Assembly (NCBI RefSeq): GCF_011799805.1
Contig: NZ_WXUB01000002.1
Location: 1,178,001 to 1,242,000, forward strand
DNA length: 64,000 nt
Reading direction: 5' to 3'
Source: Maribellus sediminis
GTDB taxonomy: Bacteria; Bacteroidota; Bacteroidia; Bacteroidales; Prolixibacteraceae
Below, in pieces: positions 1-64,000 of the stretch (within the stretch, counting starts at the first letter, position 1; the number at the start of each line of letters is the position of its first letter). Under the pieces are notes generated by a model. It saw only the letters and a program-made list of their open reading frames with translations, made no database searches and was not told where the DNA came from. The position numbers and the translations under genes are program-made.

Positions 1-119
1 TGGCCCGCATTGTACGCCTCCAAAATATCCTCGTTTGGTTTGGTTTTCGAAACGGCTACCAGTTTTACGCCTTCCGGTAAATTAGTTGTAATTGCTAAAA
101 TATTCTTCCCAATATCCAT
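1..119 (-). CDS. YggS/PROSC-family PLP-binding protein, N-terminal fragment
   Basis: Only the first 39 codons lie in the window; the rest is beyond the left edge. The reading frame starts at an ATG (reverse of 117-119) and gives a peptide containing VAVSKTKP followed by an EAYNAG segment. This is the N-terminal strand of YggS/PROSC proteins, where the first Lys of SKTKP (K25 here) carries pyridoxal phosphate. The family keeps PLP homeostasis in the cytosol and has no known catalytic turnover. It is divergent from pabB. The family call rests on this short but characteristic motif. Confidence 0.8.
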   Translation of the reverse strand, partial: MDIGKNILAITTNLPEGVKLVAVSKTKPNEDILEAYNAG

Positions 120-239
120 GCTGTGCTGAATTTGCTGTAAAAATAGCAATATTGACGGGAATAGCCGAGGAAGAATGCGGAGAATTTGAAGGATCTGGGC
201 GAAGAAGAACAGAACACAAAATGCATGAATGCTACAATA

Positions 240-425
240 ATTTTTGAAAACTGTGACTGAAAACTGTGACTGAAGGATTGAGGAATTGAAGGACTGAAGG
301 ATTGAAGGATTGATAAATTGTTGTTTTCAGACTTGCCAATTGTTAATTGCCTACTTTCAACTGCGACTGAAAACTGATCACTGAACACTGCCTGCTCAAA
401 GCTTGCGACTCACAGCTCATAGCTC
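240..425. repeat. Intergenic word-repeat block A
   Basis: The 332-base gap between the divergent yggS-like gene and pabB is mostly low-complexity sequence. Runs of AGGAYTGA words (about 260-312) are followed by GATAAATTGT, a TTGCCAATTGTTAATTGCC stretch, then ACTGCGACTGAAAACTG words and an AGCTCATAGCTCGCAGC stretch. The same words recur at 2028-2300, 33330-33985, 39356-39440, 39745-39850 and 47093-47378. No ORF here has coding character. Confidence 0.75.
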
Positions 426-436
426 GCAGCTTTTCT

Positions 437-444
437 TAACTTTG
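437..444 (+). promoter_or_regulatory. Bacteroidota -7 box for pabB
   Basis: TAACTTTG matches the TAnnTTTG consensus of the Bacteroidota primary sigma factor. It ends 7 bases before the pabB ATG at 452, so transcription would begin at or within a base or two of the start codon, giving an essentially leaderless message. No clear -33 TTG was identified at the usual distance. Confidence 0.6.
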
Positions 445-451
445 CGCCGAA

Positions 452-1423
452 ATGAAAGTAAGGGAGGAGATATCGAAAAAGATGAACGCACTGGGTGCGG
501 AGGGTGAAGCTTTTGTTTTCCTGATTGATTTCGAAGGAGAAAGGGCTGAGATCTTTTCGCCGGATGAATGCAACCGGATTCTTTGGAAAACCCGCGAAGC
601 ATCAAACTTCAAGACAGAACCGGTTCATCCTGAGATCGGACAGTGGGAAATCGAGCCGGTTTCGTTTGACACTTATAAGAAAGGCTTCGATCTGGTTCAG
701 CAGCACATCCACAACGGCGACACCTACCTGCTGAATTACACCCAACCGACTCCAGTAAAAACAAACCTGTCGCTGACCAATATATTCGAGCGCAGTGCGG
801 CACCTTACAAAATTCTTTTCCGCGATGAATTTGTGTGTTTCTCGCCCGAAGCTTTTGTTCAGATCAACAACGGCAAAATTGCCTCCTTCCCGATGAAAGG
901 GACCATGGATGCCGGCATCGAAAATGCGGAAGAACTGATCCTTAAAGATTCGAAAGAACTGGCCGAGCATAATACCATTGTCGATCTGATACGTAACGAC
1001 CTGAGCCTGGTGGCTGAAAATGTTACCGTTGAAAAATTCCGCTACCTCGAACGCATACGTACCAACCGGCGCGATCTGTTCCAGGTGAGCTCCAAAATAA
1101 CAGGCGACCTGCCCGGAGATTACACTAAAAAAATCGGGGATATTATATTCACGATGCTGCCTGCGGGATCCATTTCAGGAGCGCCAAAAAAGAAAACCGT
1201 GGAGATCATTAAAGCTGCCGAAAATTACGAGCGTGGCTTTTACACCGGTATTTTTGGTTATTTCGACGGGCAAAACCTCGACAGCTGCGTGCTGATCCGC
1301 TACATCGAAAACTGCGGCGGGCAACTGGTTTACAAAAGTGGTGGCGGAATCACCTTTTTGAGCGAGGCCGAAAAAGAATACGAAGAACTGATTAAAAAAG
1401 TGTATGTCCCGATATTTGCTTGA
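452..1423 (+). CDS. pabB: Aminodeoxychorismate synthase component I (short PabB)
   Basis: Converts chorismate plus ammonia to 4-amino-4-deoxychorismate, the first step to p-aminobenzoate and folate, in the cytosol. The 323-residue protein is essentially the chorismate-binding domain alone; the longer N-terminal part of E. coli-type PabB is absent. PMKGT at 147-151 carries the Lys (K149) that marks ADC synthase, where anthranilate synthase has Ala. Other family landmarks are IVDLIRNDL near 175-185, the SGAPK stretch near 240 and the C-terminal GGGIT. The next gene overlaps by 20 bases and encodes the lyase of the same pathway. The glutamine amidotransferase PabA is not in the window. Confidence 0.9.
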   Translation: MKVREEISKKMNALGAEGEAFVFLIDFEGERAEIFSPDECNRILWKTREASNFKTEPVHPEIGQWEIEPVSFDTYKKGFDLVQQHIHNGDTYLLNYTQPTPVKTNLSLTNIFERSAAPYKILFRDEFVCFSPEAFVQINNGKIASFPMKGTMDAGIENAEELILKDSKELAEHNTIVDLIRNDLSLVAENVTVEKFRYLERIRTNRRDLFQVSSKITGDLPGDYTKKIGDIIFTMLPAGSISGAPKKKTVEIIKAAENYERGFYTGIFGYFDGQNLDSCVLIRYIENCGGQLVYKSGGGITFLSEAEKEYEELIKKVYVPIFA

Positions 1424-2015
1424 AACCATTAAATGCCACGACGGCAAACTCTATAACCTCGAATTTCATCAAAGCCGTTTTGCGATTGCCCGGAAACAGC
1501 TTTTTCCGGATGCTGAGCCCATTTCACTTTCCGGGGTCATTAATATTCCGGAATCGGCAAAAAGCGGATTGTTCCGTTGCCGGGTAATTTATTCTGAAAT
1601 AATTGAAAAAATCGAATTCGTACCTCACGAATACCGGCCCCTAAAAAGCCTGAAACTGGTGGAAGACAATTCCATCGATTACAGCTACAAATACACCGAC
1701 CGCGATCGTTTGACTCAACTTTTTGAGCAGCGCGCCGATTGCGACGACATTTTGATTGTTAAAAATGGCTGCATCAGCGACAGCTTCACCGCTAATCCCG
1801 TTTTCTGGGATGGCACCCAGTGGTGGACGCCCAACACTCCCCTGCTGCCCGGCACCCAACGTGCCCGACTGATTGCAGAAGGCAAAATAAAAGTTTGCCG
1901 GGTCACTCCTGTCAATATAATTAACTACAGCAAGGTTGGATTGATCAATGCCATGCAGGATTTGGAGAATATGCCTGTGGTTGAGATGTCAGATGTTGTG
2001 ATGCTGGATACTTGA
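1404..2015 (+). CDS. pabC: Aminotransferase class IV, probable aminodeoxychorismate lyase (PabC)
   Basis: A PLP enzyme predicted to release pyruvate from 4-amino-4-deoxychorismate to give p-aminobenzoate. The 203-residue protein has the fold-type IV layout: a candidate PLP-Lys in IDYSYKYTDR (K96), DDILIVKNGCISD, and the LLPGTQR loop. It is shorter than E. coli PabC (about 270 residues), with a compressed N-terminal region. Its ATG lies inside pabB with a 20-base overlap, which indicates translational coupling. Class IV aminotransferases also include branched-chain and D-amino-acid enzymes, but the pabB overlap favours PabC. Confidence 0.82.
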   Translation: MSRYLLETIKCHDGKLYNLEFHQSRFAIARKQLFPDAEPISLSGVINIPESAKSGLFRCRVIYSEIIEKIEFVPHEYRPLKSLKLVEDNSIDYSYKYTDRDRLTQLFEQRADCDDILIVKNGCISDSFTANPVFWDGTQWWTPNTPLLPGTQRARLIAEGKIKVCRVTPVNIINYSKVGLINAMQDLENMPVVEMSDVVMLDT

Positions 2016-2027
2016 TACTGGATGCCG

Positions 2028-2300
2028 GGATTGAAGGATTGAACAAAGGAATGAGTAAATGCGTAAATGCGGAACAAAACTGTTAAATGTTAAACTGATA
2101 AATTGTAAATTGAGAAGAGTTGCTAGTTTGTTACACATTTGCCAATTGTTAATTGCCTACTGCCAACTTATCTCTGCGCTTTGCCACAAACTTTTAAGAA
2201 CAACACTAAAAACCGCGACTGTCAACTGGGAATGTTTTATTGCCGAACTGATAAATTGTTCTCCTCAGACTTACTACTTACGGCTTACTACTCGTGGCTC
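2028..2300. repeat. Intergenic word-repeat block B
   Basis: The 354 bases between pabC and the convergent Gfo/Idh/MocA gene carry the same word family as block A in the same direction: GGATTGAACAAAGG, GTAAATGCG, GATAAATTGTAAATTG, TTGCCAATTGTTAATTGCC, CTACTGCCAACT and CTCGTGGCTCGTGGCTCGC. Two plus-strand ORFs of 61-85 codons lie wholly within the repeats and look spurious. The block ends at the terminator at 2325-2348. Confidence 0.75.
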
Positions 2301-2324
2301 GTGGCTCGCAACCTGATCGAATAG

Positions 2325-2348
2325 AAAAAAAGCCGGCAACAACCGGCT
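2325..2348 (-). terminator. Rho-independent terminator of the 2370-3779 gene
   Basis: Read on the minus strand, AGCCGG-TTGTTG-CCGGCT forms a 6-bp hairpin with a 6-base loop followed by a run of seven T. It lies 22 bases beyond the stop codon of the Gfo/Idh/MocA gene. Confidence 0.85.
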
Positions 2349-2369
2349 CTTTCAGTATTTCGTTAAAAC

Positions 2370-3779
2370 CTATGATTTTACAATTCGTTTGGCGCGTGGT
2401 TGCAAGGTAGTCAGGCTGGCTACATTTACCGGCTGGCCGCTTTCGATGCTGTTTCTGGCAGCAGTACCTATCAGTATCGACATGGCACCGTCGCGGGTGC
2501 CGGCCATGTGCAGGAACTCGTCCTGTTGCTGGTCTTTGCGGAAAATCTGGTCGTGCAAACGCTCGTCGCCGCCACCGTGTCCACCGCGGCTAAAGCCTAC
2601 CTCAATAACTTCCTGCTTGCCCCAAAGTTTGTGCAGGATAATCGGTTTATAATCGGTTCCGGCATTCCCCGTTTGATCCATTTCGGCAGCATGTAATGCC
2701 TCCTGCGACACCTGAACTTCTTCGAGGTAAGGAATATCGAGGAAGGCTTCCAAACGCCCTTCGGTACCATTAAAGGCCACACGCCAGCCTTCCCAAGGCG
2801 AGTAGGTGGTAAGCATGTAATTCAGTATAACGTTGTTGGCATATTTTACATTCACGTTCATTTTGTCGTAAATGTTTATTTCGGGGCGGAACAAACAGTT
2901 GTCGCGGATGTATCCGTCGTGTTGCTCGTGTTTAACATACAGGTTGTATGCCGTTTGGTCTTTTGTAATGTCCCAGTAAAACGGGCAGGTATCCTTTTCA
3001 TCGCAGGTCCGGCAATTCACACCACTTTTTTCGCGCCGCCTGCCGTAGAATTCCAGATCGCCGTAAGCATATACCGTCGAAGGATCGGAGTCGATCCACC
3101 AGTTCAGCAGGTCGAAATGGTGCGTCGCTTTATGGATAAGCAGCGTTCCGCTCCACTCGCGTTGTCCGTGCCAACGCCGGAAGTAAGAAGCTCCGTGGCT
3201 GGTATTCAGCATCCACGAAAAATCCACCGAAACCAGGTCGCCAATGGCTTTGTTCATCAACAGTTCCTTGATTTTTGTGGCATACGGACTCCAGCGGTAA
3301 TTAAAACCAACAATCACTTTTCGTTTGTACAGGCGCTCGGCATCGAGTATTTGCTGGCATTTATCTTCGTCGGTGGTCAACGGTTTTTCGGTGAGCACAT
3401 CAACACCGTTTTCCAGCGATTTAATAATGTACTGGTGGTGCGTGGCATCGGGTGTAGTTACAATGATAAGATCAGGAGAATTCTCCCCTATCATTTCATC
3501 AAAATTGGTGTAGGTTTTGCAATCGGGGCCAACACCAATATAATCAGCCGCATATTTCACCCGGCCGGGATTAATATCCACCAGCGCTACAAATTCAAGA
3601 ATGTCGCTGTAGGTATCCACCAGTCGTTTCCCCCAGAAACTGTTTCCGCGAATACCGGTTCCAACCAGTACAAGCTTTAATTTCGAATCGGCTAATATGG
3701 ACGCTTTAAGCGGATCGGCAACAACGGCACCGGCTGCAATGGTACCAATGGCCGTTAAAAATTCTCTTCGGTTTTGCAT
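2370..3779 (-). CDS. Gfo/Idh/MocA-family oxidoreductase with Tat-type signal
   Basis: A predicted NAD(P)-dependent sugar dehydrogenase or glycosidase-like protein of 469 residues. I place the start at the ATG whose reverse is 3777-3779, because the peptide then begins MQNRREFLTAIG, a Tat-like export signal (RREFL) followed by a hydrophobic stretch. This suggests a folded periplasmic protein that carries its own cofactor. The Rossmann fold begins near LVLVGTGIRGN and the family TEKP loop is present. A cysteine cluster (NCRTCDEKDTC) lies near the middle, as in other secreted Bacteroidota members. An in-frame upstream ATG at 3851 would add 24 basic residues and break the signal. It diverges from the LacI-type regulator. 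Substrate unknown. Confidence 0.85.
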   Translation of the reverse strand: MQNRREFLTAIGTIAAGAVVADPLKASILADSKLKLVLVGTGIRGNSFWGKRLVDTYSDILEFVALVDINPGRVKYAADYIGVGPDCKTYTNFDEMIGENSPDLIIVTTPDATHHQYIIKSLENGVDVLTEKPLTTDEDKCQQILDAERLYKRKVIVGFNYRWSPYATKIKELLMNKAIGDLVSVDFSWMLNTSHGASYFRRWHGQREWSGTLLIHKATHHFDLLNWWIDSDPSTVYAYGDLEFYGRRREKSGVNCRTCDEKDTCPFYWDITKDQTAYNLYVKHEQHDGYIRDNCLFRPEINIYDKMNVNVKYANNVILNYMLTTYSPWEGWRVAFNGTEGRLEAFLDIPYLEEVQVSQEALHAAEMDQTGNAGTDYKPIILHKLWGKQEVIEVGFSRGGHGGGDERLHDQIFRKDQQQDEFLHMAGTRDGAMSILIGTAARNSIESGQPVNVASLTTLQPRAKRIVKS

Positions 3780-3859
3780 GTCGTTTGATTTAGATTTATT
3801 GTATTGATTTGATTTCGTTCGTTTTCGTGTTTTAAACTTAAGCTGCAACAATCGAATGG

Positions 3860-3867
3860 CAAAAATA
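3860..3867 (-). promoter_or_regulatory. -7 box for the Gfo/Idh/MocA gene
   Basis: Read on the minus strand this is TATTTTTG, a full match to TAnnTTTG, about 80 bases upstream of the chosen ATG. A TTG lies at 3884-3886 on the same strand, slightly closer than the usual spacing. The leader would be about 75 bases. Confidence 0.5.
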
Positions 3868-3951
3868 TCAGACTATAAAGTTACAATTTACTGAAATTTC
3901 TTTTTGAATTACTGACGATTCAAACTGCTTTCTTTCTGTTTCAATGAAAAT

Positions 3952-3968
3952 ATTTTTCGCCGAAAAAT
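3952..3968. promoter_or_regulatory. 17-bp perfect palindrome, candidate operator
   Basis: ATTTTTCG-C-CGAAAAAT is a perfect inverted repeat with an odd centre. It lies in the 300-base space between the divergent Gfo/Idh/MocA and LacI-type genes, between their two -7 boxes. LacI-family operators are typically palindromes with a CG-containing centre, so this is a good candidate for the adjacent regulator. The assignment is inference. Confidence 0.45.
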
Positions 3969-3992
3969 TTCAGCACATAATTTAAATTAAAA

Positions 3993-4014
3993 TTTCCGTG
4001 TACGAACACGAAAA
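3993..4014. promoter_or_regulatory. Second inverted repeat, candidate operator near the regulator promoter
   Basis: CGTGT-ACGA-ACACG (3997-4010) is flanked by T-rich and A-rich arms with one mismatch. It lies about 20 bases upstream of the regulator's -7 box at 4029-4036, in the -33 region. A protein bound here would cover the promoter, which suggests autoregulation. A related half-site, TTTTCGTGTT, occurs near 3826-3836 in the leader of the divergent gene. Confidence 0.4.
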
Positions 4015-4028
4015 ATAAAAAAAATCTT

Positions 4029-4036
4029 TAGATTTG
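4029..4036 (+). promoter_or_regulatory. -7 box for the LacI-type regulator
   Basis: TAGATTTG fits TAnnTTTG exactly and would start transcription near 4041-4043. No ATG, GTG or TTG in frame with the helix-turn-helix follows before 4164. Confidence 0.5.
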
Positions 4037-4085
4037 TAAGATACTAATTCAAACCATTAGCTATAAACTTATAAAACAGTCAGTT

Positions 4086-5147
4086 ATCGAATCAAACAAA
4101 CAAATACGTATAAAAGACATTGCGGCCAAAGCCAAAGTCTCGATCGGAACCGTTGACCGGGTATTGCACAACCGTGGCGAAGTAGCAGAAGCCACCCGAA
4201 AAAAGATCCTGAGTATTATTGATGAGTTGAACTATCAACCCAATATTCTGGCGAGTACACTGGCTTCAAAAAAGTCGGCCTTGTTTGCCACCCTCCTGCC
4301 CGAGCCACCTTCGGAAGAAGGATACTGGAACAAACCGGTGATAGGAGTTAACAAACGCATTGCCGAACTGCCGCAGTATGGCCTGCAAGTTCAGTCTTTT
4401 ACGTTTAAACAAAACGAATCGAAAAGTTTTAGTGCCGAGTGTCAGAAAATACTCGAGCTGCAACCTGACGGCGTAGTTCTTGCTCCTTTCTTCAAAAAAG
4501 AGGCATTGTTGTTTATCGATCAATTGAAGGAGCTGAATATTCCGTTTGTATTTATCGACTCTGAAATAAAAGATGCCGGTCATCTGAGCTACATTGGTCA
4601 GGATTCGTACCAAAGCGGACTGGTTTCGGGGAAGCTGCTCGACATGATCCTGCCCGACGGAAATATCCTGGTGGTGCATTTTGCAAAGGAAATGGATAAC
4701 CAGAACCACCTCATCCAACGCGAAAAAGCCTTTTACGACTGGTTTCTGAAAATGAGAGTTACTCCGCACACCTTATTCACCACCGATGTACCCGATACCG
4801 ATGATCCAACCTGGATGAAGAAAATTGAGGAAATTATCGATACCAAAAACATCAAGGGAATATTTGTAACAAACTCAAAAGTATTCAACATCGGTAACCT
4901 TTTGGAACAAAGCGGACGTAAAGGAATAATGGTAATTGGCCACGACCTTGTGAAGGAAAATGTGGAATTCCTAAAGAAAGACCTCGTTCAGTTTCTGATT
5001 TGCCAACGCCCCGAAGAACAGGGCTATAACGCTATTAATGTATTGTTCCGAAGCGTTGTTCAAAAACGGGAAATCGAGATGGAAAATTATACGTCCATCG
5101 ATATCATTACCAAGGAAAACGTAGACTATTACAAAGAATTCAAATAA
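4086..5147 (+). CDS. LacI-family transcriptional regulator (start codon non-canonical)
   Basis: A DNA-binding regulator with a periplasmic-binding-protein-like sensor domain, probably controlling the adjoining sugar-acid genes. The open frame runs from 4032. The helix-turn-helix reads RIKDIAAKAKVSIGTVDRVL (4107-4166), with the hinge region ending near ILASTLASKK. The first canonical start in frame, TTG at 4164, would remove this DNA-binding segment. I set the start provisionally at ATC 4086, which gives IESNKQIRIKD and a normal family length of 353 residues; ATT 4056 and ATA 4104 are alternatives. A point mutation or sequence error of an original ATG is possible. The next gene starts 14 bases after the stop. 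The sensor domain looks intact. Confidence 0.75.
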   Translation: MESNKQIRIKDIAAKAKVSIGTVDRVLHNRGEVAEATRKKILSIIDELNYQPNILASTLASKKSALFATLLPEPPSEEGYWNKPVIGVNKRIAELPQYGLQVQSFTFKQNESKSFSAECQKILELQPDGVVLAPFFKKEALLFIDQLKELNIPFVFIDSEIKDAGHLSYIGQDSYQSGLVSGKLLDMILPDGNILVVHFAKEMDNQNHLIQREKAFYDWFLKMRVTPHTLFTTDVPDTDDPTWMKKIEEIIDTKNIKGIFVTNSKVFNIGNLLEQSGRKGIMVIGHDLVKENVEFLKKDLVQFLICQRPEEQGYNAINVLFRSVVQKREIEMENYTSIDIITKENVDYYKEFK

Positions 5148-5161
5148 ACCAATAAAACATT

Positions 5162-6013
5162 ATGAGTCCATTATCATTCAACGACCTGAACGGAAAAGTA
5201 TGTGTAATAACCGGTGGAGCCGGAGTTTTGGGAACAGCCATGGTGAAAGGCATTGCTTCAGTGGGCACAAAGATCGCCATTGCCGATATTAATAAAGAAG
5301 TAGCCGAAAAGGTTGCTGCAGAAATTGCCGCAGAAACAGGCGCAGTGGTTATCGGTGTTGAGGCCAATGTACTTGACAAAGAATCGCTGATAGCTGCTAA
5401 AGCCGAAATCAACGAAAAACTGGGCGAGATCGAAATTCTGATCAACGGAGCAGGAGGAAACAGTCCGCAAGCCACCACCAAAGTAGAGCAAATTCTGGAA
5501 GAAAACCTCGATTCGCTGGAAGATACTTTTTACGGCCTCGAAATGGAAGGATTCGATAAAGTGTTCGCTTTAAACTTCAAAGGCACTTTGTTGCCGACCA
5601 TGGTTTTTACCCGGGATATGCTGAAAAAGAAAAAGGGTGTGGTACTGAATATTTCTTCAATGAACTCGTACAAACCACTGACTAAAATTCCGGCTTATTC
5701 AGCGGCGAAGGCTTCCATTAATAATTTTACCGAATGGCTTTCCGTGCACCTCGCAAAAGTGGGCATCCGTGTAAATGCTATCGCTCCGGGATTTTTTATT
5801 ACACACCAAAACCGCTTCCTGGTAATGGATGAAAAAACCGGCAATTATTCGCCGCGTGGTCAGAAAATTGTTGACAATACTCCGATGGGAAAATTTGGGG
5901 AACCAGAGGATCTACAGGGCGCTACACTTTTCCTTATCTCCGATGTATCGAATTTCATTACAGGAATTGTTATCCCTGTTGACGGCGGGTACAGCGCATT
6001 TGGAGGCGTTTAA
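5162..6013 (+). CDS. SDR-family oxidoreductase, probable D-mannonate oxidoreductase type
   Basis: A 283-residue classical short-chain dehydrogenase. The nucleotide-binding motif TGGAGVLG (17-24), NGAGG (95-99), NISS (163-166) and catalytic YSAAK (Y179, K183) are all present. The insert after NGAGG (about 100-130) and the ending IPVDGGYSAFGGV resemble the SDR-type mannonate oxidoreductases that interconvert D-fructuronate and D-mannonate in Gram-positive and Bacteroidota hexuronate pathways. It follows the LacI-type regulator by 14 bases and precedes a KdgK-like kinase, consistent with sugar-acid catabolism. The family is certain; the substrate is inferred from resemblance and context. A gluconate 5-dehydrogenase-like activity is an alternative. 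Confidence 0.85.
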   Translation: MSPLSFNDLNGKVCVITGGAGVLGTAMVKGIASVGTKIAIADINKEVAEKVAAEIAAETGAVVIGVEANVLDKESLIAAKAEINEKLGEIEILINGAGGNSPQATTKVEQILEENLDSLEDTFYGLEMEGFDKVFALNFKGTLLPTMVFTRDMLKKKKGVVLNISSMNSYKPLTKIPAYSAAKASINNFTEWLSVHLAKVGIRVNAIAPGFFITHQNRFLVMDEKTGNYSPRGQKIVDNTPMGKFGEPEDLQGATLFLISDVSNFITGIVIPVDGGYSAFGGV

Positions 6014-6051
6014 CAATTCAGAGTATGAGTAACAGATTAAAAGCATAAACT

Positions 6052-7131
6052 ATGTCGATAACATTAAAGCAAAATTGCAAATACGCCATGTTGGTACCTA
6101 CCAGCATGGGAACACGAATAACTCCTGAAAACGGACAGCCCGTTCATGCCAGCGATAAATTCACGCTGTTTGCCACCAGTGCAGAGACCAATGTGGCCAG
6201 CATTCCATCCTATTTAGGCATGCCGGTGAAAGTGCTTACTACTTTTGTAAAAGGAAGTCCGATTGCAGCATTCATAAAAAGTAACCTGCGTGCCCGTCAC
6301 ATGGATTACGAAGGCCCCGAAGTCGAACAAGGCGATCCTTGGGGATACCGTCACCAGATAAACATTGCCGACAGTGGATACGGGTTGCGCGGGCCGCGAG
6401 TTTTTAACGACCGTGCCGGCGAAGTAGGCCGAACCTTGAACGCAAAAGATTTCGATCTGGAGCGCATCTTTGGAGAAGAAGGAGTGCAGATCGTTCACCT
6501 ATCCGGTTTGATTGGTGCGTTGTCGCCCGAGACCACTCAGTTTTGTTTGGATATTGCCCGTGCCGCAAAAAAACACGGCACCCGTATTTCTTTCGACCTG
6601 AATTACCGGGCTTCGTTTTGGAAAGGCCGCGAAGAACAATTGCGTAAAGATTTTACTGAAATAGCTTCTGTATCTGATATCCTGATTGGTAACGAAGAAG
6701 ATTTCCAACTGTGTTTTGGAGTTGAAGGACCGGCGGCCGGCGGCGAAGGGCTCGAAGCCAAAATTGATGGTTTTAAAGGATTGATCACGAGAGTGAAAGA
6801 ATCCTTTCCGAATGCATCCGTTTTTGCGACTACCCTGCGTGAGGTGATCAGCGTAAACGAGCACCTGTGGGGCGCTATTATGCTGGAAGGCGAAAACTGG
6901 CATGTGGTTGAACCACGTAAAATTACCGTACTCGACCGTATTGGCGGTGGCGACGGCTATGTAGGCGGCATGCTTTACGGAATCCTGAAAGGTTGGGATC
7001 CGGAAAAATGGCCGCAATTTGGCTGGGCTACCGGTGCCATGGCAACCACTTTTCTCACCGACTATGCTCAACCTGCCGACGAAGAACAGGTTTGGAGCAT
7101 TTGGGGCGGGAACGCGAGGGTGAAAAGGTAA
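6052..7131 (+). CDS. PfkB-family sugar kinase, 2-keto-3-deoxygluconate kinase-like
   Basis: A 359-residue ribokinase-fold kinase predicted to phosphorylate a sugar or sugar acid in the cytosol. FDLNYRASFWKG (181-192) and GNEEDF (213-218) are shared with KDG kinases. The C-terminal signature DRIGGGDGYVGG (295-306) carries the catalytic Asp D301. The N-terminal substrate-lid region (SAETNVA, SYLGMPVK) is intact. It follows the SDR gene by 38 bases on the same strand and precedes the LarA-like gene. KDG kinase would join the SDR in a mannonate-to-KDPG route, but no mannonate dehydratase lies in the window, so the exact substrate remains open. Confidence 0.82.
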   Translation: MSITLKQNCKYAMLVPTSMGTRITPENGQPVHASDKFTLFATSAETNVASIPSYLGMPVKVLTTFVKGSPIAAFIKSNLRARHMDYEGPEVEQGDPWGYRHQINIADSGYGLRGPRVFNDRAGEVGRTLNAKDFDLERIFGEEGVQIVHLSGLIGALSPETTQFCLDIARAAKKHGTRISFDLNYRASFWKGREEQLRKDFTEIASVSDILIGNEEDFQLCFGVEGPAAGGEGLEAKIDGFKGLITRVKESFPNASVFATTLREVISVNEHLWGAIMLEGENWHVVEPRKITVLDRIGGGDGYVGGMLYGILKGWDPEKWPQFGWATGAMATTFLTDYAQPADEEQVWSIWGGNARVKR

Positions 7132-7182
7132 TGCCACTTCATACCTCTAAGCGAAGGAGATTTGAAAAACGAATATGACTAG

Positions 7183-7235
7183 CCCCGGGCTTCAGCCCGG
7201 GGAATACAGAACAGCAATAAAACGGGCTTTAGCCC
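7183..7235. repeat. REP-like palindrome pair
   Basis: CCCCGGGC-TTCA-GCCCGGGG (7183-7202) is a perfect 8-bp hairpin with a tetraloop. A second, shorter hairpin, GGGC-TTTA-GCCC (7224-7235), follows. Such paired GC-rich palindromes are typical of REP elements mobilised by REP-associated tyrosine transposases (TnpA-REP/RAYT). No transposase gene is in the window. The pair sits between the kinase and LarA-like genes and extends the latter's open frame artificially upstream. Confidence 0.7.
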
Positions 7236-7249
7236 TTAATTCCAACAAA

Positions 7250-8536
7250 ATGATATTTTACGAGAACGGCTCAACCGAAACCTCGCTTTCAAGAGAAGAT
7301 CTTAGGAAAGGTCTTTTTGAAGCCTTGGACAAAATGGGAGCAAAAAATAAGGTACTTGCCGTACCACCCGACTATACGCGTCTGCCTTCAAAAGCAGGAG
7401 ACCTCACTGAGTTTACCTGGGAGTATTTTGGAGAAAAACTCACCGATGTACTGCCTGCACTGGGCACTCACACTCCCATGACGCCGGATCAGATCAGCCA
7501 CATGTTTGGCAAAATGCCCGCCAGCCTCATCCGCGAGCACGACTGGCGAAACGATGTGATCACATTGGGGACCGTTCCTGCCGAATTCATTAAGGAAGTC
7601 TCGGAAGGTGCTGTCGATTATCCGTGGCCGGCTCAGGTGAATAAATTACTGGTTGAAGGGAATTTTGACCTCATCCTGTCCATCGGCCAGGTGGTTCCTC
7701 ACGAGGTGGTTGGAATGGCCAACTACAACAAAAATATTTTTGTGGGTACCGGCGGTTCCGAAGGCATTAATAAAAGCCATTATATCGGTGCAGCATATGG
7801 CATGGAAAAAATGATGGGACGTGCGGATACTCCGGTTCGTAAGGTGTTTAACTATGCGTCCGAGAATTTCTCGAACCACCTGCCCATTGTATATGTACAA
7901 ACTGTAGTTGGGCTGAATAAACAAGGGAAATTGCAGACTTTCGGGCTGTTTATCGGCGACGATTTTGAAGTGTTTGATAAAGCTGCCAAACTTTCGCTGG
8001 AAGTGAATTTTGAAATGGTGGAAAAACCGATCAAAAAAGCAGTAGTCTGGCTCGATCCAAGCGAATTTAAAAGTACCTGGCTGGGGAACAAAAGTATTTA
8101 CCGCACCCGAATGGCACTTGCCGACAATGGTGAACTGATCGTTTTGGCTCCGGCGCTTAAAGAATTTGGCGAGGACAAGCAGATTGACAAACTCATCCGT
8201 AAATATGGCTACTTCGGGACTCCACACACGCTAAAACTGGTTGACGAAAACGAGGATCTCCGAAACAACCTGGGAGCAGCAGCTCACCTTATTCATGGTT
8301 CTTCGGAAGGAAGGTTCAGCATTACCTACTGTCCGGGAAAAGCCGAAGGAAACCTGACCCAGCAAGAAATTGAGAGCGTTGGATTTATTTATGGCGACTT
8401 TGATGAAATGACGGCCAAATACGATCCTACAGAATTAAAAGACGGTTACAACACGATGCCCGACGGAGAAGAAGTGTTCTACATTTCCAATCCCGCGATC
8501 GGTTTGTGGGCTTTCCGCGATCGGTTTGAGTATTAG
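7250..8536 (+). CDS. LarA-family nickel-pincer racemase/epimerase (DUF2088-type)
   Basis: A 428-residue LarA homologue. LarA enzymes use a nickel-pincer nucleotide bound to a Lys to invert the C2 carbon of 2-hydroxyacids. The expected residues are present: DYTR (41-44), GTHTPMT (catalytic His H74), REHD (95-98), PHEVVG (second catalytic His H151), NYNKN (cofactor Lys K161) and KSHYIG (Ni-ligand His H177). I start at ATG 7250 because the open frame further upstream runs through a REP palindrome. LarA homologues include lactate, malate and hydroxyglutarate racemases and a D-gluconate 2-epimerase. The mannonate-oxidoreductase-like and KdgK-like neighbours favour a sugar-acid (gluconate/mannonate) substrate here, by inference. 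Cofactor genes larB, larC and larE are not in the window. Confidence 0.85.
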   Translation: MIFYENGSTETSLSREDLRKGLFEALDKMGAKNKVLAVPPDYTRLPSKAGDLTEFTWEYFGEKLTDVLPALGTHTPMTPDQISHMFGKMPASLIREHDWRNDVITLGTVPAEFIKEVSEGAVDYPWPAQVNKLLVEGNFDLILSIGQVVPHEVVGMANYNKNIFVGTGGSEGINKSHYIGAAYGMEKMMGRADTPVRKVFNYASENFSNHLPIVYVQTVVGLNKQGKLQTFGLFIGDDFEVFDKAAKLSLEVNFEMVEKPIKKAVVWLDPSEFKSTWLGNKSIYRTRMALADNGELIVLAPALKEFGEDKQIDKLIRKYGYFGTPHTLKLVDENEDLRNNLGAAAHLIHGSSEGRFSITYCPGKAEGNLTQQEIESVGFIYGDFDEMTAKYDPTELKDGYNTMPDGEEVFYISNPAIGLWAFRDRFEY

Positions 8537-8622
8537 TCACTGGTCATCGGCCATTTGTCACTAGGAGACAACCCAGTGACCAATGACCATTGACTAGTGA
8601 CCTTTTGATCAACTTCTTTTGA
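8537..8622. repeat. Imperfect inverted repeat built from GTCACTGGTCAT words
   Basis: Between the LarA-like gene and the next oxidoreductase, a TCACTGGTCATCGGCCATT arm is matched by a downstream AATGACCATTGACTAGTGA-type arm. The whole could fold into a long imperfect hairpin around 8566. It is made of 7-8 base words much like the other intergenic repeats but with different word content. It has no T-tract at its end, so I do not call it a terminator. Confidence 0.55.
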
Positions 8623-8637
8623 AAAAGAAAATAAGTA

Positions 8638-9663
8638 TTGAATTCTAAACAAGATTTGAAACCGAATAATCAACATATCATCCGCTGGGGAATTATAGGA
8701 GTTGGAAATGTAACTGAGGTTAAAAGCGGCCCCGCATTTTACAAAGTTCCCAATTCTGAATTGAAAGCGGTTATGCGTCGCGATGCTGAAAAAGCTGCCG
8801 ACTATGCCCGTCGCCACGGAATAGCCAGGTGGTATTCCAATGGTTCCGATCTCATAAACGATCCGGAGGTGGATGCCGTTTACATCGCCACCCCACCCGA
8901 CTCGCATGCGAGTTATGCCATTGAAGCCATGCGCGCCGGAAAATCAGTTTACGTGGAAAAACCAATGGCGCGCCACTACGACGAGTGCCGGGAAATGCTC
9001 GAAGTTTCGAAACAAACCGGACAAGCATTGTATGTGGCTTATTATCGTAGAACTTTGCCGGCCTTTTTGAAGGCGAAAGAATTGATCGAATCAGGAGCGA
9101 TTGGCAAACCGCTTTTGGTAAATATAAAATTGTACAAAGAAGCTGCTGAAAGAAATCAGAAACCTCAAGAAATGCACTGGCACGTATTTCCTGAAATTGC
9201 TGGTGCCGGTCACTTTTTCGATCTGGCATCGCATCAGCTGGATTACCTGGATTTTGTTTTTGGAAAAATCACTGAAGTAAAAGGATCAGCAGTAAACCAG
9301 TCCGGCCTCTACCCTGCCGAAGACACGGTAACCGGAACGTGGAAACATGAATCGGGAGTTGTCGGAAACGGAAGTTGGTGCTTTGTGGTGGACAAAAGTT
9401 CAACCGAAGATTTCATTCAGATTGTTGGAGAAAAAGGCGAAATCAGTTTGCCTTGTTTCTCGCATGGAAATCTCACTTTAAAAACTCAAAGTGGAACAGA
9501 AGAATTCTATTTCGAAAATCCTGAACATATTTCGCAAAATCTGGTTCATCAAGTGGTTAATGAGTTACTGGGAAAAGGAGTATGCGTCAGCACTGGTGAA
9601 TCGGCAGCCCGCACCAGTTGGGTGCTTGATGAAATGGTGAGAGACTATTACAAGTCACAGTGA
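8638..9663 (+). CDS. Gfo/Idh/MocA-family oxidoreductase (cytosolic)
   Basis: A 341-residue NAD(P)-dependent oxidoreductase without a signal peptide. The Rossmann motif GIIGVGNV is at the N-terminus, ATPPDSHASYA and VEKPMA form the cofactor and catalytic loop near residues 85-105, and HFFDLASHQLDYL provides the C-terminal domain signature. The start is a TTG at 8638; no in-frame ATG or GTG precedes the Rossmann fold. It is unlike the exported family member at 2370-3779. It may belong to the upstream sugar-acid cassette, but a repeat-filled gap of about 100 bases separates it. Substrate unknown. Confidence 0.85.
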   Translation: MNSKQDLKPNNQHIIRWGIIGVGNVTEVKSGPAFYKVPNSELKAVMRRDAEKAADYARRHGIARWYSNGSDLINDPEVDAVYIATPPDSHASYAIEAMRAGKSVYVEKPMARHYDECREMLEVSKQTGQALYVAYYRRTLPAFLKAKELIESGAIGKPLLVNIKLYKEAAERNQKPQEMHWHVFPEIAGAGHFFDLASHQLDYLDFVFGKITEVKGSAVNQSGLYPAEDTVTGTWKHESGVVGNGSWCFVVDKSSTEDFIQIVGEKGEISLPCFSHGNLTLKTQSGTEEFYFENPEHISQNLVHQVVNELLGKGVCVSTGESAARTSWVLDEMVRDYYKSQ

Positions 9664-9723
9664 GCAGTCGCAGTTTTTCAGTTTAATCAATCACAAGTGA
9701 TCAAGGACCTATGACAAAATGAA

Positions 9724-10851
9724 ATGAAAATCATAATCGACAATAAAATACCTTACATAAAAGGCGCTTTGGAACCTTTCGCCGAGGTGGTTTATCTACC
9801 CGGAAACGAAACCACTGCTGAAGTGGTAAAGGATGCTGATGTCCTGATCACGCGGACACGAACAATTTGTAATCAGGAATTATTGAAAGGTTCGAAGGTG
9901 AAATTTATCGCCACCGCAACCATAGGTTTCGACCATATTGACACAGAATATTGCAAGGCGGCTGGAATAGAATGGACCAATGCACCGGGCTGCAATGCCG
10001 AAAGCGTGAACCAATACATTGCATCGGCGCTGTTTTCGTGGTCGATGCGTAAACGAAAAGACCTTGCCGGACTGACTATTGGAATTGTAGGCGTTGGCAA
10101 CGTTGGCTCGAAAGTGGCCCGAACCTGCGAAATTTTGGGAATGAAAGTGCTCTTGAACGACCCTCCCCGCGAAAGAATGGAAGGCCCGGAAAAATTTGTT
10201 TCGCTGGAAACCATCCGGCAGGAAGCTGATATCATCACCTTCCACGTTCCATTGAATATGAGCGGCGAAGACCGTACCTATCACATGGGCAATGAAGATT
10301 TCTTTCAGAATCTTGGAAAATCGCTACTTGTAATTAACTCATGCCGGGGTGAAGTAATTGACACCAATTCAGTTTATGAAGCCATTGAAGCCGGTGATGT
10401 GGATGCTTTTATTGCCGATTGCTGGGAAAACGAGCCTGAAATCGATCTCGAACTTCTGAATCAAACCGAATATGGAACACCGCATATTGCAGGGTATTCA
10501 AAAGACGGAAAAGCAAACGGCACAAAAATGAGCGTGCAGGCAGTCAGTCGCTTTTTCAAATTAGGAATTGATGACTGGGAACCGGAAAATGTTGAACTCC
10601 CTGCAACTACAGTGATTGAAATTGACGGCAACCAGCGTCGCGAATATTCGATATTGGCAGAAGCCATTTTATCGACCTACGACATTGAACTGGATGATGA
10701 TGCACTTAAAGAAAGTCCTCATTTGTTTGAAAAACTGAGAGGCGACTATCCCGTGCGAAGGGAGTTTGACAGTTACACCTTAAAGTTGGAGAATGTAAAG
10801 GAGGAGACTGTAGAGAAATTGAAGTTACTGGGATTTAAAGTTTCGAAGTAG
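9724..10851 (+). CDS. pdxB: 4-phosphoerythronate dehydrogenase
   Basis: Oxidises 4-phospho-D-erythronate to 2-oxo-3-hydroxy-4-phosphobutanoate in the DXP-independent route to pyridoxal phosphate. The 375-residue protein has the D-2-hydroxyacid dehydrogenase layout: an N-terminal half-domain with TRTRTICN, an NAD fold with GIVGVGNVGS near residue 120, the catalytic Arg in NSCRGEVID, and the catalytic His in TPHIAGYS. The PdxB-type C-terminal dimerisation domain follows, as opposed to shorter glycerate dehydrogenases. Its TAG stop abuts the left end of the GIY-YIG element. Confidence 0.9.
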   Translation: MKIIIDNKIPYIKGALEPFAEVVYLPGNETTAEVVKDADVLITRTRTICNQELLKGSKVKFIATATIGFDHIDTEYCKAAGIEWTNAPGCNAESVNQYIASALFSWSMRKRKDLAGLTIGIVGVGNVGSKVARTCEILGMKVLLNDPPRERMEGPEKFVSLETIRQEADIITFHVPLNMSGEDRTYHMGNEDFFQNLGKSLLVINSCRGEVIDTNSVYEAIEAGDVDAFIADCWENEPEIDLELLNQTEYGTPHIAGYSKDGKANGTKMSVQAVSRFFKLGIDDWEPENVELPATTVIEIDGNQRREYSILAEAILSTYDIELDDDALKESPHLFEKLRGDYPVRREFDSYTLKLENVKEETVEKLKLLGFKVSK

Positions 10852-10853
10852 CT

Positions 10854-11209
10854 GTCATTCCCGCGAAAGCGGGAAACTTAAAATTGTAAGCCGTGAGAAG
10901 ATTTGACTTTTACGTTTACATATTAGCAAGCAAACGAAACAGCACGCTTTACATTGGAGTAACCAATAACCTGATAAGAAGAATTGAAGAACACCGAATA
11001 AAGAAAAATAAGAGTTTCACTTCAAGGTATAACATTGACAAGCTGGTTTATTTTGAACATTACAATTACATAAACCAGGCTATTACAAGGGAAAAAAGAC
11101 TGAAGAAGTGGAAACGAGAATGGAAAAATGAATTAACAAATAAAGTGAATCCGGACTGGAGGGATCTGGCAGAGGACCTTCAGCAGATTCCTGCTTTCGC
11201 AGGAATGAC
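10854..11209 (+). mobile_element. GIY-YIG element bounded by ~22-bp inverted repeats
   Basis: The left end reads GTCATTCCCGCGAAAGCGG (from 10854) and contains the hairpin TTCCCGC-GAAA-GCGGGAA (10858-10875). The right end, read on the minus strand from 11209, is GTCATTCCTGCGAAAGCAGG. The two ends are inverted copies differing at two compensating positions, so each still folds. Between them lies one GIY-YIG ORF. The element starts directly after the pdxB stop codon and ends 38 bases before gnd. Such repeats commonly border small GIY-YIG ORFs in Bacteroidota; the mobility mechanism is unknown to me. Confidence 0.65.
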
Positions 11210-11246
11210 GATTCAGAATTCTAAAATAATTGTAAAACAAGACAAT
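10893..11246 (+). CDS. GIY-YIG nuclease-domain protein (UPF0213/URI-like), no stop codon of its own
   Basis: The first 95 codons encode a single GIY-YIG nuclease domain: YVYIL as the GIY strand, TLYIGVTNNLIRRIEEH with the YIG strand and catalytic Arg region, YFEHYN, and KRLKKWKREWK with DWRDL at the end. These small proteins normally stop soon after this point. Here the frame continues through the right repeat of the element (translated IPAFAGMT) and into gnd, giving a 602-codon open frame. The GTG at 10893 is the only sensible start. Function may be DNA cleavage linked to element movement, but this is not established. Confidence 0.7.
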
Positions 11247-12701
11247 ATGAAAAAGTTAGCAGACATTGGTTTGATCGGGTTGGCCGTGATGGGCGAAAAC
11301 CTGGTTTTAAACATGGAAAGTCATGGTTATACGGTTGCCGTTTATAACCGAACAGTAGAAAAAGTAGACAAATTTGTGAATGGTCGCGGTGCCGGTAAAA
11401 ACTTCATCGGAACACATTCTATTGAGGATTTCTGTGCCTCGCTCGAAAAACCACGCAAAGTGATGATGCTGGTTAAAGCCGGTCAGCCGGTTGACGATTT
11501 TATCGATATGGTAATACCTCATCTCGAGCCCGGTGATATCATCATCGACGGAGGTAACTCGCATTTTCCGGATACCATTCGCAGAACAAAATACGTAGAA
11601 AGCAAAGGAATGCTGTACATCGGAACAGGAGTTTCGGGTGGTGAAGAAGGTGCACTGAAAGGCCCGTCGATCATGCCAGGAGGTTCACCTGCTGCATGGC
11701 CTCACGTTAAAGAAATTTTCCAGGCCATTTCGGCTAAAGTTGAAAGTGGCGAAGCCTGCTGCGACTGGGTTGGCGAAGGTGGTGCCGGCCACTTCGTAAA
11801 AATGGTACATAATGGAATTGAATACGGCGACATGCAGATCATCACCGAAGCTTACCAATTGATGAAAGAACTTTTGGGAATGAGCAACGATGAAATGCAC
11901 GAAGTATTCAAAAAATGGAATACCGGAATTCTGGACAGCTACCTTATTGAAATTACCCGCGATATTCTTGGTTACAAAGATGAAAATGGCGAAGAAACAG
12001 TTGATTTCATTCTTGACACAGCCGGACAAAAAGGAACAGGAAAATGGACCGGAATTTCGGCCCTCGACCTCGGTATTCCACTCACCTTGATCGGTGAATC
12101 GGTTTTTGCACGTTGTCTTTCAGCTCAAAAAGATTTGAGGGTTCAGGCTTCGAAAGTAATTTCCGGGCCAAAAGCTGAGTTTTCCGGCGACAAACAACAA
12201 TTCATCAACGATATTGAAAGTGCCTTGCTGGGAGCAAAAATTATTTCGTATGCACAAGGTTATAACCTGATGATGGAAGCCGCTGCCGAACACGGCTGGA
12301 ACCTGAATTACGGTGGAATTGCGTTAATGTGGCGCGGTGGATGTATCATCCGTTCGGTTTTCCTTGGCGACATCAAAAAAGCTTTCGATACGAATCCTGA
12401 ATTACCAAACCTGTTGCTCGATCCATTCTTCAAAGAAAAAGTGGAACAGGCGCAAGCAGGTTGGCGCAGAGTATGTGCAACAGCACTTGCAAACGGAATT
12501 CCGGTACCGGCTCTGACTTCGGCTCTGTGTTATTTCGACGGGTTCCGCAGCGAACGTTTACCTGCCAACCTGTTGCAGGCGCAGCGCGATTACTTTGGTG
12601 CCCACACTTACGAGCGCACCGATAAACCACGTGGCCAATTCTTCCACACCAACTGGACAGGCCGCGGTGGCGACACAGCTTCATCGACTTACAATGTATA
12701 A
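11247..12701 (+). CDS. gnd: 6-phosphogluconate dehydrogenase (decarboxylating)
   Basis: Oxidises 6-phosphogluconate to ribulose 5-phosphate, CO2 and NAD(P)H in the pentose phosphate pathway. The 484-residue protein starts at ATG 11247 with the cofactor motif GLAVMGENL. GTGVSGGEEGALKGPSIMPGG and the catalytic FVKMVHNGIEYGD follow, and the C-terminal HTNWTGRGG tail is complete. Length is normal for the family. The frame is open upstream into the GIY-YIG ORF, so a fused product is formally possible, but an ATG at the expected position makes separate initiation more likely. The element may have displaced the original promoter. Confidence 0.93.
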   Translation: MKKLADIGLIGLAVMGENLVLNMESHGYTVAVYNRTVEKVDKFVNGRGAGKNFIGTHSIEDFCASLEKPRKVMMLVKAGQPVDDFIDMVIPHLEPGDIIIDGGNSHFPDTIRRTKYVESKGMLYIGTGVSGGEEGALKGPSIMPGGSPAAWPHVKEIFQAISAKVESGEACCDWVGEGGAGHFVKMVHNGIEYGDMQIITEAYQLMKELLGMSNDEMHEVFKKWNTGILDSYLIEITRDILGYKDENGEETVDFILDTAGQKGTGKWTGISALDLGIPLTLIGESVFARCLSAQKDLRVQASKVISGPKAEFSGDKQQFINDIESALLGAKIISYAQGYNLMMEAAAEHGWNLNYGGIALMWRGGCIIRSVFLGDIKKAFDTNPELPNLLLDPFFKEKVEQAQAGWRRVCATALANGIPVPALTSALCYFDGFRSERLPANLLQAQRDYFGAHTYERTDKPRGQFFHTNWTGRGGDTASSTYNV

Positions 12702-12722
12702 CAGATAAGCGCCTTATGAGCG

Positions 12723-12758
12723 AAAGGGATGTCACTATATGGTGATGTCCCTTTTTTT
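12723..12758 (+). terminator. Rho-independent terminator of gnd
   Basis: AAAGGGATGTCAC (12723-12735) pairs perfectly with GTGATGTCCCTTT (12742-12754) around a TATATG loop, followed by a T-run. The tail overlaps the last codon of the convergent DUF5686 gene. Confidence 0.9.
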
Positions 12759-15204
12759 AGAAACTGAACTCCCCTTTTATACGAATTCCGTGAACATCAG
12801 TAAATCCGCTGTTTTTATACTTGTTTCCAACCAGATGCACATATTCAACCCGACCTACTTTAAAAATATTGGTCACACCAATTCCAATCTCAGCATACGG
12901 CACTGATGAAGGATTGGAATAATAACCCGGCAAATCGAAAACACCTTTGTAACCATCGGTTAAAGTTCCAACATGCATTTTAAATGAAAGAATCTCGCGC
13001 AACTTGAGTTTTTTAACTCCGGGTACTTTGTTCAGAAATATTCCGCCGCCATTGAAGTAAACATGAGCATTTGAATACAGGTTGTGCGCAAACGACGCAT
13101 GATGCAACAGGTTAAACCGATAAGCTGAATAACCGAGCGACATGGAACCCACCGGCTGATCCAGCAAATCGTAGGGCGCGTCGCCAAAAAGGTAACCGGC
13201 ATTTACCATGTAATCCATAAAAATTAATCCGAGGTTCTGGCGCCCCTGAATAGAGCCATGTAAATGCGAGTAATATCCCGGATTAAAACCAGTGTTTCCG
13301 GGCAGTGATACTTTCCCAATATCCCAGCTAAAATTCACCACAGGCGTTGGTGTCATGTAATAAATACGGTCGAAAAAGAACTTATCGAAATGCTGCCGAA
13401 ATCCATATTTCATGTGCAGGAACAAGCCGTAATTGCTGTACTTTGGATAACCGATCCCTTCGCGAATAAAGCGGACATTCGGCGTGCTGGTGTTTCTCAA
13501 ATAATAAGGAACAAATTCGAAATGCATTTCGCCGGGAGTATTATACTCGATCTTGGCCTCGTAATATTCTTCTTCCTTTAAGTAGGGATTTCGCTCCCAA
13601 CTGGTAAAAATGGCTACAAAGTTACCATTTCCCCTGTTGTTCGGATTTTTCTTTACGTAGCGCAAAAACTTATCCTGAGTAACAAGAATATAATCGTTGT
13701 AATAATTGAAGCGCAGCAATACAACGTCGGTTTGAAAGGGCTGAACGGCAAAGTTGTACCCGTACTTGAATTCCTGGTTTTTTGTTCCGTAACCCAGGTA
13801 ACCTCCCACCGAAAAGCGTTTCGAGAATTTTTCGCTGGTTCTTAAAGGCAACGAAAATCGGTTCCCTTCAATCAGGTTGGTATAATAAATATCGAAAATT
13901 GGTCCAAGATCGAGCAAGCCAATATTAAAAAAACTGGTCAACGCAGCACCGCCGGCAGCATCAAAGGCCTTGATCATGTTTTGCTCCTTAATCCGATTCA
14001 CCATTTCATAGATGTCCTCATCAATGGCATGTTCCACAAACTCAGGTTGACGGCCCCAAATGGCAGGTTCAATCTGGTCGAGCCGCAAAGAAGTAGAATA
14101 CGTAATAGACCTGGTGATCAGCCAGTTTCCTCCTTTTACATTATCCACCCGTTGCGAACTATAACGATTCACTGAGTCCTTGTTCAGAACAAGCGACAAG
14201 TTTAGTTTTATTTTTTGCTCTTCGTAAAACCATTTTCCGTCGGCATGTTTGGTGTAGCTAATGTTGCTCTCGAAACCGTTAACGAAGTTATAGTTGGCTT
14301 CCTGGGCAATGTAAGTGTTTATCTGCGTAAGCGCAAAAGTGCTGTCTTCAACCACAAAATGACCTGAGAAAAGCGGGTTGTACTTGTTTTTCGGAACAAA
14401 TGAAAAACGAAAGTATTTGGTATCATTCACTACCATGCTATCATTCAAATAAATGTGATAATAGCTTTGGGCCGAATTGCTGATAGGTGAAATAAAACCA
14501 CGTTCGAGGATGTAAACCTGGTCGCGGTAAAAATCCAGGTCAACTTCCATATTGATGAGAATTAGACTCTTAATGGCTTTATTCAGATTTGGAAAAATAC
14601 CGTCTTCTTTTGTGAATAGCGTGGTATCCTTTTCTGGGGAATAACGGGTTGCCTCCTCCTCGAGATAAACCGGTGAAAAACGAAAGTTATCGTTATCGGT
14701 CGGGAAAGTAGTTTCTTGGGCATCTTTAATTGCGCCGCCAATAAGCGACGATGTATCGATGGCAAGGTAGGCTGTAGTATTGGTGTAGGTTTTATAATCT
14801 TTTACACGCTCGATTTTTCCCTGGTTTTCTTTTTTGTGTTCCTGAATAAGTTTGAGCAACTGAACCGCTCGCGGCACTTCGGGTCTAACAGTGACTTCGC
14901 CCACCAACTGCATTTTTTCTGAGAGTTCAACTATTAATTGTTGTTCGTCGATTTGAGAAACCGGAAGTTCTCTGCTGTAATATCCAACCGCCGAAAAATA
15001 AAGTGTATCGCCATCGCTTACAGCAATTTTGAAATAGCCGTTAATATCGGCCATCGTGCCCTTTGTTGTGCCTTTGATGATAACATTGGTAAACGGAACC
15101 GGTTCCTGATTGCCGGCGGCTTTAACGTATCCTGTTATTTCTTTTGCACTGATATGAATTACGGCTATGACCAGGTAAAGTGTCAGAGCGATTTTATATT
15201 GCAT
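12757..15204 (-). CDS. DUF5686 protein with carboxypeptidase-regulatory-like domain
   Basis: An 815-residue predicted outer-membrane protein. A signal peptide (MQYKIALTLYLVIAVIHISA) is followed by a CarboxypepD_reg-like beta-sandwich (about 22-105, with GYVKAAGNQEPVPFTNV and NGYFKI). The DUF5686 region follows, rich in alternating aromatic/polar strands like a beta-barrel, with the typical ending IRIKGEFSF. The family is widespread in Bacteroidota and its function is not known; it is not a TonB receptor because no plug domain is visible. It starts 3 bases after the CDP-alcohol phosphatidyltransferase stop, so it is probably the last gene of the lipid operon. Confidence 0.85.
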   Translation of the reverse strand: MQYKIALTLYLVIAVIHISAKEITGYVKAAGNQEPVPFTNVIIKGTTKGTMADINGYFKIAVSDGDTLYFSAVGYYSRELPVSQIDEQQLIVELSEKMQLVGEVTVRPEVPRAVQLLKLIQEHKKENQGKIERVKDYKTYTNTTAYLAIDTSSLIGGAIKDAQETTFPTDNDNFRFSPVYLEEEATRYSPEKDTTLFTKEDGIFPNLNKAIKSLILINMEVDLDFYRDQVYILERGFISPISNSAQSYYHIYLNDSMVVNDTKYFRFSFVPKNKYNPLFSGHFVVEDSTFALTQINTYIAQEANYNFVNGFESNISYTKHADGKWFYEEQKIKLNLSLVLNKDSVNRYSSQRVDNVKGGNWLITRSITYSTSLRLDQIEPAIWGRQPEFVEHAIDEDIYEMVNRIKEQNMIKAFDAAGGAALTSFFNIGLLDLGPIFDIYYTNLIEGNRFSLPLRTSEKFSKRFSVGGYLGYGTKNQEFKYGYNFAVQPFQTDVVLLRFNYYNDYILVTQDKFLRYVKKNPNNRGNGNFVAIFTSWERNPYLKEEEYYEAKIEYNTPGEMHFEFVPYYLRNTSTPNVRFIREGIGYPKYSNYGLFLHMKYGFRQHFDKFFFDRIYYMTPTPVVNFSWDIGKVSLPGNTGFNPGYYSHLHGSIQGRQNLGLIFMDYMVNAGYLFGDAPYDLLDQPVGSMSLGYSAYRFNLLHHASFAHNLYSNAHVYFNGGGIFLNKVPGVKKLKLREILSFKMHVGTLTDGYKGVFDLPGYYSNPSSVPYAEIGIGVTNIFKVGRVEYVHLVGNKYKNSGFTDVHGIRIKGEFSF

Positions 15205-15207
15205 GTG

Positions 15208-15813
15208 CTAAAGTCTATTTTCCTCTTGTTTGTTTGTTTTCAGTAACCAATATAAGCCTTTTACACCAATTCTTATATCGTCGAGCTTCATAAGTACCAG
15301 GCACTTTTCGATGTACGCCAGTATTCCCCATCCAATAGACAGATAATACAGCCAGGGATAAAAATCGATGGCAAAGAGCACAAAAAGGAATATCCCCTGC
15401 AAATAACCGGCAATTACAGCACCGTACAAATGCAGCCCGGGAATTTTCTGAAAACGTATAAAGGCAATGATATAACTGATTAAAAAGATGCCAAGAAAAA
15501 TGTACAGAAACCAAATATGAGGTTCCAGTTCAGTCCATTTAAAAATGAACATGCCAAGAATTGCGACCGAGATTGTGAGTATATCAGCCAGGTTGTCGAG
15601 TGCTGCTCCAAAATTGGTTTGCAGCTTAAATATCCGGGCAATGTTGCCGTCCAGAATATCGCTGACCAGACTGATGCAAATAAGAATAACAAACCAGCTT
15701 TCGCGACCGGTAATTACCATGAACAGTATTACCGGAAATGCAAGCAAGCGGTAAAGACTTAACAAATTGGGAATGTTTATGATGTTTTCTCCTTTTACAA
15801 AAACTTTTAACAT
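15208..15813 (-). CDS. CDP-alcohol phosphatidyltransferase family protein
   Basis: A 201-residue integral membrane enzyme that transfers a phosphatidyl-type group from a CDP-activated lipid to an alcohol. The full catalytic motif is present: D52, D55-G56, A59-R60, G69, D73, D77 (D-x2-D-G-x2-A-R-x8-G-x3-D-x3-D). About five or six hydrophobic helices follow the usual layout. It lies between an acyl-reductase-like SDR and DUF5686, downstream of CdsA- and dolichol-kinase-like genes. The acceptor alcohol cannot be read from the sequence; glycerol phosphate, inositol phosphate or others are possible. Confidence 0.88.
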   Translation of the reverse strand: MLKVFVKGENIINIPNLLSLYRLLAFPVILFMVITGRESWFVILICISLVSDILDGNIARIFKLQTNFGAALDNLADILTISVAILGMFIFKWTELEPHIWFLYIFLGIFLISYIIAFIRFQKIPGLHLYGAVIAGYLQGIFLFVLFAIDFYPWLYYLSIGWGILAYIEKCLVLMKLDDIRIGVKGLYWLLKTNKQEENRL

Positions 15814-15857
15814 GCGATCTGGCTTTTATCTTCAAATTTACATAATAACGAAAATAC

Positions 15858-16994
15858 TTATCCTGTATTTTGTTGCCTGGAAATTTTCCGTTGTTGCAGA
15901 AAATAGCTAACCATCCTGAAAACATCTTCCGGAGTTATTTCAGGTTGCGGCGTGACAAGAGCATCCAGATTCCGGGTTTCAAAAGTTGGATTGATATTGA
16001 TGTACGCACCGGTGAACGACATACCAATGGCCATAATTCTTTCTATCTTCGTCATCTCCACATTGCTGAGCTTCATGTTGGCAACCAGCTTAATCGGAAG
16101 CAGTTTTTCCAGTATTTCGAGTATCGAACGGTTCGAAACCGGCTTCTTAGAAATAATATTTATGATCGGAGGTACTTTTTCGGTCTGAAGAATATCCATG
16201 AAATAGCTCACCATTGTATCAATCGGTAAAAGATTTTGTGTGCATTTCTCATCGATTTGCATTCTCAATGTTGTTCCCGGATTTAAAGCAGCTATACGTT
16301 GAATTCGTTTTGAGAAATCAAAAATACCATAATCGGTCTTGGTAATACCGGTGGATTTTTGTCCTACAATTTGTGAGATTCGGAGAATGCAACAGTTAAG
16401 TCCGTCTTCTTCGATGTATTGACGCAAACGGTTTTCAGCAAACCTTTTCGACTGTTCGTAATAATTGCGAAAAGCACCGATCTCTTCATCGGGGTAAAAA
16501 CGCTCCTGAAATATGCCTTTCAAAGTACCACACGAATAGGCAGTACTGATGAAATAGAAACGCGAACCCTTACCACTAAACTTCAGAAAAGTTTCTACTG
16601 AATTTGTAACACCCTGCATGTTGGTTCCAAATATTTCCTCTTTCGAATTGATATCGAATTTTAAAGAAGCTGCAAAATGGAAATAATGAATCGTTCCTTC
16701 AAATACCTGTTTTAGAACGTTTTCAGGCAAATTAAAATCAGGTTTGAATAAACTGTAATCATAAACTTCGAGCCGGCTGAAATCTACAGCATCATCGCTG
16801 CTCATTTCCAGCAACACATTTTTCATTCGGTCGGCCGCTGCCATACCTTCTTTTTTTCTGACCAAGGCAACAACCTGATAGCCGTTGTTGAGCAGTTCCA
16901 AAATAAAATTGGAAGCCACATAGCCATTTGCTCCGTTTATCACAACTTTCTTGTCAACCTGCTTATTTGCTCCTGAAGAAAGTTTCATGTCCAA
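15858..16994 (-). CDS. Extended SDR, fatty-acyl/thioester-reductase-like
   Basis: A 378-residue NAD(P)-binding protein of the NAD_binding_4 type (male-sterility/thioester reductase-like). The nucleotide motif GANGYVA begins at residue 21, HFAASL near 106, and the catalytic STAYSCG with YEQSK (Y179, K183) are intact. Family members reduce acyl-CoA or carrier-bound thioesters to aldehydes or alcohols, or act as sugar or steroid dehydrogenases. Its place among lipid-headgroup genes suggests a lipid substrate. The neighbours follow at 44 and 75 bases. Its exact reaction is not known. Confidence 0.75.
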   Translation of the reverse strand: MDMKLSSGANKQVDKKVVINGANGYVASNFILELLNNGYQVVALVRKKEGMAAADRMKNVLLEMSSDDAVDFSRLEVYDYSLFKPDFNLPENVLKQVFEGTIHYFHFAASLKFDINSKEEIFGTNMQGVTNSVETFLKFSGKGSRFYFISTAYSCGTLKGIFQERFYPDEEIGAFRNYYEQSKRFAENRLRQYIEEDGLNCCILRISQIVGQKSTGITKTDYGIFDFSKRIQRIAALNPGTTLRMQIDEKCTQNLLPIDTMVSYFMDILQTEKVPPIINIISKKPVSNRSILEILEKLLPIKLVANMKLSNVEMTKIERIMAIGMSFTGAYININPTFETRNLDALVTPQPEITPEDVFRMVSYFLQQRKISRQQNTG

Positions 16995-17069
16995 CTAAAT
17001 TGTATTACTATGATAAGTTACAATAATTTTTGTGATTAGGATAATTTTCGGAAATGTTAATTAAAGCGC

Positions 17070-17744
17070 TTAATGAAAGATCATTAAAACAATTGCCACA
17101 GAAAGCGGAATGGTAAGGTTATCTGATCCTCTCCAACTTACCAGTTCCGAAATGGTACCAACAATCGCTACCAACAAAGCCAGCCAGAAGGTTTTCAGGT
17201 CGAATACATCGCGGTTAAAGTAAAGCGCTATAAGGCTGATGACGAAACTTGTAATAAAAAAGGTCGCAGACCCAAAAAGCGATTTTTTTGTTTTAATTCC
17301 GAAGAGTTGAATTTTATGATTGTTTTTCTTGAGGCTCATTCCAACAATGGCAGCCATCGGATCTGAAATTCCCAAAATCAGCATCGGGAGTATAAAAAGG
17401 AATTTATCGTCGCGAAGATCTGAGATTAAAAAGGTGAGGTAAATCGATAGTGGCAGCATGTAACTCCCCATCGATTTTCGCTTTATATCATGAATCGATT
17501 TTAATTGCTTGGCAAATTGAGTTACCAAAAGACCGATAAAAAATATAACAGCCAGCACCAGTACATACCAGTGCGATTCGAAAATATAAGGAAAAGGAAC
17601 CACTGCAATGGTAGCAGTAAAATGAGCAAACTTCCGGGTAATCTCTCCGCTTACATTGAGTCTTCGGTAGTTTAACTCGTTAAACGCCAGTAAAAGAATA
17701 ATGGCGATAAAGTACACAACAGCAAGTGTAATTGTATTTCCCAT
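17070..17744 (-). CDS. DGK1/SEC59/VTE5-like CTP-dependent lipid kinase
   Basis: A 224-residue protein with seven or so transmembrane helices. It resembles the diacylglycerol/polyprenol kinase family that includes yeast DGK1, dolichol kinase and plant phytol kinase. RKFAHFTATIAVVPFPY, GISDPMAAIVG and KTKKSLFGSATFF are the characteristic motifs. Members phosphorylate a lipid alcohol with CTP. It sits between the CdsA-like and SDR genes, so it may supply a phosphorylated lipid to the cytidylyltransferase. The substrate (polyprenol, diacylglycerol or long-chain alcohol) is not determined. Confidence 0.75.
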   Translation of the reverse strand: MGNTITLAVVYFIAIILLLAFNELNYRRLNVSGEITRKFAHFTATIAVVPFPYIFESHWYVLVLAVIFFIGLLVTQFAKQLKSIHDIKRKSMGSYMLPLSIYLTFLISDLRDDKFLFILPMLILGISDPMAAIVGMSLKKNNHKIQLFGIKTKKSLFGSATFFITSFVISLIALYFNRDVFDLKTFWLALLVAIVGTISELVSWRGSDNLTIPLSVAIVLMIFH

Positions 17745-17842
17745 AACCCTTATATTTAGTTCAGTGTGCCTTAGTTAAGCCCAAAGCGTATTCACTTTAA
17801 ACAGATTTCGTTTGTCTCAGGTATCTGATTTATTCCTATATT

Positions 17843-18562
17843 TTAAAACGCTAAATACAAAGCTACCCAGGCACCTCCTGCAATTAAACTATCAAAACGG
17901 TCTAAAAATCCTCCGTGCCCCGGAATCAGCTGACTATAATCTTTTGTATTGAATTTTCTTTTGTAGAACGATGCTGCCAGGTCGCCGGCAAAGGCAAAAA
18001 CGATAATTCCGCTTGTCAAAAAGATAGTTTCCCAAATTGTGTAGCTCAGCAATTGCTTTAAAAAAAACGTACTTAACAAAGCAAATAAAGCACCTCCAAC
18101 AGTTCCACCAACGGTTTTATTCGGGCTGATCTGCGGGGCAATTTTGCGTTTTCCCCATAACTGTCCACTTATCTGGCTAAATGCATCAAATATCGACAAG
18201 ATGATGAAGGTGTATAATAACACCTCCTTTTCGGCACCTGAAAACTTCCAGAAGCCAAAGGCAAGAACAGTAAAAACAATGATTGATCCGATAAAAATTG
18301 GTGTCGCAATCAGACTTCGCTTTGCATAGAGCATAATAAGTTCAAGAGCACCAACAGCAAGAATTATCGCACTTACAATCCTGAACACCCGGGGATCTAT
18401 CACAATACTAAAAAACAGCACATTGATTATAACGAAATACGTAAAGAATTTAGTCCAGCTTTTTTGGGCAACAGCTTTATCCTTTTTCCGGTTGATGAAA
18501 TGAAAACCAAGTCCTCCCAACAGGAAGTAGCACAGAATAAATATGTAAATGGTACGAACCAT
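17843..18562 (-). CDS. Phosphatidate cytidylyltransferase-like protein
   Basis: A 239-residue membrane protein that activates phosphatidate or a related lipid phosphate with CTP. The complete CdsA signature occupies residues 198-224: S198, K201-R202, K207-D208, P214, HGG (216-218), DRFD (221-224). SPNKTVGG at 146-153 is also typical. It is shorter than E. coli CdsA (285 residues), mainly at the N-terminus. As first lipid gene after the permease it may serve a dedicated pathway; whether another CdsA exists elsewhere in the genome decides that. Spacing to the kinase-like gene is 98 bases. Confidence 0.85.
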   Translation of the reverse strand: MVRTIYIFILCYFLLGGLGFHFINRKKDKAVAQKSWTKFFTYFVIINVLFFSIVIDPRVFRIVSAIILAVGALELIMLYAKRSLIATPIFIGSIIVFTVLAFGFWKFSGAEKEVLLYTFIILSIFDAFSQISGQLWGKRKIAPQISPNKTVGGTVGGALFALLSTFFLKQLLSYTIWETIFLTSGIIVFAFAGDLAASFYKRKFNTKDYSQLIPGHGGFLDRFDSLIAGGAWVALYLAF

Positions 18563-18578
18563 ATCAATCCGGCAATTA

Positions 18579-19376
18579 CTATTTAAGTATCATCAAAATC
18601 CCGATAATAATCATCACCACAGCATAAACATGGCGGATGTTGTTTTCAGCTTTCCGCACCTGCAATTTCGATAACCAGCGGGTTCCGATTATAGCTCCGA
18701 TAACCGATCCCGAAGTCAAAAATGCAACCAGGGTAAGATCAATTCGGCCAACCAGGAAATGTGCCCCCACTGCAAAAAAGGCATTCACAAAAATAATAAG
18801 CAGGGAAGTTCCAACCACCTTCTTCAAGGTTAAGCGCGAGGAAAACAAACCGGCCATAACCGGTGCTGTTCCGCTTGTTCCAAATGTTCCGGAAATGGCG
18901 CCTGCAAAAAATCCAAAAAACGATCCGCGACTGATACGCCCCATATTTGAAAGCGGCCTCAATTCTTTTCCATTTTCTTCGCACCGTTTTTTACGCCAGG
19001 TAGTAAAACTCATATTCATGGCGATTAGTATCGAATAAATTCCGAAAGCAGTTTTTAACTGTTTCGATGAAATATAACCGGTCAGAGCAGCTCCGGCCAA
19101 AGCTCCAATAATTCCGGCCACAGCGAATATCTTACCTGTTTTAAGATCAACATTCCCTTTACGGAAATGCCCGATCGTTCCAACAAGACCAATCGGGAGT
19201 GTTGCTGTCAGAGAGGTTGGAACAGCAACCTGGGCAGGAGCACCAATAATCAGTGTCAGTACCGGTAAAAAGAAGAAACCACCGCCACCACCGAGCATGG
19301 TTCCAAACAAACCAAGCGCAAAGCCAATCAGGGGTAAAATCAGGTAAATGGATTGGTATTCAGAATAGAATATCAT
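18579..19376 (-). CDS. TauE/SafE-family sulfite exporter-like permease
   Basis: A 265-residue integral membrane protein with about eight hydrophobic helices. The N-terminal FGTMLGGGGGFFFLPVLTL and the second-half GAISGTFGTSGTAPVMAG are the paired signature of the family. These proteins export sulfite, sulfoacetate or other small organic anions. It begins the minus-strand run that ends with DUF5686, 16 bases before the CdsA-like gene. This might link it to a sulfur-containing lipid, but shared transcription alone is weak evidence. Confidence 0.85.
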   Translation of the reverse strand: MIFYSEYQSIYLILPLIGFALGLFGTMLGGGGGFFFLPVLTLIIGAPAQVAVPTSLTATLPIGLVGTIGHFRKGNVDLKTGKIFAVAGIIGALAGAALTGYISSKQLKTAFGIYSILIAMNMSFTTWRKKRCEENGKELRPLSNMGRISRGSFFGFFAGAISGTFGTSGTAPVMAGLFSSRLTLKKVVGTSLLIIFVNAFFAVGAHFLVGRIDLTLVAFLTSGSVIGAIIGTRWLSKLQVRKAENNIRHVYAVVMIIIGILMILK

Positions 19377-19395
19377 AAGTTAGTTTTAGCACTCT

Positions 19396-19403
19396 CAAAT
19401 ATA
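19396..19403 (-). promoter_or_regulatory. -7 box for the permease/lipid operon
   Basis: On the minus strand this is TATATTTG, an exact TAnnTTTG match, 20 bases ahead of the permease ATG. It would drive the whole co-directional run from 19376 down to 12757 if no internal promoter acts. The rest of the 316-base gap to the tricorn-like gene is AT-rich; a 71-codon ORF there has no coding character. Confidence 0.55.
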
Positions 19404-19692
19404 ATCATTCTATTGCCAAATGAAATAAATATGAACCTAGCATCACAATTCACAGACACAAGAACCTATCTATCAGAAACTTTGACAACAAAAAAAATTA
19501 ACAAACAACAGGCCGATCCGAACCAATCAAACAGAAATATGTTAGTTAAACAAAATAAAATCAGGTAAACCTGTTACATAATAAAGCCTGAGTTTACTTA
19601 TTTCAATACAATTTATTAAATTCAAAATCCTTAATATCGAACCTGTTGTGCACAGGAAACCGGAACATTCAATACTAAAAATATCAAATACT

Positions 19693-22600
19693 ATGAAAAA
19701 ACTCTTTACGATCTTACTGTCTCTTTTCATTACGATAGGCAGCTGGGCACAGGCAACCAAATTGTTAAGGCAACCGACATTAAGCGGAAGCCATATTGCC
19801 TACACCTATGGAGGGGACCTTTGGTTGACCGACCTTTCGAGCATGCAAACAAAGCGTCTTACCAGTACAGGTGCAGTTGAAAGTAATCCGCACTTTTCGC
19901 CTGATGGAAAAACCATTGCATTTAGCTCCAACCGATCAGGTACAACGTCGGTTTACACAGTGCCGATTGAAGGTGGAACACCAACTCGATTAAGCTGGTA
20001 CCCCAGCAGTGCTAACGTTTGTGGATGGACACCCGACGGCGAAAAAGTGTTGTTCAGTTCAACTCGTGAAACTGCTCCATCAGGATATGAGCGCTTGTGG
20101 CTGGTTTCGAAAGACGGTGGACCTGAGGAATTACTGACCAAACAATGGGGACACGACGGATCGTACTCGGCCGACGGGAAGAAAATTGTTATCGACCGGA
20201 TTTCGAGATGGGATGTGGAATGGCGCGACTACCGCGGCGGACAAAATACCCCACTTGTAATTCTGGATTTAAAAGATTTCTCCGAAACCTTATTGCCCAA
20301 CAACCATGAAACCGACATTAATCCGCTTTGGCTCGGAGATAAAATCTATTTCTTGTCGGACCGTGATTTTGTTAGCAACATTTGGAGTTATGATGTAAAA
20401 TCGAAGGCATTGGAACAGCTTACAACATTTGAAGGATCGGATGTAAAATGGCTGGACGGCAACGGACAACAACTCGTGTTTGAGCGCGAAGGAACGCTGC
20501 ACCTTTTCGACTTAAATACGAAGCAAATTTCGACACTTGATATTGAAATTATTGGAGATTTCCCATGGGCCGAAGTTCAATGGGAAGATGTAAGCAGCAG
20601 AGCCAGTGCAGGTTCGCTCTCTCCTACCGGCAAACGTGCCATTTTTGAAGCACGTGGCGATATATTCACGGTTCCTGAAGAACACGGGGATACCCGAAAT
20701 ATTACCCAAAGTTCAGGAGCTGCTGACCGTGCTCCGATCTGGTCGCCCAAAGGTGATCAAATTGCCTGGTTTTCCGACAAAAGCGGTAAAGGCTATGAGC
20801 TACTGATCGGTGATCAGGATGGCTTTTCAGAGCCGATAAGCATTTCTATCGGTGAATCGAAATTGGGCTGGGAACCAAGCTGGTCGCCCGATGGAAAATA
20901 CATTGCATTTGTTGACGATGACGTGCGAATCCGGGTAGTGGATATCGAAGCAAAAACAATTAAAACGATTGACACAGGTGGTAATAATCTCGAACGTGGG
21001 GATATGGGATTGACCTGGTCGCCCGACTCAAAATACCTGGCTTATGCAAAATCAGCAGCCAATAATTTCCGTCAAATCACCATTTGGTCGCTTGAAGACA
21101 ACAGCATTAAAAAGGTGACCAACACTTTTGCCGACGCCTTTGCTCCAGCCTGGGATCGTGATAAAAAACATTTCTATTTTCTGGCTTCCACTGATCTTGC
21201 TCTGGGTTCAGGTTGGGCAAACACCAGTTCGATGACTGCTGATGCAAACTACAGCGTGTATGTGGTTAATCTGCAAAAAGATGAATCATCGCCGTTCAAA
21301 TTACGCAGCGACGAAGAGGAAGTGAAAAAAGAAAGCAGTGATAAAGACAAGAAGGAGAAGGACAAAGACAAGAAGGAAGACGAAAAGGATAAAAAAGGCA
21401 ACGAAGACAAAAAAGACGAAGAAAAACAGGATAGCATTAAAATCGATTTTGAAGGGATTGACGGCAGAACGATTGCTTTGCCAATGCCCGCAAGAAAATA
21501 CCGACAAGTGGTAAGCGGACCTGCAGGCACCGTTTTTATTGCCGAATCGGTACCGAACGAATCGGGTTACACCGTGCAAAAATTTAGTTTAGAAGATCGT
21601 GAAGCAAAGGAGTTTGTTAGCGGAGCCCGAAGTCTCTCTGTTTCCAATGATGGTAAAAAAATGTTATCGAGAGTTGGTTCGTCGTGGAAAATAATGGACA
21701 CAGGAAAAGCTTCAGGGAAAGATGGAAAGAACCTGAAAGTGGACCTGAAAATGAAACTCGACCGTTCGCAGGAATGGAAACAAATATTTGAAGAAGCCTG
21801 GCGCTATGAGCGGGATTATTTTTACGATCCGAACCTGCACGGCAGAGACTGGGATGTGGTTTACAACAGGTATTCTCCTTTAATTTCATACGTAAAACAT
21901 CGCGCTGATCTGACCTACATTCTCGACCAGATGAACGGTGAACTTTCGGTTGGACACAGCTTTGTTGGCGGAGGTAATTATCCATCTACCGAAAGTAATA
22001 ACATCGGTTTATTAGGTGCCGACCTGGTGCCCGAAAAAGGATACTGGAAAATTGAACGGATCTATACCTCCGAAAGCTGGAATCCGGGACTGTCGAGCCC
22101 ATTGGATGAACCGGGTTTAAAAGTTGAAAATGGCAATTTCATTGTCGGGATAAATGGGAAAGAGCTCACAAGTGATGTTAATCCATTCCAGTTGCTTGAC
22201 GGAACATCAGGTGTACAAACAGTATTACACATCAGTGATAAAGCAGATTTTGAAAGTGCATGGAAAATCACCGTTAAGCCCATTAGCAGCGAATCTGCCT
22301 TGCGTCAAAGAGCTTGGGTAGAAGATAACCGCCGTAAAGTTGATGAGTTATCCGACGGGAAACTGGCCTACATCTGGGTGCCCAATACCGGTGGGCCCGG
22401 ATTTATTTCGTTTAACCGCTATTTCTTTGCGCAACAGGATAAGTTAGGTGCAGTAATCGACGAACGTTTTAATGGTGGTGGATTGCTCGACGATTACATG
22501 GTTGATATGATGACGCGTAAACTCAGAGCTGCATTGACCAACGAGGTTCCGAATGGCAAACCGATGAAATTGCCTGCCGGAATTCTTGGCCCCAAAGCAT

Positions 22601-22974
22601 TGTTGATTAATGAAAAAGCGGGTTCCGGTGGCGACTTTTTCCCATGGGTATTCCGTCAGCAAAAAGCCGGTCCGTTAATTGGTGCCACTACCTGGGGGGG
22701 ATTGGTTAAATCATCCGTCCATTACGGTTTAATTGATGGCGGAATGATTACAGCACCGGATAATGCGGTGTTCGATCCGATCAATAACAAGTGGGTTGCT
22801 GAAAATCACGGCGTAGCTCCGGATATTGCCGTCCGCCAGGATGCAAAAGCGCTGGAACAAGGCAAAGATCCGCAATTGGAACGTGCTGTTCAGGAAGTAT
22901 TAAAAATGCTGGGTAGTGAAAATCAGTCAGAAATAACACCTCCACCATTTTCGACTCCTGCTATTAAAAAATAA
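19693..22974 (+). CDS. Tricorn-like S41-family protease
   Basis: A 1093-residue secreted peptidase of the tricorn type. The start at ATG 19693 gives a clean signal peptide (MKKLFTILLSLFITIGSWAQ). Then come two beta-propellers of PD40/TolB repeats, with repeated SPDGK-like motifs between residues 30 and 540. A 30-residue Lys/Glu/Asp-rich linker lies near 550-585. The core follows: the catalytic His in LSVGHSFVGGG, a PDZ-like segment (LDEPGLKVENGNFIVGINGKEL), and the Ser-Asp region EKAGSGGDFFPW. Tricorn homologues trim oligopeptides; here a periplasmic or surface location is predicted. Length fits the family. Confidence 0.9.
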   Translation: MKKLFTILLSLFITIGSWAQATKLLRQPTLSGSHIAYTYGGDLWLTDLSSMQTKRLTSTGAVESNPHFSPDGKTIAFSSNRSGTTSVYTVPIEGGTPTRLSWYPSSANVCGWTPDGEKVLFSSTRETAPSGYERLWLVSKDGGPEELLTKQWGHDGSYSADGKKIVIDRISRWDVEWRDYRGGQNTPLVILDLKDFSETLLPNNHETDINPLWLGDKIYFLSDRDFVSNIWSYDVKSKALEQLTTFEGSDVKWLDGNGQQLVFEREGTLHLFDLNTKQISTLDIEIIGDFPWAEVQWEDVSSRASAGSLSPTGKRAIFEARGDIFTVPEEHGDTRNITQSSGAADRAPIWSPKGDQIAWFSDKSGKGYELLIGDQDGFSEPISISIGESKLGWEPSWSPDGKYIAFVDDDVRIRVVDIEAKTIKTIDTGGNNLERGDMGLTWSPDSKYLAYAKSAANNFRQITIWSLEDNSIKKVTNTFADAFAPAWDRDKKHFYFLASTDLALGSGWANTSSMTADANYSVYVVNLQKDESSPFKLRSDEEEVKKESSDKDKKEKDKDKKEDEKDKKGNEDKKDEEKQDSIKIDFEGIDGRTIALPMPARKYRQVVSGPAGTVFIAESVPNESGYTVQKFSLEDREAKEFVSGARSLSVSNDGKKMLSRVGSSWKIMDTGKASGKDGKNLKVDLKMKLDRSQEWKQIFEEAWRYERDYFYDPNLHGRDWDVVYNRYSPLISYVKHRADLTYILDQMNGELSVGHSFVGGGNYPSTESNNIGLLGADLVPEKGYWKIERIYTSESWNPGLSSPLDEPGLKVENGNFIVGINGKELTSDVNPFQLLDGTSGVQTVLHISDKADFESAWKITVKPISSESALRQRAWVEDNRRKVDELSDGKLAYIWVPNTGGPGFISFNRYFFAQQDKLGAVIDERFNGGGLLDDYMVDMMTRKLRAALTNEVPNGKPMKLPAGILGPKALLINEKAGSGGDFFPWVFRQQKAGPLIGATTWGGLVKSSVHYGLIDGGMITAPDNAVFDPINNKWVAENHGVAPDIAVRQDAKALEQGKDPQLERAVQEVLKMLGSENQSEITPPPFSTPAIKK

Positions 22975-22997
22975 AATATTCTAATATATTGTTCAAC

Positions 22998-23036
22998 GAA
23001 AAGGTCTTGCCTAAAATTAGGAAAGGCCTTTTCTAT
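22998..23036 (+). terminator. Probable terminator of the tricorn-like gene
   Basis: GAAAAGG (22998-23004) pairs with CCTTTTC (23027-23033), with an inner CCT/AGG pair in the loop, followed by TATTTTA. It lies about 25 bases after the stop codon. Confidence 0.7.
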
Positions 23037-23202
23037 TTTACAAAATCCCTTTCATTACTGCAACTTAGCGTTCTCCTTCTTTTAATAAAATACTTTAATG
23101 TATTTTTATTTTCATAAGGCATTCATTTTTAGTAACTTTTATATAGCCTTAAAAACATAAGGTCACTAATTCTCATAAATTATTCATTTAAAACTAAGTG
23201 TG

Positions 23203-23970
23203 ATGAAAAAATTGTTTACCGGTATCTTATTGTTAACCTTTGCCTTTCTTGTAAAAATTACCACTGCGCAAGAAGATGCACCAAAACCCAGGTACATTGT
23301 GTGGGAAGCTAAAGTTGAAATTGCCCAAATGGAAAAATTATTAAGTGCACTGGATGCCGTGCACGATTATATGAAAGAACTGGACTATCCTTATCCCGAA
23401 CTGATTCAACATGCAGAAGGACATGTTTGGGCATCGGCACCTATTGAAAGCATGGCCGACCTCGATAAAATGAGGGAAGCTGATGATAAAGTATGGGGAG
23501 CCAACCAGAAAAAAAGTGAGGAACTGGGTAAGATGTTTGAGGATTCGTATACAAAAGTCGGAGGAATGGTGCTGGAATTGCAGCCCGAACTTTCAATTAT
23601 GCCGGAAGAACAAAGTACCCAAACCACGGGGCAGCGGTTCAGGCTGTATGAAAAATTCTATGTGAAAAACGGAAAAGGAAAGGAGTTTTCTGATCTAGTA
23701 AAGAAATACTGCGAATTGCGCAAAAAACTCGGATACAACCAGCCATTTTACACTTTCCACCCAATGCTGGCAGGCGATATGTCGGTTGTCTATTTTATAT
23801 CTGAAATGGGTAACAGCCCCGCAGAAAACCTCAAAATGAACGATGAATTCTGGGCCAAAGCAGGTGATGAAGGCGCTGAACTTTTTAATGTCTTAAAAGA
23901 AACCGTTTCCTCAATGGATCAATATTTTGGGGTAATCGACTTCGACAATTCCTATTTTCCTGAAAACTAA
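23203..23970 (+). CDS. Secreted protein of two similar alpha/beta-barrel-like halves, function unknown
   Basis: A 255-residue protein. The start at ATG 23203 (a GTG lies just before at 23200) gives a signal peptide ending TTAQ. The mature part shows two related halves. Residues ~28-95 have WEAKVEIAQMEKL, then ELDYPYPE, then DKMREADDKVW. Residues ~147-215 have YEKFYVKNGKGKEF, then KLGYNQPF, then LKMNDEFW. This layout suggests an internally duplicated ferredoxin-like (NIPSNAP/ABM-type) fold; that is inference. A near-consensus -7 box (TAACTTTT, 23133-23140) lies upstream. I do not recognise the family. Confidence 0.7.
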   Translation: MKKLFTGILLLTFAFLVKITTAQEDAPKPRYIVWEAKVEIAQMEKLLSALDAVHDYMKELDYPYPELIQHAEGHVWASAPIESMADLDKMREADDKVWGANQKKSEELGKMFEDSYTKVGGMVLELQPELSIMPEEQSTQTTGQRFRLYEKFYVKNGKGKEFSDLVKKYCELRKKLGYNQPFYTFHPMLAGDMSVVYFISEMGNSPAENLKMNDEFWAKAGDEGAELFNVLKETVSSMDQYFGVIDFDNSYFPEN

Positions 23971-23991
23971 TTACGAATGACAATAGTATTC

Positions 23992-24027
23992 AAAGCTCTT
24001 CCAATCTGGAGGAGCTTTCATTTTTTT
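23992..24027. terminator. Bidirectional terminator between convergent genes
   Basis: AAAGCTCTTCCA (23992-24003) pairs with TGGAGGAGCTTT (24007-24018) with one G-U pair, followed on the plus strand by CATTTTTTTATT. Its 3' arm overlaps the last codon of the minus-strand amidohydrolase gene. Confidence 0.8.
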
Positions 24028-25334
24028 ATTAAACCAATAACATTGGCAGTCATTACTTCAATTCCCGTTTTTATGGTATTCTCATAGTCGGGAGTCAGGG
24101 TTGGCGAATGCAGTGGCGACGGACGTAAGCCTTCGGCCTTAAGTTTCGCCATCAATTCAGGGCTCGTACTTCCCAGCCAGATCAAACAAATTGGTACATC
24201 TTCTGGGGTTAGACCATATTTCCCAAAATCCTCTCCTACCATTTCAGGTTGTGTTTCGATGATATTTTCGGCACCAATAACATCAGAAGCAAAACCAATT
24301 ACATCAGCGCTTAATTCGTTATCATTCAGAACCGGTGGAGTTTCTGCCGGATCGACAAACACTTTTGGCAATTTATCGTCAGGCATTCCGGCAGTTTTGG
24401 CTGCAGCGGCACTTATTCGCTCAATTGCAGCTATCACTTTTTTTATTGTTTCATCGGAAAAATAACGCAGGGTCAACTCCATTTTCACCTCGTCGGGAAT
24501 AATGTTCGGACGTGTTCCTCCGTGGATAGAACCAACGGTTACAACAGCAGGTTCGGTCGGACTCAGTTCGCGGCTTACAATCGTTTGCAAATCGGTAACA
24601 ATGCGGGACGCAATAACAATCGGATCGATACATTTTTGCGGATATGCACCATGTCCGCCAACGCCATAAACCGTAATTTCAACCGTTTTTACACCGGCAA
24701 AAACGGGCCCGCCGCGCAAACCGATCTGTCCGGTTTCCAGTTCGGGATTAATATGATAAGCCAGCGCATAATCAGGTACCGGGAATTTACTGAACAATCC
24801 GGCTTCAATAGCCTGCCCTGCTCCCCCACTGTATTCTTCAGCTTGTTGAGCGATAACCAGCAAGTTACCACTCCATTCATCTTTTAAATCGACCAGCGAC
24901 CTGAGAGTTCCTGTCCACGTGCTCATGTGGATATCGTGTCCGCAGGCGTGCATTACTGCCACTTCATCACCATTCAGGTCGGCCGTTTTTATGCTGGCAA
25001 AATCAAACCCGGTCTTTTCTTCCACAGGTAATGCATCCATATCAGTTCGAAGCATCACGGTTGGCCCATCACCATTTCTGAAAACTCCTATTACACTGTT
25101 TCCTCCAAAATTGCGGGTGACCTCAAAACCAATTTGCTCCAGTTCAGAAGCCATTCGTTTTGAGGTTTCAAATTCCTGAAACGACAATTCCGGATTGGCA
25201 TGTAAATGTTTACAGAGCTCTAAAGCATAGCCTGTTTGTTTTTCCGCTTCAGCTTTTATTATCTCAACCGATTGCGCGAATACACCTGTTTGAACTACCA
25301 TAACCAATAATGATGAGAGTAATTTGAGTTTCAT
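24018..25334 (-). CDS. M20-family amidohydrolase (amidohydrolase/N-acyl-amino-acid hydrolase)
   Basis: A 438-residue zinc-dependent amidohydrolase with a signal peptide (MKLKLLSSLLVMVVQTGVFAQ), placing it in the periplasm. The metal-site motifs are HACGHDIH near 110-117, QQAEEYSGGAGQA with the catalytic Glu, and the C-terminal MVGEDFGKYG. The lid domain begins near GVKTVEITVYGVGGHGAYP. Relatives deacylate N-acyl amino acids or hippurate; the substrate is not clear. The start is the second in-frame ATG, because the preceding eight residues would spoil the signal peptide. Confidence 0.88.
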   Translation of the reverse strand: MKLKLLSSLLVMVVQTGVFAQSVEIIKAEAEKQTGYALELCKHLHANPELSFQEFETSKRMASELEQIGFEVTRNFGGNSVIGVFRNGDGPTVMLRTDMDALPVEEKTGFDFASIKTADLNGDEVAVMHACGHDIHMSTWTGTLRSLVDLKDEWSGNLLVIAQQAEEYSGGAGQAIEAGLFSKFPVPDYALAYHINPELETGQIGLRGGPVFAGVKTVEITVYGVGGHGAYPQKCIDPIVIASRIVTDLQTIVSRELSPTEPAVVTVGSIHGGTRPNIIPDEVKMELTLRYFSDETIKKVIAAIERISAAAAKTAGMPDDKLPKVFVDPAETPPVLNDNELSADVIGFASDVIGAENIIETQPEMVGEDFGKYGLTPEDVPICLIWLGSTSPELMAKLKAEGLRPSPLHSPTLTPDYENTIKTGIEVMTANVIGLIKK

Positions 25335-25381
25335 CTTATTCCTGTTTTTAATGAACAAGTCGAATGTAACGAAAGTTTCAG

Positions 25382-25490
25382 AAAAAAGATTCCACCTTTT
25401 AAAGAGATGGAATCTTTCCCTTGAATTAACCTGAAAAACAAGTCATAAAAAAAGGATTCGATCTTTTTGAAGAGATCAAATCCTTTTTAT
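25382..25490 (-). terminator. Two tandem terminators downstream of the sulfatase
   Basis: Two similar hairpins lie 3' of the sulfatase gene. One spans 25446-25490 (AAAAAGGATTCGATCT paired with AGATCAAATCCTTTTT, one mismatch); the other spans 25382-25417 (AAAGATTCCA paired with TGGAATCTTT). Both are flanked by A-runs that become T-runs on the minus strand. Their similar sequence suggests a local duplication. Confidence 0.75.
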
Positions 25491-25522
25491 TTGTTCGAAT
25501 AATGTTGTTGAAACTAGAATAG

Positions 25523-27067
25523 CTATTTGTTCATCCACTCCAATTGCCCCCAGCTTTCCGGCCCTGTATTTTTCTGAGGTGCACCGGCTGTACTTCGTCC
25601 ATTCCGAACAATTTCTGAAAGTTTGTTTCTGTATTGTTCAATAATCTCAGGATGATCCTGCTGGATATTATTTTCCTCGGCGATATCCGTTGAAAGATCG
25701 TAAAGCTGAACGGGAGGTAAATTTTTCACTTCTTCGGAGTTCGGTTTTGGAGCACTCCAACCTCCCGATCCCGGACAGAAGATCGCTTTATAATTTCCTT
25801 CGCGATAAGCAAACGAACCATTAATCGAGTGATGCACAATTCCCGGGCGTGGCTCCAGGTCTGAATCCAGTCCAAGCTCCGACATAAAACTGTAGCTGTC
25901 TTCGGCTGCCTCATCCGGAAACTGAGTCTTCAGAATATCAGCAACCGTAGCATAAATATCTGTGGTACAAACCAGTTGATCCGATTTGCCCTGTTTAATT
26001 TTGTCGGGCCAGCTAACCACGAACGGTACTCGGTGGCCACCTTCGAAAATATCGGCTTTATGTCCACGGAAAACGTAGCTCGGATCGTGACCTTTCGTTG
26101 CAAGCTGTTCAAAATCGGCTTGAGGTGAACAACCATTATCGCTGGTAAATATTATAATTGTATTTTCAGCTACCCCGTTTTCTTCCAATGCTTTCTTCAC
26201 TTTGCCTACGACATCGTCAACCATCATCACAAAATCGCCATAAGGATTATCCAGACCACTTTTCCCCTGAAATTCGGGGGATGGCAGGATTGGTGTGTGT
26301 GGAGCCGGCAGCGCCATATAAATAAAAAATGGCTGGTTGTCTTTGGCACTTCTGTCGATAAACGCAATGGTTTTGTCTGTCACATCAGGTAAAACACGTT
26401 CGTGTACAAAGTCGTCGCTGGTCAGTCCTCTTCGCCACCAAGCTTGTTTTTTTGTATTCACCGTATACTTTGTAGGAACCATGGTTGGCGTATCATTTTC
26501 AACCCAAACATATGGCGCCATATCGAGCGACCCTGAAAAACCAAATGTATAATTAAATCCTCTTGTATTCGGGCCATTCTGAATAGGTTTCGAGAAATCG
26601 ACCTTGGGGCGAGCTTCCAGGCTTCCCCTGTCCAGCGAATCTTCTTCCGCAACAGCCCAGTCCCATCCTAAATGCCATTTTCCGATAAATGCTGTGCTGT
26701 AACCCTGTTCTTGCAGAAATCCAGGAAGCGTTAAACGGTCAGGCTCAATTAAAGCTTTGCTAAAACCACTTAATACCCCGTTTTTAAGCGTCGATCGCCA
26801 ATTGTAACGCCCGGTTAAAATACTGTAGCGGGTTGGCGTACAAACTGCCGAGCTGGTGTGTGCGTCGGTAAAACTTACGCCGGCATTCACCAACTGATCA
26901 ATATTTGGTGTATTTATTTTCGAATTCTCATTAAAGCCAGACACATCGCCGCAACCCATGTCATCAGCAAGAATTACAACAATATTTGGTGCTGTATTCT
27001 CTTTTTGGGTTGAATTACAACTTCCAAATAATACTGCTGCAATTAAGAAAATTACTATTCTTTTCAT
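25523..27067 (-). CDS. Family S1 sulfatase lipoprotein
   Basis: A 514-residue sulfatase. CTPTR at 76-80 is the site where Cys76 would be converted to formylglycine by an anaerobic maturase, and LTGRYNWRS follows as usual. NIVVILADDMGCGD gives the first metal-binding Asp pair, and FTSDNG supplies the second. The N-terminus ends in LFGSC, a lipobox that would anchor it to a membrane. It probably removes sulfate esters from a marine or host glycan. No SusC/SusD or maturase gene is adjacent. The GH29 fucosidase and PL10 lyase elsewhere in the window fit the same lifestyle. Confidence 0.92.
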   Translation of the reverse strand: MKRIVIFLIAAVLFGSCNSTQKENTAPNIVVILADDMGCGDVSGFNENSKINTPNIDQLVNAGVSFTDAHTSSAVCTPTRYSILTGRYNWRSTLKNGVLSGFSKALIEPDRLTLPGFLQEQGYSTAFIGKWHLGWDWAVAEEDSLDRGSLEARPKVDFSKPIQNGPNTRGFNYTFGFSGSLDMAPYVWVENDTPTMVPTKYTVNTKKQAWWRRGLTSDDFVHERVLPDVTDKTIAFIDRSAKDNQPFFIYMALPAPHTPILPSPEFQGKSGLDNPYGDFVMMVDDVVGKVKKALEENGVAENTIIIFTSDNGCSPQADFEQLATKGHDPSYVFRGHKADIFEGGHRVPFVVSWPDKIKQGKSDQLVCTTDIYATVADILKTQFPDEAAEDSYSFMSELGLDSDLEPRPGIVHHSINGSFAYREGNYKAIFCPGSGGWSAPKPNSEEVKNLPPVQLYDLSTDIAEENNIQQDHPEIIEQYRNKLSEIVRNGRSTAGAPQKNTGPESWGQLEWMNK

Positions 27068-27113
27068 GGTAACGTTTGCTGTTATTATCAGTTTTTAAAT
27101 TTTTTAATATCTA

Positions 27114-27121
27114 CAAAAATA
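27114..27121 (-). promoter_or_regulatory. -7 box for the sulfatase gene
   Basis: On the minus strand this is TATTTTTG, an exact match to TAnnTTTG, 47 bases upstream of the sulfatase ATG. The rest of the 271-base divergent spacer to ugd is AT-rich. A near-match TATATTTA at 27217-27224 faces ugd. Confidence 0.5.
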
Positions 27122-27338
27122 CATTTCCAAAAACAGTTAGGAAACATTATCGACACTATTTTTTAAGAAAAGCTCTTAACCTGAAAATTAGCAGGTATAG
27201 TTTATTCGCAAAGCCTTATATTTACGGCTGAAAAACAAAAAAGGTGCAGTTTTGCATGGAGAATTAAAACCAGATTTTCAAGACAGAAACAGGACAAAAT
27301 GCCTGATTCGCACCAAAATACACAAATAAGAAGTACGT

Positions 27339-28667
27339 ATGAAAATTTCAGTTGTAGGAACAGGATATGTAGGATTGGTTTCAGGTACCTGCTTTGCAGA
27401 AACCGGTATCAATGTCACGTGTGTGGATGTTGATGAGAAGAAAATCGAAAAATTAAACAACGGGATCATTCCTATTTATGAACCCGGACTGGAAAGCATT
27501 TACAAAAAAAATGCAGAAAAAGGCAGGCTTGTATTTACAACCAACCTGGCTGAAAGCCTTGAAGGTTCAGATGCATTGTTTATTGCAGTAGGTACTCCGC
27601 CTGACGAAGATGGCAGCGCTGACCTGAAATATGTTTTGGGTGTAGCTCGCGAGATAGGGAAACACATTGACCATTATATGGTGATTGCCACAAAAAGTAC
27701 TGTTCCGGTTGGTACATCGAAAAAAGTGAAGGAAGCCATTCAGGAAGAACTAGACAAAAGAGAAGTAAATGTGGCATTTGACGTAGCTTCCAATCCAGAA
27801 TTTTTGAAAGAAGGAAATGCGGTGCAGGACTTTCTGAGACCTGACCGGATTGTAATCGGTACCGAATCGGAAAGAGCACAAAAAGTGATGAAGCGCTTGT
27901 ACAAACCTTTCCTGCTAAACGGACATCCAATTGTATTTATGGATATCACGTCGTCGGAAATGACTAAATATGCCGCCAACTCGATGCTGGCCACCAAAAT
28001 CAGTTTTATTAACGAAATTGCCAACCTGTGCGAAATAGTTGGAGCTGATGTGGAATCGGTTCGAAAAGGGATTGGCTCTGATCCGCGAATTGGCAACAAA
28101 TTTATTTATGCCGGAACCGGATATGGTGGTTCCTGTTTCCCAAAAGATGTGCAGGCTCTTATTCGCACAGCCGACGAACATGAATATTCACTTGAAATTT
28201 TAAAAGCTGTTGAGCGGGTGAATAACCGTCAGAAATCGGTGTTGTTTAATAAGGTCCTCAACTATTTTAACGGCGATTTAAAGGGAAAGAAATTTGCCGT
28301 GTGGGGACTTTCGTTCAAACCAAAAACCGACGATATGCGCGAGGCACCATCACTGGTTATCATCGATAAATTGCTCGCCGAAGGTGCTTTAGTTGTGGGA
28401 TATGATCCCGTTGCAATGGAAGAAGGAAAACGAATTCTGGGTGATAAAATCGAGTTTGCAAAAGACGAATACGATGCTACAATTGATGCCGACGCCTTGT
28501 TACTGGTAACCGAGTGGCCCGAGTTCCGCATCCCGAATTTCAGGGTATTGGAAAAACTTTTGAAAAACAAGGTTATTTTTGATGGCAGAAACATTTACGA
28601 TCCTGAAGAAATGGCCGAACTGAAATTTGACTATTACGCCATCGGTCGTACACCTGTAAAAAAATAA
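27339..28667 (+). CDS. ugd: UDP-glucose 6-dehydrogenase
   Basis: Oxidises UDP-glucose to UDP-glucuronate with two NAD+, in the cytosol. The 442-residue protein has the N-terminal [10 protein letters not shown] fold, VGTPPDEDG, the substrate-binding [10 protein letters not shown] (150-159), and the catalytic Cys in [10 protein letters not shown] (C266). The C-terminal UDP-binding domain with [18 protein letters not shown] is complete. Two bases separate it from the decarboxylase gene, so the pair forms one operon making UDP-xylose. Confidence 0.95.
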
Positions 28668-28669
28668 TA

Positions 28670-29620
28670 ATGAAACGAGTTTTAGTTACGGGAGGAGCTG
28701 GATTTATTGGTTCTCAATTGTGTGAAAAATTGTTGAATGATGGGCACGAAGTGGCTTGTCTCGACAATTTCTTTTCCGGAAAAAAACAAAAAGTGGTTCA
28801 TCTGATGGATAATCCATATTTCGAATTGATCCGCCACGATGTGACTCACCCGTACTACATTGAAGTAGATGAGATCTATAATCTTGCCTGTCCTGCTTCA
28901 CCCGTACATTATCAGTATAATCCCATTAAAACCATAAAAACTTCGGTAATGGGCGCCATTAACATGCTTGGCTTGGCTAAACGAGTTAAAGCAAAAATCC
29001 TCCAGGCTTCTACCAGTGAAGTGTATGGCGACCCGACCGTTCATCCGCAAACCGAAGACTACTGGGGAAATGTAAATCCTATAGGAATTCGCTCGTGTTA
29101 CGATGAAGGGAAACGTTGCGCGGAATCGCTGTTCGTGAATTACCGTTTGCAGAACGATGTACGCATTAAGATCATTCGTATTTTTAATACTTATGGTCCG
29201 AAAATGGAACCTGACGACGGCCGTGTGGTTTCCAACTTTATTATGCAGGCATTAAAAGGTGATGACATTACCATTTTTGGAGACGGAAAACAAACCCGAA
29301 GTTTCCAGTATGTAACTGATTTAATTGAAGGGATGACACGCATGATGAATACCGGCGACGATTGTATTGGACCAATCAATATTGGTAATCCTGGTGAATT
29401 TACCATGCTTGAACTTGCCAGTGAAATCCTTGATATCACCGGATCAAAATCAAAAATCATTCATCTCCCCTTGCCTAAAGACGACCCAATTCAGAGACAG
29501 CCCGATATTTCACAGGCTCGTGAAAAGTTAGGTGGCTGGGAACCTAAAGTCCCGTTGAGGGAAGGCCTGGAAAAAACAATAGCATATTTCGACAAGCTGA
29601 TTCGTGAAGAAAAAATCTGA
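28670..29620 (+). CDS. UDP-glucuronate decarboxylase (UDP-xylose synthase)
   Basis: Converts UDP-glucuronate to UDP-xylose through a bound NAD+. The 316-residue extended SDR has TGGAGFIG (7-14), [12 protein letters not shown] (71-82), the STSEVYGDP segment and the catalytic YDEGK (Y144, K148). Strong features of the UXS family as opposed to epimerases are the CPASP loop and the R-S-C-Y-D-E-G-K context. It starts 2 bases after the ugd stop, so substrate and enzyme are made together. The product probably goes to surface polysaccharide or glycoprotein. Confidence 0.93.
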
Positions 29621-29660
29621 TGCTCTTGGCAACAGTATTCAAGATTAGTTTATAAAAACA

Positions 29661-29693
29661 AAAAGACAATTCCTGCTGAGGAATTGTCTTTTT
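29661..29693. terminator. Bidirectional terminator
   Basis: AAAAGACAATTCC and GGAATTGTCTTTT form a perfect 13-bp stem around TGCTGA, with T-runs on both strands. It serves the convergent UDP-xylose synthase and T9SS-cargo genes. Confidence 0.92.
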
Positions 29694-29720
29694 AAAGAAC
29701 TAACTTGAAATTATATTGAT

Positions 29721-30626
29721 TTACCTTCTCCTTTGAATCTTTTCGGTTCTCGAAACTCCGCTATCGTTATAGTAATGCAAAATATAAACGTCATTTCCTT
29801 TGGCAGCTGAAGTTGCATCCAGAATTAACCGGGGAGTAATATTCGGAATATGAGTACGTGAATACACTTTAACGCCGCTCATATTAAAAACATCCACAGT
29901 TAAATCGTGGTTAATATCAGGTGGCAAAGTAATGGTGTATGTACCATCGGGCGACAGAAGGTCAGCTGGAGTGTTGGTGTCGTCGTGCCATCCAAAATCA
30001 ACGGGATCAATATCTGTTAACGCAGGGATTCCCGCATTCTTAATGCCACTACTTACCTGACTATCAGCTTTTGCAGAAACAATAATCTCGTTTATTCCGG
30101 CCGACTCAACATTTACCAGTTTTAATTTTAAATACCTGGTTCTTACTGCAAGGCTGTTATTTTTCCAGGTATTTGCAGTTTCTGATTCCGATGTAAACTC
30201 ATACTTCCAGTTTCCGGGTTCACCACTGTATAATTTAACACCTTCAGAAAGTAACAGATGATGAAAACTGATTTGTGAAAGTTCGTATTCACAGCCAAGA
30301 TCGAGATAAATTCCAGCTGTATCCGAGTTGTCTAATACTTCCCAGGCCGGACTAACAGGATGTATCGAAAAGTCGGTATCAACCGACTGCTCATCAACCA
30401 GGTTTTCAGCCAGAAATCCCGGTTCGAATCCACCTTCGTGGCCTATCATGTCGAAATTTAGCACAATCCGGACGCCAACACCATTATCCACGTTCCGGGA
30501 AACAGCTGCCCTGTCGCGGTTGCTGCCTGTAGCATTAAATGGGTTTCCTAACAGAAAAAAAAGTCCCCATAAAAATAGCAATGAGCATGCGCTACCAGCA
30601 TTTTTAAATTTGACACAATGAACCAT
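29721..30626 (-). CDS. Secreted protein with discoidin-like region and T9SS type A-like C-terminal domain
   Basis: A 301-residue exported protein of unknown function. The first 30 or so residues are a long signal peptide. Residues ~60-185 read like an F5/8 type C (discoidin) beta-sandwich: DNSDTAGIYLDLGCEYELSQ, then TRYLKLKLVN and INEIIVSA. The last ~80 residues match the type IX sorting domain pattern: DVFNMSGVKVYSR, LDATSAAKGNDVYILHY, and a basic end KIQRRR. This suggests secretion to the surface by the type IX system. The 350 bases to topB hold no visible gene. Confidence 0.65.
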   Translation of the reverse strand: MVHCVKFKNAGSACSLLFLWGLFFLLGNPFNATGSNRDRAAVSRNVDNGVGVRIVLNFDMIGHEGGFEPGFLAENLVDEQSVDTDFSIHPVSPAWEVLDNSDTAGIYLDLGCEYELSQISFHHLLLSEGVKLYSGEPGNWKYEFTSESETANTWKNNSLAVRTRYLKLKLVNVESAGINEIIVSAKADSQVSSGIKNAGIPALTDIDPVDFGWHDDTNTPADLLSPDGTYTITLPPDINHDLTVDVFNMSGVKVYSRTHIPNITPRLILDATSAAKGNDVYILHYYNDSGVSRTEKIQRRR

Positions 30627-30977
30627 TTTACAGAACCTTTTGACTTGTATTGAAATAGAATTTTTTTGACAGAACTAAGGTACATCTACTCCAAAACAAG
30701 GTCACCCTGCCAACGACTGAAATCGAAACAGCTAAAGGCGGAAAAATGCCTCTGAATTTCATCCTGTTCTACTTCAAAGAAAGGAAGAATAGGCTTCAGA
30801 AACACGTAGTCGGCACTAGGCATTCCGGTAATTCAAAACATAATTTATTTCCCGCTAACTTTAATGTGATTTTTTACCTTCAGATTGAGATAACTCAAGT
30901 TGATAATGAGAACCGAAGTAGAATTTGGGCCAGGCGATTTCCAATTTGTTTGGAAGGAAAAGCAAAGTTGTTTGCGA

Positions 30978-33275
30978 TCAGGATTTTCCGTGTAACATCT
31001 GTAAAACAAGTTCTTTGGTTAATTTTCTTCCGGCCGCTTTGTTTCTGATTTCTTCGAACGAAAACTTAAAGTCGCAGCCTGTTTTCCAATTGCTGCATCC
31101 GTATGCCGTTTTCCCTTTTATGATCGTGCCGCCACATTTGGGGCATTTGGGCGATGAATTCTCTGTTTGCTTTCCTGCTGAAGTTGTAGCTTCAAATTCA
31201 ACATTAAAATCGGAAGTGAGTTGCAAAATCCCTTCTACTTTTTTATCCCCCAATTGAAATCCTTTAAGTTTAGTGGTACTTCCTTTTGTGATTAAGCGCT
31301 GCACCTGCTTTTCTGTCAACTTCTTATCCATAAAAACAAAGGGCAATCTAAAATCGCAGCCGGCTTTCCACTCGCTGCAACCGTAGGCATTTTTCCCTTG
31401 CAGCACATTGCCTTTCTTGCATTTCGGACAAGTCATGCCATCATCTGAAGCCTTTTCCTTCTTCTTAGGTTTTTCAGATTTCTTCTTTGCCAGTTCGGGA
31501 GCGGCCAGTATTATAGAAGAACGATCGTTCAGCACTTCAACAACCAGATCGTACACCATCCGCTTCATTTCGTAAATAAAGGTTGCGGCACTGTATTCTC
31601 CCTGTTCAATATCGCGCAGGCGTTTCTCCCACTGCCCGGTTAACTCAGCCGATTTTAGCAATTCATTCTGAATAATATCAATAAGCTGAATACCCATTTT
31701 TGTTGGATGGATTTGCTTCTTTTGCCGCTCGATATATTTTCTGCGGAACAGGGTTTCGATTATGGCAGCACGTGTTGAAGGACGTCCAATTCCGTTGGCT
31801 TTCATCAGGTCGCGGAGTTCTTCGTCATCCACATTTTTTCCGGCCGTTTCCATGGCGCGCAACAAGGTTGCTTCAGAATAGTAGCGGGGCGGTTTTGTTT
31901 CTTTTTCGGTAAACGAAGGTTCGTGCGGTCCGTGTTCGCCTTTCACAAAAACGGGTAAGATCGTTTCGCCATCACCGTTTTTTGAATTTTCATCCTGAAA
32001 CAAAACCCGCCAACCGGCTTGCAAAATTTGTTTTCCGGTGGCCGTAAATTGCACGGTTTCCACTTCGGCTGTCACCTGCGTTTTGGCTACTTTACAGTCG
32101 GGGTAAAAAGCTGCCAGAAACCGTCGGGTAATGGCATCGTACACCTTTTGTTCGTTACCTCCAAGAAGTTTTTCTTCGCCGGTTGGAATGATGGCATGGT
32201 GATCGGTTACCTTTTTATCGTTAAAAACTTTCGATGACTTGGGAATCTTTTTTTGCAAAAGCGTTTCAGTAAACTGCCCGTAGTTTTTTAAGCCTTTTAA
32301 AATTCCCGGAACTTTGGGATATAAATCGTTAGGAAGAAAAGTGGTGTCAACGCGCGGATACGTTACGGCTTTCATTTCGTAAAGGCGCTGCACAATTTTT
32401 AGCGTTTCGTCGGCAGTAAATCCAAAACGTGTATTGCAATGCACCTGTAAACTGGTGAGGTCGAATAACTTAGGCGCATATTCTTTCCCGTCCTTTTTTT
32501 CAACATCGGTGATGTAAAGATCCTTACCCGCAACCAGGTTAAACAGTTTTTCGCCATCATCCTTTTTGAAAAATTTGCCTTCGGAATTACTAAAAACGGT
32601 ATCACGGTAAATGGTTTGTAACTCCCAGTAGGGCTGCGGCTGAAAGTTTTCAATCTCGTAATGCCGGTTTACAAGCATAGCAAGTGTTGGCGTTTGCACC
32701 CGCCCGATTGACAAAACCTGTTTGTATCCGCCATATTTCAGGGTAAACAATCGCGTGGCATTCATTCCCAGCAACCAGTCGCCAATTGCGCGTGAGCTTC
32801 CGGCATAATACAACTGATCGAAATCGGTAGCGGGTTTCAACTTTTTAAAACCTTCTTTAATGGCTTCGTTGGTCAGCGACGAAATCCACAGGCGTTTCAC
32901 GTCACCTTTATAGCCCGCTTCTTTCAATACCCATCGCTGGATAAGCTCACCCTCCTGGCCGGCATCACCGCAGTTAATCACCTGATCGGCTTTATCGAGT
33001 AGGCTTTTAATCGTTTTGAATTGTTTGGTAACGCCACTGTCACCGGTCATAACCTTGGTTTCGAAATGCTTGGGCAACATGGGAAGTGTTTGAAGGTCCC
33101 AGCGTTTCCATTTTTCGTCGTAGTCTTCCGGCGGCCAAAGCGTACAAAAGTGGCCAAAAGTCCAGGTAACCTGGTATCCATTTCCTTCGAAATAACCATC
33201 CTTACGCGAACCTGCACCAATTACCTGTGCAATTTCTTTGGCAACACTTGGTTTCTCTGCAATACAAACAATCAT
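30978..33275 (-). CDS. topB: DNA topoisomerase III
   Basis: A type IA topoisomerase of 765 residues that relaxes and decatenates DNA through a 5'-phosphotyrosine. The Toprim domain opens with MIVCIAEKPSVAKEIA and continues to NCGDAGQEGELI. The active-site Tyr is in VTYPRVDT. Two C-terminal zinc-ribbon-like repeats (CPKCKKGN...GCSEWKAGC and CPKCGGT...GCSNWKTGC) and a KxTLxxxxV-like tail follow. I chose the ATG at 33275 because six extra residues precede the conserved MIV start. The -7 box abuts this ATG. Confidence 0.92.
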   Translation of the reverse strand: MIVCIAEKPSVAKEIAQVIGAGSRKDGYFEGNGYQVTWTFGHFCTLWPPEDYDEKWKRWDLQTLPMLPKHFETKVMTGDSGVTKQFKTIKSLLDKADQVINCGDAGQEGELIQRWVLKEAGYKGDVKRLWISSLTNEAIKEGFKKLKPATDFDQLYYAGSSRAIGDWLLGMNATRLFTLKYGGYKQVLSIGRVQTPTLAMLVNRHYEIENFQPQPYWELQTIYRDTVFSNSEGKFFKKDDGEKLFNLVAGKDLYITDVEKKDGKEYAPKLFDLTSLQVHCNTRFGFTADETLKIVQRLYEMKAVTYPRVDTTFLPNDLYPKVPGILKGLKNYGQFTETLLQKKIPKSSKVFNDKKVTDHHAIIPTGEEKLLGGNEQKVYDAITRRFLAAFYPDCKVAKTQVTAEVETVQFTATGKQILQAGWRVLFQDENSKNGDGETILPVFVKGEHGPHEPSFTEKETKPPRYYSEATLLRAMETAGKNVDDEELRDLMKANGIGRPSTRAAIIETLFRRKYIERQKKQIHPTKMGIQLIDIIQNELLKSAELTGQWEKRLRDIEQGEYSAATFIYEMKRMVYDLVVEVLNDRSSIILAAPELAKKKSEKPKKKEKASDDGMTCPKCKKGNVLQGKNAYGCSEWKAGCDFRLPFVFMDKKLTEKQVQRLITKGSTTKLKGFQLGDKKVEGILQLTSDFNVEFEATTSAGKQTENSSPKCPKCGGTIIKGKTAYGCSNWKTGCDFKFSFEEIRNKAAGRKLTKELVLQMLHGKS

Positions 33276-33282
33276 AGCGCTG

Positions 33283-33290
33283 CAAATATA
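33283..33290 (-). promoter_or_regulatory. -7 box for topB
   Basis: On the minus strand this is TATATTTG, an exact match, ending 7 bases before the topB ATG. The transcript would start at, or within two or three bases of, the start codon, as for pabB and rluF. Confidence 0.6.
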
Positions 33291-33329
33291 CAAGTATAGC
33301 TGTGGCTTTTAAAAGCGAGTTATTAACAG

Positions 33330-33985
33330 GGGGGGGAGGAAAGATTGGGGGAGATTGAAAATAGATTGATGCAGATTGAAGGAGATTGTGAAATTGTAAA
33401 ACTGATAAATTGTGAAATGGAGAAAGAGTGGAGTTTGTTCTAACACATTTGCCAACTAAGACGTATGACTGAAGGACTGAAGGACTGAGGGATTGAAGGG
33501 CTGAACACTACGACTGTGATTGCCAACTGCTGCTTTGCCAATTCAAGGATTGAGGGACTGAAGGATTGTGGGATTGAAAGTTCGAATGCGTTAATGCTTT
33601 AATGCGTTAATATTCTGGAAACTGAGACTGAATACTGAGACTATTTTTGCCAACTGCAACTTTGCCTATTGCCAATTGTGAGGGACTGAAGGATTGAAGG
33701 TTCTAATGTAAAATTGCTTTTATGCTAAAATGCTGTAATATTCTGTCAACTGAGACGTAAGACTGATGGTTTGATGGACTGATGGACTGAAAGATATAAT
33801 TTTGAGACTTACTGAAAACTGAGACTGAATACTGAGACTATTTTTGCCAACTGCAACTTTGCCTATTGCCAATTGAAGTACTGAAGCATCGAATGCGCAA
33901 ATGTTTTCATATTCTGGAAACTGTGACTGAAAACTGAGACTGCGACTGATCACGGAACTCTGAACTCTGAACTTTAAACTCAAAT
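33330..33985. repeat. Intergenic word-repeat block C, with a 60-bp exact direct repeat
   Basis: About 690 bases between the topB promoter and the thioredoxin-like gene are filled with the word family: GATTGATGCAGATTG, GGACTGAAGGACTGAGGG, ATGCGTTAATGCTTTAATGC, ACTGAGACTGAATACTGAG, TTGCCAACTGCAACTTTGCC and CTGAACTCTGAACTTTAAAC. A 60-base stretch occurs twice without a mismatch, at 33619-33678 and 33816-33875, 197 bases apart. No coding signal is seen in any frame. Confidence 0.85.
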
Positions 33986-33991
33986 CAAACT

Positions 33992-34576
33992 TCACCACAC
34001 CAAATCGCAGGCGTCAGCGGGCATCCAGTGCTTGTGCTTACCTTCCCATTTCACATTGCAGCCAATAGGATTTGTTACCGGCACCGAAATGGGTTTACCG
34101 CTTGTCAGTTCTTCGAGTGCACGAACCAGGTCGTTTACTGTTATTTTCGATGGATCGCGCGGACTATCCACTCCCCTTCCTGTGTAAACCAATTCACGAT
34201 TTTCATCAAAAACATAAAAATGGGGTGTCCGTAGCGCTCCGTAAGCAAGCGCAATTTCCTGCGATTCGTCGTATAAGTATTTCCACGGAAAATTGTGTTC
34301 TTTCATACGCGCCACCATGTGCTCGAAATCATCTTCTTCGTAGGTATTTTTACTGTTCGAGTTGATGCCGACAAAATCCACTCCCAGAGGTTTAAACCGC
34401 TCAGCAGTTTTTCGCGTAACCTCATCGCTGTTAATCACATAAGGACAGTGATTACAGGTAAAAAACACCACCAAATATTTCGAGTCTTTAAAACTTTCCA
34501 GCGAATAAGTGTTACCGTCAGTTGCCGGAAGATTAAAATCGATTGCTTTTTTTCCTATTTCGAGTGTAAATGCCAT
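33992..34576 (-). CDS. Thioredoxin-like (AhpC/TSA-type) protein
   Basis: A 194-residue redox protein with a thioredoxin fold. The active-site CNHC (C41 to C44) follows the strand YLVVFFT, and the family's [26 protein letters not shown] contains the cis-Pro. It resembles cytosolic thioredoxin/redoxin-like proteins of about this length, and there is no signal peptide from the chosen ATG at 34576. A longer ORF adds 21 residues that do not fit the fold. The partner is unknown. It diverges from ligA. Confidence 0.85.
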
Positions 34577-34668
34577 GTCGTGTTTTTTGTTGTTTAAAAG
34601 TAAAAGGAATTTCGCCTTACATTTGTTTAAGTCAAACAAAAATCTTTGTCTATTTTTAGCGAAACTGA

Positions 34669-36699
<2,031 letters not shown>

Positions 36700-36712
36700 A
36701 TAAAAAAGTAAC

Positions 36713-36720
36713 TACATTTG
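36713..36720 (+). promoter_or_regulatory. -7 box downstream of ligA
   Basis: TACATTTG matches TAnnTTTG exactly and lies 20 bases upstream of the first ATG of the next gene. It probably starts the unit containing the two unknown genes and dapA. Confidence 0.55.
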
Positions 36721-36740
36721 CTTTTCATAATATAAGATCG

Positions 36741-37328
36741 ATGACAGTCCTAATGAAAAACCTTTTATTTATTGTTCTTCTTGCATTCTCAGCATTAATT
36801 ACGAACGCACAAAATATGCTGGATTGGTCGGAAGACTATCAACTAAAGGTTGAAGATTTTCAGGCTCAAGCACCGGACAACAGTCAACTGCAAAGTGCCT
36901 CGGGCAGTTTTTCAACATCCTACGAATTTGGCGGATTAAACCTGATCACTACCCGAAATCTCAATAAGAATGTGGTCAGCCAGTTTCAGCGCGATGCTTC
37001 GTATATTGACAAGGCAGATGAGCCTACCACAAAACGATTTCTTGCTTATCAGCAACTTATTTTCAATTTATACGAACTTCAGGCCCGAAAATTAAGGCAA
37101 CAGTTTTTCGAAGAACGAAGCACCCTACTCACCAAAGGGCCGTCGGTATTGTACGAAAAGGTAACCGCTGAGCACAATAAACTGCTTACCCAGGTTCAGG
37201 ACGAAACTTTCTATGGTTCAAACGCAGAAGAAATTGCCAGTTGGCACACTTGGGTATTGCAGGAATTGGAAAAGCTAAGCGATTTTTGCCAGGATTGCAA
37301 ACCAACAAAAAAGAAAAAAAACAAATAA
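36741..37328 (+). CDS. Exported protein of unknown function
   Basis: A protein of 195 residues from ATG 36741, or 191 from the ATG at 36753, which gives a more usual signal peptide (MKNLLFIVLLAFSALITNAQ). The mature part starts with NMLDWSEDYQLKVEDFQAQ, has a helical middle (YQQLIFNLYELQARKLRQQFF) and ends in a Lys-rich tail KPTKKKKNK. I do not recognise the family. It lies upstream of the DUF6913-like gene and dapA with short spacing, so it is probably cotranscribed with them. Confidence 0.7.
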   Translation: MTVLMKNLLFIVLLAFSALITNAQNMLDWSEDYQLKVEDFQAQAPDNSQLQSASGSFSTSYEFGGLNLITTRNLNKNVVSQFQRDASYIDKADEPTTKRFLAYQQLIFNLYELQARKLRQQFFEERSTLLTKGPSVLYEKVTAEHNKLLTQVQDETFYGSNAEEIASWHTWVLQELEKLSDFCQDCKPTKKKKNK

Positions 37329-37343
37329 GACGGAATAACGCCA

Positions 37344-37862
37344 ATGGGGATCAAAGAAAAATACCGCACCTGGAAACTTAAGCAGGAACTTGCTAAAATC
37401 AACCGAACTCCGGTTATTCGAAACATCGACGAAATAAAAAAGATCGGGGTGATATGGCAACCGCATCAAAAAGAAGCGGTGACTTATTTGCGGAATTATT
37501 TCAATAAAAATCACGTTGTATTTCGCACCTACTGTGTATTCGACGAGCTGAGCAACCCGGTTTCGGCAAACAATACGCTTACCACTGCCGACCTTAACTG
37601 GTGGGGCATTCCGAAACCTGAAAAAACCCAGGATTTTATGCAGGCCCACTTTGATGTGCTGCTGAATATCGCCCTGCAACAAAATTTTGTACTCGACTAT
37701 ATTACTTCGCTTACACAGGCCGATTTTAAAATTGGCTGGTCGCCGGATGAACAAAATCACTTCGATCTGAATATTAATATTGGCGAAAATCAGGACATGA
37801 TGTTCCTGGTCAAGCAACAAATTTTCTATCTTGCGCAGCTAAATAAAAATAATAGCAAATGA
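37344..37862 (+). CDS. DUF6913-like conserved protein
   Basis: A 172-residue cytosolic protein without a signal peptide or membrane segment. The N-terminus is basic (MGIKEKYRTWKLKQEL). WWGIPKPEKTQDFM, LDYITSLTQADFKIGW and the closing NIGENQDMMFLVKQQIFYL are the segments I associate with the Bacteroidota family labelled DUF6913, often found before dapA. Its stop codon overlaps the dapA start in ATGA, which means tight translational coupling. The function is not known. Confidence 0.75.
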   Translation: MGIKEKYRTWKLKQELAKINRTPVIRNIDEIKKIGVIWQPHQKEAVTYLRNYFNKNHVVFRTYCVFDELSNPVSANNTLTTADLNWWGIPKPEKTQDFMQAHFDVLLNIALQQNFVLDYITSLTQADFKIGWSPDEQNHFDLNINIGENQDMMFLVKQQIFYLAQLNKNNSK

Positions 37863-38737
37863 GCCAGCTTTTTACTGGTGCCGGAGTAGCTTTGATTACA
37901 CCGTTCACCAAAGAAAAACATGTTGATTACAAAGCACTTGAAACTGTAGTTGAAAATCAGGTAAAAGGAGGAATGGATTATCTGGTGGCTTTGGGCACAA
38001 CTGCCGAAACTGCCACCCTGTCCGCCGAAGAAAAGGCCAACATTGTAGAGCTGGTTAAGGATAAATCGCAGGGACTTCCGGTTGTTGCCGGAATGGGCGG
38101 AAACGATACCCGCACGATTTTAAAACACATCGACAAATTCAATTTTAACGGAATTAGCGGAATTCTGGTGGTAACGCCGTATTACAATAAACCATCGCAG
38201 GAAGGCATGTATCACCACTACCTCGAAGTGGCCAAAGCAAGCCCGGTTCCGGTAATTTTATATAACGTACCGTCGCGAACAGGGGTTAACCTCGAAGCAA
38301 CAACGGTAGCGCGACTGACTGCCGCAACCGACAACATTGTGGCCATTAAGGAAGCGTCGGGCGAACATTCGCAAATGACCAAGATCCTGAAATACACACC
38401 TGATAATTTTACCTTGATCTCGGGTGACGATCTCTTGGCGCTTACTGTTTCATCGATTGGCGGGAAAGGCGTAATCTCGGTAATTGCCAACGCACTACCT
38501 GCTAAACTCAGCAGATTGATGCACCTGGCTTTGGAAAACAATTACGAAGAAGCTCGCAAGTTGCATTATGAGTTGATTGAAATGTTCCAACTCATGTTCA
38601 AAGAAGGAAATCCTGGCGGTGTAAAAGCGCTGATGAACATCCAGGAAACAGTCGAGAACGTGTTGCGCTCACCGCTCTATAAAATCAGCGACGAGCTGTA
38701 CGAAGAGATAAGAGCCACCTACAACAAACTATCGTAG
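37859..38737 (+). CDS. dapA: 4-hydroxy-tetrahydrodipicolinate synthase
   Basis: Condenses pyruvate and aspartate semialdehyde, the first committed step to diaminopimelate and lysine. The 292-residue protein has the Schiff-base Lys K164 (AIKEASG), the catalytic Tyr Y135 (YNVPSRTG) and the TT pair T47-T48 (GTTAET). The GxPxG-like loop NPGGVKALM is present. It overlaps the preceding gene by 4 bases (ATGA). Confidence 0.95.
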   Translation: MSQLFTGAGVALITPFTKEKHVDYKALETVVENQVKGGMDYLVALGTTAETATLSAEEKANIVELVKDKSQGLPVVAGMGGNDTRTILKHIDKFNFNGISGILVVTPYYNKPSQEGMYHHYLEVAKASPVPVILYNVPSRTGVNLEATTVARLTAATDNIVAIKEASGEHSQMTKILKYTPDNFTLISGDDLLALTVSSIGGKGVISVIANALPAKLSRLMHLALENNYEEARKLHYELIEMFQLMFKEGNPGGVKALMNIQETVENVLRSPLYKISDELYEEIRATYNKLS

Positions 38738-38784
38738 TTAACGCTTTTTAACCCCAAAGCAACTATTCGATTGGTAAACATTTG

Positions 38785-38792
38785 TACATTTG
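38785..38792 (+). promoter_or_regulatory. -7 box for the gene at 38810
   Basis: TACATTTG matches TAnnTTTG and lies 17 bases upstream of the ATG. The context TTTGCG after it is shared with the pabB and hisS promoters. Confidence 0.55.
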
Positions 38793-38809
38793 CGTCGTTA
38801 TAAAAAACG

Positions 38810-39355
38810 ATGAGAACGTTTATTACCGCAATACTGGTGCTTCTTACTTTGGGGACATTTGCGCAGCAGGGACTGCAGCTCATGCTTCCCGAAGAAGATT
38901 CGGTTGACCTGAATACGGTGCAGCCAGCGCCATCGGTTTTGCTGAATGAAAGCGTAATTACGAATCCCGATTTCCTGATGTACCAGCTTCAGCCTGTTCC
39001 TTTAAGTATCGAACAAGGCTATATGAACCGGTACACGGTAAATTCCAGCGTTTTAAAAATGCCGGAGATCAACTACATCCCGTCGATGTCGCTTGGAATG
39101 ATCTCACCATTTTATTCAAATGCGCAAATTTTTGGAGGCTCGTCTACAAAACTGAACGATAAACTTACCATTGGAGGATTCAGTTACGGAGCCAACTCCA
39201 TTATGACGGCACCTCTGCCGAACCGGCAAAACGGGAATTTCGATTCGTATGGTTCTACCATGTTTATGCAGTACAAGGTTTCAAAGAACTTTAAAATTGA
39301 AACCCGTGTAAGTGTTGGGCAGCAACAGGGACCTCCCCCACCTCCGGGATTTTGA
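38810..39355 (+). CDS. Small exported protein, function unknown
   Basis: A 181-residue protein with a signal peptide (MRTFITAILVLLTLGTFAQ). The second half has alternating polar/hydrophobic strands rich in Gly and Tyr: SLGMISPFYSNAQIFGG, LTIGGFSYGANS, YGSTMFMQYKV and FKIETRVSVGQQ. This resembles a few strands of an outer-membrane beta-barrel or a barrel-associated protein. It ends in PPPPPGF. No family recognised. Confidence 0.6.
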   Translation: MRTFITAILVLLTLGTFAQQGLQLMLPEEDSVDLNTVQPAPSVLLNESVITNPDFLMYQLQPVPLSIEQGYMNRYTVNSSVLKMPEINYIPSMSLGMISPFYSNAQIFGGSSTKLNDKLTIGGFSYGANSIMTAPLPNRQNGNFDSYGSTMFMQYKVSKNFKIETRVSVGQQQGPPPPPGF

Positions 39356-39440
39356 AGGATTGAAGGACGGAAGGATTGAAGGACGGAGGGATTGAAGGAG
39401 ATTGATGCAGATTGATGCAGATTGAAGGAGATTGATCCGA
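39356..39440. repeat. Intergenic word-repeat block D1
   Basis: Directly after the stop of the previous gene come GGATTGAAGGACGG units, then GATTGATGCAGATTGATGC repeats. The latter also occur near 33350-33390 in block C. Same direction as the other blocks. Confidence 0.75.
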
Positions 39441-39481
39441 GATAGAATGTCACAAATCCACAAGTTGAAAGATTACATAAC

Positions 39482-39653
39482 AGATTCCTCAGTTCCCGAA
39501 TTATCGGGACAGGCAATACCTCTTTCGGAATGACAAGAAAAGTTCTTCTTAAGCCGCGCTTGATCTTCACTATTTGAAGAAATAAAAAATAGCGCGGTCG
39601 AAACATACTCAATATTTGTCATCCCGACCCGTCAACTGACGGAGAGGGATCTC
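39482..39653. repeat. Pair of inverted TGTCATYCCGA elements with a central hairpin
   Basis: Two copies of a TGTCATYCCGA...GAGRRATCT element point away from each other: one read leftward from 39535 to 39482, the other rightward from 39617 to 39653. Each contains an internal hairpin (TTCCCGA/TCGGGA and CCGTCA/TGACGG). Between them lies an 81-base spacer with CCGCGCT and AGCGCGG arms. This looks like a MITE-like unit without a transposase gene. Similar GTCAT...GAGGGATCT sequences are common between Bacteroidota genes. Confidence 0.6.
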
Positions 39654-39744
39654 AAATTTCCGCGCATCGTCCATCCAGAATCCAATTATAAATTTTCGGC
39701 ACTTAATCCGAAACGAAGAATTGTGCCAACTTAAGTTTGCCAAT

Positions 39745-39850
39745 TGCCTACTTAGAGAACGAGTGATTGATGGGAGATTGAGAAAAGATTGATAGAGCTT
39801 GAAGGAGACTGAAAACTGAACTTTTCATTATCTTTAAACCCTATACTTTA
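39745..39850. repeat. Intergenic word-repeat block D2
   Basis: TTGCCAATTGCCTACTTAG near 39737, then GATTGATGGGAGATTGAG units and a closing ACTGAAAACTGAACTTTTC stretch immediately before the helicase gene, ending in the TTTAAACATTAAACTTT words seen at other block ends. Confidence 0.7.
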
Positions 39851-39866
39851 AACATTAAACTTTCGA

Positions 39867-42800
39867 ATGCTGACTGTTTACAAAGCTTCTGCCGGTTCGG
39901 GAAAAACCTTTCGTTTGGTTGTTGAATACCTCAAACTTATTCTGGAAAATCCGTTTAATTACCGGCATATACTGGCGGTTACCTTTACCAACAAGGCCAC
40001 CAACGAAATGAAGAGCCGTATTCTGGAGCAACTTAATTTTATTGCCATCGGGAAAGATTCGGCCACCATTCAGCAGATTCAGAAAGAAACCGATTATTCC
40101 GAACAATTCATTCGATCGCGTGCTCAGCAGGTTCTGAAAAATATATTACACGATTACAACCGTTTTTCCATTAACACCATCGATTCCTTCACGCAAAAAG
40201 TGATTAAATCGTTTAACCGCGAGCTGGGAATTTCGCCGAATTTCACCTTGGAACTCGATACAGATATGATCCTGGAGGAAGCTGTTCAACGTCTGTTTGC
40301 GAAGATTGGTGAAGACAAGAACCTCCTGGACTGGTTACGAGAATACAGCCGCGAACGTATTGAGGAGAATTTTAGCCAGCAGCTCGATGCCGATATCAAA
40401 CGGCTGGGAATCGAGCTTTTTAAAGAACGTTTCCAGGTGTTCTTCCCCGAAGACGGCGAAACCGTTTATACCCGCGAAAACCTTCAAATCTTTGTAAAAG
40501 ATGTGCAGAAGGTGAAAACTTCCTTTGAGGCTACACTTAAAAACAAGGGCAATCAGGCGGTTACTGAAATGGAAAAAGCAGAACTAACACCTGCCGATTT
40601 TTCGGGTGGTGCCAGTCGCAGTGTGGGTGCATTCCTGGTGAAGCTGGCAAATGGCGATCAGCCTAATTTTACCAATACCGTAAGAAATGCAGCTGAAGAT
40701 GCCGAGAAATGGGTAGCTCAATCAAAAAAATACCGCGAGGATATTGTACGTGTTGTGGAAAACAGTCTGCTGCCCGTTCTTCAGGAAATCATTACTTACT
40801 ATGATCAAAATTTTGCACGATACAATACTGCCATTGCCGTATTGAAACAAATACGAACGCTTGGTATTCTTATCGATTTAAAGGAGGAAATTAAGGACCT
40901 GTTACACGAAAAAGGAATTCTGCCACTGTCGGATTCAAATCTTTTGCTGAGCAAAATTATCGGGCAAAGCGATTCACCCTTTGTGTACGAAAAAATAGGG
41001 AATTACTACCACCATTTTATGCTCGACGAGTTTCAGGATACATCGGGTTTGCAGTGGCAGAATTTCAGACCACTGGTGATTAACTCGCTCGCCGAAGGAA
41101 ACGACAACCTGATTGTTGGCGATGTGAAACAGTCGATTTACCGCTGGAGGAACAGCGACTGGAACATTCTGGCCGAGAAGCTTTATACTGAATTTACAGC
41201 GGATCAGCTAAAAGACGAAACCTTGAAATTCAATTTCCGGAGCGACCGGAACATTATTGAATTCAACAACACGATCATTGAAGCTTTTGTGGCTGAATTC
41301 GAGAACCGGCTGTTCAGTGAAATTGGGGAAAGCGAATCGCATCTTCAGCGCTTTAAAACGATTTACAACGAGCACCTGCAGCAACCCGGAAATCCGGATG
41401 CGCCACAAAACGGTTTTATTCAGGCTAATTTTCTTGAGCCTGAAGATTTTGAAGAACTGACGACACAAAAGCTGGTTGAGCAGGTAAAACTGTTACAGGA
41501 CCAGGGAATCAGTGCGGAAGAAATCGCTATTCTGATTCGGAAGAACAGCGAAGGAACGAAAATCATTGAAGCTTTTCTGAATGCGGCGAAACTTCCCGGG
41601 AATAAGAATTACAACCTGTCGGTACTATCGAACGAGTCGCTGTTTTTGAATGCTTCAAAAGGGGTACTTTTTATCGTTCACATGCTTGAATTCCTTGTCG
41701 ATCCCGACGATAAAATAGCGAAAGCCACCTTGCTTTTTATGTGGCAAAGCTGGTTGAAGCCACAACTTCAAACAAAAGGAATTGTGTTAAATAAAGCTGA
41801 AGCTCAACAACCATCGCTTTTTGATCAACCTGAAACATGGAAATTAAGCAAAGATTTTGAAGCCGAATTTGAGCTTGAACTTGGCGAACTTCTTGAAAAT
41901 ATACGCTCAAAAGTTTTGCTGGCCTCACTCGATGAAGCCGTGACACAGATCGCTTCTCAAACAGGCATTTTCAGGCTGGAAGCCGAATTGCCCTTTGTTC
42001 AAACGCTGATGGACAAAGCCGGAGAATTAAAATCATCACTTTCAAACGATTTGTCGAACCTCTTGCTTTGGTGGAACGAAAAAGGCTACAAAACCTCGGT
42101 GAATGTGAATGAAGAAGTGAGTTCAATCCGCTTGCTGACGGTGCATAAATCAAAGGGCCTCGAATACAAGGCAGTATTGCTCCCCTTTTTCAACTGGAAC
42201 ACCGAGCCCGGTGCCAATCAAATGCCAATTCTTTGGTGTGAACCGCAGAGTTCGCCTTTTAACCAGTTCCCGCTGCTTCCAATCCAGTCTGGAAACACCA
42301 TGAAAGAATCGGAGTTTGCACCGATCTACTTCGAAGAAAAAGTCAATAATTACATCGATACATTAAACCTGGTTTATGTAGCATTCACGCGTGCCAAATC
42401 AGTGCTTATCGTCAACTCGCCGCAACCAAAGCTAAAAAGAGACGGAACGGAATCTGAATCCACCAGCATGGATTATTTATTTTACAGTGCCCTGCAAAAC
42501 TCCGTCATCACCGATAAATATGGAAAGGGACTGGATTCCGAAACTAAAACATTTGAGTACGGTTCATTCAAAGCTGAGCCGAAAAAAGCAGATGAAAACC
42601 AGACCTTGTTAATTGGCAAATATGCCTTCAACGATTTTTCGGAACGCATAAAGCTGCGCCTGAGTGGCGAAGACTTTTTGTTGGAAAGCGACAAACAACA
42701 TTCGGAAAAGAATATCGGGAAAATTATTCATGAAATACTGTCGGCAATTGAAACATCGGAAGATGTTGCCCCGGCGTGTTTGCAGGCATTAAAAGCAGGA

Positions 42801-43133
42801 AAAATAAACGACGAAGAATACCGAACCATTGAACAATCCATAAGTAAAAATCTTCAACTAGATACCGTTAAATCGTGGTTCGACGGCTCTTTTGAGGTGT
42901 TGAACGAGCACGATTTGTTGAGTAATTCAACGCTTCTTCGCCCCGACCGAATTATGATCTCGGGTGATTCAGCGGTTGTGGTGGATTACAAAACGGGTGA
43001 AAAAATCCCGACAAAATACAACCGGCAAATCGAGCGCTATGCCCAAACCCTGAAAGATACCGGGTTAAAAAATGTAAGTGGTTATTTGTGGTATTTAAGC
43101 TCCAACGAAGTAGAAAAAGTGTGTGAGCTTTAG
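39867..43133 (+). CDS. UvrD-type helicase/nuclease, AddA/RecB-like
   Basis: A 1088-residue DNA double-strand-break processing enzyme of superfamily 1A. The Walker A motif ASAGSGKT is at residues 7-14, HILAVTFTNKATNEMK follows, Walker B is LDEFQDTSG, and LTVHKSKGLEYKAV and YVAFTRAK are the C-terminal helicase motifs. A PD-(D/E)xK nuclease core ends with VVDYKTGEK and YLWYL near residue 1060. Bacteroidota often place a partner PD-(D/E)xK protein (AddB-like) next to it; none is present here. Confidence 0.88.
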   Translation: MLTVYKASAGSGKTFRLVVEYLKLILENPFNYRHILAVTFTNKATNEMKSRILEQLNFIAIGKDSATIQQIQKETDYSEQFIRSRAQQVLKNILHDYNRFSINTIDSFTQKVIKSFNRELGISPNFTLELDTDMILEEAVQRLFAKIGEDKNLLDWLREYSRERIEENFSQQLDADIKRLGIELFKERFQVFFPEDGETVYTRENLQIFVKDVQKVKTSFEATLKNKGNQAVTEMEKAELTPADFSGGASRSVGAFLVKLANGDQPNFTNTVRNAAEDAEKWVAQSKKYREDIVRVVENSLLPVLQEIITYYDQNFARYNTAIAVLKQIRTLGILIDLKEEIKDLLHEKGILPLSDSNLLLSKIIGQSDSPFVYEKIGNYYHHFMLDEFQDTSGLQWQNFRPLVINSLAEGNDNLIVGDVKQSIYRWRNSDWNILAEKLYTEFTADQLKDETLKFNFRSDRNIIEFNNTIIEAFVAEFENRLFSEIGESESHLQRFKTIYNEHLQQPGNPDAPQNGFIQANFLEPEDFEELTTQKLVEQVKLLQDQGISAEEIAILIRKNSEGTKIIEAFLNAAKLPGNKNYNLSVLSNESLFLNASKGVLFIVHMLEFLVDPDDKIAKATLLFMWQSWLKPQLQTKGIVLNKAEAQQPSLFDQPETWKLSKDFEAEFELELGELLENIRSKVLLASLDEAVTQIASQTGIFRLEAELPFVQTLMDKAGELKSSLSNDLSNLLLWWNEKGYKTSVNVNEEVSSIRLLTVHKSKGLEYKAVLLPFFNWNTEPGANQMPILWCEPQSSPFNQFPLLPIQSGNTMKESEFAPIYFEEKVNNYIDTLNLVYVAFTRAKSVLIVNSPQPKLKRDGTESESTSMDYLFYSALQNSVITDKYGKGLDSETKTFEYGSFKAEPKKADENQTLLIGKYAFNDFSERIKLRLSGEDFLLESDKQHSEKNIGKIIHEILSAIETSEDVAPACLQALKAGKINDEEYRTIEQSISKNLQLDTVKSWFDGSFEVLNEHDLLSNSTLLRPDRIMISGDSAVVVDYKTGEKIPTKYNRQIERYAQTLKDTGLKNVSGYLWYLSSNEVEKVCEL

Positions 43134-43150
43134 AAACCGTTTGGGACGTT

Positions 43151-43200
43151 GATAAAGGATTCCATCCGGCAAATGACGGATGGAATCCTTTATCATTTTT
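43151..43200. terminator. Bidirectional terminator with an 18-bp perfect stem
   Basis: GATAAAGGATTCCATCCG (43151-43168) pairs perfectly with 43177-43194 around an 8-base loop, followed by a T-run on the plus strand. It separates the convergent helicase and fucosidase genes. Confidence 0.92.
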
Positions 43201-44526
43201 TTAGTTGCTTTCGATCACCTGACCGTGTTCGCGGTAGAGATCAACTTTTCCGTCGAGTAAAACGGCGATTACCGTCACTTCCGGATCGAGCACTTTCTCG
43301 GGCACATCGATGTACACAATTCCGGGAACAGCACTCCAGTATTGTTTCATTTTAACGTCCCAGTTCAATTTTGTACCGTTACCAACCACCCACATGCGGT
43401 TGATCTTGTTCTTGATTCCCTTCAACATCAGTGGCCCGTTGGGTTTGTGCGGAACATACAAATACAGGATATCTCCCTTTTGATTCAAAGCTGTTGGTCC
43501 ATAGAAATGCTCGTATGGAATTCCCGCGCGGGTTCCGTAAATCGCCTCGGCATGTTTATTGGTCCAGCGGCCAAGTTCTTTCAAAATAGTCACCTGTTCT
43601 TCAGGAATTGTTCCATCCGATTTCGGACCGATATCGAGCAACAGGTTTCCGCCTTTATTAATCGTTTCCACTAAAATGCGGATGATCTGGTTCGGTGTTT
43701 TGTAATTGTGATCGTTGTGTTGGTAACCCCAGCTATCGTTTGTGGTCATACACAGCTCCCAGTAGCGGCTGTCGGGACGAGTAACGGGAAGTCCCTGTTC
43801 AGGTGTGGCGTAATCGCCATAGCCCTGAATACGGCTGTTCAGAATAACATTTTTATTCCATTTTCGCAGGTCCTCACTCAGTTCTTTGGCTTTCCATTTT
43901 TTTGCCGATTGCTCCCAGTCGCCATCAAACCAATACAGGTCGGGCTTGAATTGTTTCGATAATTCTTCCAACTGGCAAAAGTTAAAATCCACAAAGCGAT
44001 TCCATTTTACTGAATCCTCCTTGTAGCGTTTTATCTCTCGTGTTTTGTTCGGATAATCAGGGTGCGACCAATCTAAAAGCGAATAATACAAACCCACTTT
44101 TACATCGTTTTTACGCAGTTCTTTTACAAAGGGAGCTACCAGATCTTTACCGGCAGGTGTCTTTTTCACAACGCTTAAATCGCCGCAATGCGTATCCCAA
44201 AGCGCAACACCATCGTGGTGTTTGGTGGTAAGCACCGAATATTTGGCACCACTTTCGGCAATCAGTTTTGCCCAGGCTGCCGGATCGTACTTACTGGCAG
44301 TAAAACCATTTAATTGTTTCATGTAATCGTCGTACGAAATATAATCGTTAAAAAACGACCAACTTTCGTCGATTCCATTTACCGAATAAATGCCCCAATG
44401 AATAAATATGCCCAACTTGGCATCTTCAAACCATTGCATACGTTTTTCCTTCTCGGCTTCAGTTTCCTGAGCAAAAACCAGATTGGTAAGTAAAATACCG
44501 GCTAGTAAAAAGATAATTTTTCGCAT
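43201..44526 (-). CDS. Alpha-L-fucosidase, GH29
   Basis: A 441-residue periplasmic glycosidase with a signal peptide ending VFAQ. GIFIHWGIYSV and LTTKHHDGVALW are the GH29 substrate pocket, and DLYWFDGDWE holds the retaining nucleophile Asp. GGNLLLDIGPKSDGTIP and the C-terminal beta-sandwich follow. It would release fucose from fucosylated glycans. No transporter, SusC/D or fucose-catabolic gene is beside it; the cupin gene upstream is transcribed the same way but its role is unclear. Confidence 0.92.
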   Translation of the reverse strand: MRKIIFLLAGILLTNLVFAQETEAEKEKRMQWFEDAKLGIFIHWGIYSVNGIDESWSFFNDYISYDDYMKQLNGFTASKYDPAAWAKLIAESGAKYSVLTTKHHDGVALWDTHCGDLSVVKKTPAGKDLVAPFVKELRKNDVKVGLYYSLLDWSHPDYPNKTREIKRYKEDSVKWNRFVDFNFCQLEELSKQFKPDLYWFDGDWEQSAKKWKAKELSEDLRKWNKNVILNSRIQGYGDYATPEQGLPVTRPDSRYWELCMTTNDSWGYQHNDHNYKTPNQIIRILVETINKGGNLLLDIGPKSDGTIPEEQVTILKELGRWTNKHAEAIYGTRAGIPYEHFYGPTALNQKGDILYLYVPHKPNGPLMLKGIKNKINRMWVVGNGTKLNWDVKMKQYWSAVPGIVYIDVPEKVLDPEVTVIAVLLDGKVDLYREHGQVIESN

Positions 44527-44588
44527 AGAATTGTAAATAAGTTCTGTTTTCTATGCAAACTTTGTAAAAAATTTTAAAACAACAATAA

Positions 44589-44855
44589 CTATTCGAATGA
44601 ATAGTGCTTTTTTATGGCAGATTGAATGTCCCAGACACACTCGAGGCCTTTGGGAAAAGTCACAAAATCGCCTGCCTTAATTGTGATCGATTCGAATTCA
44701 GTAGTAATCGTAACTTCACCTTCCAGAATATAGCACAACTCTGTCTGACCGTAATACCAATCAAATTTCTCTTCATCCCTCTCCCAAATTGGCCAGTCAA
44801 ATACGCCTTCTTCTTCCAGTTCTTCCTGGGTGTATTGTGTGACTTCAATTTTCAT
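44589..44855 (-). CDS. Small cupin-domain protein
   Basis: An 88-residue single-domain cupin of the DUF861/ethanolamine-utilisation-like type. WYYGQTELCYILEGEVTI is the first strand region and IKAGDFVTFPKGLECVWDI the second motif with G-D-x-V-x-F-P. The first cupin motif lacks the usual His pair, so metal binding is uncertain. A candidate -7 box (TAAATTTG on the minus strand, 44964-44971) lies 109 bases upstream. Confidence 0.8.
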   Translation of the reverse strand: MKIEVTQYTQEELEEEGVFDWPIWERDEEKFDWYYGQTELCYILEGEVTITTEFESITIKAGDFVTFPKGLECVWDIQSAIKKHYSFE

Positions 44856-45023
44856 TTCTTCTGAATTGCTTATTTTTAAATTTTACCTTTAGTCGTTTTA
44901 AAAAGTAATGGATTAACTCGTAATGAACAATTATTTGTTATTCACTCTTTATTAATCCGAAAACAAATTTAAAGATTAATTATAATTTTATTGTTATTTA
45001 CCATCGGATTTATAGCATCACTG

Positions 45024-45031
45024 TATATTCG
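45024..45031 (+). promoter_or_regulatory. Near-consensus -7 box for the metallophosphoesterase gene
   Basis: TATATTCG differs from TAnnTTTG at one base and lies 26 bases upstream of the ATG. Confidence 0.4.
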
Positions 45032-45057
45032 CACAAACAATGAATAATTCAAAATAA

Positions 45058-45969
45058 ATGAAAGCACTAAAAACACTATTAATCAGCATATTAACTATTC
45101 TATTTATTTCGCATTCCCAAGCAAAACAAACAACAGATACCATACAAGAAAGCGACACTTTCTCCTTCGTCTTTGTTACTGACATTCATTTAACCGAAGA
45201 ATATAATGCCGTTGAAGGGTTTTCTCAGGCAATCGACAGCATCAACAAACTGGCGCCCGATTTTGTTTTAACCGGCGGTGATAATATAATGGATGCAATT
45301 GCCCAAACATATGAAAAAAGCGACAGTGCATTTCACCTCTTCAGCTCAACCATAGAAAAACTTACTATGCCGTTGTACTCGACAATAGGCAACCACGATG
45401 TTTTCGGTCTGTACAAAAAAAGCGGAGTTGATCCGAATCATCCGGAATACGGGAAAAAATTTTATGAAAAACGGATTGCTAAAAGGTATTACTCATTCGA
45501 TCATAAAAACTGGCACTTTGTTGTTCTCGACGGAATCGGATTCACCGACGACCGTCACTATTATGGTCATGTCGACGTTGAGCAGCTCAAGTGGTTGAAA
45601 AATGATCTCGAAAGGAATGGAAAAGAAAAACCGGTGGTCGTTTCCATTCATATTCCATTGCTAAGTATCGGTTCTCAAATTATGGAAAGCCCCACACAAG
45701 GCATGTTGGAAAACACGATCGTTACCAACGCCCACGATGTTATCAAAATCCTGGAACAATACAATACAAAGCTGGTATTGCAAGGACATCTTCACTTTTT
45801 GGAGGACATTGAATACAATGGTATTCATTACATTACCGGAGGAGCAATTTCAGCACAGTGGTGGACCGGGCCTAATTTTGGCATGGAAGAAGGTTTTGTG
45901 AAGATCGATGTTTCAGGCGACCAATTTAGCTGGGAATATGTTGATTACGGCTGGGTAGTGGCTAAGTAA
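45058..45969 (+). CDS. Exported calcineurin-like metallophosphoesterase
   Basis: A 303-residue phosphoesterase with a signal peptide. The dimetal motifs occur in order: FVTDIHL (D-x-H), LTGGDNIMD (G-D-x2), TIGNHDVFG (G-N-H-D), SIHIPLL and LQGHLHFLE (G-H-x-H). All expected ligands are present. The closest general type is the secreted phosphodiesterase/acid-phosphatase group; the substrate cannot be told. No cotranscribed neighbour. Confidence 0.87.
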   Translation: MKALKTLLISILTILFISHSQAKQTTDTIQESDTFSFVFVTDIHLTEEYNAVEGFSQAIDSINKLAPDFVLTGGDNIMDAIAQTYEKSDSAFHLFSSTIEKLTMPLYSTIGNHDVFGLYKKSGVDPNHPEYGKKFYEKRIAKRYYSFDHKNWHFVVLDGIGFTDDRHYYGHVDVEQLKWLKNDLERNGKEKPVVVSIHIPLLSIGSQIMESPTQGMLENTIVTNAHDVIKILEQYNTKLVLQGHLHFLEDIEYNGIHYITGGAISAQWWTGPNFGMEEGFVKIDVSGDQFSWEYVDYGWVVAK

Positions 45970-45986
45970 AGAATAAGGGTTATTTC

Positions 45987-46397
45987 TTAGCTGTACACGG
46001 TCAGCACTATCCGACGGCTACCCCCATAATCGCGAAACTCACAAAAATAAATCCCCTGCCAGGTTCCCAAATTTAAACGGTGATTGGTAATAGGAATAGT
46101 TACTTCTGCACCAATTACCGAAGATTTTAAATGTGCAGGCATATCGTCGCTCCCTTCATAAGTATGAATATAAACCGGATCATCTTCAGGGATCATTTTA
46201 TTAATAAAATTCTCGAAGTCGGTCCGCACTGTTGGATCGGCATTTTCGTTGATGGTAATTCCCGCCGAAGTGTGCTTCACCAGAATGTGCAACAGGCCTT
46301 GTTCGGGCAGCTCCGGTAGTTCATCTTCTATCATCCGGGTAATTAAATGGTAACCTCTTCGAAACCGTGGAAGTGTAATCTCTTTTTGCCTGATCAT
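45987..46397 (-). CDS. YjbQ/UPF0047 family protein
   Basis: A 136-residue cytosolic protein of the conserved YjbQ family, some members of which show thiamine-phosphate synthase side activity. LLHILVKHTSAGITINENADP, a near-invariant stretch with candidate metal-binding His residues, and GTWQGIYFCEFRDYGGSRRIV at the end are diagnostic. The ORF could start 26 residues earlier at 46475, but the conserved family starts at MIRQKEITLP. The physiological role is unknown. Confidence 0.88.
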   Translation of the reverse strand: MIRQKEITLPRFRRGYHLITRMIEDELPELPEQGLLHILVKHTSAGITINENADPTVRTDFENFINKMIPEDDPVYIHTYEGSDDMPAHLKSSVIGAEVTIPITNHRLNLGTWQGIYFCEFRDYGGSRRIVLTVYS

Positions 46398-46586
46398 TAC
46401 TAAAACTTTTGGCCTAAAAATAATAACTTTAATGAACGGAAGAAAGCCCAAAAATGCTTCCAAATAAGTTTGCACCCAAGTATCCTCTGTTTACCTAGAA
46501 AATAGTTTCGTTCGTCTTATTAATTTGAAAGTTGTTCCGATTTAGAAGTAATTTTAAAACCATTAAAGCCATAAAAAGAAAACAAG

Positions 46587-46700
46587 ATGTTAATTTTAAT
46601 TATTACAATTACAGCTGCAGTGATTACCCGCCTGTATATGTACAACAGAGCGGAACATTGCCTGCACACAAAAAATCTGAACGTAGAATCGCAGAAGTAA
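46587..46700 (+). CDS. Possible 37-residue single-pass membrane peptide
   Basis: A short ORF starting MLILIITITAAVITRLYMYN and ending in a polar tail (ESQK), directly upstream (23 bases) of the yccF-like gene on the same strand. The N-terminal 17 residues form one hydrophobic helix. There is no family support, and the overlapping 63-codon ORF in another frame (46532-46723) has no coding character. It may equally be leader sequence. Confidence 0.3.
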   Translation: MLILIITITAAVITRLYMYNRAEHCLHTKNLNVESQK

Positions 46701-46723
46701 AAACGCAACATTATTCTTGCTGA

Positions 46724-47092
46724 ATGAAATTTCTAGGTAATATTATCTGGCTGGTTTTTGGTGGTTTCGCCATTTTTCTGGAATACATGCTGGCCGGCCT
46801 GGCACTTTGTGTTACAATGGTAGGTATTCCGTTTGGTATTCAATCGTTCAAACTTGGTGTATTGGCCCTTTGGCCCTTTGGTCAGAAAATTGAATACATG
46901 GATTATGCTCCGGGCTGTTTATCAACCATCATGAATATTCTTTGGTTTTTTATTGGCGGTATCTGGATCATGCTGACCCACGTTTTGTTTGGATTGCTGC
47001 TGGGAATCACCATCATCGGAATTCCGTGGGCGCGACAACACTTTAAAATGGCTTCACTGGCTTTGACTCCGTTTGGAAGAAGACTCGTGTGA
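46724..47092 (+). CDS. YccF-domain inner-membrane protein
   Basis: A 122-residue protein made of two YccF (DUF307) repeats. NIIWLVFGGFAIFLEYMLAG with IPFGIQSFKLGVLALWPFG is the first; NILWFFIGGIWIMLTHVLFG with IPWARQHFKMASLALTPFG is the second. Each has two hydrophobic helices. The function of the family is unknown. It ends where word-repeat block E begins. Confidence 0.88.
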   Translation: MKFLGNIIWLVFGGFAIFLEYMLAGLALCVTMVGIPFGIQSFKLGVLALWPFGQKIEYMDYAPGCLSTIMNILWFFIGGIWIMLTHVLFGLLLGITIIGIPWARQHFKMASLALTPFGRRLV

Positions 47093-47378
47093 GAATTGAA
47101 GGACTGAAGGTTTGATGGAGTGTCAAATTGAAGGAGTGAACAATCGAATGCGTAAATGCTTTAATGCCAGAATGCTTAAATCGCTTCTGATTATTGAGGC
47201 TTAACTCAGAGACTGTGTTTGCCTACTGCAACTTTGCCTACTGCCAACTGAAGGAATGAAGGATTGAGGGATTGAATGCTGAAATGCCTGAATGCTATTA
47301 TACTTAAATATTCTTGAATCTGCGACTGCGACTGAATACTGCGACTGTTCTCTGAACCCTGAACTTTAAACTCTGAAC
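47093..47378. repeat. Intergenic word-repeat block E
   Basis: The whole 286-base space between the convergent yccF-like and YciI genes is built of the word family: GGACTGAAGG, AATGCGTAAATGCTTTAATGC, TTTGCCTACTGCAACTTTGCC, GAAGGATTGAGGGATTGAA, TGCGACTGCGACTGAATAC and CTGAACTTTAAACTCTG. The direction is the same as in blocks A-D. No terminator-like hairpin was recognised within it. Confidence 0.8.
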
Positions 47379-47783
47379 TTACTTAATAACTGTTCCTTTA
47401 GCTCCCCACCAATAAAATGCTTCCATACTTAAGCGGCCTTTTTTAACTGCCGGATCTTCTGCTTCCAGTTTGAGTGCCTCATCCACGGTTTCCACGTCGA
47501 AGATCAGCAAGCCACGATGATCGCCACCGCCATCAAATGGCCCGGCAACAATTAGTTTACCCGATTCGGCCAGTGTATTCAAATGCGCCAAATGTTGTTC
47601 CTGTATTTTAGCTGCTTCAACAGAATCCTGACTTCGGGTTTCTCCCTTGTTGAGCAACATAAAAACATAACGTTTCATGGTGTAAGTAGTGTCCCCCTCG
47701 GTGTAGGAAAATTCGCGCTGATCCTGAGCATTCACAATTCCGGTTACAACCAGCAAAAGGAACATTAAGAATATGTACTTCAT
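47379..47783 (-). CDS. Exported YciI-like protein
   Basis: A 134-residue protein with a signal peptide (MKYIFLMFLLLVVTGIVNAQ) and a ferredoxin-like YciI domain: YVFMLLNKGETR, then QEQHLAHLNTLAESGKLIVAGPFD with the conserved His, GLLIFDVETVDEA, and ending VEAFYWWG-like (MEAFYWWG). YciI proteins are usually cytosolic; the exported form is common in Bacteroidota. It follows msrA by 10 bases on the same strand, so the two are probably cotranscribed. Confidence 0.82.
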   Translation of the reverse strand: MKYIFLMFLLLVVTGIVNAQDQREFSYTEGDTTYTMKRYVFMLLNKGETRSQDSVEAAKIQEQHLAHLNTLAESGKLIVAGPFDGGGDHRGLLIFDVETVDEALKLEAEDPAVKKGRLSMEAFYWWGAKGTVIK

Positions 47784-47793
47784 ACTTTATCGA

Positions 47794-48390
47794 TTAATGT
47801 TGATTTTTTAACTGGTCTTTAAAGATCTTTCTGAACTTTTCGAGTTTCGGCGTTATAATGAACTGACAGTAGCCCTGCGATTTGTTCCTGTTGTAGTAGT
47901 TCAGGTGATAATCTTCGGCCACATAAAAAGTATCAAACGGAGCCACCTCGGTTACAATTGGTTTATCGTAAACTTGCTCATCTTTGAAAAGTATGATCAC
48001 TTTTTCAGCAACTTCCTTTTGCTTTTCGTTGTGATAAAAAATGACGGAACGGTATTGTGTTCCCACATCATTTCCCTGGCGATTTAAGGTTGTCGGGTCG
48101 TGTGTCATAAAAAACACCTCCAGAATTTCGCTGTAACTCACCACTTCCGGATCGAAAGTGATTTGCACTACCTCAGCATGCCCCGTTGTTCCCGTACAAA
48201 CTTCTTTGTAACTCGGATTCTTTACATCCCCGCCACTGTATCCGGGTTTTACATCAACCACTCCTTTTAGCTCGAGGTAAACCGCTTCTGTACACCAAAA
48301 ACACCCACCACCCAATGTGGCCTTTTCCAGATTCTTTGCCATGCCTGTCAATGAAATAAAAATAAATAAGAATAGAGCTATCGCTTTCAT
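47794..48390 (-). CDS. msrA: Peptide-methionine (S)-S-oxide reductase, exported
   Basis: Repairs methionine-(S)-sulfoxide in proteins. The 198-residue protein begins with a signal peptide ([18 protein letters not shown]), and the catalytic [10 protein letters not shown] follows (C30, with a second Cys C33). [22 protein letters not shown] and [18 protein letters not shown] are the remaining family blocks. The export signal points to repair in the periplasm. No MsrB gene is adjacent. Confidence 0.93.
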
Positions 48391-48476
48391 GATTCTCCTT
48401 TATTGAAAATAACAAAACATGGGTCTGGATGTTTTGTGGCCGGGGATAATTAGTACAAGATTAGGATGTACAGAAC

Positions 48477-49052
48477 TTAAATCTGATGGGTTTGATAAAC
48501 AATGTAACCGTAAACCGCAAAACGCAGAAAGCGAAACAAGGCATATTTCAGGTAGCGTTTCGAAGGATATCCGGCCGAGCCAATAAGAAGGCTGACTGCT
48601 GACCAGGGAAGTGGCGTGAGAGCGGCTACAATAATCAGGAAAATGCCGTATTTTCGAACCTGCTTTTCGGGGTCTTTTAACACCTTCTTTTTCCAGATAT
48701 TGAACGTTTCATTCTTATTCAGGAATTGGCCAATCAGAAAATTCAGGTACCCCATTAAATAAGAAACCACAGCAAAAAAAGCCAGGTTATACAAATAGTG
48801 CAGGGCATCCGCTTTGTTAATGGCCCAGATCATAAACAATTCAGGTGGGATAATTCCAAAGAAGAACTCGGATGCTGCATAAATCAGGTAAATAACACCT
48901 GGTCGTGCATAGAATCGGGCGATCCACTCATCGGGGGCATGCGACAACACCAATTCCCTAAAAAGAAAATAAAAAGCCAGCAACACTGCCATCCAGGCAA
49001 GGCCTTTTAATCCGTTTTTTACTAGAAATTGTATCCGAGGACTGAGTTTCAT
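48477..49052 (-). CDS. VTT/SNARE-associated-like membrane protein
   Basis: A 191-residue integral membrane protein with about five hydrophobic helices. EFFFGIIPPELFMIWA with a paired Pro, SYLMGYLNFLIGQFLN, and LTPLPWSAVSLLIGSAGYPSKRYLKYAL match the re-entrant-loop pattern of the DedA/VTT family. These proteins are lipid scramblases or transporters in general. The relationship is distant, so the name is tentative. Confidence 0.65.
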   Translation of the reverse strand: MKLSPRIQFLVKNGLKGLAWMAVLLAFYFLFRELVLSHAPDEWIARFYARPGVIYLIYAASEFFFGIIPPELFMIWAINKADALHYLYNLAFFAVVSYLMGYLNFLIGQFLNKNETFNIWKKKVLKDPEKQVRKYGIFLIIVAALTPLPWSAVSLLIGSAGYPSKRYLKYALFRFLRFAVYGYIVYQTHQI

Positions 49053-49087
49053 GTATTGATTTCTGATTTTAACACCCGAAAATACAA

Positions 49088-49095
49088 CAAATTTA
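49088..49095 (-). promoter_or_regulatory. -7 box for the VTT-like gene
   Basis: On the minus strand this is TAAATTTG, an exact match to TAnnTTTG, 36 bases upstream of the ATG. Confidence 0.5.
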
Positions 49096-49173
49096 GGTTA
49101 CATCGGTTTAGCGGTTCTTTACAATAAAGAATCGGCTTTAAAAAGTTAAGGGAACCGATAGCTCGTGTACGTT

Positions 49174-49905
49174 TTAATCGAATGACGCATCCATTGTTTT
49201 GTCGGAATTCGCCACCAAACGATTAATTTCTTCGGTTTCGCTGGCAGTAAAATGTCGATATTCACCCACATTAATGCCGTCGAGATTTATATTCATAATT
49301 CGAACACGTTGCAGCCGGGTAACTTCGTAGCCCAGGTAAGAACACATTCTTCTGATTTGCCGGTTTAATCCTTGTGTTAAAACTATTCTGAAGGTATAAT
49401 CGCTGATGCGTTCAACCTTGCATTTTTTTGTAACCGTTTCAAGAATTGGTACTCCTTCCGACATTTGACGAACAAAAGTCTGGGTGACTTTCCGGTTTAC
49501 ACTTACAATATATTCCTTTTCGTGATTATTACCCGAACGCAATACTTTGTTTACGATATCTCCGTCGTTGGTCAGAAAAATCAAACCTTCACTTGGTTTG
49601 TCAAGTCTGCCAATTGGGAATATACGTTCCGGAAATTTTATGAAATCGATGATATTATCGCGAATGGAAGTATCCGTTGTGCAAATAATCCCGACCGGTT
49701 TATTAAAGGCCAGGTAAATATTCTCAACTTCTTTCGTGATTAATTTACCTTCTACCTCTATTTTGTCGGTTCGTGTAACCTGAACTCCAAGACCTGCAAC
49801 AGTCCCGTTCACCTTTACTTTTCCGGCTTCTATCAGGCGATCGGCTTCCCTTCGCGAACAAAATCCTGTTTCTGAAATGGCCTTATTTAAACGTTTTGTT
49901 TCCAT
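49174..49905 (-). CDS. rluF: 23S rRNA pseudouridine synthase RluF
   Basis: Isomerises uridine to pseudouridine in 23S rRNA (E. coli position 2604, with 2605). The 243-residue protein has an N-terminal S4 domain (RLNKAISETGFCSRREADRLIE) and the RsuA-family catalytic GRLDKPSEGLIFLTNDG with the nucleophile Asp. The block NNHEKEYIVSV and LTQGLNRQIRRMCSYLGYEV favour RluF over RsuA/RluB. The C-terminus is acidic and short. Confidence 0.88.
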   Translation of the reverse strand: METKRLNKAISETGFCSRREADRLIEAGKVKVNGTVAGLGVQVTRTDKIEVEGKLITKEVENIYLAFNKPVGIICTTDTSIRDNIIDFIKFPERIFPIGRLDKPSEGLIFLTNDGDIVNKVLRSGNNHEKEYIVSVNRKVTQTFVRQMSEGVPILETVTKKCKVERISDYTFRIVLTQGLNRQIRRMCSYLGYEVTRLQRVRIMNINLDGINVGEYRHFTASETEEINRLVANSDKTMDASFD

Positions 49906-49912
49906 GACTTAG

Positions 49913-49920
49913 CAAAGCTA
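49913..49920 (-). promoter_or_regulatory. -7 box for rluF
   Basis: On the minus strand this is TAGCTTTG, an exact match, 7 bases before the ATG. Transcription would begin almost at the start codon. Confidence 0.6.
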
Positions 49921-49985
49921 ACAAATCGGAGCATAAAGTATCTGTAACTGTAGTTTTTAAAATTTAAAAGTGTTGAAAACAGGTT

Positions 49986-51422
49986 TTAAATCCACCATTC
50001 CATTTTAACACCAAAATAGTAACCCCAGTTTTTTTTGCCGACAAACTGAAGATAGGGAGAATACAAATTTTCCTTTGCAGCGTTGTTATAATGAGCCACC
50101 GAACACACAAAGCGGAAATGCGGTCGTGCGCCGGTACTTTTCATCCCGGTTGGAACAAACGTTGGTGCCAGGCTTATCTTTTGAAACGAATACGTATCAT
50201 CTTCCCCATCCTTTCGCATGCTGTAATGCAACTCACTTAAAAAGTGAAACTTAGGATTGACAAAATATGTTTCCCGAAAGCCAACCGAAAAATCCTTTTT
50301 CCGGTTATAGATTTCCCGGCCCAGGTAAGTCTTGGCTTTTCCATTGCTGTCAGCGGCTCCTTTACTTTGTGTATAGATCAGATAAGCGTTCAGGTTGTTG
50401 TTTTCATTTAAATCGAATTTGACCTCATCAACCAGCGATAAGGAATATGCGCCAGCAAAGTTCAGTTTTTCCAGATCGGGAGCCCCGAAAGTCATCCAGG
50501 TTTTTGAATGACCACCATCGCCGCCATTGGCCAAACGTGTACCATAGCGAACGCTAAAATGATTAAAAGCAACAGGATCGGTTTTACTGATAGATGTATT
50601 CCATTTCAAGCCAAAAACAAGCCCGTAATCCGAAGGATAATTTAAAATTATGCCTGATTCCTCGTCATACGGAGTAGGTACTTCATCGTTTTGTACATCT
50701 CCCATTCGGTGGTATTCGAACATCCCGGTCAGAACACTGCTTTCCGAAATATCTATATCCTGTTCGAGCACAAACACCACCCTTTGACGCAGTGCAATAT
50801 TGGCAACTCCATCGCCAATGTTTAAAAAGAAATATGGAGGAACATCCGAAGTAGTGTCAGTGGATGAAACAAAGATCGAACTGAAACGCGTGTTTTTAAT
50901 TCCGATTCCAAATCCCTGTCCAGAATGGTCATCAAAATAAAAATGGTCGGCAATTTGAACTTCGCCTTTCCTGTCAAAACGCGAACCAATCCAAAGTGTC
51001 AGGTCTTTTCCGTTAATATTACTGGCTTCGGCGTAAATTTCGGGCAAAGCTATGGTTAATCCGCCAAGGCTACTGGTTGAAGAGTTTCCGAAAAGTGCCA
51101 GGCTCCTTGAATACACCGATAGTCGCGTCTGCACTTTTATCTGTGTTGGATCATCCGCTTTAAACGGCTTAAAAAGAAATATAGGAGCCACTTCCAGGTA
51201 ATCCTGCTCTTCCATCCGGCCACCGATGCTTCCCATGTTATTCAGGTTTAGTCGCCGGCCAATGGAGCCACCATTTTCAAAACTCCAGTCTACTCCTACC
51301 CTTCCGTATGATCCAATTGAAAAGCCATCACTATTTTTTGGTTGATAAGTGACCTGTGCCTGCGATTGTGTCAATGATAAATAAAGAATAGCGATCAGAA
51401 ATAAAACGCCTCGAGATTTCAC
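49986..51422 (-). CDS. LamB/maltoporin-like carbohydrate porin
   Basis: A 478-residue outer-membrane beta-barrel with a signal peptide ending SQAQ. GSYGRVGVDWSFENGG at the mature N-terminus and the segment PEIYAEASNINGKDLTLWIGSR, then IADHFYFDDHSGQGFGIGI, are the LamB signature (strand plus periplasmic turn). The C-terminus ends YYFGVKMEWWI, with the terminal aromatic typical of barrels. Bacteroidota normally import glycans with SusC/SusD, so a LamB-type porin is less usual. No ABC or MFS sugar transporter is adjacent, and the substrate is unknown. Confidence 0.8.
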   Translation of the reverse strand: MKSRGVLFLIAILYLSLTQSQAQVTYQPKNSDGFSIGSYGRVGVDWSFENGGSIGRRLNLNNMGSIGGRMEEQDYLEVAPIFLFKPFKADDPTQIKVQTRLSVYSRSLALFGNSSTSSLGGLTIALPEIYAEASNINGKDLTLWIGSRFDRKGEVQIADHFYFDDHSGQGFGIGIKNTRFSSIFVSSTDTTSDVPPYFFLNIGDGVANIALRQRVVFVLEQDIDISESSVLTGMFEYHRMGDVQNDEVPTPYDEESGIILNYPSDYGLVFGLKWNTSISKTDPVAFNHFSVRYGTRLANGGDGGHSKTWMTFGAPDLEKLNFAGAYSLSLVDEVKFDLNENNNLNAYLIYTQSKGAADSNGKAKTYLGREIYNRKKDFSVGFRETYFVNPKFHFLSELHYSMRKDGEDDTYSFQKISLAPTFVPTGMKSTGARPHFRFVCSVAHYNNAAKENLYSPYLQFVGKKNWGYYFGVKMEWWI

Positions 51423-51537
51423 GGTACGATTAATTTTATTGATTTACTGAACAATATACAGCGAAATCAGCAAAAAATACGAATCATGCGCCCGTTAATA
51501 TCAGTCTCAACTCAGTTTCATTATCAGTCTGCGGAAA

Positions 51538-53031
51538 TTATTCGATTCGTACAGGTTTAAGTTCTTCGAAAAAGATATCGTCGTTTGGCACATCGAACTC
51601 CATTCCGGTTATTTTCAGGTTATTATCCATATTGAATTTAACCGTTCCGAAATTAAACCAGGCGTGCGTGTTGTCCCAGTCAAGCTTCCACACATCGTAA
51701 TGCCAGTGTTCCAGAGTTGCTGAGAGTTCGGGAGAATGTTCGAAATACATGCGTAATGAACCGTCTTCCAATTTCACGTCAATATTTCCGTAAATAGCAG
51801 CTTTATAGGTTCCGGCATATTTTTCGAGCTCCAGCGAAGGAGTAGTTCCTTCAACGCGACTCGCCATTCGGTCGTCAACACGGGTGTCCTTAGTCTTGCG
51901 CTCCAGCTTTTTCTTAAGCATTTCGGCCGACCAGTCTTTTTCCTCTTCGTCCAAAAATGCATTCAAGGCATAATAAGTTACGGCCATTGTTGGCGGATTC
52001 ATTCCGTTTGAAAGCACAACCACACCTAACTTTTCGTCCGGTATCATGGTTACTGCCGAGATCATTCCATCGTAACCGCCGGTGTGGCTAACACGCAAAC
52101 GCCCGTAATAATCCGATAAGCCCCAACCAAGTCCGTAACCGCTAAAATGCATGTTAAAATCGTTGCGGTCGTTGCGATTAACCGCGTAACTGTTCTGCAT
52201 TTTCCAAAGCTGGTTTTTGGCAATGCTTTTTGCACTCATCATGAAACTCATCCATTTCGCCATATCATTAACGGAGGAAATCAGGCCACCCAGGGCACCA
52301 ACTTCTTCCCAATCTGTATAAGGAATCGGAATGTTCTTATCGTTTTCAAAAGCATGCGGAGTGGCATAATTCCCAACTGCATCGAGCTTTGATAATGAAA
52401 AAACGGTGCGGTCCATTCCAACAATGTCGAGAATACGTTCCTGAACGTTTTGCCCCCACGTTTTGCCGGTAACCTGTTTGATGACTTCGCCGGCAGTGAT
52501 GAACATTACATTGGAATAACCAAAACCGTCGCGGAAATCGTAAGCCGGTTCGAGGTATTTTATTCGCCTGATTACTTCTTCTGAAGTAAGGTCGGATTTA
52601 TACCAAATGACATCACCGCTAAAAGTTCCGAGCCCAACCCGGTGGCACAACAAATCTTTTATGGTCACTTCATTACTCACCCAGGGATCGTACAACTCGA
52701 AATACGGCAGGTATTTTTTCACTTTGTCGTCCCAGTCCAGCTTACCTTCATTAACCAATTGAGCGATAATATAGGATGTAAATGCTTTTGAGTTTGAAGC
52801 GATAGCGTAAAGGGAATTTCCGTCAGGTTGTTTGTCTTCTCCAACTTCCATCAATCCATATCCTTTACTGAATACTGTTTCGCCATCCTTTACAATCGCC
52901 ACACTCATTCCTGGAGTTCCCCAATCGGCAAGTGCTTTTTCGAAATAGTTATCCAGTTTTTCCAGATCAACTTGCTGTGCGTGTAACAAAGTTGTCAGAA
53001 ACACGAAAAGCAAGAGCAATGAACTTTTCAT
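51538..53031 (-). CDS. Serine hydrolase, class C beta-lactamase/DD-peptidase-like
   Basis: A 497-residue periplasmic hydrolase with a signal peptide ending LHAQ. SNSK at 79-82 (from YAIASNSKAF) is the catalytic Ser-x-x-Lys. GYSN near 175 is the Tyr-x-Asn motif and SHTGGYDG the third motif (HTG). A C-terminal lipocalin-like DUF3471 region (~400-497) follows. Such proteins are esterases, peptidases or peptidoglycan-related; beta-lactam resistance should not be assumed. The small PLDc_N gene lies 32 bases upstream. Confidence 0.87.
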   Translation of the reverse strand: MKSSLLLLFVFLTTLLHAQQVDLEKLDNYFEKALADWGTPGMSVAIVKDGETVFSKGYGLMEVGEDKQPDGNSLYAIASNSKAFTSYIIAQLVNEGKLDWDDKVKKYLPYFELYDPWVSNEVTIKDLLCHRVGLGTFSGDVIWYKSDLTSEEVIRRIKYLEPAYDFRDGFGYSNVMFITAGEVIKQVTGKTWGQNVQERILDIVGMDRTVFSLSKLDAVGNYATPHAFENDKNIPIPYTDWEEVGALGGLISSVNDMAKWMSFMMSAKSIAKNQLWKMQNSYAVNRNDRNDFNMHFSGYGLGWGLSDYYGRLRVSHTGGYDGMISAVTMIPDEKLGVVVLSNGMNPPTMAVTYYALNAFLDEEEKDWSAEMLKKKLERKTKDTRVDDRMASRVEGTTPSLELEKYAGTYKAAIYGNIDVKLEDGSLRMYFEHSPELSATLEHWHYDVWKLDWDNTHAWFNFGTVKFNMDNNLKITGMEFDVPNDDIFFEELKPVRIE

Positions 53032-53063
53032 AATGTTGCGAATAGTTTGTTATATCGTATGTT

Positions 53064-53282
53064 TTAGTTTTTTACCTTCTGATTTCTTCCCATCAGAAAA
53101 TAAAGAATTGAGCCTATAATATTAAAGAAAATAACAATAAGCACCCATACAATTTTATTGTTGCCCGTGAACTCGCTTCTAATAATATCGACTAAAGCAA
53201 TAATGGGTAGAATGAACAGGAATAATGAAATGATCAGGATCATAATAAGTTCCTGAGGTCCGATAAAACCAAGTAGAATCAT
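53064..53282 (-). CDS. Small two-helix membrane protein, PLDc_N-like
   Basis: A 72-residue protein with two hydrophobic helices. IIALVDIIRSEFTGNNKIVWVLIVIFFNIIGSILYFLMGR matches the phospholipase-D N-terminal (PLDc_N) domain: a D-x2-R turn followed by a W, then G-x2-Y-x3-G-R. It stands alone without a catalytic domain, as usual for this group. It may share a transcript with the serine hydrolase. Confidence 0.8.
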   Translation of the reverse strand: MILLGFIGPQELIMILIISLFLFILPIIALVDIIRSEFTGNNKIVWVLIVIFFNIIGSILYFLMGRNQKVKN

Positions 53283-53373
53283 AATCTATAGTTTAAAAGT
53301 TGGCATGTTTAGAATGAATCATATTTTCATTGTCCGATAAATATAATTATAATACTACAAACTCATAAGAATA

Positions 53374-53406
53374 AACAAAAAGAGGAGACCAAATCTGATC
53401 TCCTCT
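53374..53406 (-). terminator. Terminator of the tryptophanase-like gene
   Basis: AGAGGAGA (53381-53388) pairs with TCTCCTCT (53399-53406) around a 10-base loop. The plus-strand ACAAAAA before it becomes a T-run on the minus strand. It lies 28 bases beyond the stop codon. Confidence 0.85.
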
Positions 53407-53433
53407 CTGAACCGTATTGATTGATTGAATAAT

Positions 53434-54894
53434 TTATAACGAATCGCCAAAATCGGCTCTGAATTTTGCTACCAGTTTTTCGGTCCAGTCGCCAATTGGT
53501 TCCAAACGCCCCATAAAGAAACGCAGTAACGGTGGTTCTTCCACCCACTGCAATCCACCAACCAGTTCACGATTATCGTACAACCATTTTACACGGTCGA
53601 TAACGTACATGGTTTGCGAAAGCGTAAATACGCGGCGTGGGAAAGCCAGACGCAATAATTCAACATCGGCGAGTATATCATTGCCGTTTTCATCGCGAAC
53701 GCTCGAAACAGTTCCGCGTTCCATTCCGCGAATACCTGAAACAATATAAAGAGCGGCTGCCAAAGCGCCTGCCGGATATTGTTCCTGAGGTACATGGCTT
53801 AAAAAGCCCATCGCATCGATATGACAGCCCAAAGCACCTGCAGGCGTAATTACCGGAACACCTGCGGCATCCAGGTTATCCACTGCATATTTGATAAAAG
53901 AAGGTGACTGACTGATAACGGTGTCGTCGCAGGTTTCGAGTAAACCAACCGCCATAGCTTCTATTTCGCGTACAGACATACCACCGTAGGTAAGGAATCC
54001 TTCGTACAGTACCAGCAGGTCGCGCATCTTCAGGTAGAGTTCTTCACTATTGGTAAGAATGCCACCACCACGAGTAGAACTTACTTTTCGGCTTGAGAAG
54101 TACACTAAATCGGCATAGCCACACATTTCAAGCAAAATATCTTTTATCTCGGCATTTTTAAATTCTTCCTCGCGTTGTTTAATAAAGAAAGCATTCTCTC
54201 CAATCAAACTGGCATCGAGTACCATCATTGTGTCGTTTTTGTCGCAAACGGCACGAACATCGCGCATGTTCTGCATCGAGAAAGGTTGTCCGCCAATGAG
54301 GTTGGTTGAGGCTTCCATACGCACAAATGCCACCTTCTCTTTGCCATATTTTTCAAAAACAGCATTCAGTTTATCAATATCAATGTTTCCTTTAAACTGT
54401 TTGGAACTCTTGATATCCAATGCGTCATCAGCATAAATCTCTAACACTTTACCACCGTTCAACTCCATGTGTTCTTTGGTAGTTGTAAAGTGGTAGTTCA
54501 TCGGAATTACTTCGCCTTGACTGATAAAAGCCTGCGAAACGATGTTTTCGGCAGCCCTGCCCTGGTGAACAGGTAAAACGTAATGCTTTCCAAAAACTTC
54601 GCGTGCAGCGGCTTCCATGCGATAAAAACTTTGCGAACCGGCATAAGCGTCGTCGGCCTGCAACATCGATGAAATCTGGTTGTCGCTCATGGCATTTGTA
54701 CCAGAATCGGTCAACATGTCAAGAAAAACGTCTTTTGTATTTAACAGGAAAGTATTAAAACCGGCCCCTTCCATGGCAGCCTTTCTTTCTTCAACAGGTT
54801 TTAAAAATAATTTTTGTACGATACGTACTTTGTGTTGTTCCACTGGAATCTGTTCGCCACTGTAAAATTTTATGGCGTTGCTCTGGTTCGTCAT
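53434..54894 (-). CDS. Tryptophanase/tyrosine phenol-lyase-family enzyme, divergent
   Basis: A 486-residue PLP beta-eliminating lyase. LTDSGTNAMSD (61-71), DDAYAGSQSFY (81-91) and HQGRAAEN (110-117) are shared with tryptophanase and tyrosine phenol-lyase. The PLP Lys is K270, in FSSRKVSSTRGGG, the same residue number as in E. coli TnaA. Two core motifs differ: the family's DATR (Arg near PLP O3') is DASL at 227-230 here, and the usual SxKKDxxVxxGG around the Lys is SSRKVSSTRGGG. The reaction could be on Trp, Tyr, Cys or another amino acid and is not settled. No permease or transcription antiterminator (TnaB/TnaC-like) is adjacent. Confidence 0.75.
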   Translation of the reverse strand: MTNQSNAIKFYSGEQIPVEQHKVRIVQKLFLKPVEERKAAMEGAGFNTFLLNTKDVFLDMLTDSGTNAMSDNQISSMLQADDAYAGSQSFYRMEAAAREVFGKHYVLPVHQGRAAENIVSQAFISQGEVIPMNYHFTTTKEHMELNGGKVLEIYADDALDIKSSKQFKGNIDIDKLNAVFEKYGKEKVAFVRMEASTNLIGGQPFSMQNMRDVRAVCDKNDTMMVLDASLIGENAFFIKQREEEFKNAEIKDILLEMCGYADLVYFSSRKVSSTRGGGILTNSEELYLKMRDLLVLYEGFLTYGGMSVREIEAMAVGLLETCDDTVISQSPSFIKYAVDNLDAAGVPVITPAGALGCHIDAMGFLSHVPQEQYPAGALAAALYIVSGIRGMERGTVSSVRDENGNDILADVELLRLAFPRRVFTLSQTMYVIDRVKWLYDNRELVGGLQWVEEPPLLRFFMGRLEPIGDWTEKLVAKFRADFGDSL

Positions 54895-55104
54895 TTTTTA
54901 TTGGTTTTTAGTTTCGAAATAACAATTTTCTAAATATAAAATCTTCAAATTGAAATCAATGTATTTCTTACAATATGTTTGATCTTACAATAGAAATTTA
55001 TAATCGTTCAAAACAAATAATTAGTTAAAACCAATCTCAAAGAACTTCCGAAGCACATAAAATAATGAATTAGCCATTCTCCGATAAGGTGTTCAAAATT
55101 TTGA

Positions 55105-55112
55105 TAAATTTG
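55105..55112 (+). promoter_or_regulatory. -7 box for the pectate lyase gene
   Basis: TAAATTTG matches TAnnTTTG exactly, 25 bases before the ATG. Confidence 0.55.
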
Positions 55113-55137
55113 ATAATCACAAATTGGAAGCTACTGG

Positions 55138-56307
55138 ATGAGAACACTTTTGATACTGATGCTCATATCATTTGGAATAAACTCCAGTGCACAGGAAAAT
55201 TACAGTGAAAAGGCTTTCGACCTGCGACCGTTCTCCAGCAGTTCCGACCACTGGTACCGGATCAAGGGCAAAAACAACATTATCGATCCCTTACCCGATC
55301 AGCAACGGTATAAACCGACACAAATCACTCAAATTGCCGATAACATGCTGCTCTACCAGCGCAAAAACGGAGGATGGCCAAAAAATTACGATATGCAGGC
55401 AATCCTGACTGAAAAACAAAAACAACGCCTGCTAAAAACCAAAGATGAGCTTCATACCACTTTTGACAACGGAACTTCATACACGCAGGTGAATTATCTT
55501 GCCCAAGTTTATTCACAAACAAAAATAGAAAAATACAAAGAAGCCTGTTTAAAAGGATTTCAGTTTATCCTCGACGCCCAATACAAAAACGGAGGCTGGC
55601 CGCAATATTACCCGCTTCAGGATAATTACAGCCGGCACATTACTTTTAACGACGGTGCCTACATGGGAATTATGAACCTGTTGAAAAAAGTGGCTGCGGA
55701 TTCTTCTGAGTTTGCTTTTCTGCCAACAGCTTTAAGACATCAATTAGAAGCTGCCTATAAAAAAGGAATTGATTGCATTCTGGATTGTCAGATCACCGAC
55801 CAGTGGAAATTAACGGCCTGGTGCCAGCAGCATGATGAAATTACTTTAAAACCTGCCTGGGCGCGGGCTTACGAGCCGCCTTCAATTTGTAATGGCGAAA
55901 GTGTACCGATTGTCTTTTTTCTGATGCAGCTCGAAAAACCAGATAAGCGTGTGATAAACGCCATCCAGGGTGCGGTGAAATGGTTTGCCGATTCGCGGAT
56001 TTTCAACACCCGGATTGAATGGTTTGATGCACCAACAGAAGAAACACCTTTTACAACGATTACAAAAGACAAGCGTGTTGTAAATGATCCTTCCGCTCCG
56101 CCGATCTGGACACGTTATTATGAACTGGAAACCGAGCGACCATTGTTTTGCGATCGTAACAGCAAGTTTTTGTATTCCATGGCCGAAGTCAGCCGCGAAC
56201 GAAGAGTTGGCTATGGATGGTATACCCATGCTCCGCAGTATGTATTAAATGCTTATCCCGATTGGTTGAAACGCACCGGGATAAAAGAAAATGTAATAGA
56301 AAATTGA
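55138..56307 (+). CDS. Pectate lyase, PL10
   Basis: A 389-residue secreted lyase that cleaves homogalacturonan by beta-elimination. The signal peptide ends SSAQ. RKNGGWPKNYDMQ, then LDAQYKNGGWPQYYPLQ and NDGAYMGIMNLL are the alpha/alpha-toroid repeats of PL10, and the catalytic Arg region is within APPIWTRYYELETERPLFC-like PSAPPIWTRYYELETE. RRVGYGWYTHAPQYVL closes the domain. The lyase product, an unsaturated oligogalacturonide, would feed hexuronate catabolism. No pectin transporter is near. Confidence 0.9.
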   Translation: MRTLLILMLISFGINSSAQENYSEKAFDLRPFSSSSDHWYRIKGKNNIIDPLPDQQRYKPTQITQIADNMLLYQRKNGGWPKNYDMQAILTEKQKQRLLKTKDELHTTFDNGTSYTQVNYLAQVYSQTKIEKYKEACLKGFQFILDAQYKNGGWPQYYPLQDNYSRHITFNDGAYMGIMNLLKKVAADSSEFAFLPTALRHQLEAAYKKGIDCILDCQITDQWKLTAWCQQHDEITLKPAWARAYEPPSICNGESVPIVFFLMQLEKPDKRVINAIQGAVKWFADSRIFNTRIEWFDAPTEETPFTTITKDKRVVNDPSAPPIWTRYYELETERPLFCDRNSKFLYSMAEVSRERRVGYGWYTHAPQYVLNAYPDWLKRTGIKENVIEN

Positions 56308-56315
56308 CTACGAAA

Positions 56316-56777
56316 TTATTCCCAAACCAGCTCCAGAATTTTTTCAAGCCAACGGGCATCAACTTCTGAAAAAGAAGCTAGGTCTTTGCTGTCGATATCC
56401 AGCACACCGATAATCTCGCCGGCCTTATTTTTGAACGGCACAACTATTTCTGAATTTGAACGTGAATCGCAGGCAATGTGATCAGGAAACTGATGTACGT
56501 CTTCTACCAACAGCGTTTTCTGCTGATTATAAGAAGCCCAACAAACGCCTTTATCTTTTTCAAGAATCTGGCAGGCAACAGGTCCCTGGTACATATTCAC
56601 CGTCATTTTACCATCGGCGATCAGGTAAAAGCCAGTCCAGAAAAAATAATCCATTTTATGGTGAAGCACGGCAATTATAGTTGCCATGCGCGCTGAAGCA
56701 TTATCGCTTTTCTTTACCAGCTCACTAAGTTGTTTATATAAGCGGCCGTAGCGGCCGTCTTTCTTGCTATCTTCCAT
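56316..56777 (-). CDS. Free methionine-(R)-sulfoxide reductase (GAF domain)
   Basis: A 153-residue single-GAF-domain enzyme that reduces free L-methionine-(R)-sulfoxide in the cytosol. The three redox Cys are present: C69 (QGPVAC), C79 (KGVCW) and C103 (HIACDS). The block FPDHIACDSRSNSEIVVPF is diagnostic for fRMsr. It diverges from hisS and is convergent with the lyase gene. Confidence 0.92.
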   Translation of the reverse strand: MEDSKKDGRYGRLYKQLSELVKKSDNASARMATIIAVLHHKMDYFFWTGFYLIADGKMTVNMYQGPVACQILEKDKGVCWASYNQQKTLLVEDVHQFPDHIACDSRSNSEIVVPFKNKAGEIIGVLDIDSKDLASFSEVDARWLEKILELVWE

Positions 56778-56827
56778 AATTGTTTACTTGAATCTCAGCA
56801 CGAAATAACAAAAAATTGTCAGAAGAG

Positions 56828-56860
56828 GGATGTCTTCTTTCCAAAAGATGACATCCTTTT
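56828..56860. other. Hairpin upstream of hisS
   Basis: GGATGTC (56828-56834) pairs with GACATCC (56850-56856), extended inward by TTCTTT/AAAGAT with one mismatch, followed by TTTT. It looks like a terminator on the plus strand, but it lies between two divergent genes and upstream of the hisS -7 box. No plus-strand transcript would end here unless one starts further left. It could be a relic or a binding site. Confidence 0.4.
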
Positions 56861-56895
56861 AAAGAAGTCGTTCGTCTCATTTTGTTCTTTTTCCT

Positions 56896-56903
56896 TACTT
56901 TTG
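56896..56903 (+). promoter_or_regulatory. -7 box for hisS
   Basis: TACTTTTG matches TAnnTTTG and is followed by CGCCCAAATTAGA before the ATG at 56917, so the leader would be under 10 bases. The TTTGCGCC context resembles the pabB promoter. Confidence 0.6.
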
Positions 56904-56916
56904 CGCCCAAATTAGA

Positions 56917-58284
56917 ATGAACATGGCACAAAAACCTTCGATACCCAAAGGTACCCGCGACTTTTCACCTGTTGAAATGGTGAGACGTAACTATATTTTC
57001 GATACCATCAAAGACGTTTTTCGTTTGTACGGATTTCAACCGATTGAAACGCCGGCAATGGAAAACCTATCAACATTGATGGGAAAGTACGGCGAAGAAG
57101 GTGATAAACTGCTGTTCAAGATTCTGAATTCGGGAGATTTTATTTCGAAAGTGCCACAGGAAATGCTGGATGAGAAAAACTCGAACAAACTCACCACAAA
57201 GCTTTCTGAAAAAGGATTGCGCTACGACCTGACTGTGCCTTTTGCTCGCTATGTGGTTCAGTACCGCAACGACATTGTTTTCCCTTTCAAACGCTACCAG
57301 ATTCAACCGGTTTGGCGTGCCGATCGCCCGCAAAAAGGACGTTACCGAGAGTTCTATCAGTGCGATGTTGATGTAATCGGCAGCGACAGTTTGCTCAACG
57401 AACTGGAACTGGTTCAGATCATCGACAATGTATTCGAACGACTACAGATCAACACCGTAGTTAAAATCAACAACCGTAAAATACTCGCCGGAATTGCCGA
57501 AGCTATCGGCGAAGCCGATCGAATTGTTGACATCACGGTTGCCATCGACAAGCTGGATAAAATCGGGCTTGAAAAAGTAAATGCTGAAATGCTTGAAAAA
57601 GGTATTTCGGAAACTGCAGTTGAAAAACTGCAGCCAATTTTAAAACTCGAAGGCAGCACAGCAGAAAAACTGGAACAAATTGCTACGGTTATCGGAACTA
57701 CTGAAGTTGGAGCAAAAGGTATTTCTGAAATGCAGACTTTGTTTGCCTACATTGAAAACTTCGATTTGAAAACCGAAGTGGAACTTGATTTGACGCTGGC
57801 CCGTGGATTAAATTATTACACCGGCGCTATTTTCGAGGTAAAATCGAAAGATGTACAAATTGGCAGTATTTGCGGAGGTGGCCGCTACGACGACCTGACC
57901 GGCATTTTTGGTATGCCTGATGTTTCGGGTGTTGGAGTTTCATTTGGTGCCGAGCGGATTTACGATGTACTTACCCAGCTCGATCTTTTCCCAGAAGAAT
58001 CGCTGGAAACTACAAAGGCACTCTTTGCCAACTTCGGCGAAAAAGAAGAAGCCTATTGTTTACCTGTTCTTAGCGAACTGCGGAAAGCCGGTGTTAATGC
58101 CGAAATTTTCCCGGAAAGCGCCAAAATGAAAAAGCAGATGAATTATGCCAACAGGAAAAATATTCCTTATGTGATTCTGGCCGGCGATAATGAAATAACC
58201 GCTAAAAAGTTCACTTTAAAAAACATGAAAAGCGGTGAACAACAGCTGGTAAGTTCTGAAGAACTGATAAAAATCCTTTCTTAA
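56917..58284 (+). CDS. hisS: Histidyl-tRNA synthetase
   Basis: Charges tRNA-His. The 455-residue class II synthetase opens with [12 protein letters not shown], has motif 1 in the YNFDTIK-like region and motif 2 in [29 protein letters not shown]. The His-specific motifs [15 protein letters not shown] and [13 protein letters not shown] and the C-terminal anticodon-binding domain ([16 protein letters not shown]) are complete. An alternative ATG lies two codons downstream. Confidence 0.96.
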
Positions 58285-58488
58285 AAGTTCAATCTGATCG
58301 ATCTTGCGATAAAATGATAGAATGAATAACTCAATTCTAAACAGGGCAGCAAAAGTATTGGGAGGCGATGTTCGCTTCCCCTGAAATGCTATTCCTCTCT
58401 GCATCAAAATTCTCACAATCTTATTTGATGCAAACTTCTGTATTTGAGTAATTTAAATTCCAACATTTATCATTCAGCCTTTAAAATT

Positions 58489-59997
58489 ATGGCAAAACGC
58501 ATTTTCGAAATCACTCCGAACAATCTCACCTATTCAATAATTCAGGATATATTAGAGAACGATGTAAAACTGGTTCTTTCCGATATTTCCATCGAACTGA
58601 TACAAAAAAGCAAGAAATACCTCGATCAGAAACTCGAGCGTGCTGAAAAACCACTTTACGGCATTAACACTGGGTTTGGTGCACTTTGCGACATTGAAAT
58701 TTCAAAAGAGGACCTCAGTAAACTACAGGAAAACCTGGTGGTGTCGCACGCCTGTAATGTTGGCCCGGAAGTTCCGGCCGACGTTGTAAAACTGATGCTT
58801 TTATTAAAAGCTCATGCACTTTCAAAAGGAAATTCAGCCGTTCAGCTGATCACCGTTCAGCGCATTCTCGATCTTTTCAATAATAACATTTTACCGATCG
58901 TTCGCGAACAGGGATCTCTTGGAGCCAGCGGCGATCTGGCACCATTGGCCATGTTGTTCCTGCCCTTGCTCGGTTTGGGAGAAGTAAATTTTGAGGGACA
59001 AAAAACAACATCTGAAAAAGTTCTGGAGAAATTCGGGTGGCAACCGGTAAAATTGGGCGCCAAAGAAGGATTAGCCTTGTTGAATGGCACACAGTTTATG
59101 AGTGCTCATGCAGTATACACGCTTTTGAAAACTTTCCGGATTATCGATCAGGGAGATATTATCGGAGCCCTTTCGCTAGATGCTTTTGATGGACTGATCG
59201 AACCTTTTTCGGAGAATATTCAACGAATCAGGCCTCATAAAGGACAAACTGAAACAGCCAAAAACTTCAGACATGTACTGGCCGGCAGCGAAATGCAGGC
59301 CCGGCATAAAGAACATATTCAGGATCCTTATTCTTTCCGCTGTATTCCTCAGGTGCACGGTGCAGTAAAGGATGCAGTGAAATACGTTTCGAAGGTTATT
59401 GAAACCGAGATCAATTCGGTAACCGACAATCCAACTGTATTTCCGGATGAAGACCTGATCATCTCGGGTGGTAATTTCCATGGCGAACCACTGGCACTCT
59501 CGCTTGATTTCCTGGCCATGGCACTTAGCGAACTCGGAAGCATCTCGGAAAGAAGAACTTACCGCTTAATTGCCGGAGAACGTGGACTTCCGGAATTTCT
59601 TGTGGCCAACCCGGGACTGAACTCAGGATTTATGATCCCGCAATATGCAGCGGCTTCTATCGTAAGCCAGAACAAGCAGTTGTGTACGCCGGCTTCTGTG
59701 GATTCAATTCCATCATCGAACGAACAGGAAGACCATGTGAGTATGGGTGGGAATGCCGCTACAAAAGCTTTAAAAGTGGCACTAAACACAGAAAAGATTC
59801 TGGCTATAGAATTGTACAATGCAGCGCAGGCCATGGATTTTAGAAGGCCTATTAAGACATCGCCCTTCCTCGAAAACTTTCTGAAAGACTACCGTAAAAC
59901 CGTGAGTTTTGTGGAAGAAGATACACTGATGTATGTCGGCATTAATAAAACGTTTGATTTTCTGAATCACACTAAAACCAAGCGTTTAGCGCGATAA
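58489..59997 (+). CDS. hutH: Histidine ammonia-lyase
   Basis: Deaminates histidine to urocanate, the first step of histidine degradation. The 502-residue protein has the MIO-forming Ala-Ser-Gly at 146-148 (GSLGASGDLAP), the SH pair at 86-87 (VVSHAC) characteristic of histidine rather than Phe/Tyr lyases, YGINTGFGALCD near 57-68, and QDPYSFRCIPQVHG downstream. I start at ATG 58489; the earlier TTG at 58444 adds 15 unconserved residues. No hutU, hutI or hutG is adjacent, so the pathway genes are dispersed or this is a lone copy. Confidence 0.88.
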   Translation: MAKRIFEITPNNLTYSIIQDILENDVKLVLSDISIELIQKSKKYLDQKLERAEKPLYGINTGFGALCDIEISKEDLSKLQENLVVSHACNVGPEVPADVVKLMLLLKAHALSKGNSAVQLITVQRILDLFNNNILPIVREQGSLGASGDLAPLAMLFLPLLGLGEVNFEGQKTTSEKVLEKFGWQPVKLGAKEGLALLNGTQFMSAHAVYTLLKTFRIIDQGDIIGALSLDAFDGLIEPFSENIQRIRPHKGQTETAKNFRHVLAGSEMQARHKEHIQDPYSFRCIPQVHGAVKDAVKYVSKVIETEINSVTDNPTVFPDEDLIISGGNFHGEPLALSLDFLAMALSELGSISERRTYRLIAGERGLPEFLVANPGLNSGFMIPQYAAASIVSQNKQLCTPASVDSIPSSNEQEDHVSMGGNAATKALKVALNTEKILAIELYNAAQAMDFRRPIKTSPFLENFLKDYRKTVSFVEEDTLMYVGINKTFDFLNHTKTKRLAR

Positions 59998-60010
59998 CGG
60001 AAGCTCTCTA

Positions 60011-60060
60011 AAAAAAACTCACCGGATGACTTGCTGAAACATTTCAAAGTCACCCGGTGA
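60011..60060 (-). terminator. Terminator of the DUF1080 gene
   Basis: TCACCGGATGACTT (60019-60032) pairs with AAGTCACCCGGTGA (60047-60060), 13 of 14 positions. On the minus strand it is followed by GAGTTTTTTT. It lies 25 bases beyond the stop codon of the minus-strand gene. Confidence 0.88.
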
Positions 60061-60084
60061 ATAAACTATATTGATAAAAATCGC

Positions 60085-60837
60085 TTACAATTCCCTGATC
60101 CAGATATTCCGGTAACTAACCGGATTTCCATGATCCTGCAGCTCAAGGCTCTTTGGGCCGTGAGGTTTTACCGTATATTCCGGAATTCCGATGTATTCTG
60201 TCGGACCACGAAGTTTCACGTTATTTTGAACCAGTACACCGTTTTGAAGCACAGTAACCGTTGGCGGTGTAAAAAAAGTACCATCATCGTTAAAACGTGG
60301 TGCGGTGTAGATAATGTCGTAAACCTGCCACTCACCGGGGCCTTTACAGGCATTTACAAGCGGAGCGTATTGTTTGTACAAACTTCCGGCCTGGCCGTTT
60401 CTGTATGTACGGTTATTGTAATTATCCAGAACCTGTACTTCGTACAATCCCTGCAGGAAAATACCACTGTTACCCCTACCCTGGCTTTCACCTTTTACTT
60501 CTGAAGGTGTACGCCATTCAATGTGTAACTGGAAATCTTCGAAAACACGTTTGGTTTTTATAATGCCTGTTCCGGCCTTAACCGTTACGCATTCGTCTGA
60601 CACAGTCCAGCCTGGCTCTCCGCCTTCAGCGTTGGTCCACTCTCGGCCAAGATCAGTACCATCGAACAAAACAATGGCATCGGAAGGCGCATCAGCAGGA
60701 GTTTCTCCGGGAGTAATAACCGGAACCTCCGGATCCCAGATCTCGGTCATTTCAGGTTTCATTTTCATCAATTCTTCCTGCGCCATGGCCATGGAGGCAA
60801 CAAAAAGTAGAATAAATGCAAAAAACAGATTTTTCAT
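60085..60837 (-). CDS. DUF1080-domain exported protein (3-keto-disaccharide hydrolase type)
   Basis: A 250-residue periplasmic protein with a signal peptide ending SMAMAQ. The LamG-like DUF1080 fold starts at DAIVLFDGTDLGREWTNAEGGEPGW. FEDFQLHIEWRTPSE and GNSGIFLQGLYEVQVLD (the family hallmark), then WQVYDIIYTAPRF, follow to the end YRNIWIREL. Some members cleave 3-keto-glucosides or 3-keto-disaccharides made by Gfo/Idh/MocA-type dehydrogenases; the exported family member at 2370-3779 could be such an enzyme elsewhere in the route. This link is inference. Confidence 0.88.
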   Translation of the reverse strand: MKNLFFAFILLFVASMAMAQEELMKMKPEMTEIWDPEVPVITPGETPADAPSDAIVLFDGTDLGREWTNAEGGEPGWTVSDECVTVKAGTGIIKTKRVFEDFQLHIEWRTPSEVKGESQGRGNSGIFLQGLYEVQVLDNYNNRTYRNGQAGSLYKQYAPLVNACKGPGEWQVYDIIYTAPRFNDDGTFFTPPTVTVLQNGVLVQNNVKLRGPTEYIGIPEYTVKPHGPKSLELQDHGNPVSYRNIWIREL

Positions 60838-60860
60838 GATTTAGTTGTTTATTGGTTATG

Positions 60861-60892
60861 AAAAGGGTGACCGGCAAAATCCGGCCACCTTA
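60861..60892 (-). terminator. Probable terminator of the phosphohexomutase gene
   Basis: AAGGGTGACCGG (60863-60874) pairs with CCGGCCACCTT (60881-60891) with a one-base bulge. On the minus strand it is followed by TTTT. It lies between the mutase stop and the DUF1080 start. Confidence 0.6.
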
Positions 60893-60932
60893 TTATTTTT
60901 TAAAATTCAATTTCAAAGTAATGGCTTTTTGA

Positions 60933-62675
60933 TTACAAACCAAGTTCGTCCATAATGGCATCGATCTTTTCATCGGCTTTTTGCTCGGCTGCATCAAAAT
61001 CACTGCGGGAATTTACTGTTCCTGCAACTTCGAAATAAAACTTGATTTTTGGCTCTGTTCCTGAAGGACGTACCGAAATTTTTGTGCCGTCCTGGGTGAA
61101 AAACTGAAGTACATTGGAAGTAATCTTTTGATCGATCGCTTTCTCTTCGCCAGTAATCAGATTTTTGGCTACCAAGGTTGAATAATCTTTTACCCATTCC
61201 ATTGGTGAACCTCCAAGTTCTTTTGGCGGATCGTTGCGGAATTTCGTCATGATCTGCTGAATTTCTTCTGCACCTGATTTTCCTTTGCGAACCACATATT
61301 TCATTTTCTCGCGCGAGTAACCATATTCCAGGTAAATATCCTGCAGCAATTCGTAAAGTGTTTTTCCCTGATCGATTGCCCATGCAGTGATCTCGGCCAT
61401 TAGCGCACATGCAGAAACTGCGTCCTTATCACGAACAAAATCAGAAGGCATAAAACCAAAGCTTTCTTCACCACCGCCGATGTATTTTTTCTTGCCTTCG
61501 TTATCGCGAATTACTTCAGCAATAAATTTGAAACCGGTATATACATCGTAGTATTCAATGTTGTTCCTACGGGCAACTTCGGCAATCATTTCTGTTGAAA
61601 CGATGGTTTTCACCACAAACTCATTGCCTTTCAGTTTGCCCTCTTTCTTCATGTTCACAATAATGTAATAGAAGAAAAGCAGGGCAGTTTGGTTACCGTT
61701 TATGATTACGTATTCACCTTTATCGTTTTTAACAGCCACTCCAATCCGGTCAGAATCAGGGTCGGAAGCCATCACAACATCGGCATCAATTTCAGCAGCT
61801 TTTTTAGTTGCCATTTCCATGGCAGCAGGTTCTTCCGGATTAGGAGAAATTACTGTCGGGAAATCACCGCTTACTACATCCTGTTCAGGAATGTTAATGA
61901 TGTTTGTAAAACCAAATTCGCGCAAAGCGGCCGGAATCAGTTTTACTCCGGTACCGTGAATCGGTGTGTAAATAATTTTTATGTCTTTGTGGCGCTCCAC
62001 CACATCAGGAGAAATCGACACTTTTTTTACCTCGGCCAGAAAATTCTTATCCATTTCCTCGCCCATGATCTCGATCAACTCATCCGGTCCGTCGAATTTA
62101 ATATCCTCGGGTTTGATTTTGGCGACCTCGTTCACAATATTTACATCGTGCGGAGCTACAATCTGTGATCCATCGTCCCAGTAGGCTTTATAACCGTTGT
62201 ATTCTTTTGGGTTGTGCGAAGCAGTCAGGATAATTCCACTTTGGCACCCCAACTCGCGAATAGCGTAAGAAAGCTCCGGAGTTGGACGCAAGTCGTCAAA
62301 TAAATAGGCTTTAATGCCATTGGCTGCAAAAATCTTTGCGCTGGTTTCGGCAAACAGGCGGCTGTTGTTGCGACAATCGTGACCAATGGCCACTTTAATC
62401 TCATCAAGATCGGCAAAATTCACTTTCAAATAATTGCTCAAACCCTGAGTAGCCGCACCAACGGTATAAATATTCATGCGGTTGGTTCCAACGCCCATAA
62501 TGCCACGAAGTCCGCCGGTTCCGAACTCAAGGCTTCGGTAAAACGAATCGATCAATTCGCTTGGGTCCTCAGCATCGAGCAAAGCCTGCACCTGTGCACG
62601 GGTTTCAGCATCGTATGTATCCGAAAGCCATTCCTGCGCTTTCGCTCTTACTTCCATTAATTCCTGGTTATCCAT
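60933..62675 (-). CDS. Phosphohexomutase (phosphoglucomutase/phosphomannomutase family)
   Basis: Interconverts hexose 1- and 6-phosphates. The 580-residue protein has the phosphoserine loop TASHNPKEYNGYK (S153), the metal loop SDPDSDRIG, the sugar-binding GGGEESFGFM and the C-terminal RPSGTEPKIKFYFEV. FGTGGLRGIMG in domain 1 is typical of the long phosphopentomutase/phosphoglucomutase-2-like group (about 580 residues) rather than the 460-residue bacterial ManB type. Its stop is followed by a terminator; its start lies 14 bases from the end of the broken toxin gene. Confidence 0.9.
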   Translation of the reverse strand: MDNQELMEVRAKAQEWLSDTYDAETRAQVQALLDAEDPSELIDSFYRSLEFGTGGLRGIMGVGTNRMNIYTVGAATQGLSNYLKVNFADLDEIKVAIGHDCRNNSRLFAETSAKIFAANGIKAYLFDDLRPTPELSYAIRELGCQSGIILTASHNPKEYNGYKAYWDDGSQIVAPHDVNIVNEVAKIKPEDIKFDGPDELIEIMGEEMDKNFLAEVKKVSISPDVVERHKDIKIIYTPIHGTGVKLIPAALREFGFTNIINIPEQDVVSGDFPTVISPNPEEPAAMEMATKKAAEIDADVVMASDPDSDRIGVAVKNDKGEYVIINGNQTALLFFYYIIVNMKKEGKLKGNEFVVKTIVSTEMIAEVARRNNIEYYDVYTGFKFIAEVIRDNEGKKKYIGGGEESFGFMPSDFVRDKDAVSACALMAEITAWAIDQGKTLYELLQDIYLEYGYSREKMKYVVRKGKSGAEEIQQIMTKFRNDPPKELGGSPMEWVKDYSTLVAKNLITGEEKAIDQKITSNVLQFFTQDGTKISVRPSGTEPKIKFYFEVAGTVNSRSDFDAAEQKADEKIDAIMDELGL

Positions 62676-62688
62676 TATTATGCTTTTA

Positions 62689-62988
62689 TTATTTGATTTC
62701 TCTTCTTGTCAGGTCTCTGGCAGAATGATGAATTGTAAGTATATCAATTCTTTTTTCTGATACCAGTTTGTATATAATTCTGTAATTTCAATAAATCAGT
62801 TCACGAATCTGCGGCTCATCAATCTCGTCAACAACTATTCCAATAGTGGGATGTGTTTTTAAAACTTCCTTAAGCTTTCTGATCTTCATAACGTGAATAC
62901 GGGCATAATTCGCTGAATCCTTAGCTATGAACTCAAAAATATTTTTCAAATCATTTTTCGCCTGTATAGTCCAGTTTATTTGAACCAT
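62689..62988 (-). pseudogene. RelE/ParE-family toxin interrupted by an in-frame TGA
   Basis: The 5' part encodes 66 residues, MVQINWTIQAKNDLKNIFEF and onward to RELIY, then TGA (62788-62790). The same frame continues without interruption for 32 more codons, NYRIIYKLVSEKRIDILTIH and onward to TRREIK, before TAA at 62689-62691. In intact family members the two parts are joined by Gly (YGNYRIIY); GGA to TGA is a single change. The total of 99 codons is the usual length. The missing half holds conserved catalytic/ribosome- or gyrase-contact residues, so the product is probably inactive. It overlaps the antitoxin by 13 bases. Confidence 0.88.
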
Positions 62989-63158
62989 TTTTTAATCTCG
63001 TAATCGATTTCTGCTTCCGAAACAATTTGATTATTCTCTGACTGCTGGATTCCCGTTTCAATCTTTTCAATCAGAATCAGTCGTTCAACCAATTCGTCGA
63101 TCGAAAATTCATCAGGGAATTTTTCCAGTTCTGCCAGTATTTTTGTTTTTGTCAACAT
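62976..63158 (-). CDS. Antitoxin partner of the RelE/ParE-family toxin
   Basis: A 60-residue protein from ATG 63158 (MLTKTKILAELEKFPDEFSI), ending EAEIDYEIKKWFK, with a helix-turn-helix-like or Phd-type helical N-terminus and an acidic middle (ELVERLILIEKIETG). The longer ORF starting at 63224 would overlap the rfbD end and has no support. It overlaps the toxin start by 13 bases, as usual for such pairs. With the toxin broken, it has no obvious target. Confidence 0.7.
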   Translation of the reverse strand: MLTKTKILAELEKFPDEFSIDELVERLILIEKIETGIQQSENNQIVSEAEIDYEIKKWFK

Positions 63159-63199
63159 CTCAACATTTTTAGAGAAAAACGATCCTACAAAATAAAAAA

Positions 63200-64000
63200 T
63201 TATTCCATCAATTTCTTCAAACAAACCTGTAAACTGTCCTTCCAGTAGGGTATTTCAATATCAAAATTATTCTTAATTTTCAACTTATTCAACACACTGA
63301 AATGAGGACGTTTGGTTGGCGTAGGAAACTGATCGCTCAGCACCGGATTCACTTTTATCTTGATGCCTGAAAATTCGAAAATAGCTAAAGCAAAATCGAA
63401 CCAGCTGGCTACTCCTTCATTCGAATAGTGGTAAATTCCGGGAATAAAATCCGAGTTCTTTATTTCGTACTTTTTTACGATGTGAAGAATGGCTGCTGCC
63501 AAATCGGCTGCATAAGTTGGTGTTCCCACCTGGTCGAATACAACGCCGAGCTGCTCCTTCTCTTTTCCGAGACGAAGCATCGTTTTTACGAAATTGTTTC
63601 CAAACGAAGAGTACAACCACGAAGTACGAATAATAACTGCCTCCGGATTTTCAGCCAAAACGAAATTTTCGCCATCGAGTTTTGTAAGGCCGTAGGCACC
63701 TTGAGGATCGGTTTTATCCGTTTCAGAGTAGGGAGTACACGCGTCGCCGGCAAACACATAATCGGTTGAAACATGAATTAGTTTTGCACCCGCCTCCTGG
63801 CATTTTTTAGCCAGGATTTTTGGAGCAATTGCATTTACAAGATGTGCCGTTTCCTGATCTGATTCAGCTTTGTCGACCGCAGTGTAGGCAGCACAGTTTA
63901 CCACAACATCAACCTTGTTTGTCGAAAGGTAATTTTCAACAGCCGCTTCACTGGTAATGTCCAGCGAATCGACATCGGTAAATAAGAATTTCCAATCCGG
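63200..64000 (-). CDS. rfbD: dTDP-4-dehydrorhamnose reductase, 5'-truncated by the window edge
   Basis: Reduces dTDP-4-keto-L-rhamnose to dTDP-L-rhamnose, the last step of rhamnose precursor synthesis. 266 codons are in the window; the N-terminal nucleotide-binding part is beyond position 64000. NCAAYTAVDKAE, HVSTDYVFAG, the catalytic YGLTKLDGE (YxxxK) and IIRTSWLYSSFGNNFVKTM are diagnostic of RfbD. The frame enters from the edge as DWKFLFTDVDSLDI, in phase. A GTG at 63904 is internal and not the start. rfbA, rfbB and rfbC may lie to the right. Confidence 0.92.
   Translation of the reverse strand, partial: PDWKFLFTDVDSLDITSEAAVENYLSTNKVDVVVNCAAYTAVDKAESDQETAHLVNAIAPKILAKKCQEAGAKLIHVSTDYVFAGDACTPYSETDKTDPQGAYGLTKLDGENFVLAENPEAVIIRTSWLYSSFGNNFVKTMLRLGKEKEQLGVVFDQVGTPTYAADLAAAILHIVKKYEIKNSDFIPGIYHYSNEGVASWFDFALAIFEFSGIKIKVNPVLSDQFPTPTKRPHFSVLNKLKIKNNFDIEIPYWKDSLQVCLKKLME

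Follow-up and report, generated by a model that had tools for sequence, protein, structure and literature searches.

A dispersed family of intergenic word arrays anchored at gene 3' ends in Maribellus sediminis and its relatives

The gap between the topB and redoxin genes of Maribellus sediminis is occupied by a run of short, slightly varying words, and similar runs stand in other gaps of the same region. What kind of element is this, and how can its words persist? The window analysed here is the whole 64,000-nucleotide stretch, positions 1178001-1242000 of contig C6, in a genome of 5.6 Mb and 13 contigs. An initial annotation, made from the sequence, had proposed a dispersed family of degenerate 7-8 nt words, and the gaps that it named were divided into six blocks for testing (240-425, 2020-2300, 33330-33985, 39350-39440, 39740-39865 and 47093-47380). 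On direct reading, the six have a common vocabulary. Words taken from the other five account for 19-58% of a given block when the plus strand is read and for 0-2.5% when the minus strand is read (leave-one-out), and none of 2000 random window segments, scored on their best strand, matches any block, which bears out the proposal that one vocabulary fills all the gaps named. The higher of the lag-7 and lag-8 self-matches was equalled by 0 of 1000 dinucleotide shuffles in each of four blocks, by 3 of 1000 for 39740-39865 and by 61 of 1000 for 39350-39440, the last not significant alone. Tandem Repeats Finder gave periods of 7, 8, 10, 13, 14, 15, 16 and 24 in the blocks. The arrays of varying 6-8-letter words are a real repeat family, and we regard this as confirmed. 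The features are listed below, with coverage by words of the other blocks (forward, reverse), random segments scoring as high (of 2000) and shuffles with as high a lag-7/8 self-match (of 1000).

240..425, plus strand: word array before the chorismate-binding gene (452-1423, plus); 0.467, 0.011; 0/2000; 0/1000.
2013..2300, plus strand: word array after the aminotransferase gene 1404-2015, in a gap whose flanking genes converge; 0.189, 0.000; 0/2000; 0/1000.
33330..33985, plus strand: main array, between topB (30978-33293, minus) and the redoxin gene (33992-34639, minus); 0.275, 0.005; 0/2000; 0/1000.
33542..33765, plus strand: composite element, copy 1; nhmmer E 2e-62 (sequence in the training set).
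33761..33983, plus strand: composite element, copy 2; nhmmer E 2.5e-45 (sequence in the training set).
33615..33698, plus strand: duplicated module, repeated at 33812-33893; 91.7% over 84 columns (self-BLAST).
39353..39440, plus strand: AGGAYTGA / GCAGATTGA array; words 0/2000; periodicity alone 61/1000.
39740..39866, plus strand: array with GGAGATTGA and ACTGAAAACTGAACTTT words; 0/2000; 3/1000.
47090..47380, plus strand: complete composite element between the convergent genes yccF and YCII; nhmmer 47104-47380, E 5.9e-82 (in the training set).

The gap that holds the first array is probably divergent, as a minus-strand gene seems by eye to begin near 120. Its words follow the order ACTGnGACTG, AGGAYTGA, TTGCCAAYTG, CACTGAACACTG and then AGCTCGCAGCT words, and there is a profile match at 220-390. 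The main array ends adjoining the redoxin stop codon and also repeats a 140-column stretch at 74%; on its topB side there is a run of eight G at 33329-33336. By reading, the composite element of about 290 nt has the order AGGAYTGA, AATGCGTA, ACTGnGACTG, TTGCCAACTG, AGGAYTGA, AATGC, ACTGnGACTG and a CTGAACT-like end. The full order is common to window 47104-47380, C6:1305 kb (with a hairpin before the end) and C10:13 kb, and a copy at C10:34 kb is without the first AGGAYTGA/AATGCGTA pair; separate gaps do carry the same series, as had been suggested for the modules. The ends of five aligned copies are ragged by eye. Composite modules of about 100-290 nt, built of 6-8 nt words, are found both as tandem copies and scattered over separate gaps.

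The form of the arrays also agrees with the earlier view that they are neither CRISPR, microsatellite nor coding sequence. A CRISPR was rejected as the words are degenerate, have a 6-8 nt pitch and enclose no spacers, and a scan of ten block-flanking genes gave a single match with a cas name, to the Cas4-like nuclease domain of an AddA-like helicase. Only a minority of words fall inside called open reading frames (11/76 of D1, 11/66 of D2). Nine of the ten genes scanned beside or near the blocks match a Pfam family, and Rfam gave no match at gathering score in the whole window.

The family is dispersed. A profile built from four composite-order gaps and part of the main block gave 45 matches in 39 stretches (714 kb) of this genome and none in the reversed control; of these stretches, 20 are contiguous and come from C6 1-400000, one is the window, and 18 were selected because they surround word sites. 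The same profile found 10 matches in D. orientale and 9 in D. mangrovi; for Maribellus and family f30 the counts are 18 and 14, both including repeats (L016 overlaps L223, and L154-L164 overlap L234-L253), and the reversed sequence of every set gave none. The blocks are not confined to the window. Different loci match each other over as much as 199 nt (85%) or 211 nt (73%). Word clusters in the unselected 400 kb of C6 are largest at 348-376 kb, and elsewhere they contain at most 10 words; reversed 8-mers form five clusters of 7 words in the same 400 kb, so small clusters there mean little. At C6:348-352 kb, GGAYTGA and ACTG words lie on opposite strands; in the same place (L112 8550-12250) arrays flank small genes and there are long near-identical module copies. 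Modules are repeated, by reading, within the arrays of L276, L279 and L286, and in D. mangrovi (L199, G062:C27:211778-212869) AACTGCGACTGAAAACTG recurs several times at 172-nt steps in a long tandem of a composite module. Against known plasmids the main block had no match, and one cluster piece and one D. orientale piece had only matches of 31-47 nt, judged low-complexity. With regard to a possible phage vector, exact array phrases were found in only 5 and 12 stretches of a viral-contig collection, and an exact long array phrase had 0 matches in a genome contig collection.

The arrays are anchored at gene 3' ends. Distinct gaps in six sample groups gave 999 3' edges to compare with 1099 5' edges, duplicates being removed only if letter-identical; the edges come from a simple caller of open reading frames (at least 90 aa, longest first), so some are wrong, and a rerun with genes of at least 200 aa (714 and 788 edges) kept the results. 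Within 100 nt, ACTGnGACTG is enriched at 3' over 5' edges (p=8e-12; reversed motif 0), and so is GGAYTGA (p=3e-7), whose reversed form gave 9 at 3' edges against 16 at 5' edges; for the longer genes the values are p=2e-10 and 4e-7. ACTG words occur in 8/203 divergent, 91/693 co-directional and 40/153 convergent gaps, in stretches many of which were chosen for ACTG phrases, which inflates the absolute fractions and should not bias gap types or strands. Divergent and convergent gaps have similar median lengths (194/180, 188/221 and 204/163 nt in three groups), so length is not the cause of the scarcity in divergent gaps. Behind the stop codon, GGAYTGA words start at medians of 7 and 12 nt (58 for 3 f30 edges), CAGT-type words at 23.5 nt here, 15 in kin and 11 in f30, and ACTG-sense words later, at 46-75.5 nt.

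Often the stop codon is itself part of the first array word. In the window, the aminotransferase TGA (2013-2015) sits within words GATACTTGATACTGG, the first TGA of the array at 39353..39440 (39353-39355) is the stop of gene 38810-39355, and the TGA of yccF (47090-47092) opens the array at 47090..47380. Edges with GGAYTGA/AGATTGA use TGA in 8/20 cases here (base 45/315, p=0.003) and in 9/19 in kin (76/539, p=4e-4), while CAGT edges use TAG in 4/7, 15/34 and 26/53 cases here, in kin and in f30 (p=0.048, 0.014 and 1.5e-4). With genes of at least 200 aa this effect of dialect on the stop codon is weaker and kept (TGA 7/17, p=0.004; TAG 13/31, p=0.035; f30 TAG 19/42, p=0.017). Some called reading frames end inside arrays, one of them with CAGTCTCAG words as its coding side, which favours finding stops in words. 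That the words serve as stops in every frame was rejected, as the favoured sense strand (CAGT type) appears to have no stops in its words.

The strand of the words is biased with respect to the gene. Behind stops, ACTGnGACTG is antisense in 95 cases and sense in 42 (p=7e-6), with ratios of 9:2 in this genome, 12:4 in D. orientale, 16:7 in D. mangrovi, 9:3 in Maribellus, 2:1 in other kin and 47:25 in f30; for genes of at least 200 aa it is 75:29 (p=7e-6), and before starts 30:26. GGAYTGA has the opposite bias, 42 sense against 19 antisense (p=0.004; 29:14 and p=0.03 for the longer genes). After stops TGCCAAYTG gave 1:8 (p=0.04) and ACTGNAAACTG 32:67 (p=6e-4), and TGAACTYT, AATGCGTWA and GATACTNGAT no significant strand bias (p 0.09 to 1); these values are uncorrected for the seven motifs tried. 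When both strands are used in one gap, CAGT comes before ACTG in 34 of 35 gaps, one has the order CACA, and ACTG-then-CAGT alone is never found; six of these gaps are in kin, the rest in f30 and none in this genome. Co-directional gaps with words in one orientation are CAGT-sense to ACTG-sense 22:10 in kin and 17:9 in f30, and 3:5 here, so that the co-directional polarity is absent in this genome's own gaps. The initial annotation saw the direction of the blocks as independent of the flanking genes. As a generalisation this is wrong, since arrays track the 3' ends of genes and words of the ACTG dialect are polarised with respect to the gene. That all blocks lie on the plus strand is correct within the window only, since GGAYTGAAGGAYTGA is found 26 times on the plus and 31 times on the minus strand genome-wide.

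The words follow a grammar that is shared beyond the order. In the stretches from this genome, ACTG cores are 6 nt apart 88 times and 7 nt apart 91 times, against 12 and 16 for the reversed core GTCA. The filler at spacing 6 is CG in 27, AG in 25, TG in 8 and GG in 6 of the 88, and at spacing 7 (n=91) AAA (15), AAT (12) and CCA (11) are commonest and ATA occurs twice. A genome of f30, G237, has CG 33, AG 27 and TG 23 of 95, and AAA in 40/60; its loci were fetched by a phrase that fixes part of the grammar and leaves the CG/AG/TG letter free. Among 296 Bacteroidota genomes searched, RACTGNGACTGNAAACTG is present in 15, namely this genome and 14 from f30, of which 12 belong to genus g31, and the copy number per genome reaches 61; the reversed pattern was found once in all 296. 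According to its kinship label f30 is of the same class and another order than this genome, and g31 uses the same grammar, often as hairpins; we take f30 and g31 to be Flavobacteriaceae and Flavobacterium. Every species has its own mix of dialects. For instance, GGAYTGAAGGAYTGA has 57 copies here, 66 in G032 and 0 in 19 of the 37 genomes of the genus, and CACAGAGTTNCACNGAGA has 0 here and up to 8 elsewhere, being present in 14 of the 37 (36 congeners were searchable).

The same gap can be compared across relatives. A redoxin match was found in 29 loci, this genome included, with topB adjacent in 14. In all 13 congeners with topB adjacent the redoxin gap is filled with words, in dialects unlike the one of this genome and with modules repeated in some, and read in the redoxin sense CAGT exceeds ACTG in 11 of the 13, with a tie in 2. 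In the three other loci that have both yccF and YCII the words of that gap are mainly on the same strand (forward/reverse 48/17 in L016, 44/1 in L018 and 49/1 in L030); the yccF/YCII and redoxin sets overlap, as the redoxin gaps of L015, L017, L020 and L024 match L281, L278, L282 and L284 in length and ends. Behind a gene that we take from its sequence to be mazG, compared in loci of 30 among 33 matching genomes, words (at least 2 cores in the first 150 nt) are mainly CAGT-sense in 14/30, this genome included, and mainly ACTG-sense in 1; in the remaining 15, cores are few or absent. In none of the 29 relatives was the far-side gene found within the fetched flank. Congeners are not independent, and the mazG and redoxin counts thus overstate the evidence. 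In the closest ortholog pair the gap identity is 0.972, against 0.961 at 231 four-fold sites, and the 358 aligned columns contain no indels. Pairs further apart differ by large indels, and no meaning can be read into their identity, since word arrays will align with one another by chance. Orthologous gaps thus retain arrays while dialects and modules turn over, and single copies may decay at a near-neutral rate, to judge from this one close pair.

The reading that we prefer, with a probability of about 0.55, is a turnover-driven, non-coding family of word arrays anchored at gene 3' ends, which is no transposon of the usual kind and is kin in kind to the TAACTGA and STRR heptamers. Slippage at the 7-8 nt pitch, duplication of modules of 80-200 nt and copying between similar arrays, by gene conversion or template switching, would continually rewrite the arrays, so that words could persist while single copies decay near-neutrally. 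The periods of 7-8 and the module duplications support the slippage-like growth that the initial annotation suggested; slippage itself, like the copying between arrays and the cause of the polarity, is something we infer. Arrays may have settled behind genes because an insertion at that place leaves promoters and coding DNA intact, and once an array reached a gene end, the gene would stop at the first in-frame stop within a word. Given the strand preference, a step of copying or growth may be tied to the transcribed 3' end; alternatively, one orientation in the mRNA could be better tolerated or useful. Against turnover, the order CAGT-then-ACTG and the grammar common to two orders look more constrained than drift predicts; GGAYTGA prefers the opposite sense, TGAACTYT has no clear bias, and this genome's own co-directional gaps lack the polarity. 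A copying enzyme was not found, nor an empty/filled pair of sites showing the insertion step, and many of the stretches were picked because they hold words. More tentatively, we could imagine that two Bacteroidota orders, and perhaps the phyla with TAACTGA repeats as well, share a gene-3'-end word system with the grammar ACTG-HG-ACTG-NAA and a preferred polarity versus the gene that has ended, the arrays being single-armed in one lineage and CAGT...ACTG hairpins in the other. If templated copying at transcribed 3' ends renewed it more quickly than mutations wear it down, such a system would be a new class of self-renewing non-coding repeat, neither transposon nor plain slippage.

The main rival to turnover is a function at the 3' end of the mRNA, which we find possible but doubtful. 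Sense RNA of CAGUCnCAGUUUnCAGU words, alone or paired in hairpins with ACUG words, would be bound by a protein or would influence termination, the trimming of 3' ends or the release of ribosomes. This fits the start of CAGT-type words near the stop, the scaling of array frequency with the number of gene 3' ends in a gap, the polarity of 95:42, the order in two-stranded gaps, the single grammar in two orders and a 28-bp hairpin (z -13) in one f30 gap. It is less easily reconciled with the near-neutral rate in the close pair, with the few or absent cores behind mazG in 15/30 and with the absence of GGAYTGAAGGAYTGA from 19/37 genomes of the genus. Pieces of the window blocks are moreover unstructured, their folds being no more stable than those of shuffled sequence and in some cases less so (z -1.5 to +2.1), and by eye several f30 stems are T-rich before and A-rich after, which is not the layout of an intrinsic terminator, while terminator-like stems lie beside or in the loop of the f30 pairs L161, L174, L179 and L237. 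The arrays as intrinsic terminators (a G+C stem and a U run) were rejected; no significant stem was found in the window pieces folded, and the f30 stems were judged by eye.

It is quite unlikely that the arrays are Rho-utilisation (rut) sites, where unstructured, C-rich and G-poor RNA ends transcription. Their place after stop codons, the unstructured RNA and the regular UC steps on one strand would suit such sites, but in the first 100 nt of sense RNA the mean of C minus G is near zero at CAGT-type edges (+0.027, -0.048 and +0.005) and negative at GGAYTGA edges (-0.154 and -0.107; -0.02 for 3 f30 edges).

Repeats bound to a replication strand, with the fork setting their direction, are very unlikely. 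GGAYTGAAGGAYTGA does form runs of one orientation (all minus at C6:348-376 kb, all plus at C6:1040-1212 kb and all minus on C5). The replication-strand bias proposed earlier is nevertheless not supported by the complete chromosome of D. orientale, where the ACTG phrase is on both strands on both skew arms (25 sites, hand-counted clusters 7+/5- and 4+/5-, with the arms judged only from the skews of 20 sampled stretches). In C8 and C10 the orientation flips within kilobases to tens of kilobases, and D1 and D2 are on opposite strands at C6:348-352 kb.

REP and BIME elements with RAYT are extragenic palindromic repeats near gene 3' ends, and the arrays resemble them in being extragenic, near gene 3' ends and palindromic in many f30 copies, but they are single-armed and unstructured in the window and have no link to RAYT. 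Mobilisation by RAYT/Y1 transposases is most improbable: Y1_Tnp genes are present in 11 of 12 genomes searched, but also in 3 of the 4 searched f30 genomes without the ACTG phrase, the phrase is within about 1.5 kb of just 1 of 20 Y1_Tnp loci, and the composite copies have ragged ends. The RAYT-gene test thus gave REP no support, in line with the initial annotation.

Other known repeats share single traits with the family. The BOX elements of Streptococcus pneumoniae are modular and interspersed with a variable number of inner modules, but they consist of conserved 45-60-mers with defined ends, while the modules here are word arrays in which defined ends were not found. STRR heptanucleotides of cyanobacteria are intergenic heptamer arrays dispersed in a genome, as the arrays are here, and by description they differ from ours in phylum, words, composite order and gene-end polarity.

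In the open library searched no description of these words was found, and only MacGregor 2015 (PMC4679880) is close. In that paper, TAACTGA heptamers are intergenic direct repeats with an ACTG core and no known mechanism, patchily found in some Beggiatoaceae, one other gammaproteobacterium, 15 Cyanobacteria and five Bacteroidetes. Their main genome uses a single exact heptamer, whose one-base variants are seldom repeated, and most copies there lie directly before start codons; indels between close Cyanothece strains are mostly in 7-nt steps, and in some genomes the heptamer is mixed with others (PMC4679880). The likeness lies in intergenic direct repeats at heptamer pitch with an ACTG core, which the blocks also are. 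The arrays here differ from these repeats: they come in many dialects in which some positions are fixed and others free, have composite modules about 290 nt long, lie at gene 3' ends, show an antisense polarity and include CAGT...ACTG pairs. The local form is not TAACTGATAACTGA, as the filler ATA makes up 2/91 at ACTG spacing 7; judged by these fillers, and not by a word count, the arrays are no exact TAACTGA tandems. Nor are most of them upstream of starts, ACTG and GGAYTGA words being 3'-enriched (p=8e-12 and 3e-7).

While the one close case found is a single heptamer, reported with no mechanism (PMC4679880), the arrays here have measurable rules: 3'-end anchoring, stops that depend on dialect, gene-relative polarity, CAGT before ACTG, species dialects and a grammar common to two orders. 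These rules make it testable in cultivable species what writes and renews the words. They also carry a warning, as a neighbouring array may rewrite the last codons and the stop codon of a gene.

Three side observations follow. The array at 39740..39866 runs up to the start codon of the AddA-like gene directly downstream (39867-43133), which has UvrD domains and a Cas4/PDDEXK-like nuclease end and whose protein is 48-63% identical to records named Draconibacterium, Maribellus, Tangfeifania and Mariniphaga, which places the bacterium as Prolixibacteraceae-like within the Bacteroidales; the gap upstream of the gene is 0 to 482 nt across kin loci. A contig labelled Candidatus Competibacteraceae (L072) encodes an AddA-like protein of Bacteroidales type and may be misbinned. 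Some gaps with word arrays also hold a second dispersed intergenic family, GTCATTCCGAnnGAGGnACGACnGA...GATCT-like, found at 6 places in this genome with at most 2 mismatches, none of them in the window (reversed control 0). Its sites include L112 9968-9992 and 11659-11683 (minus) and the gaps of L276, L278, L279, L282, L285 and L288, and by eye window 39480-39680 resembles it.
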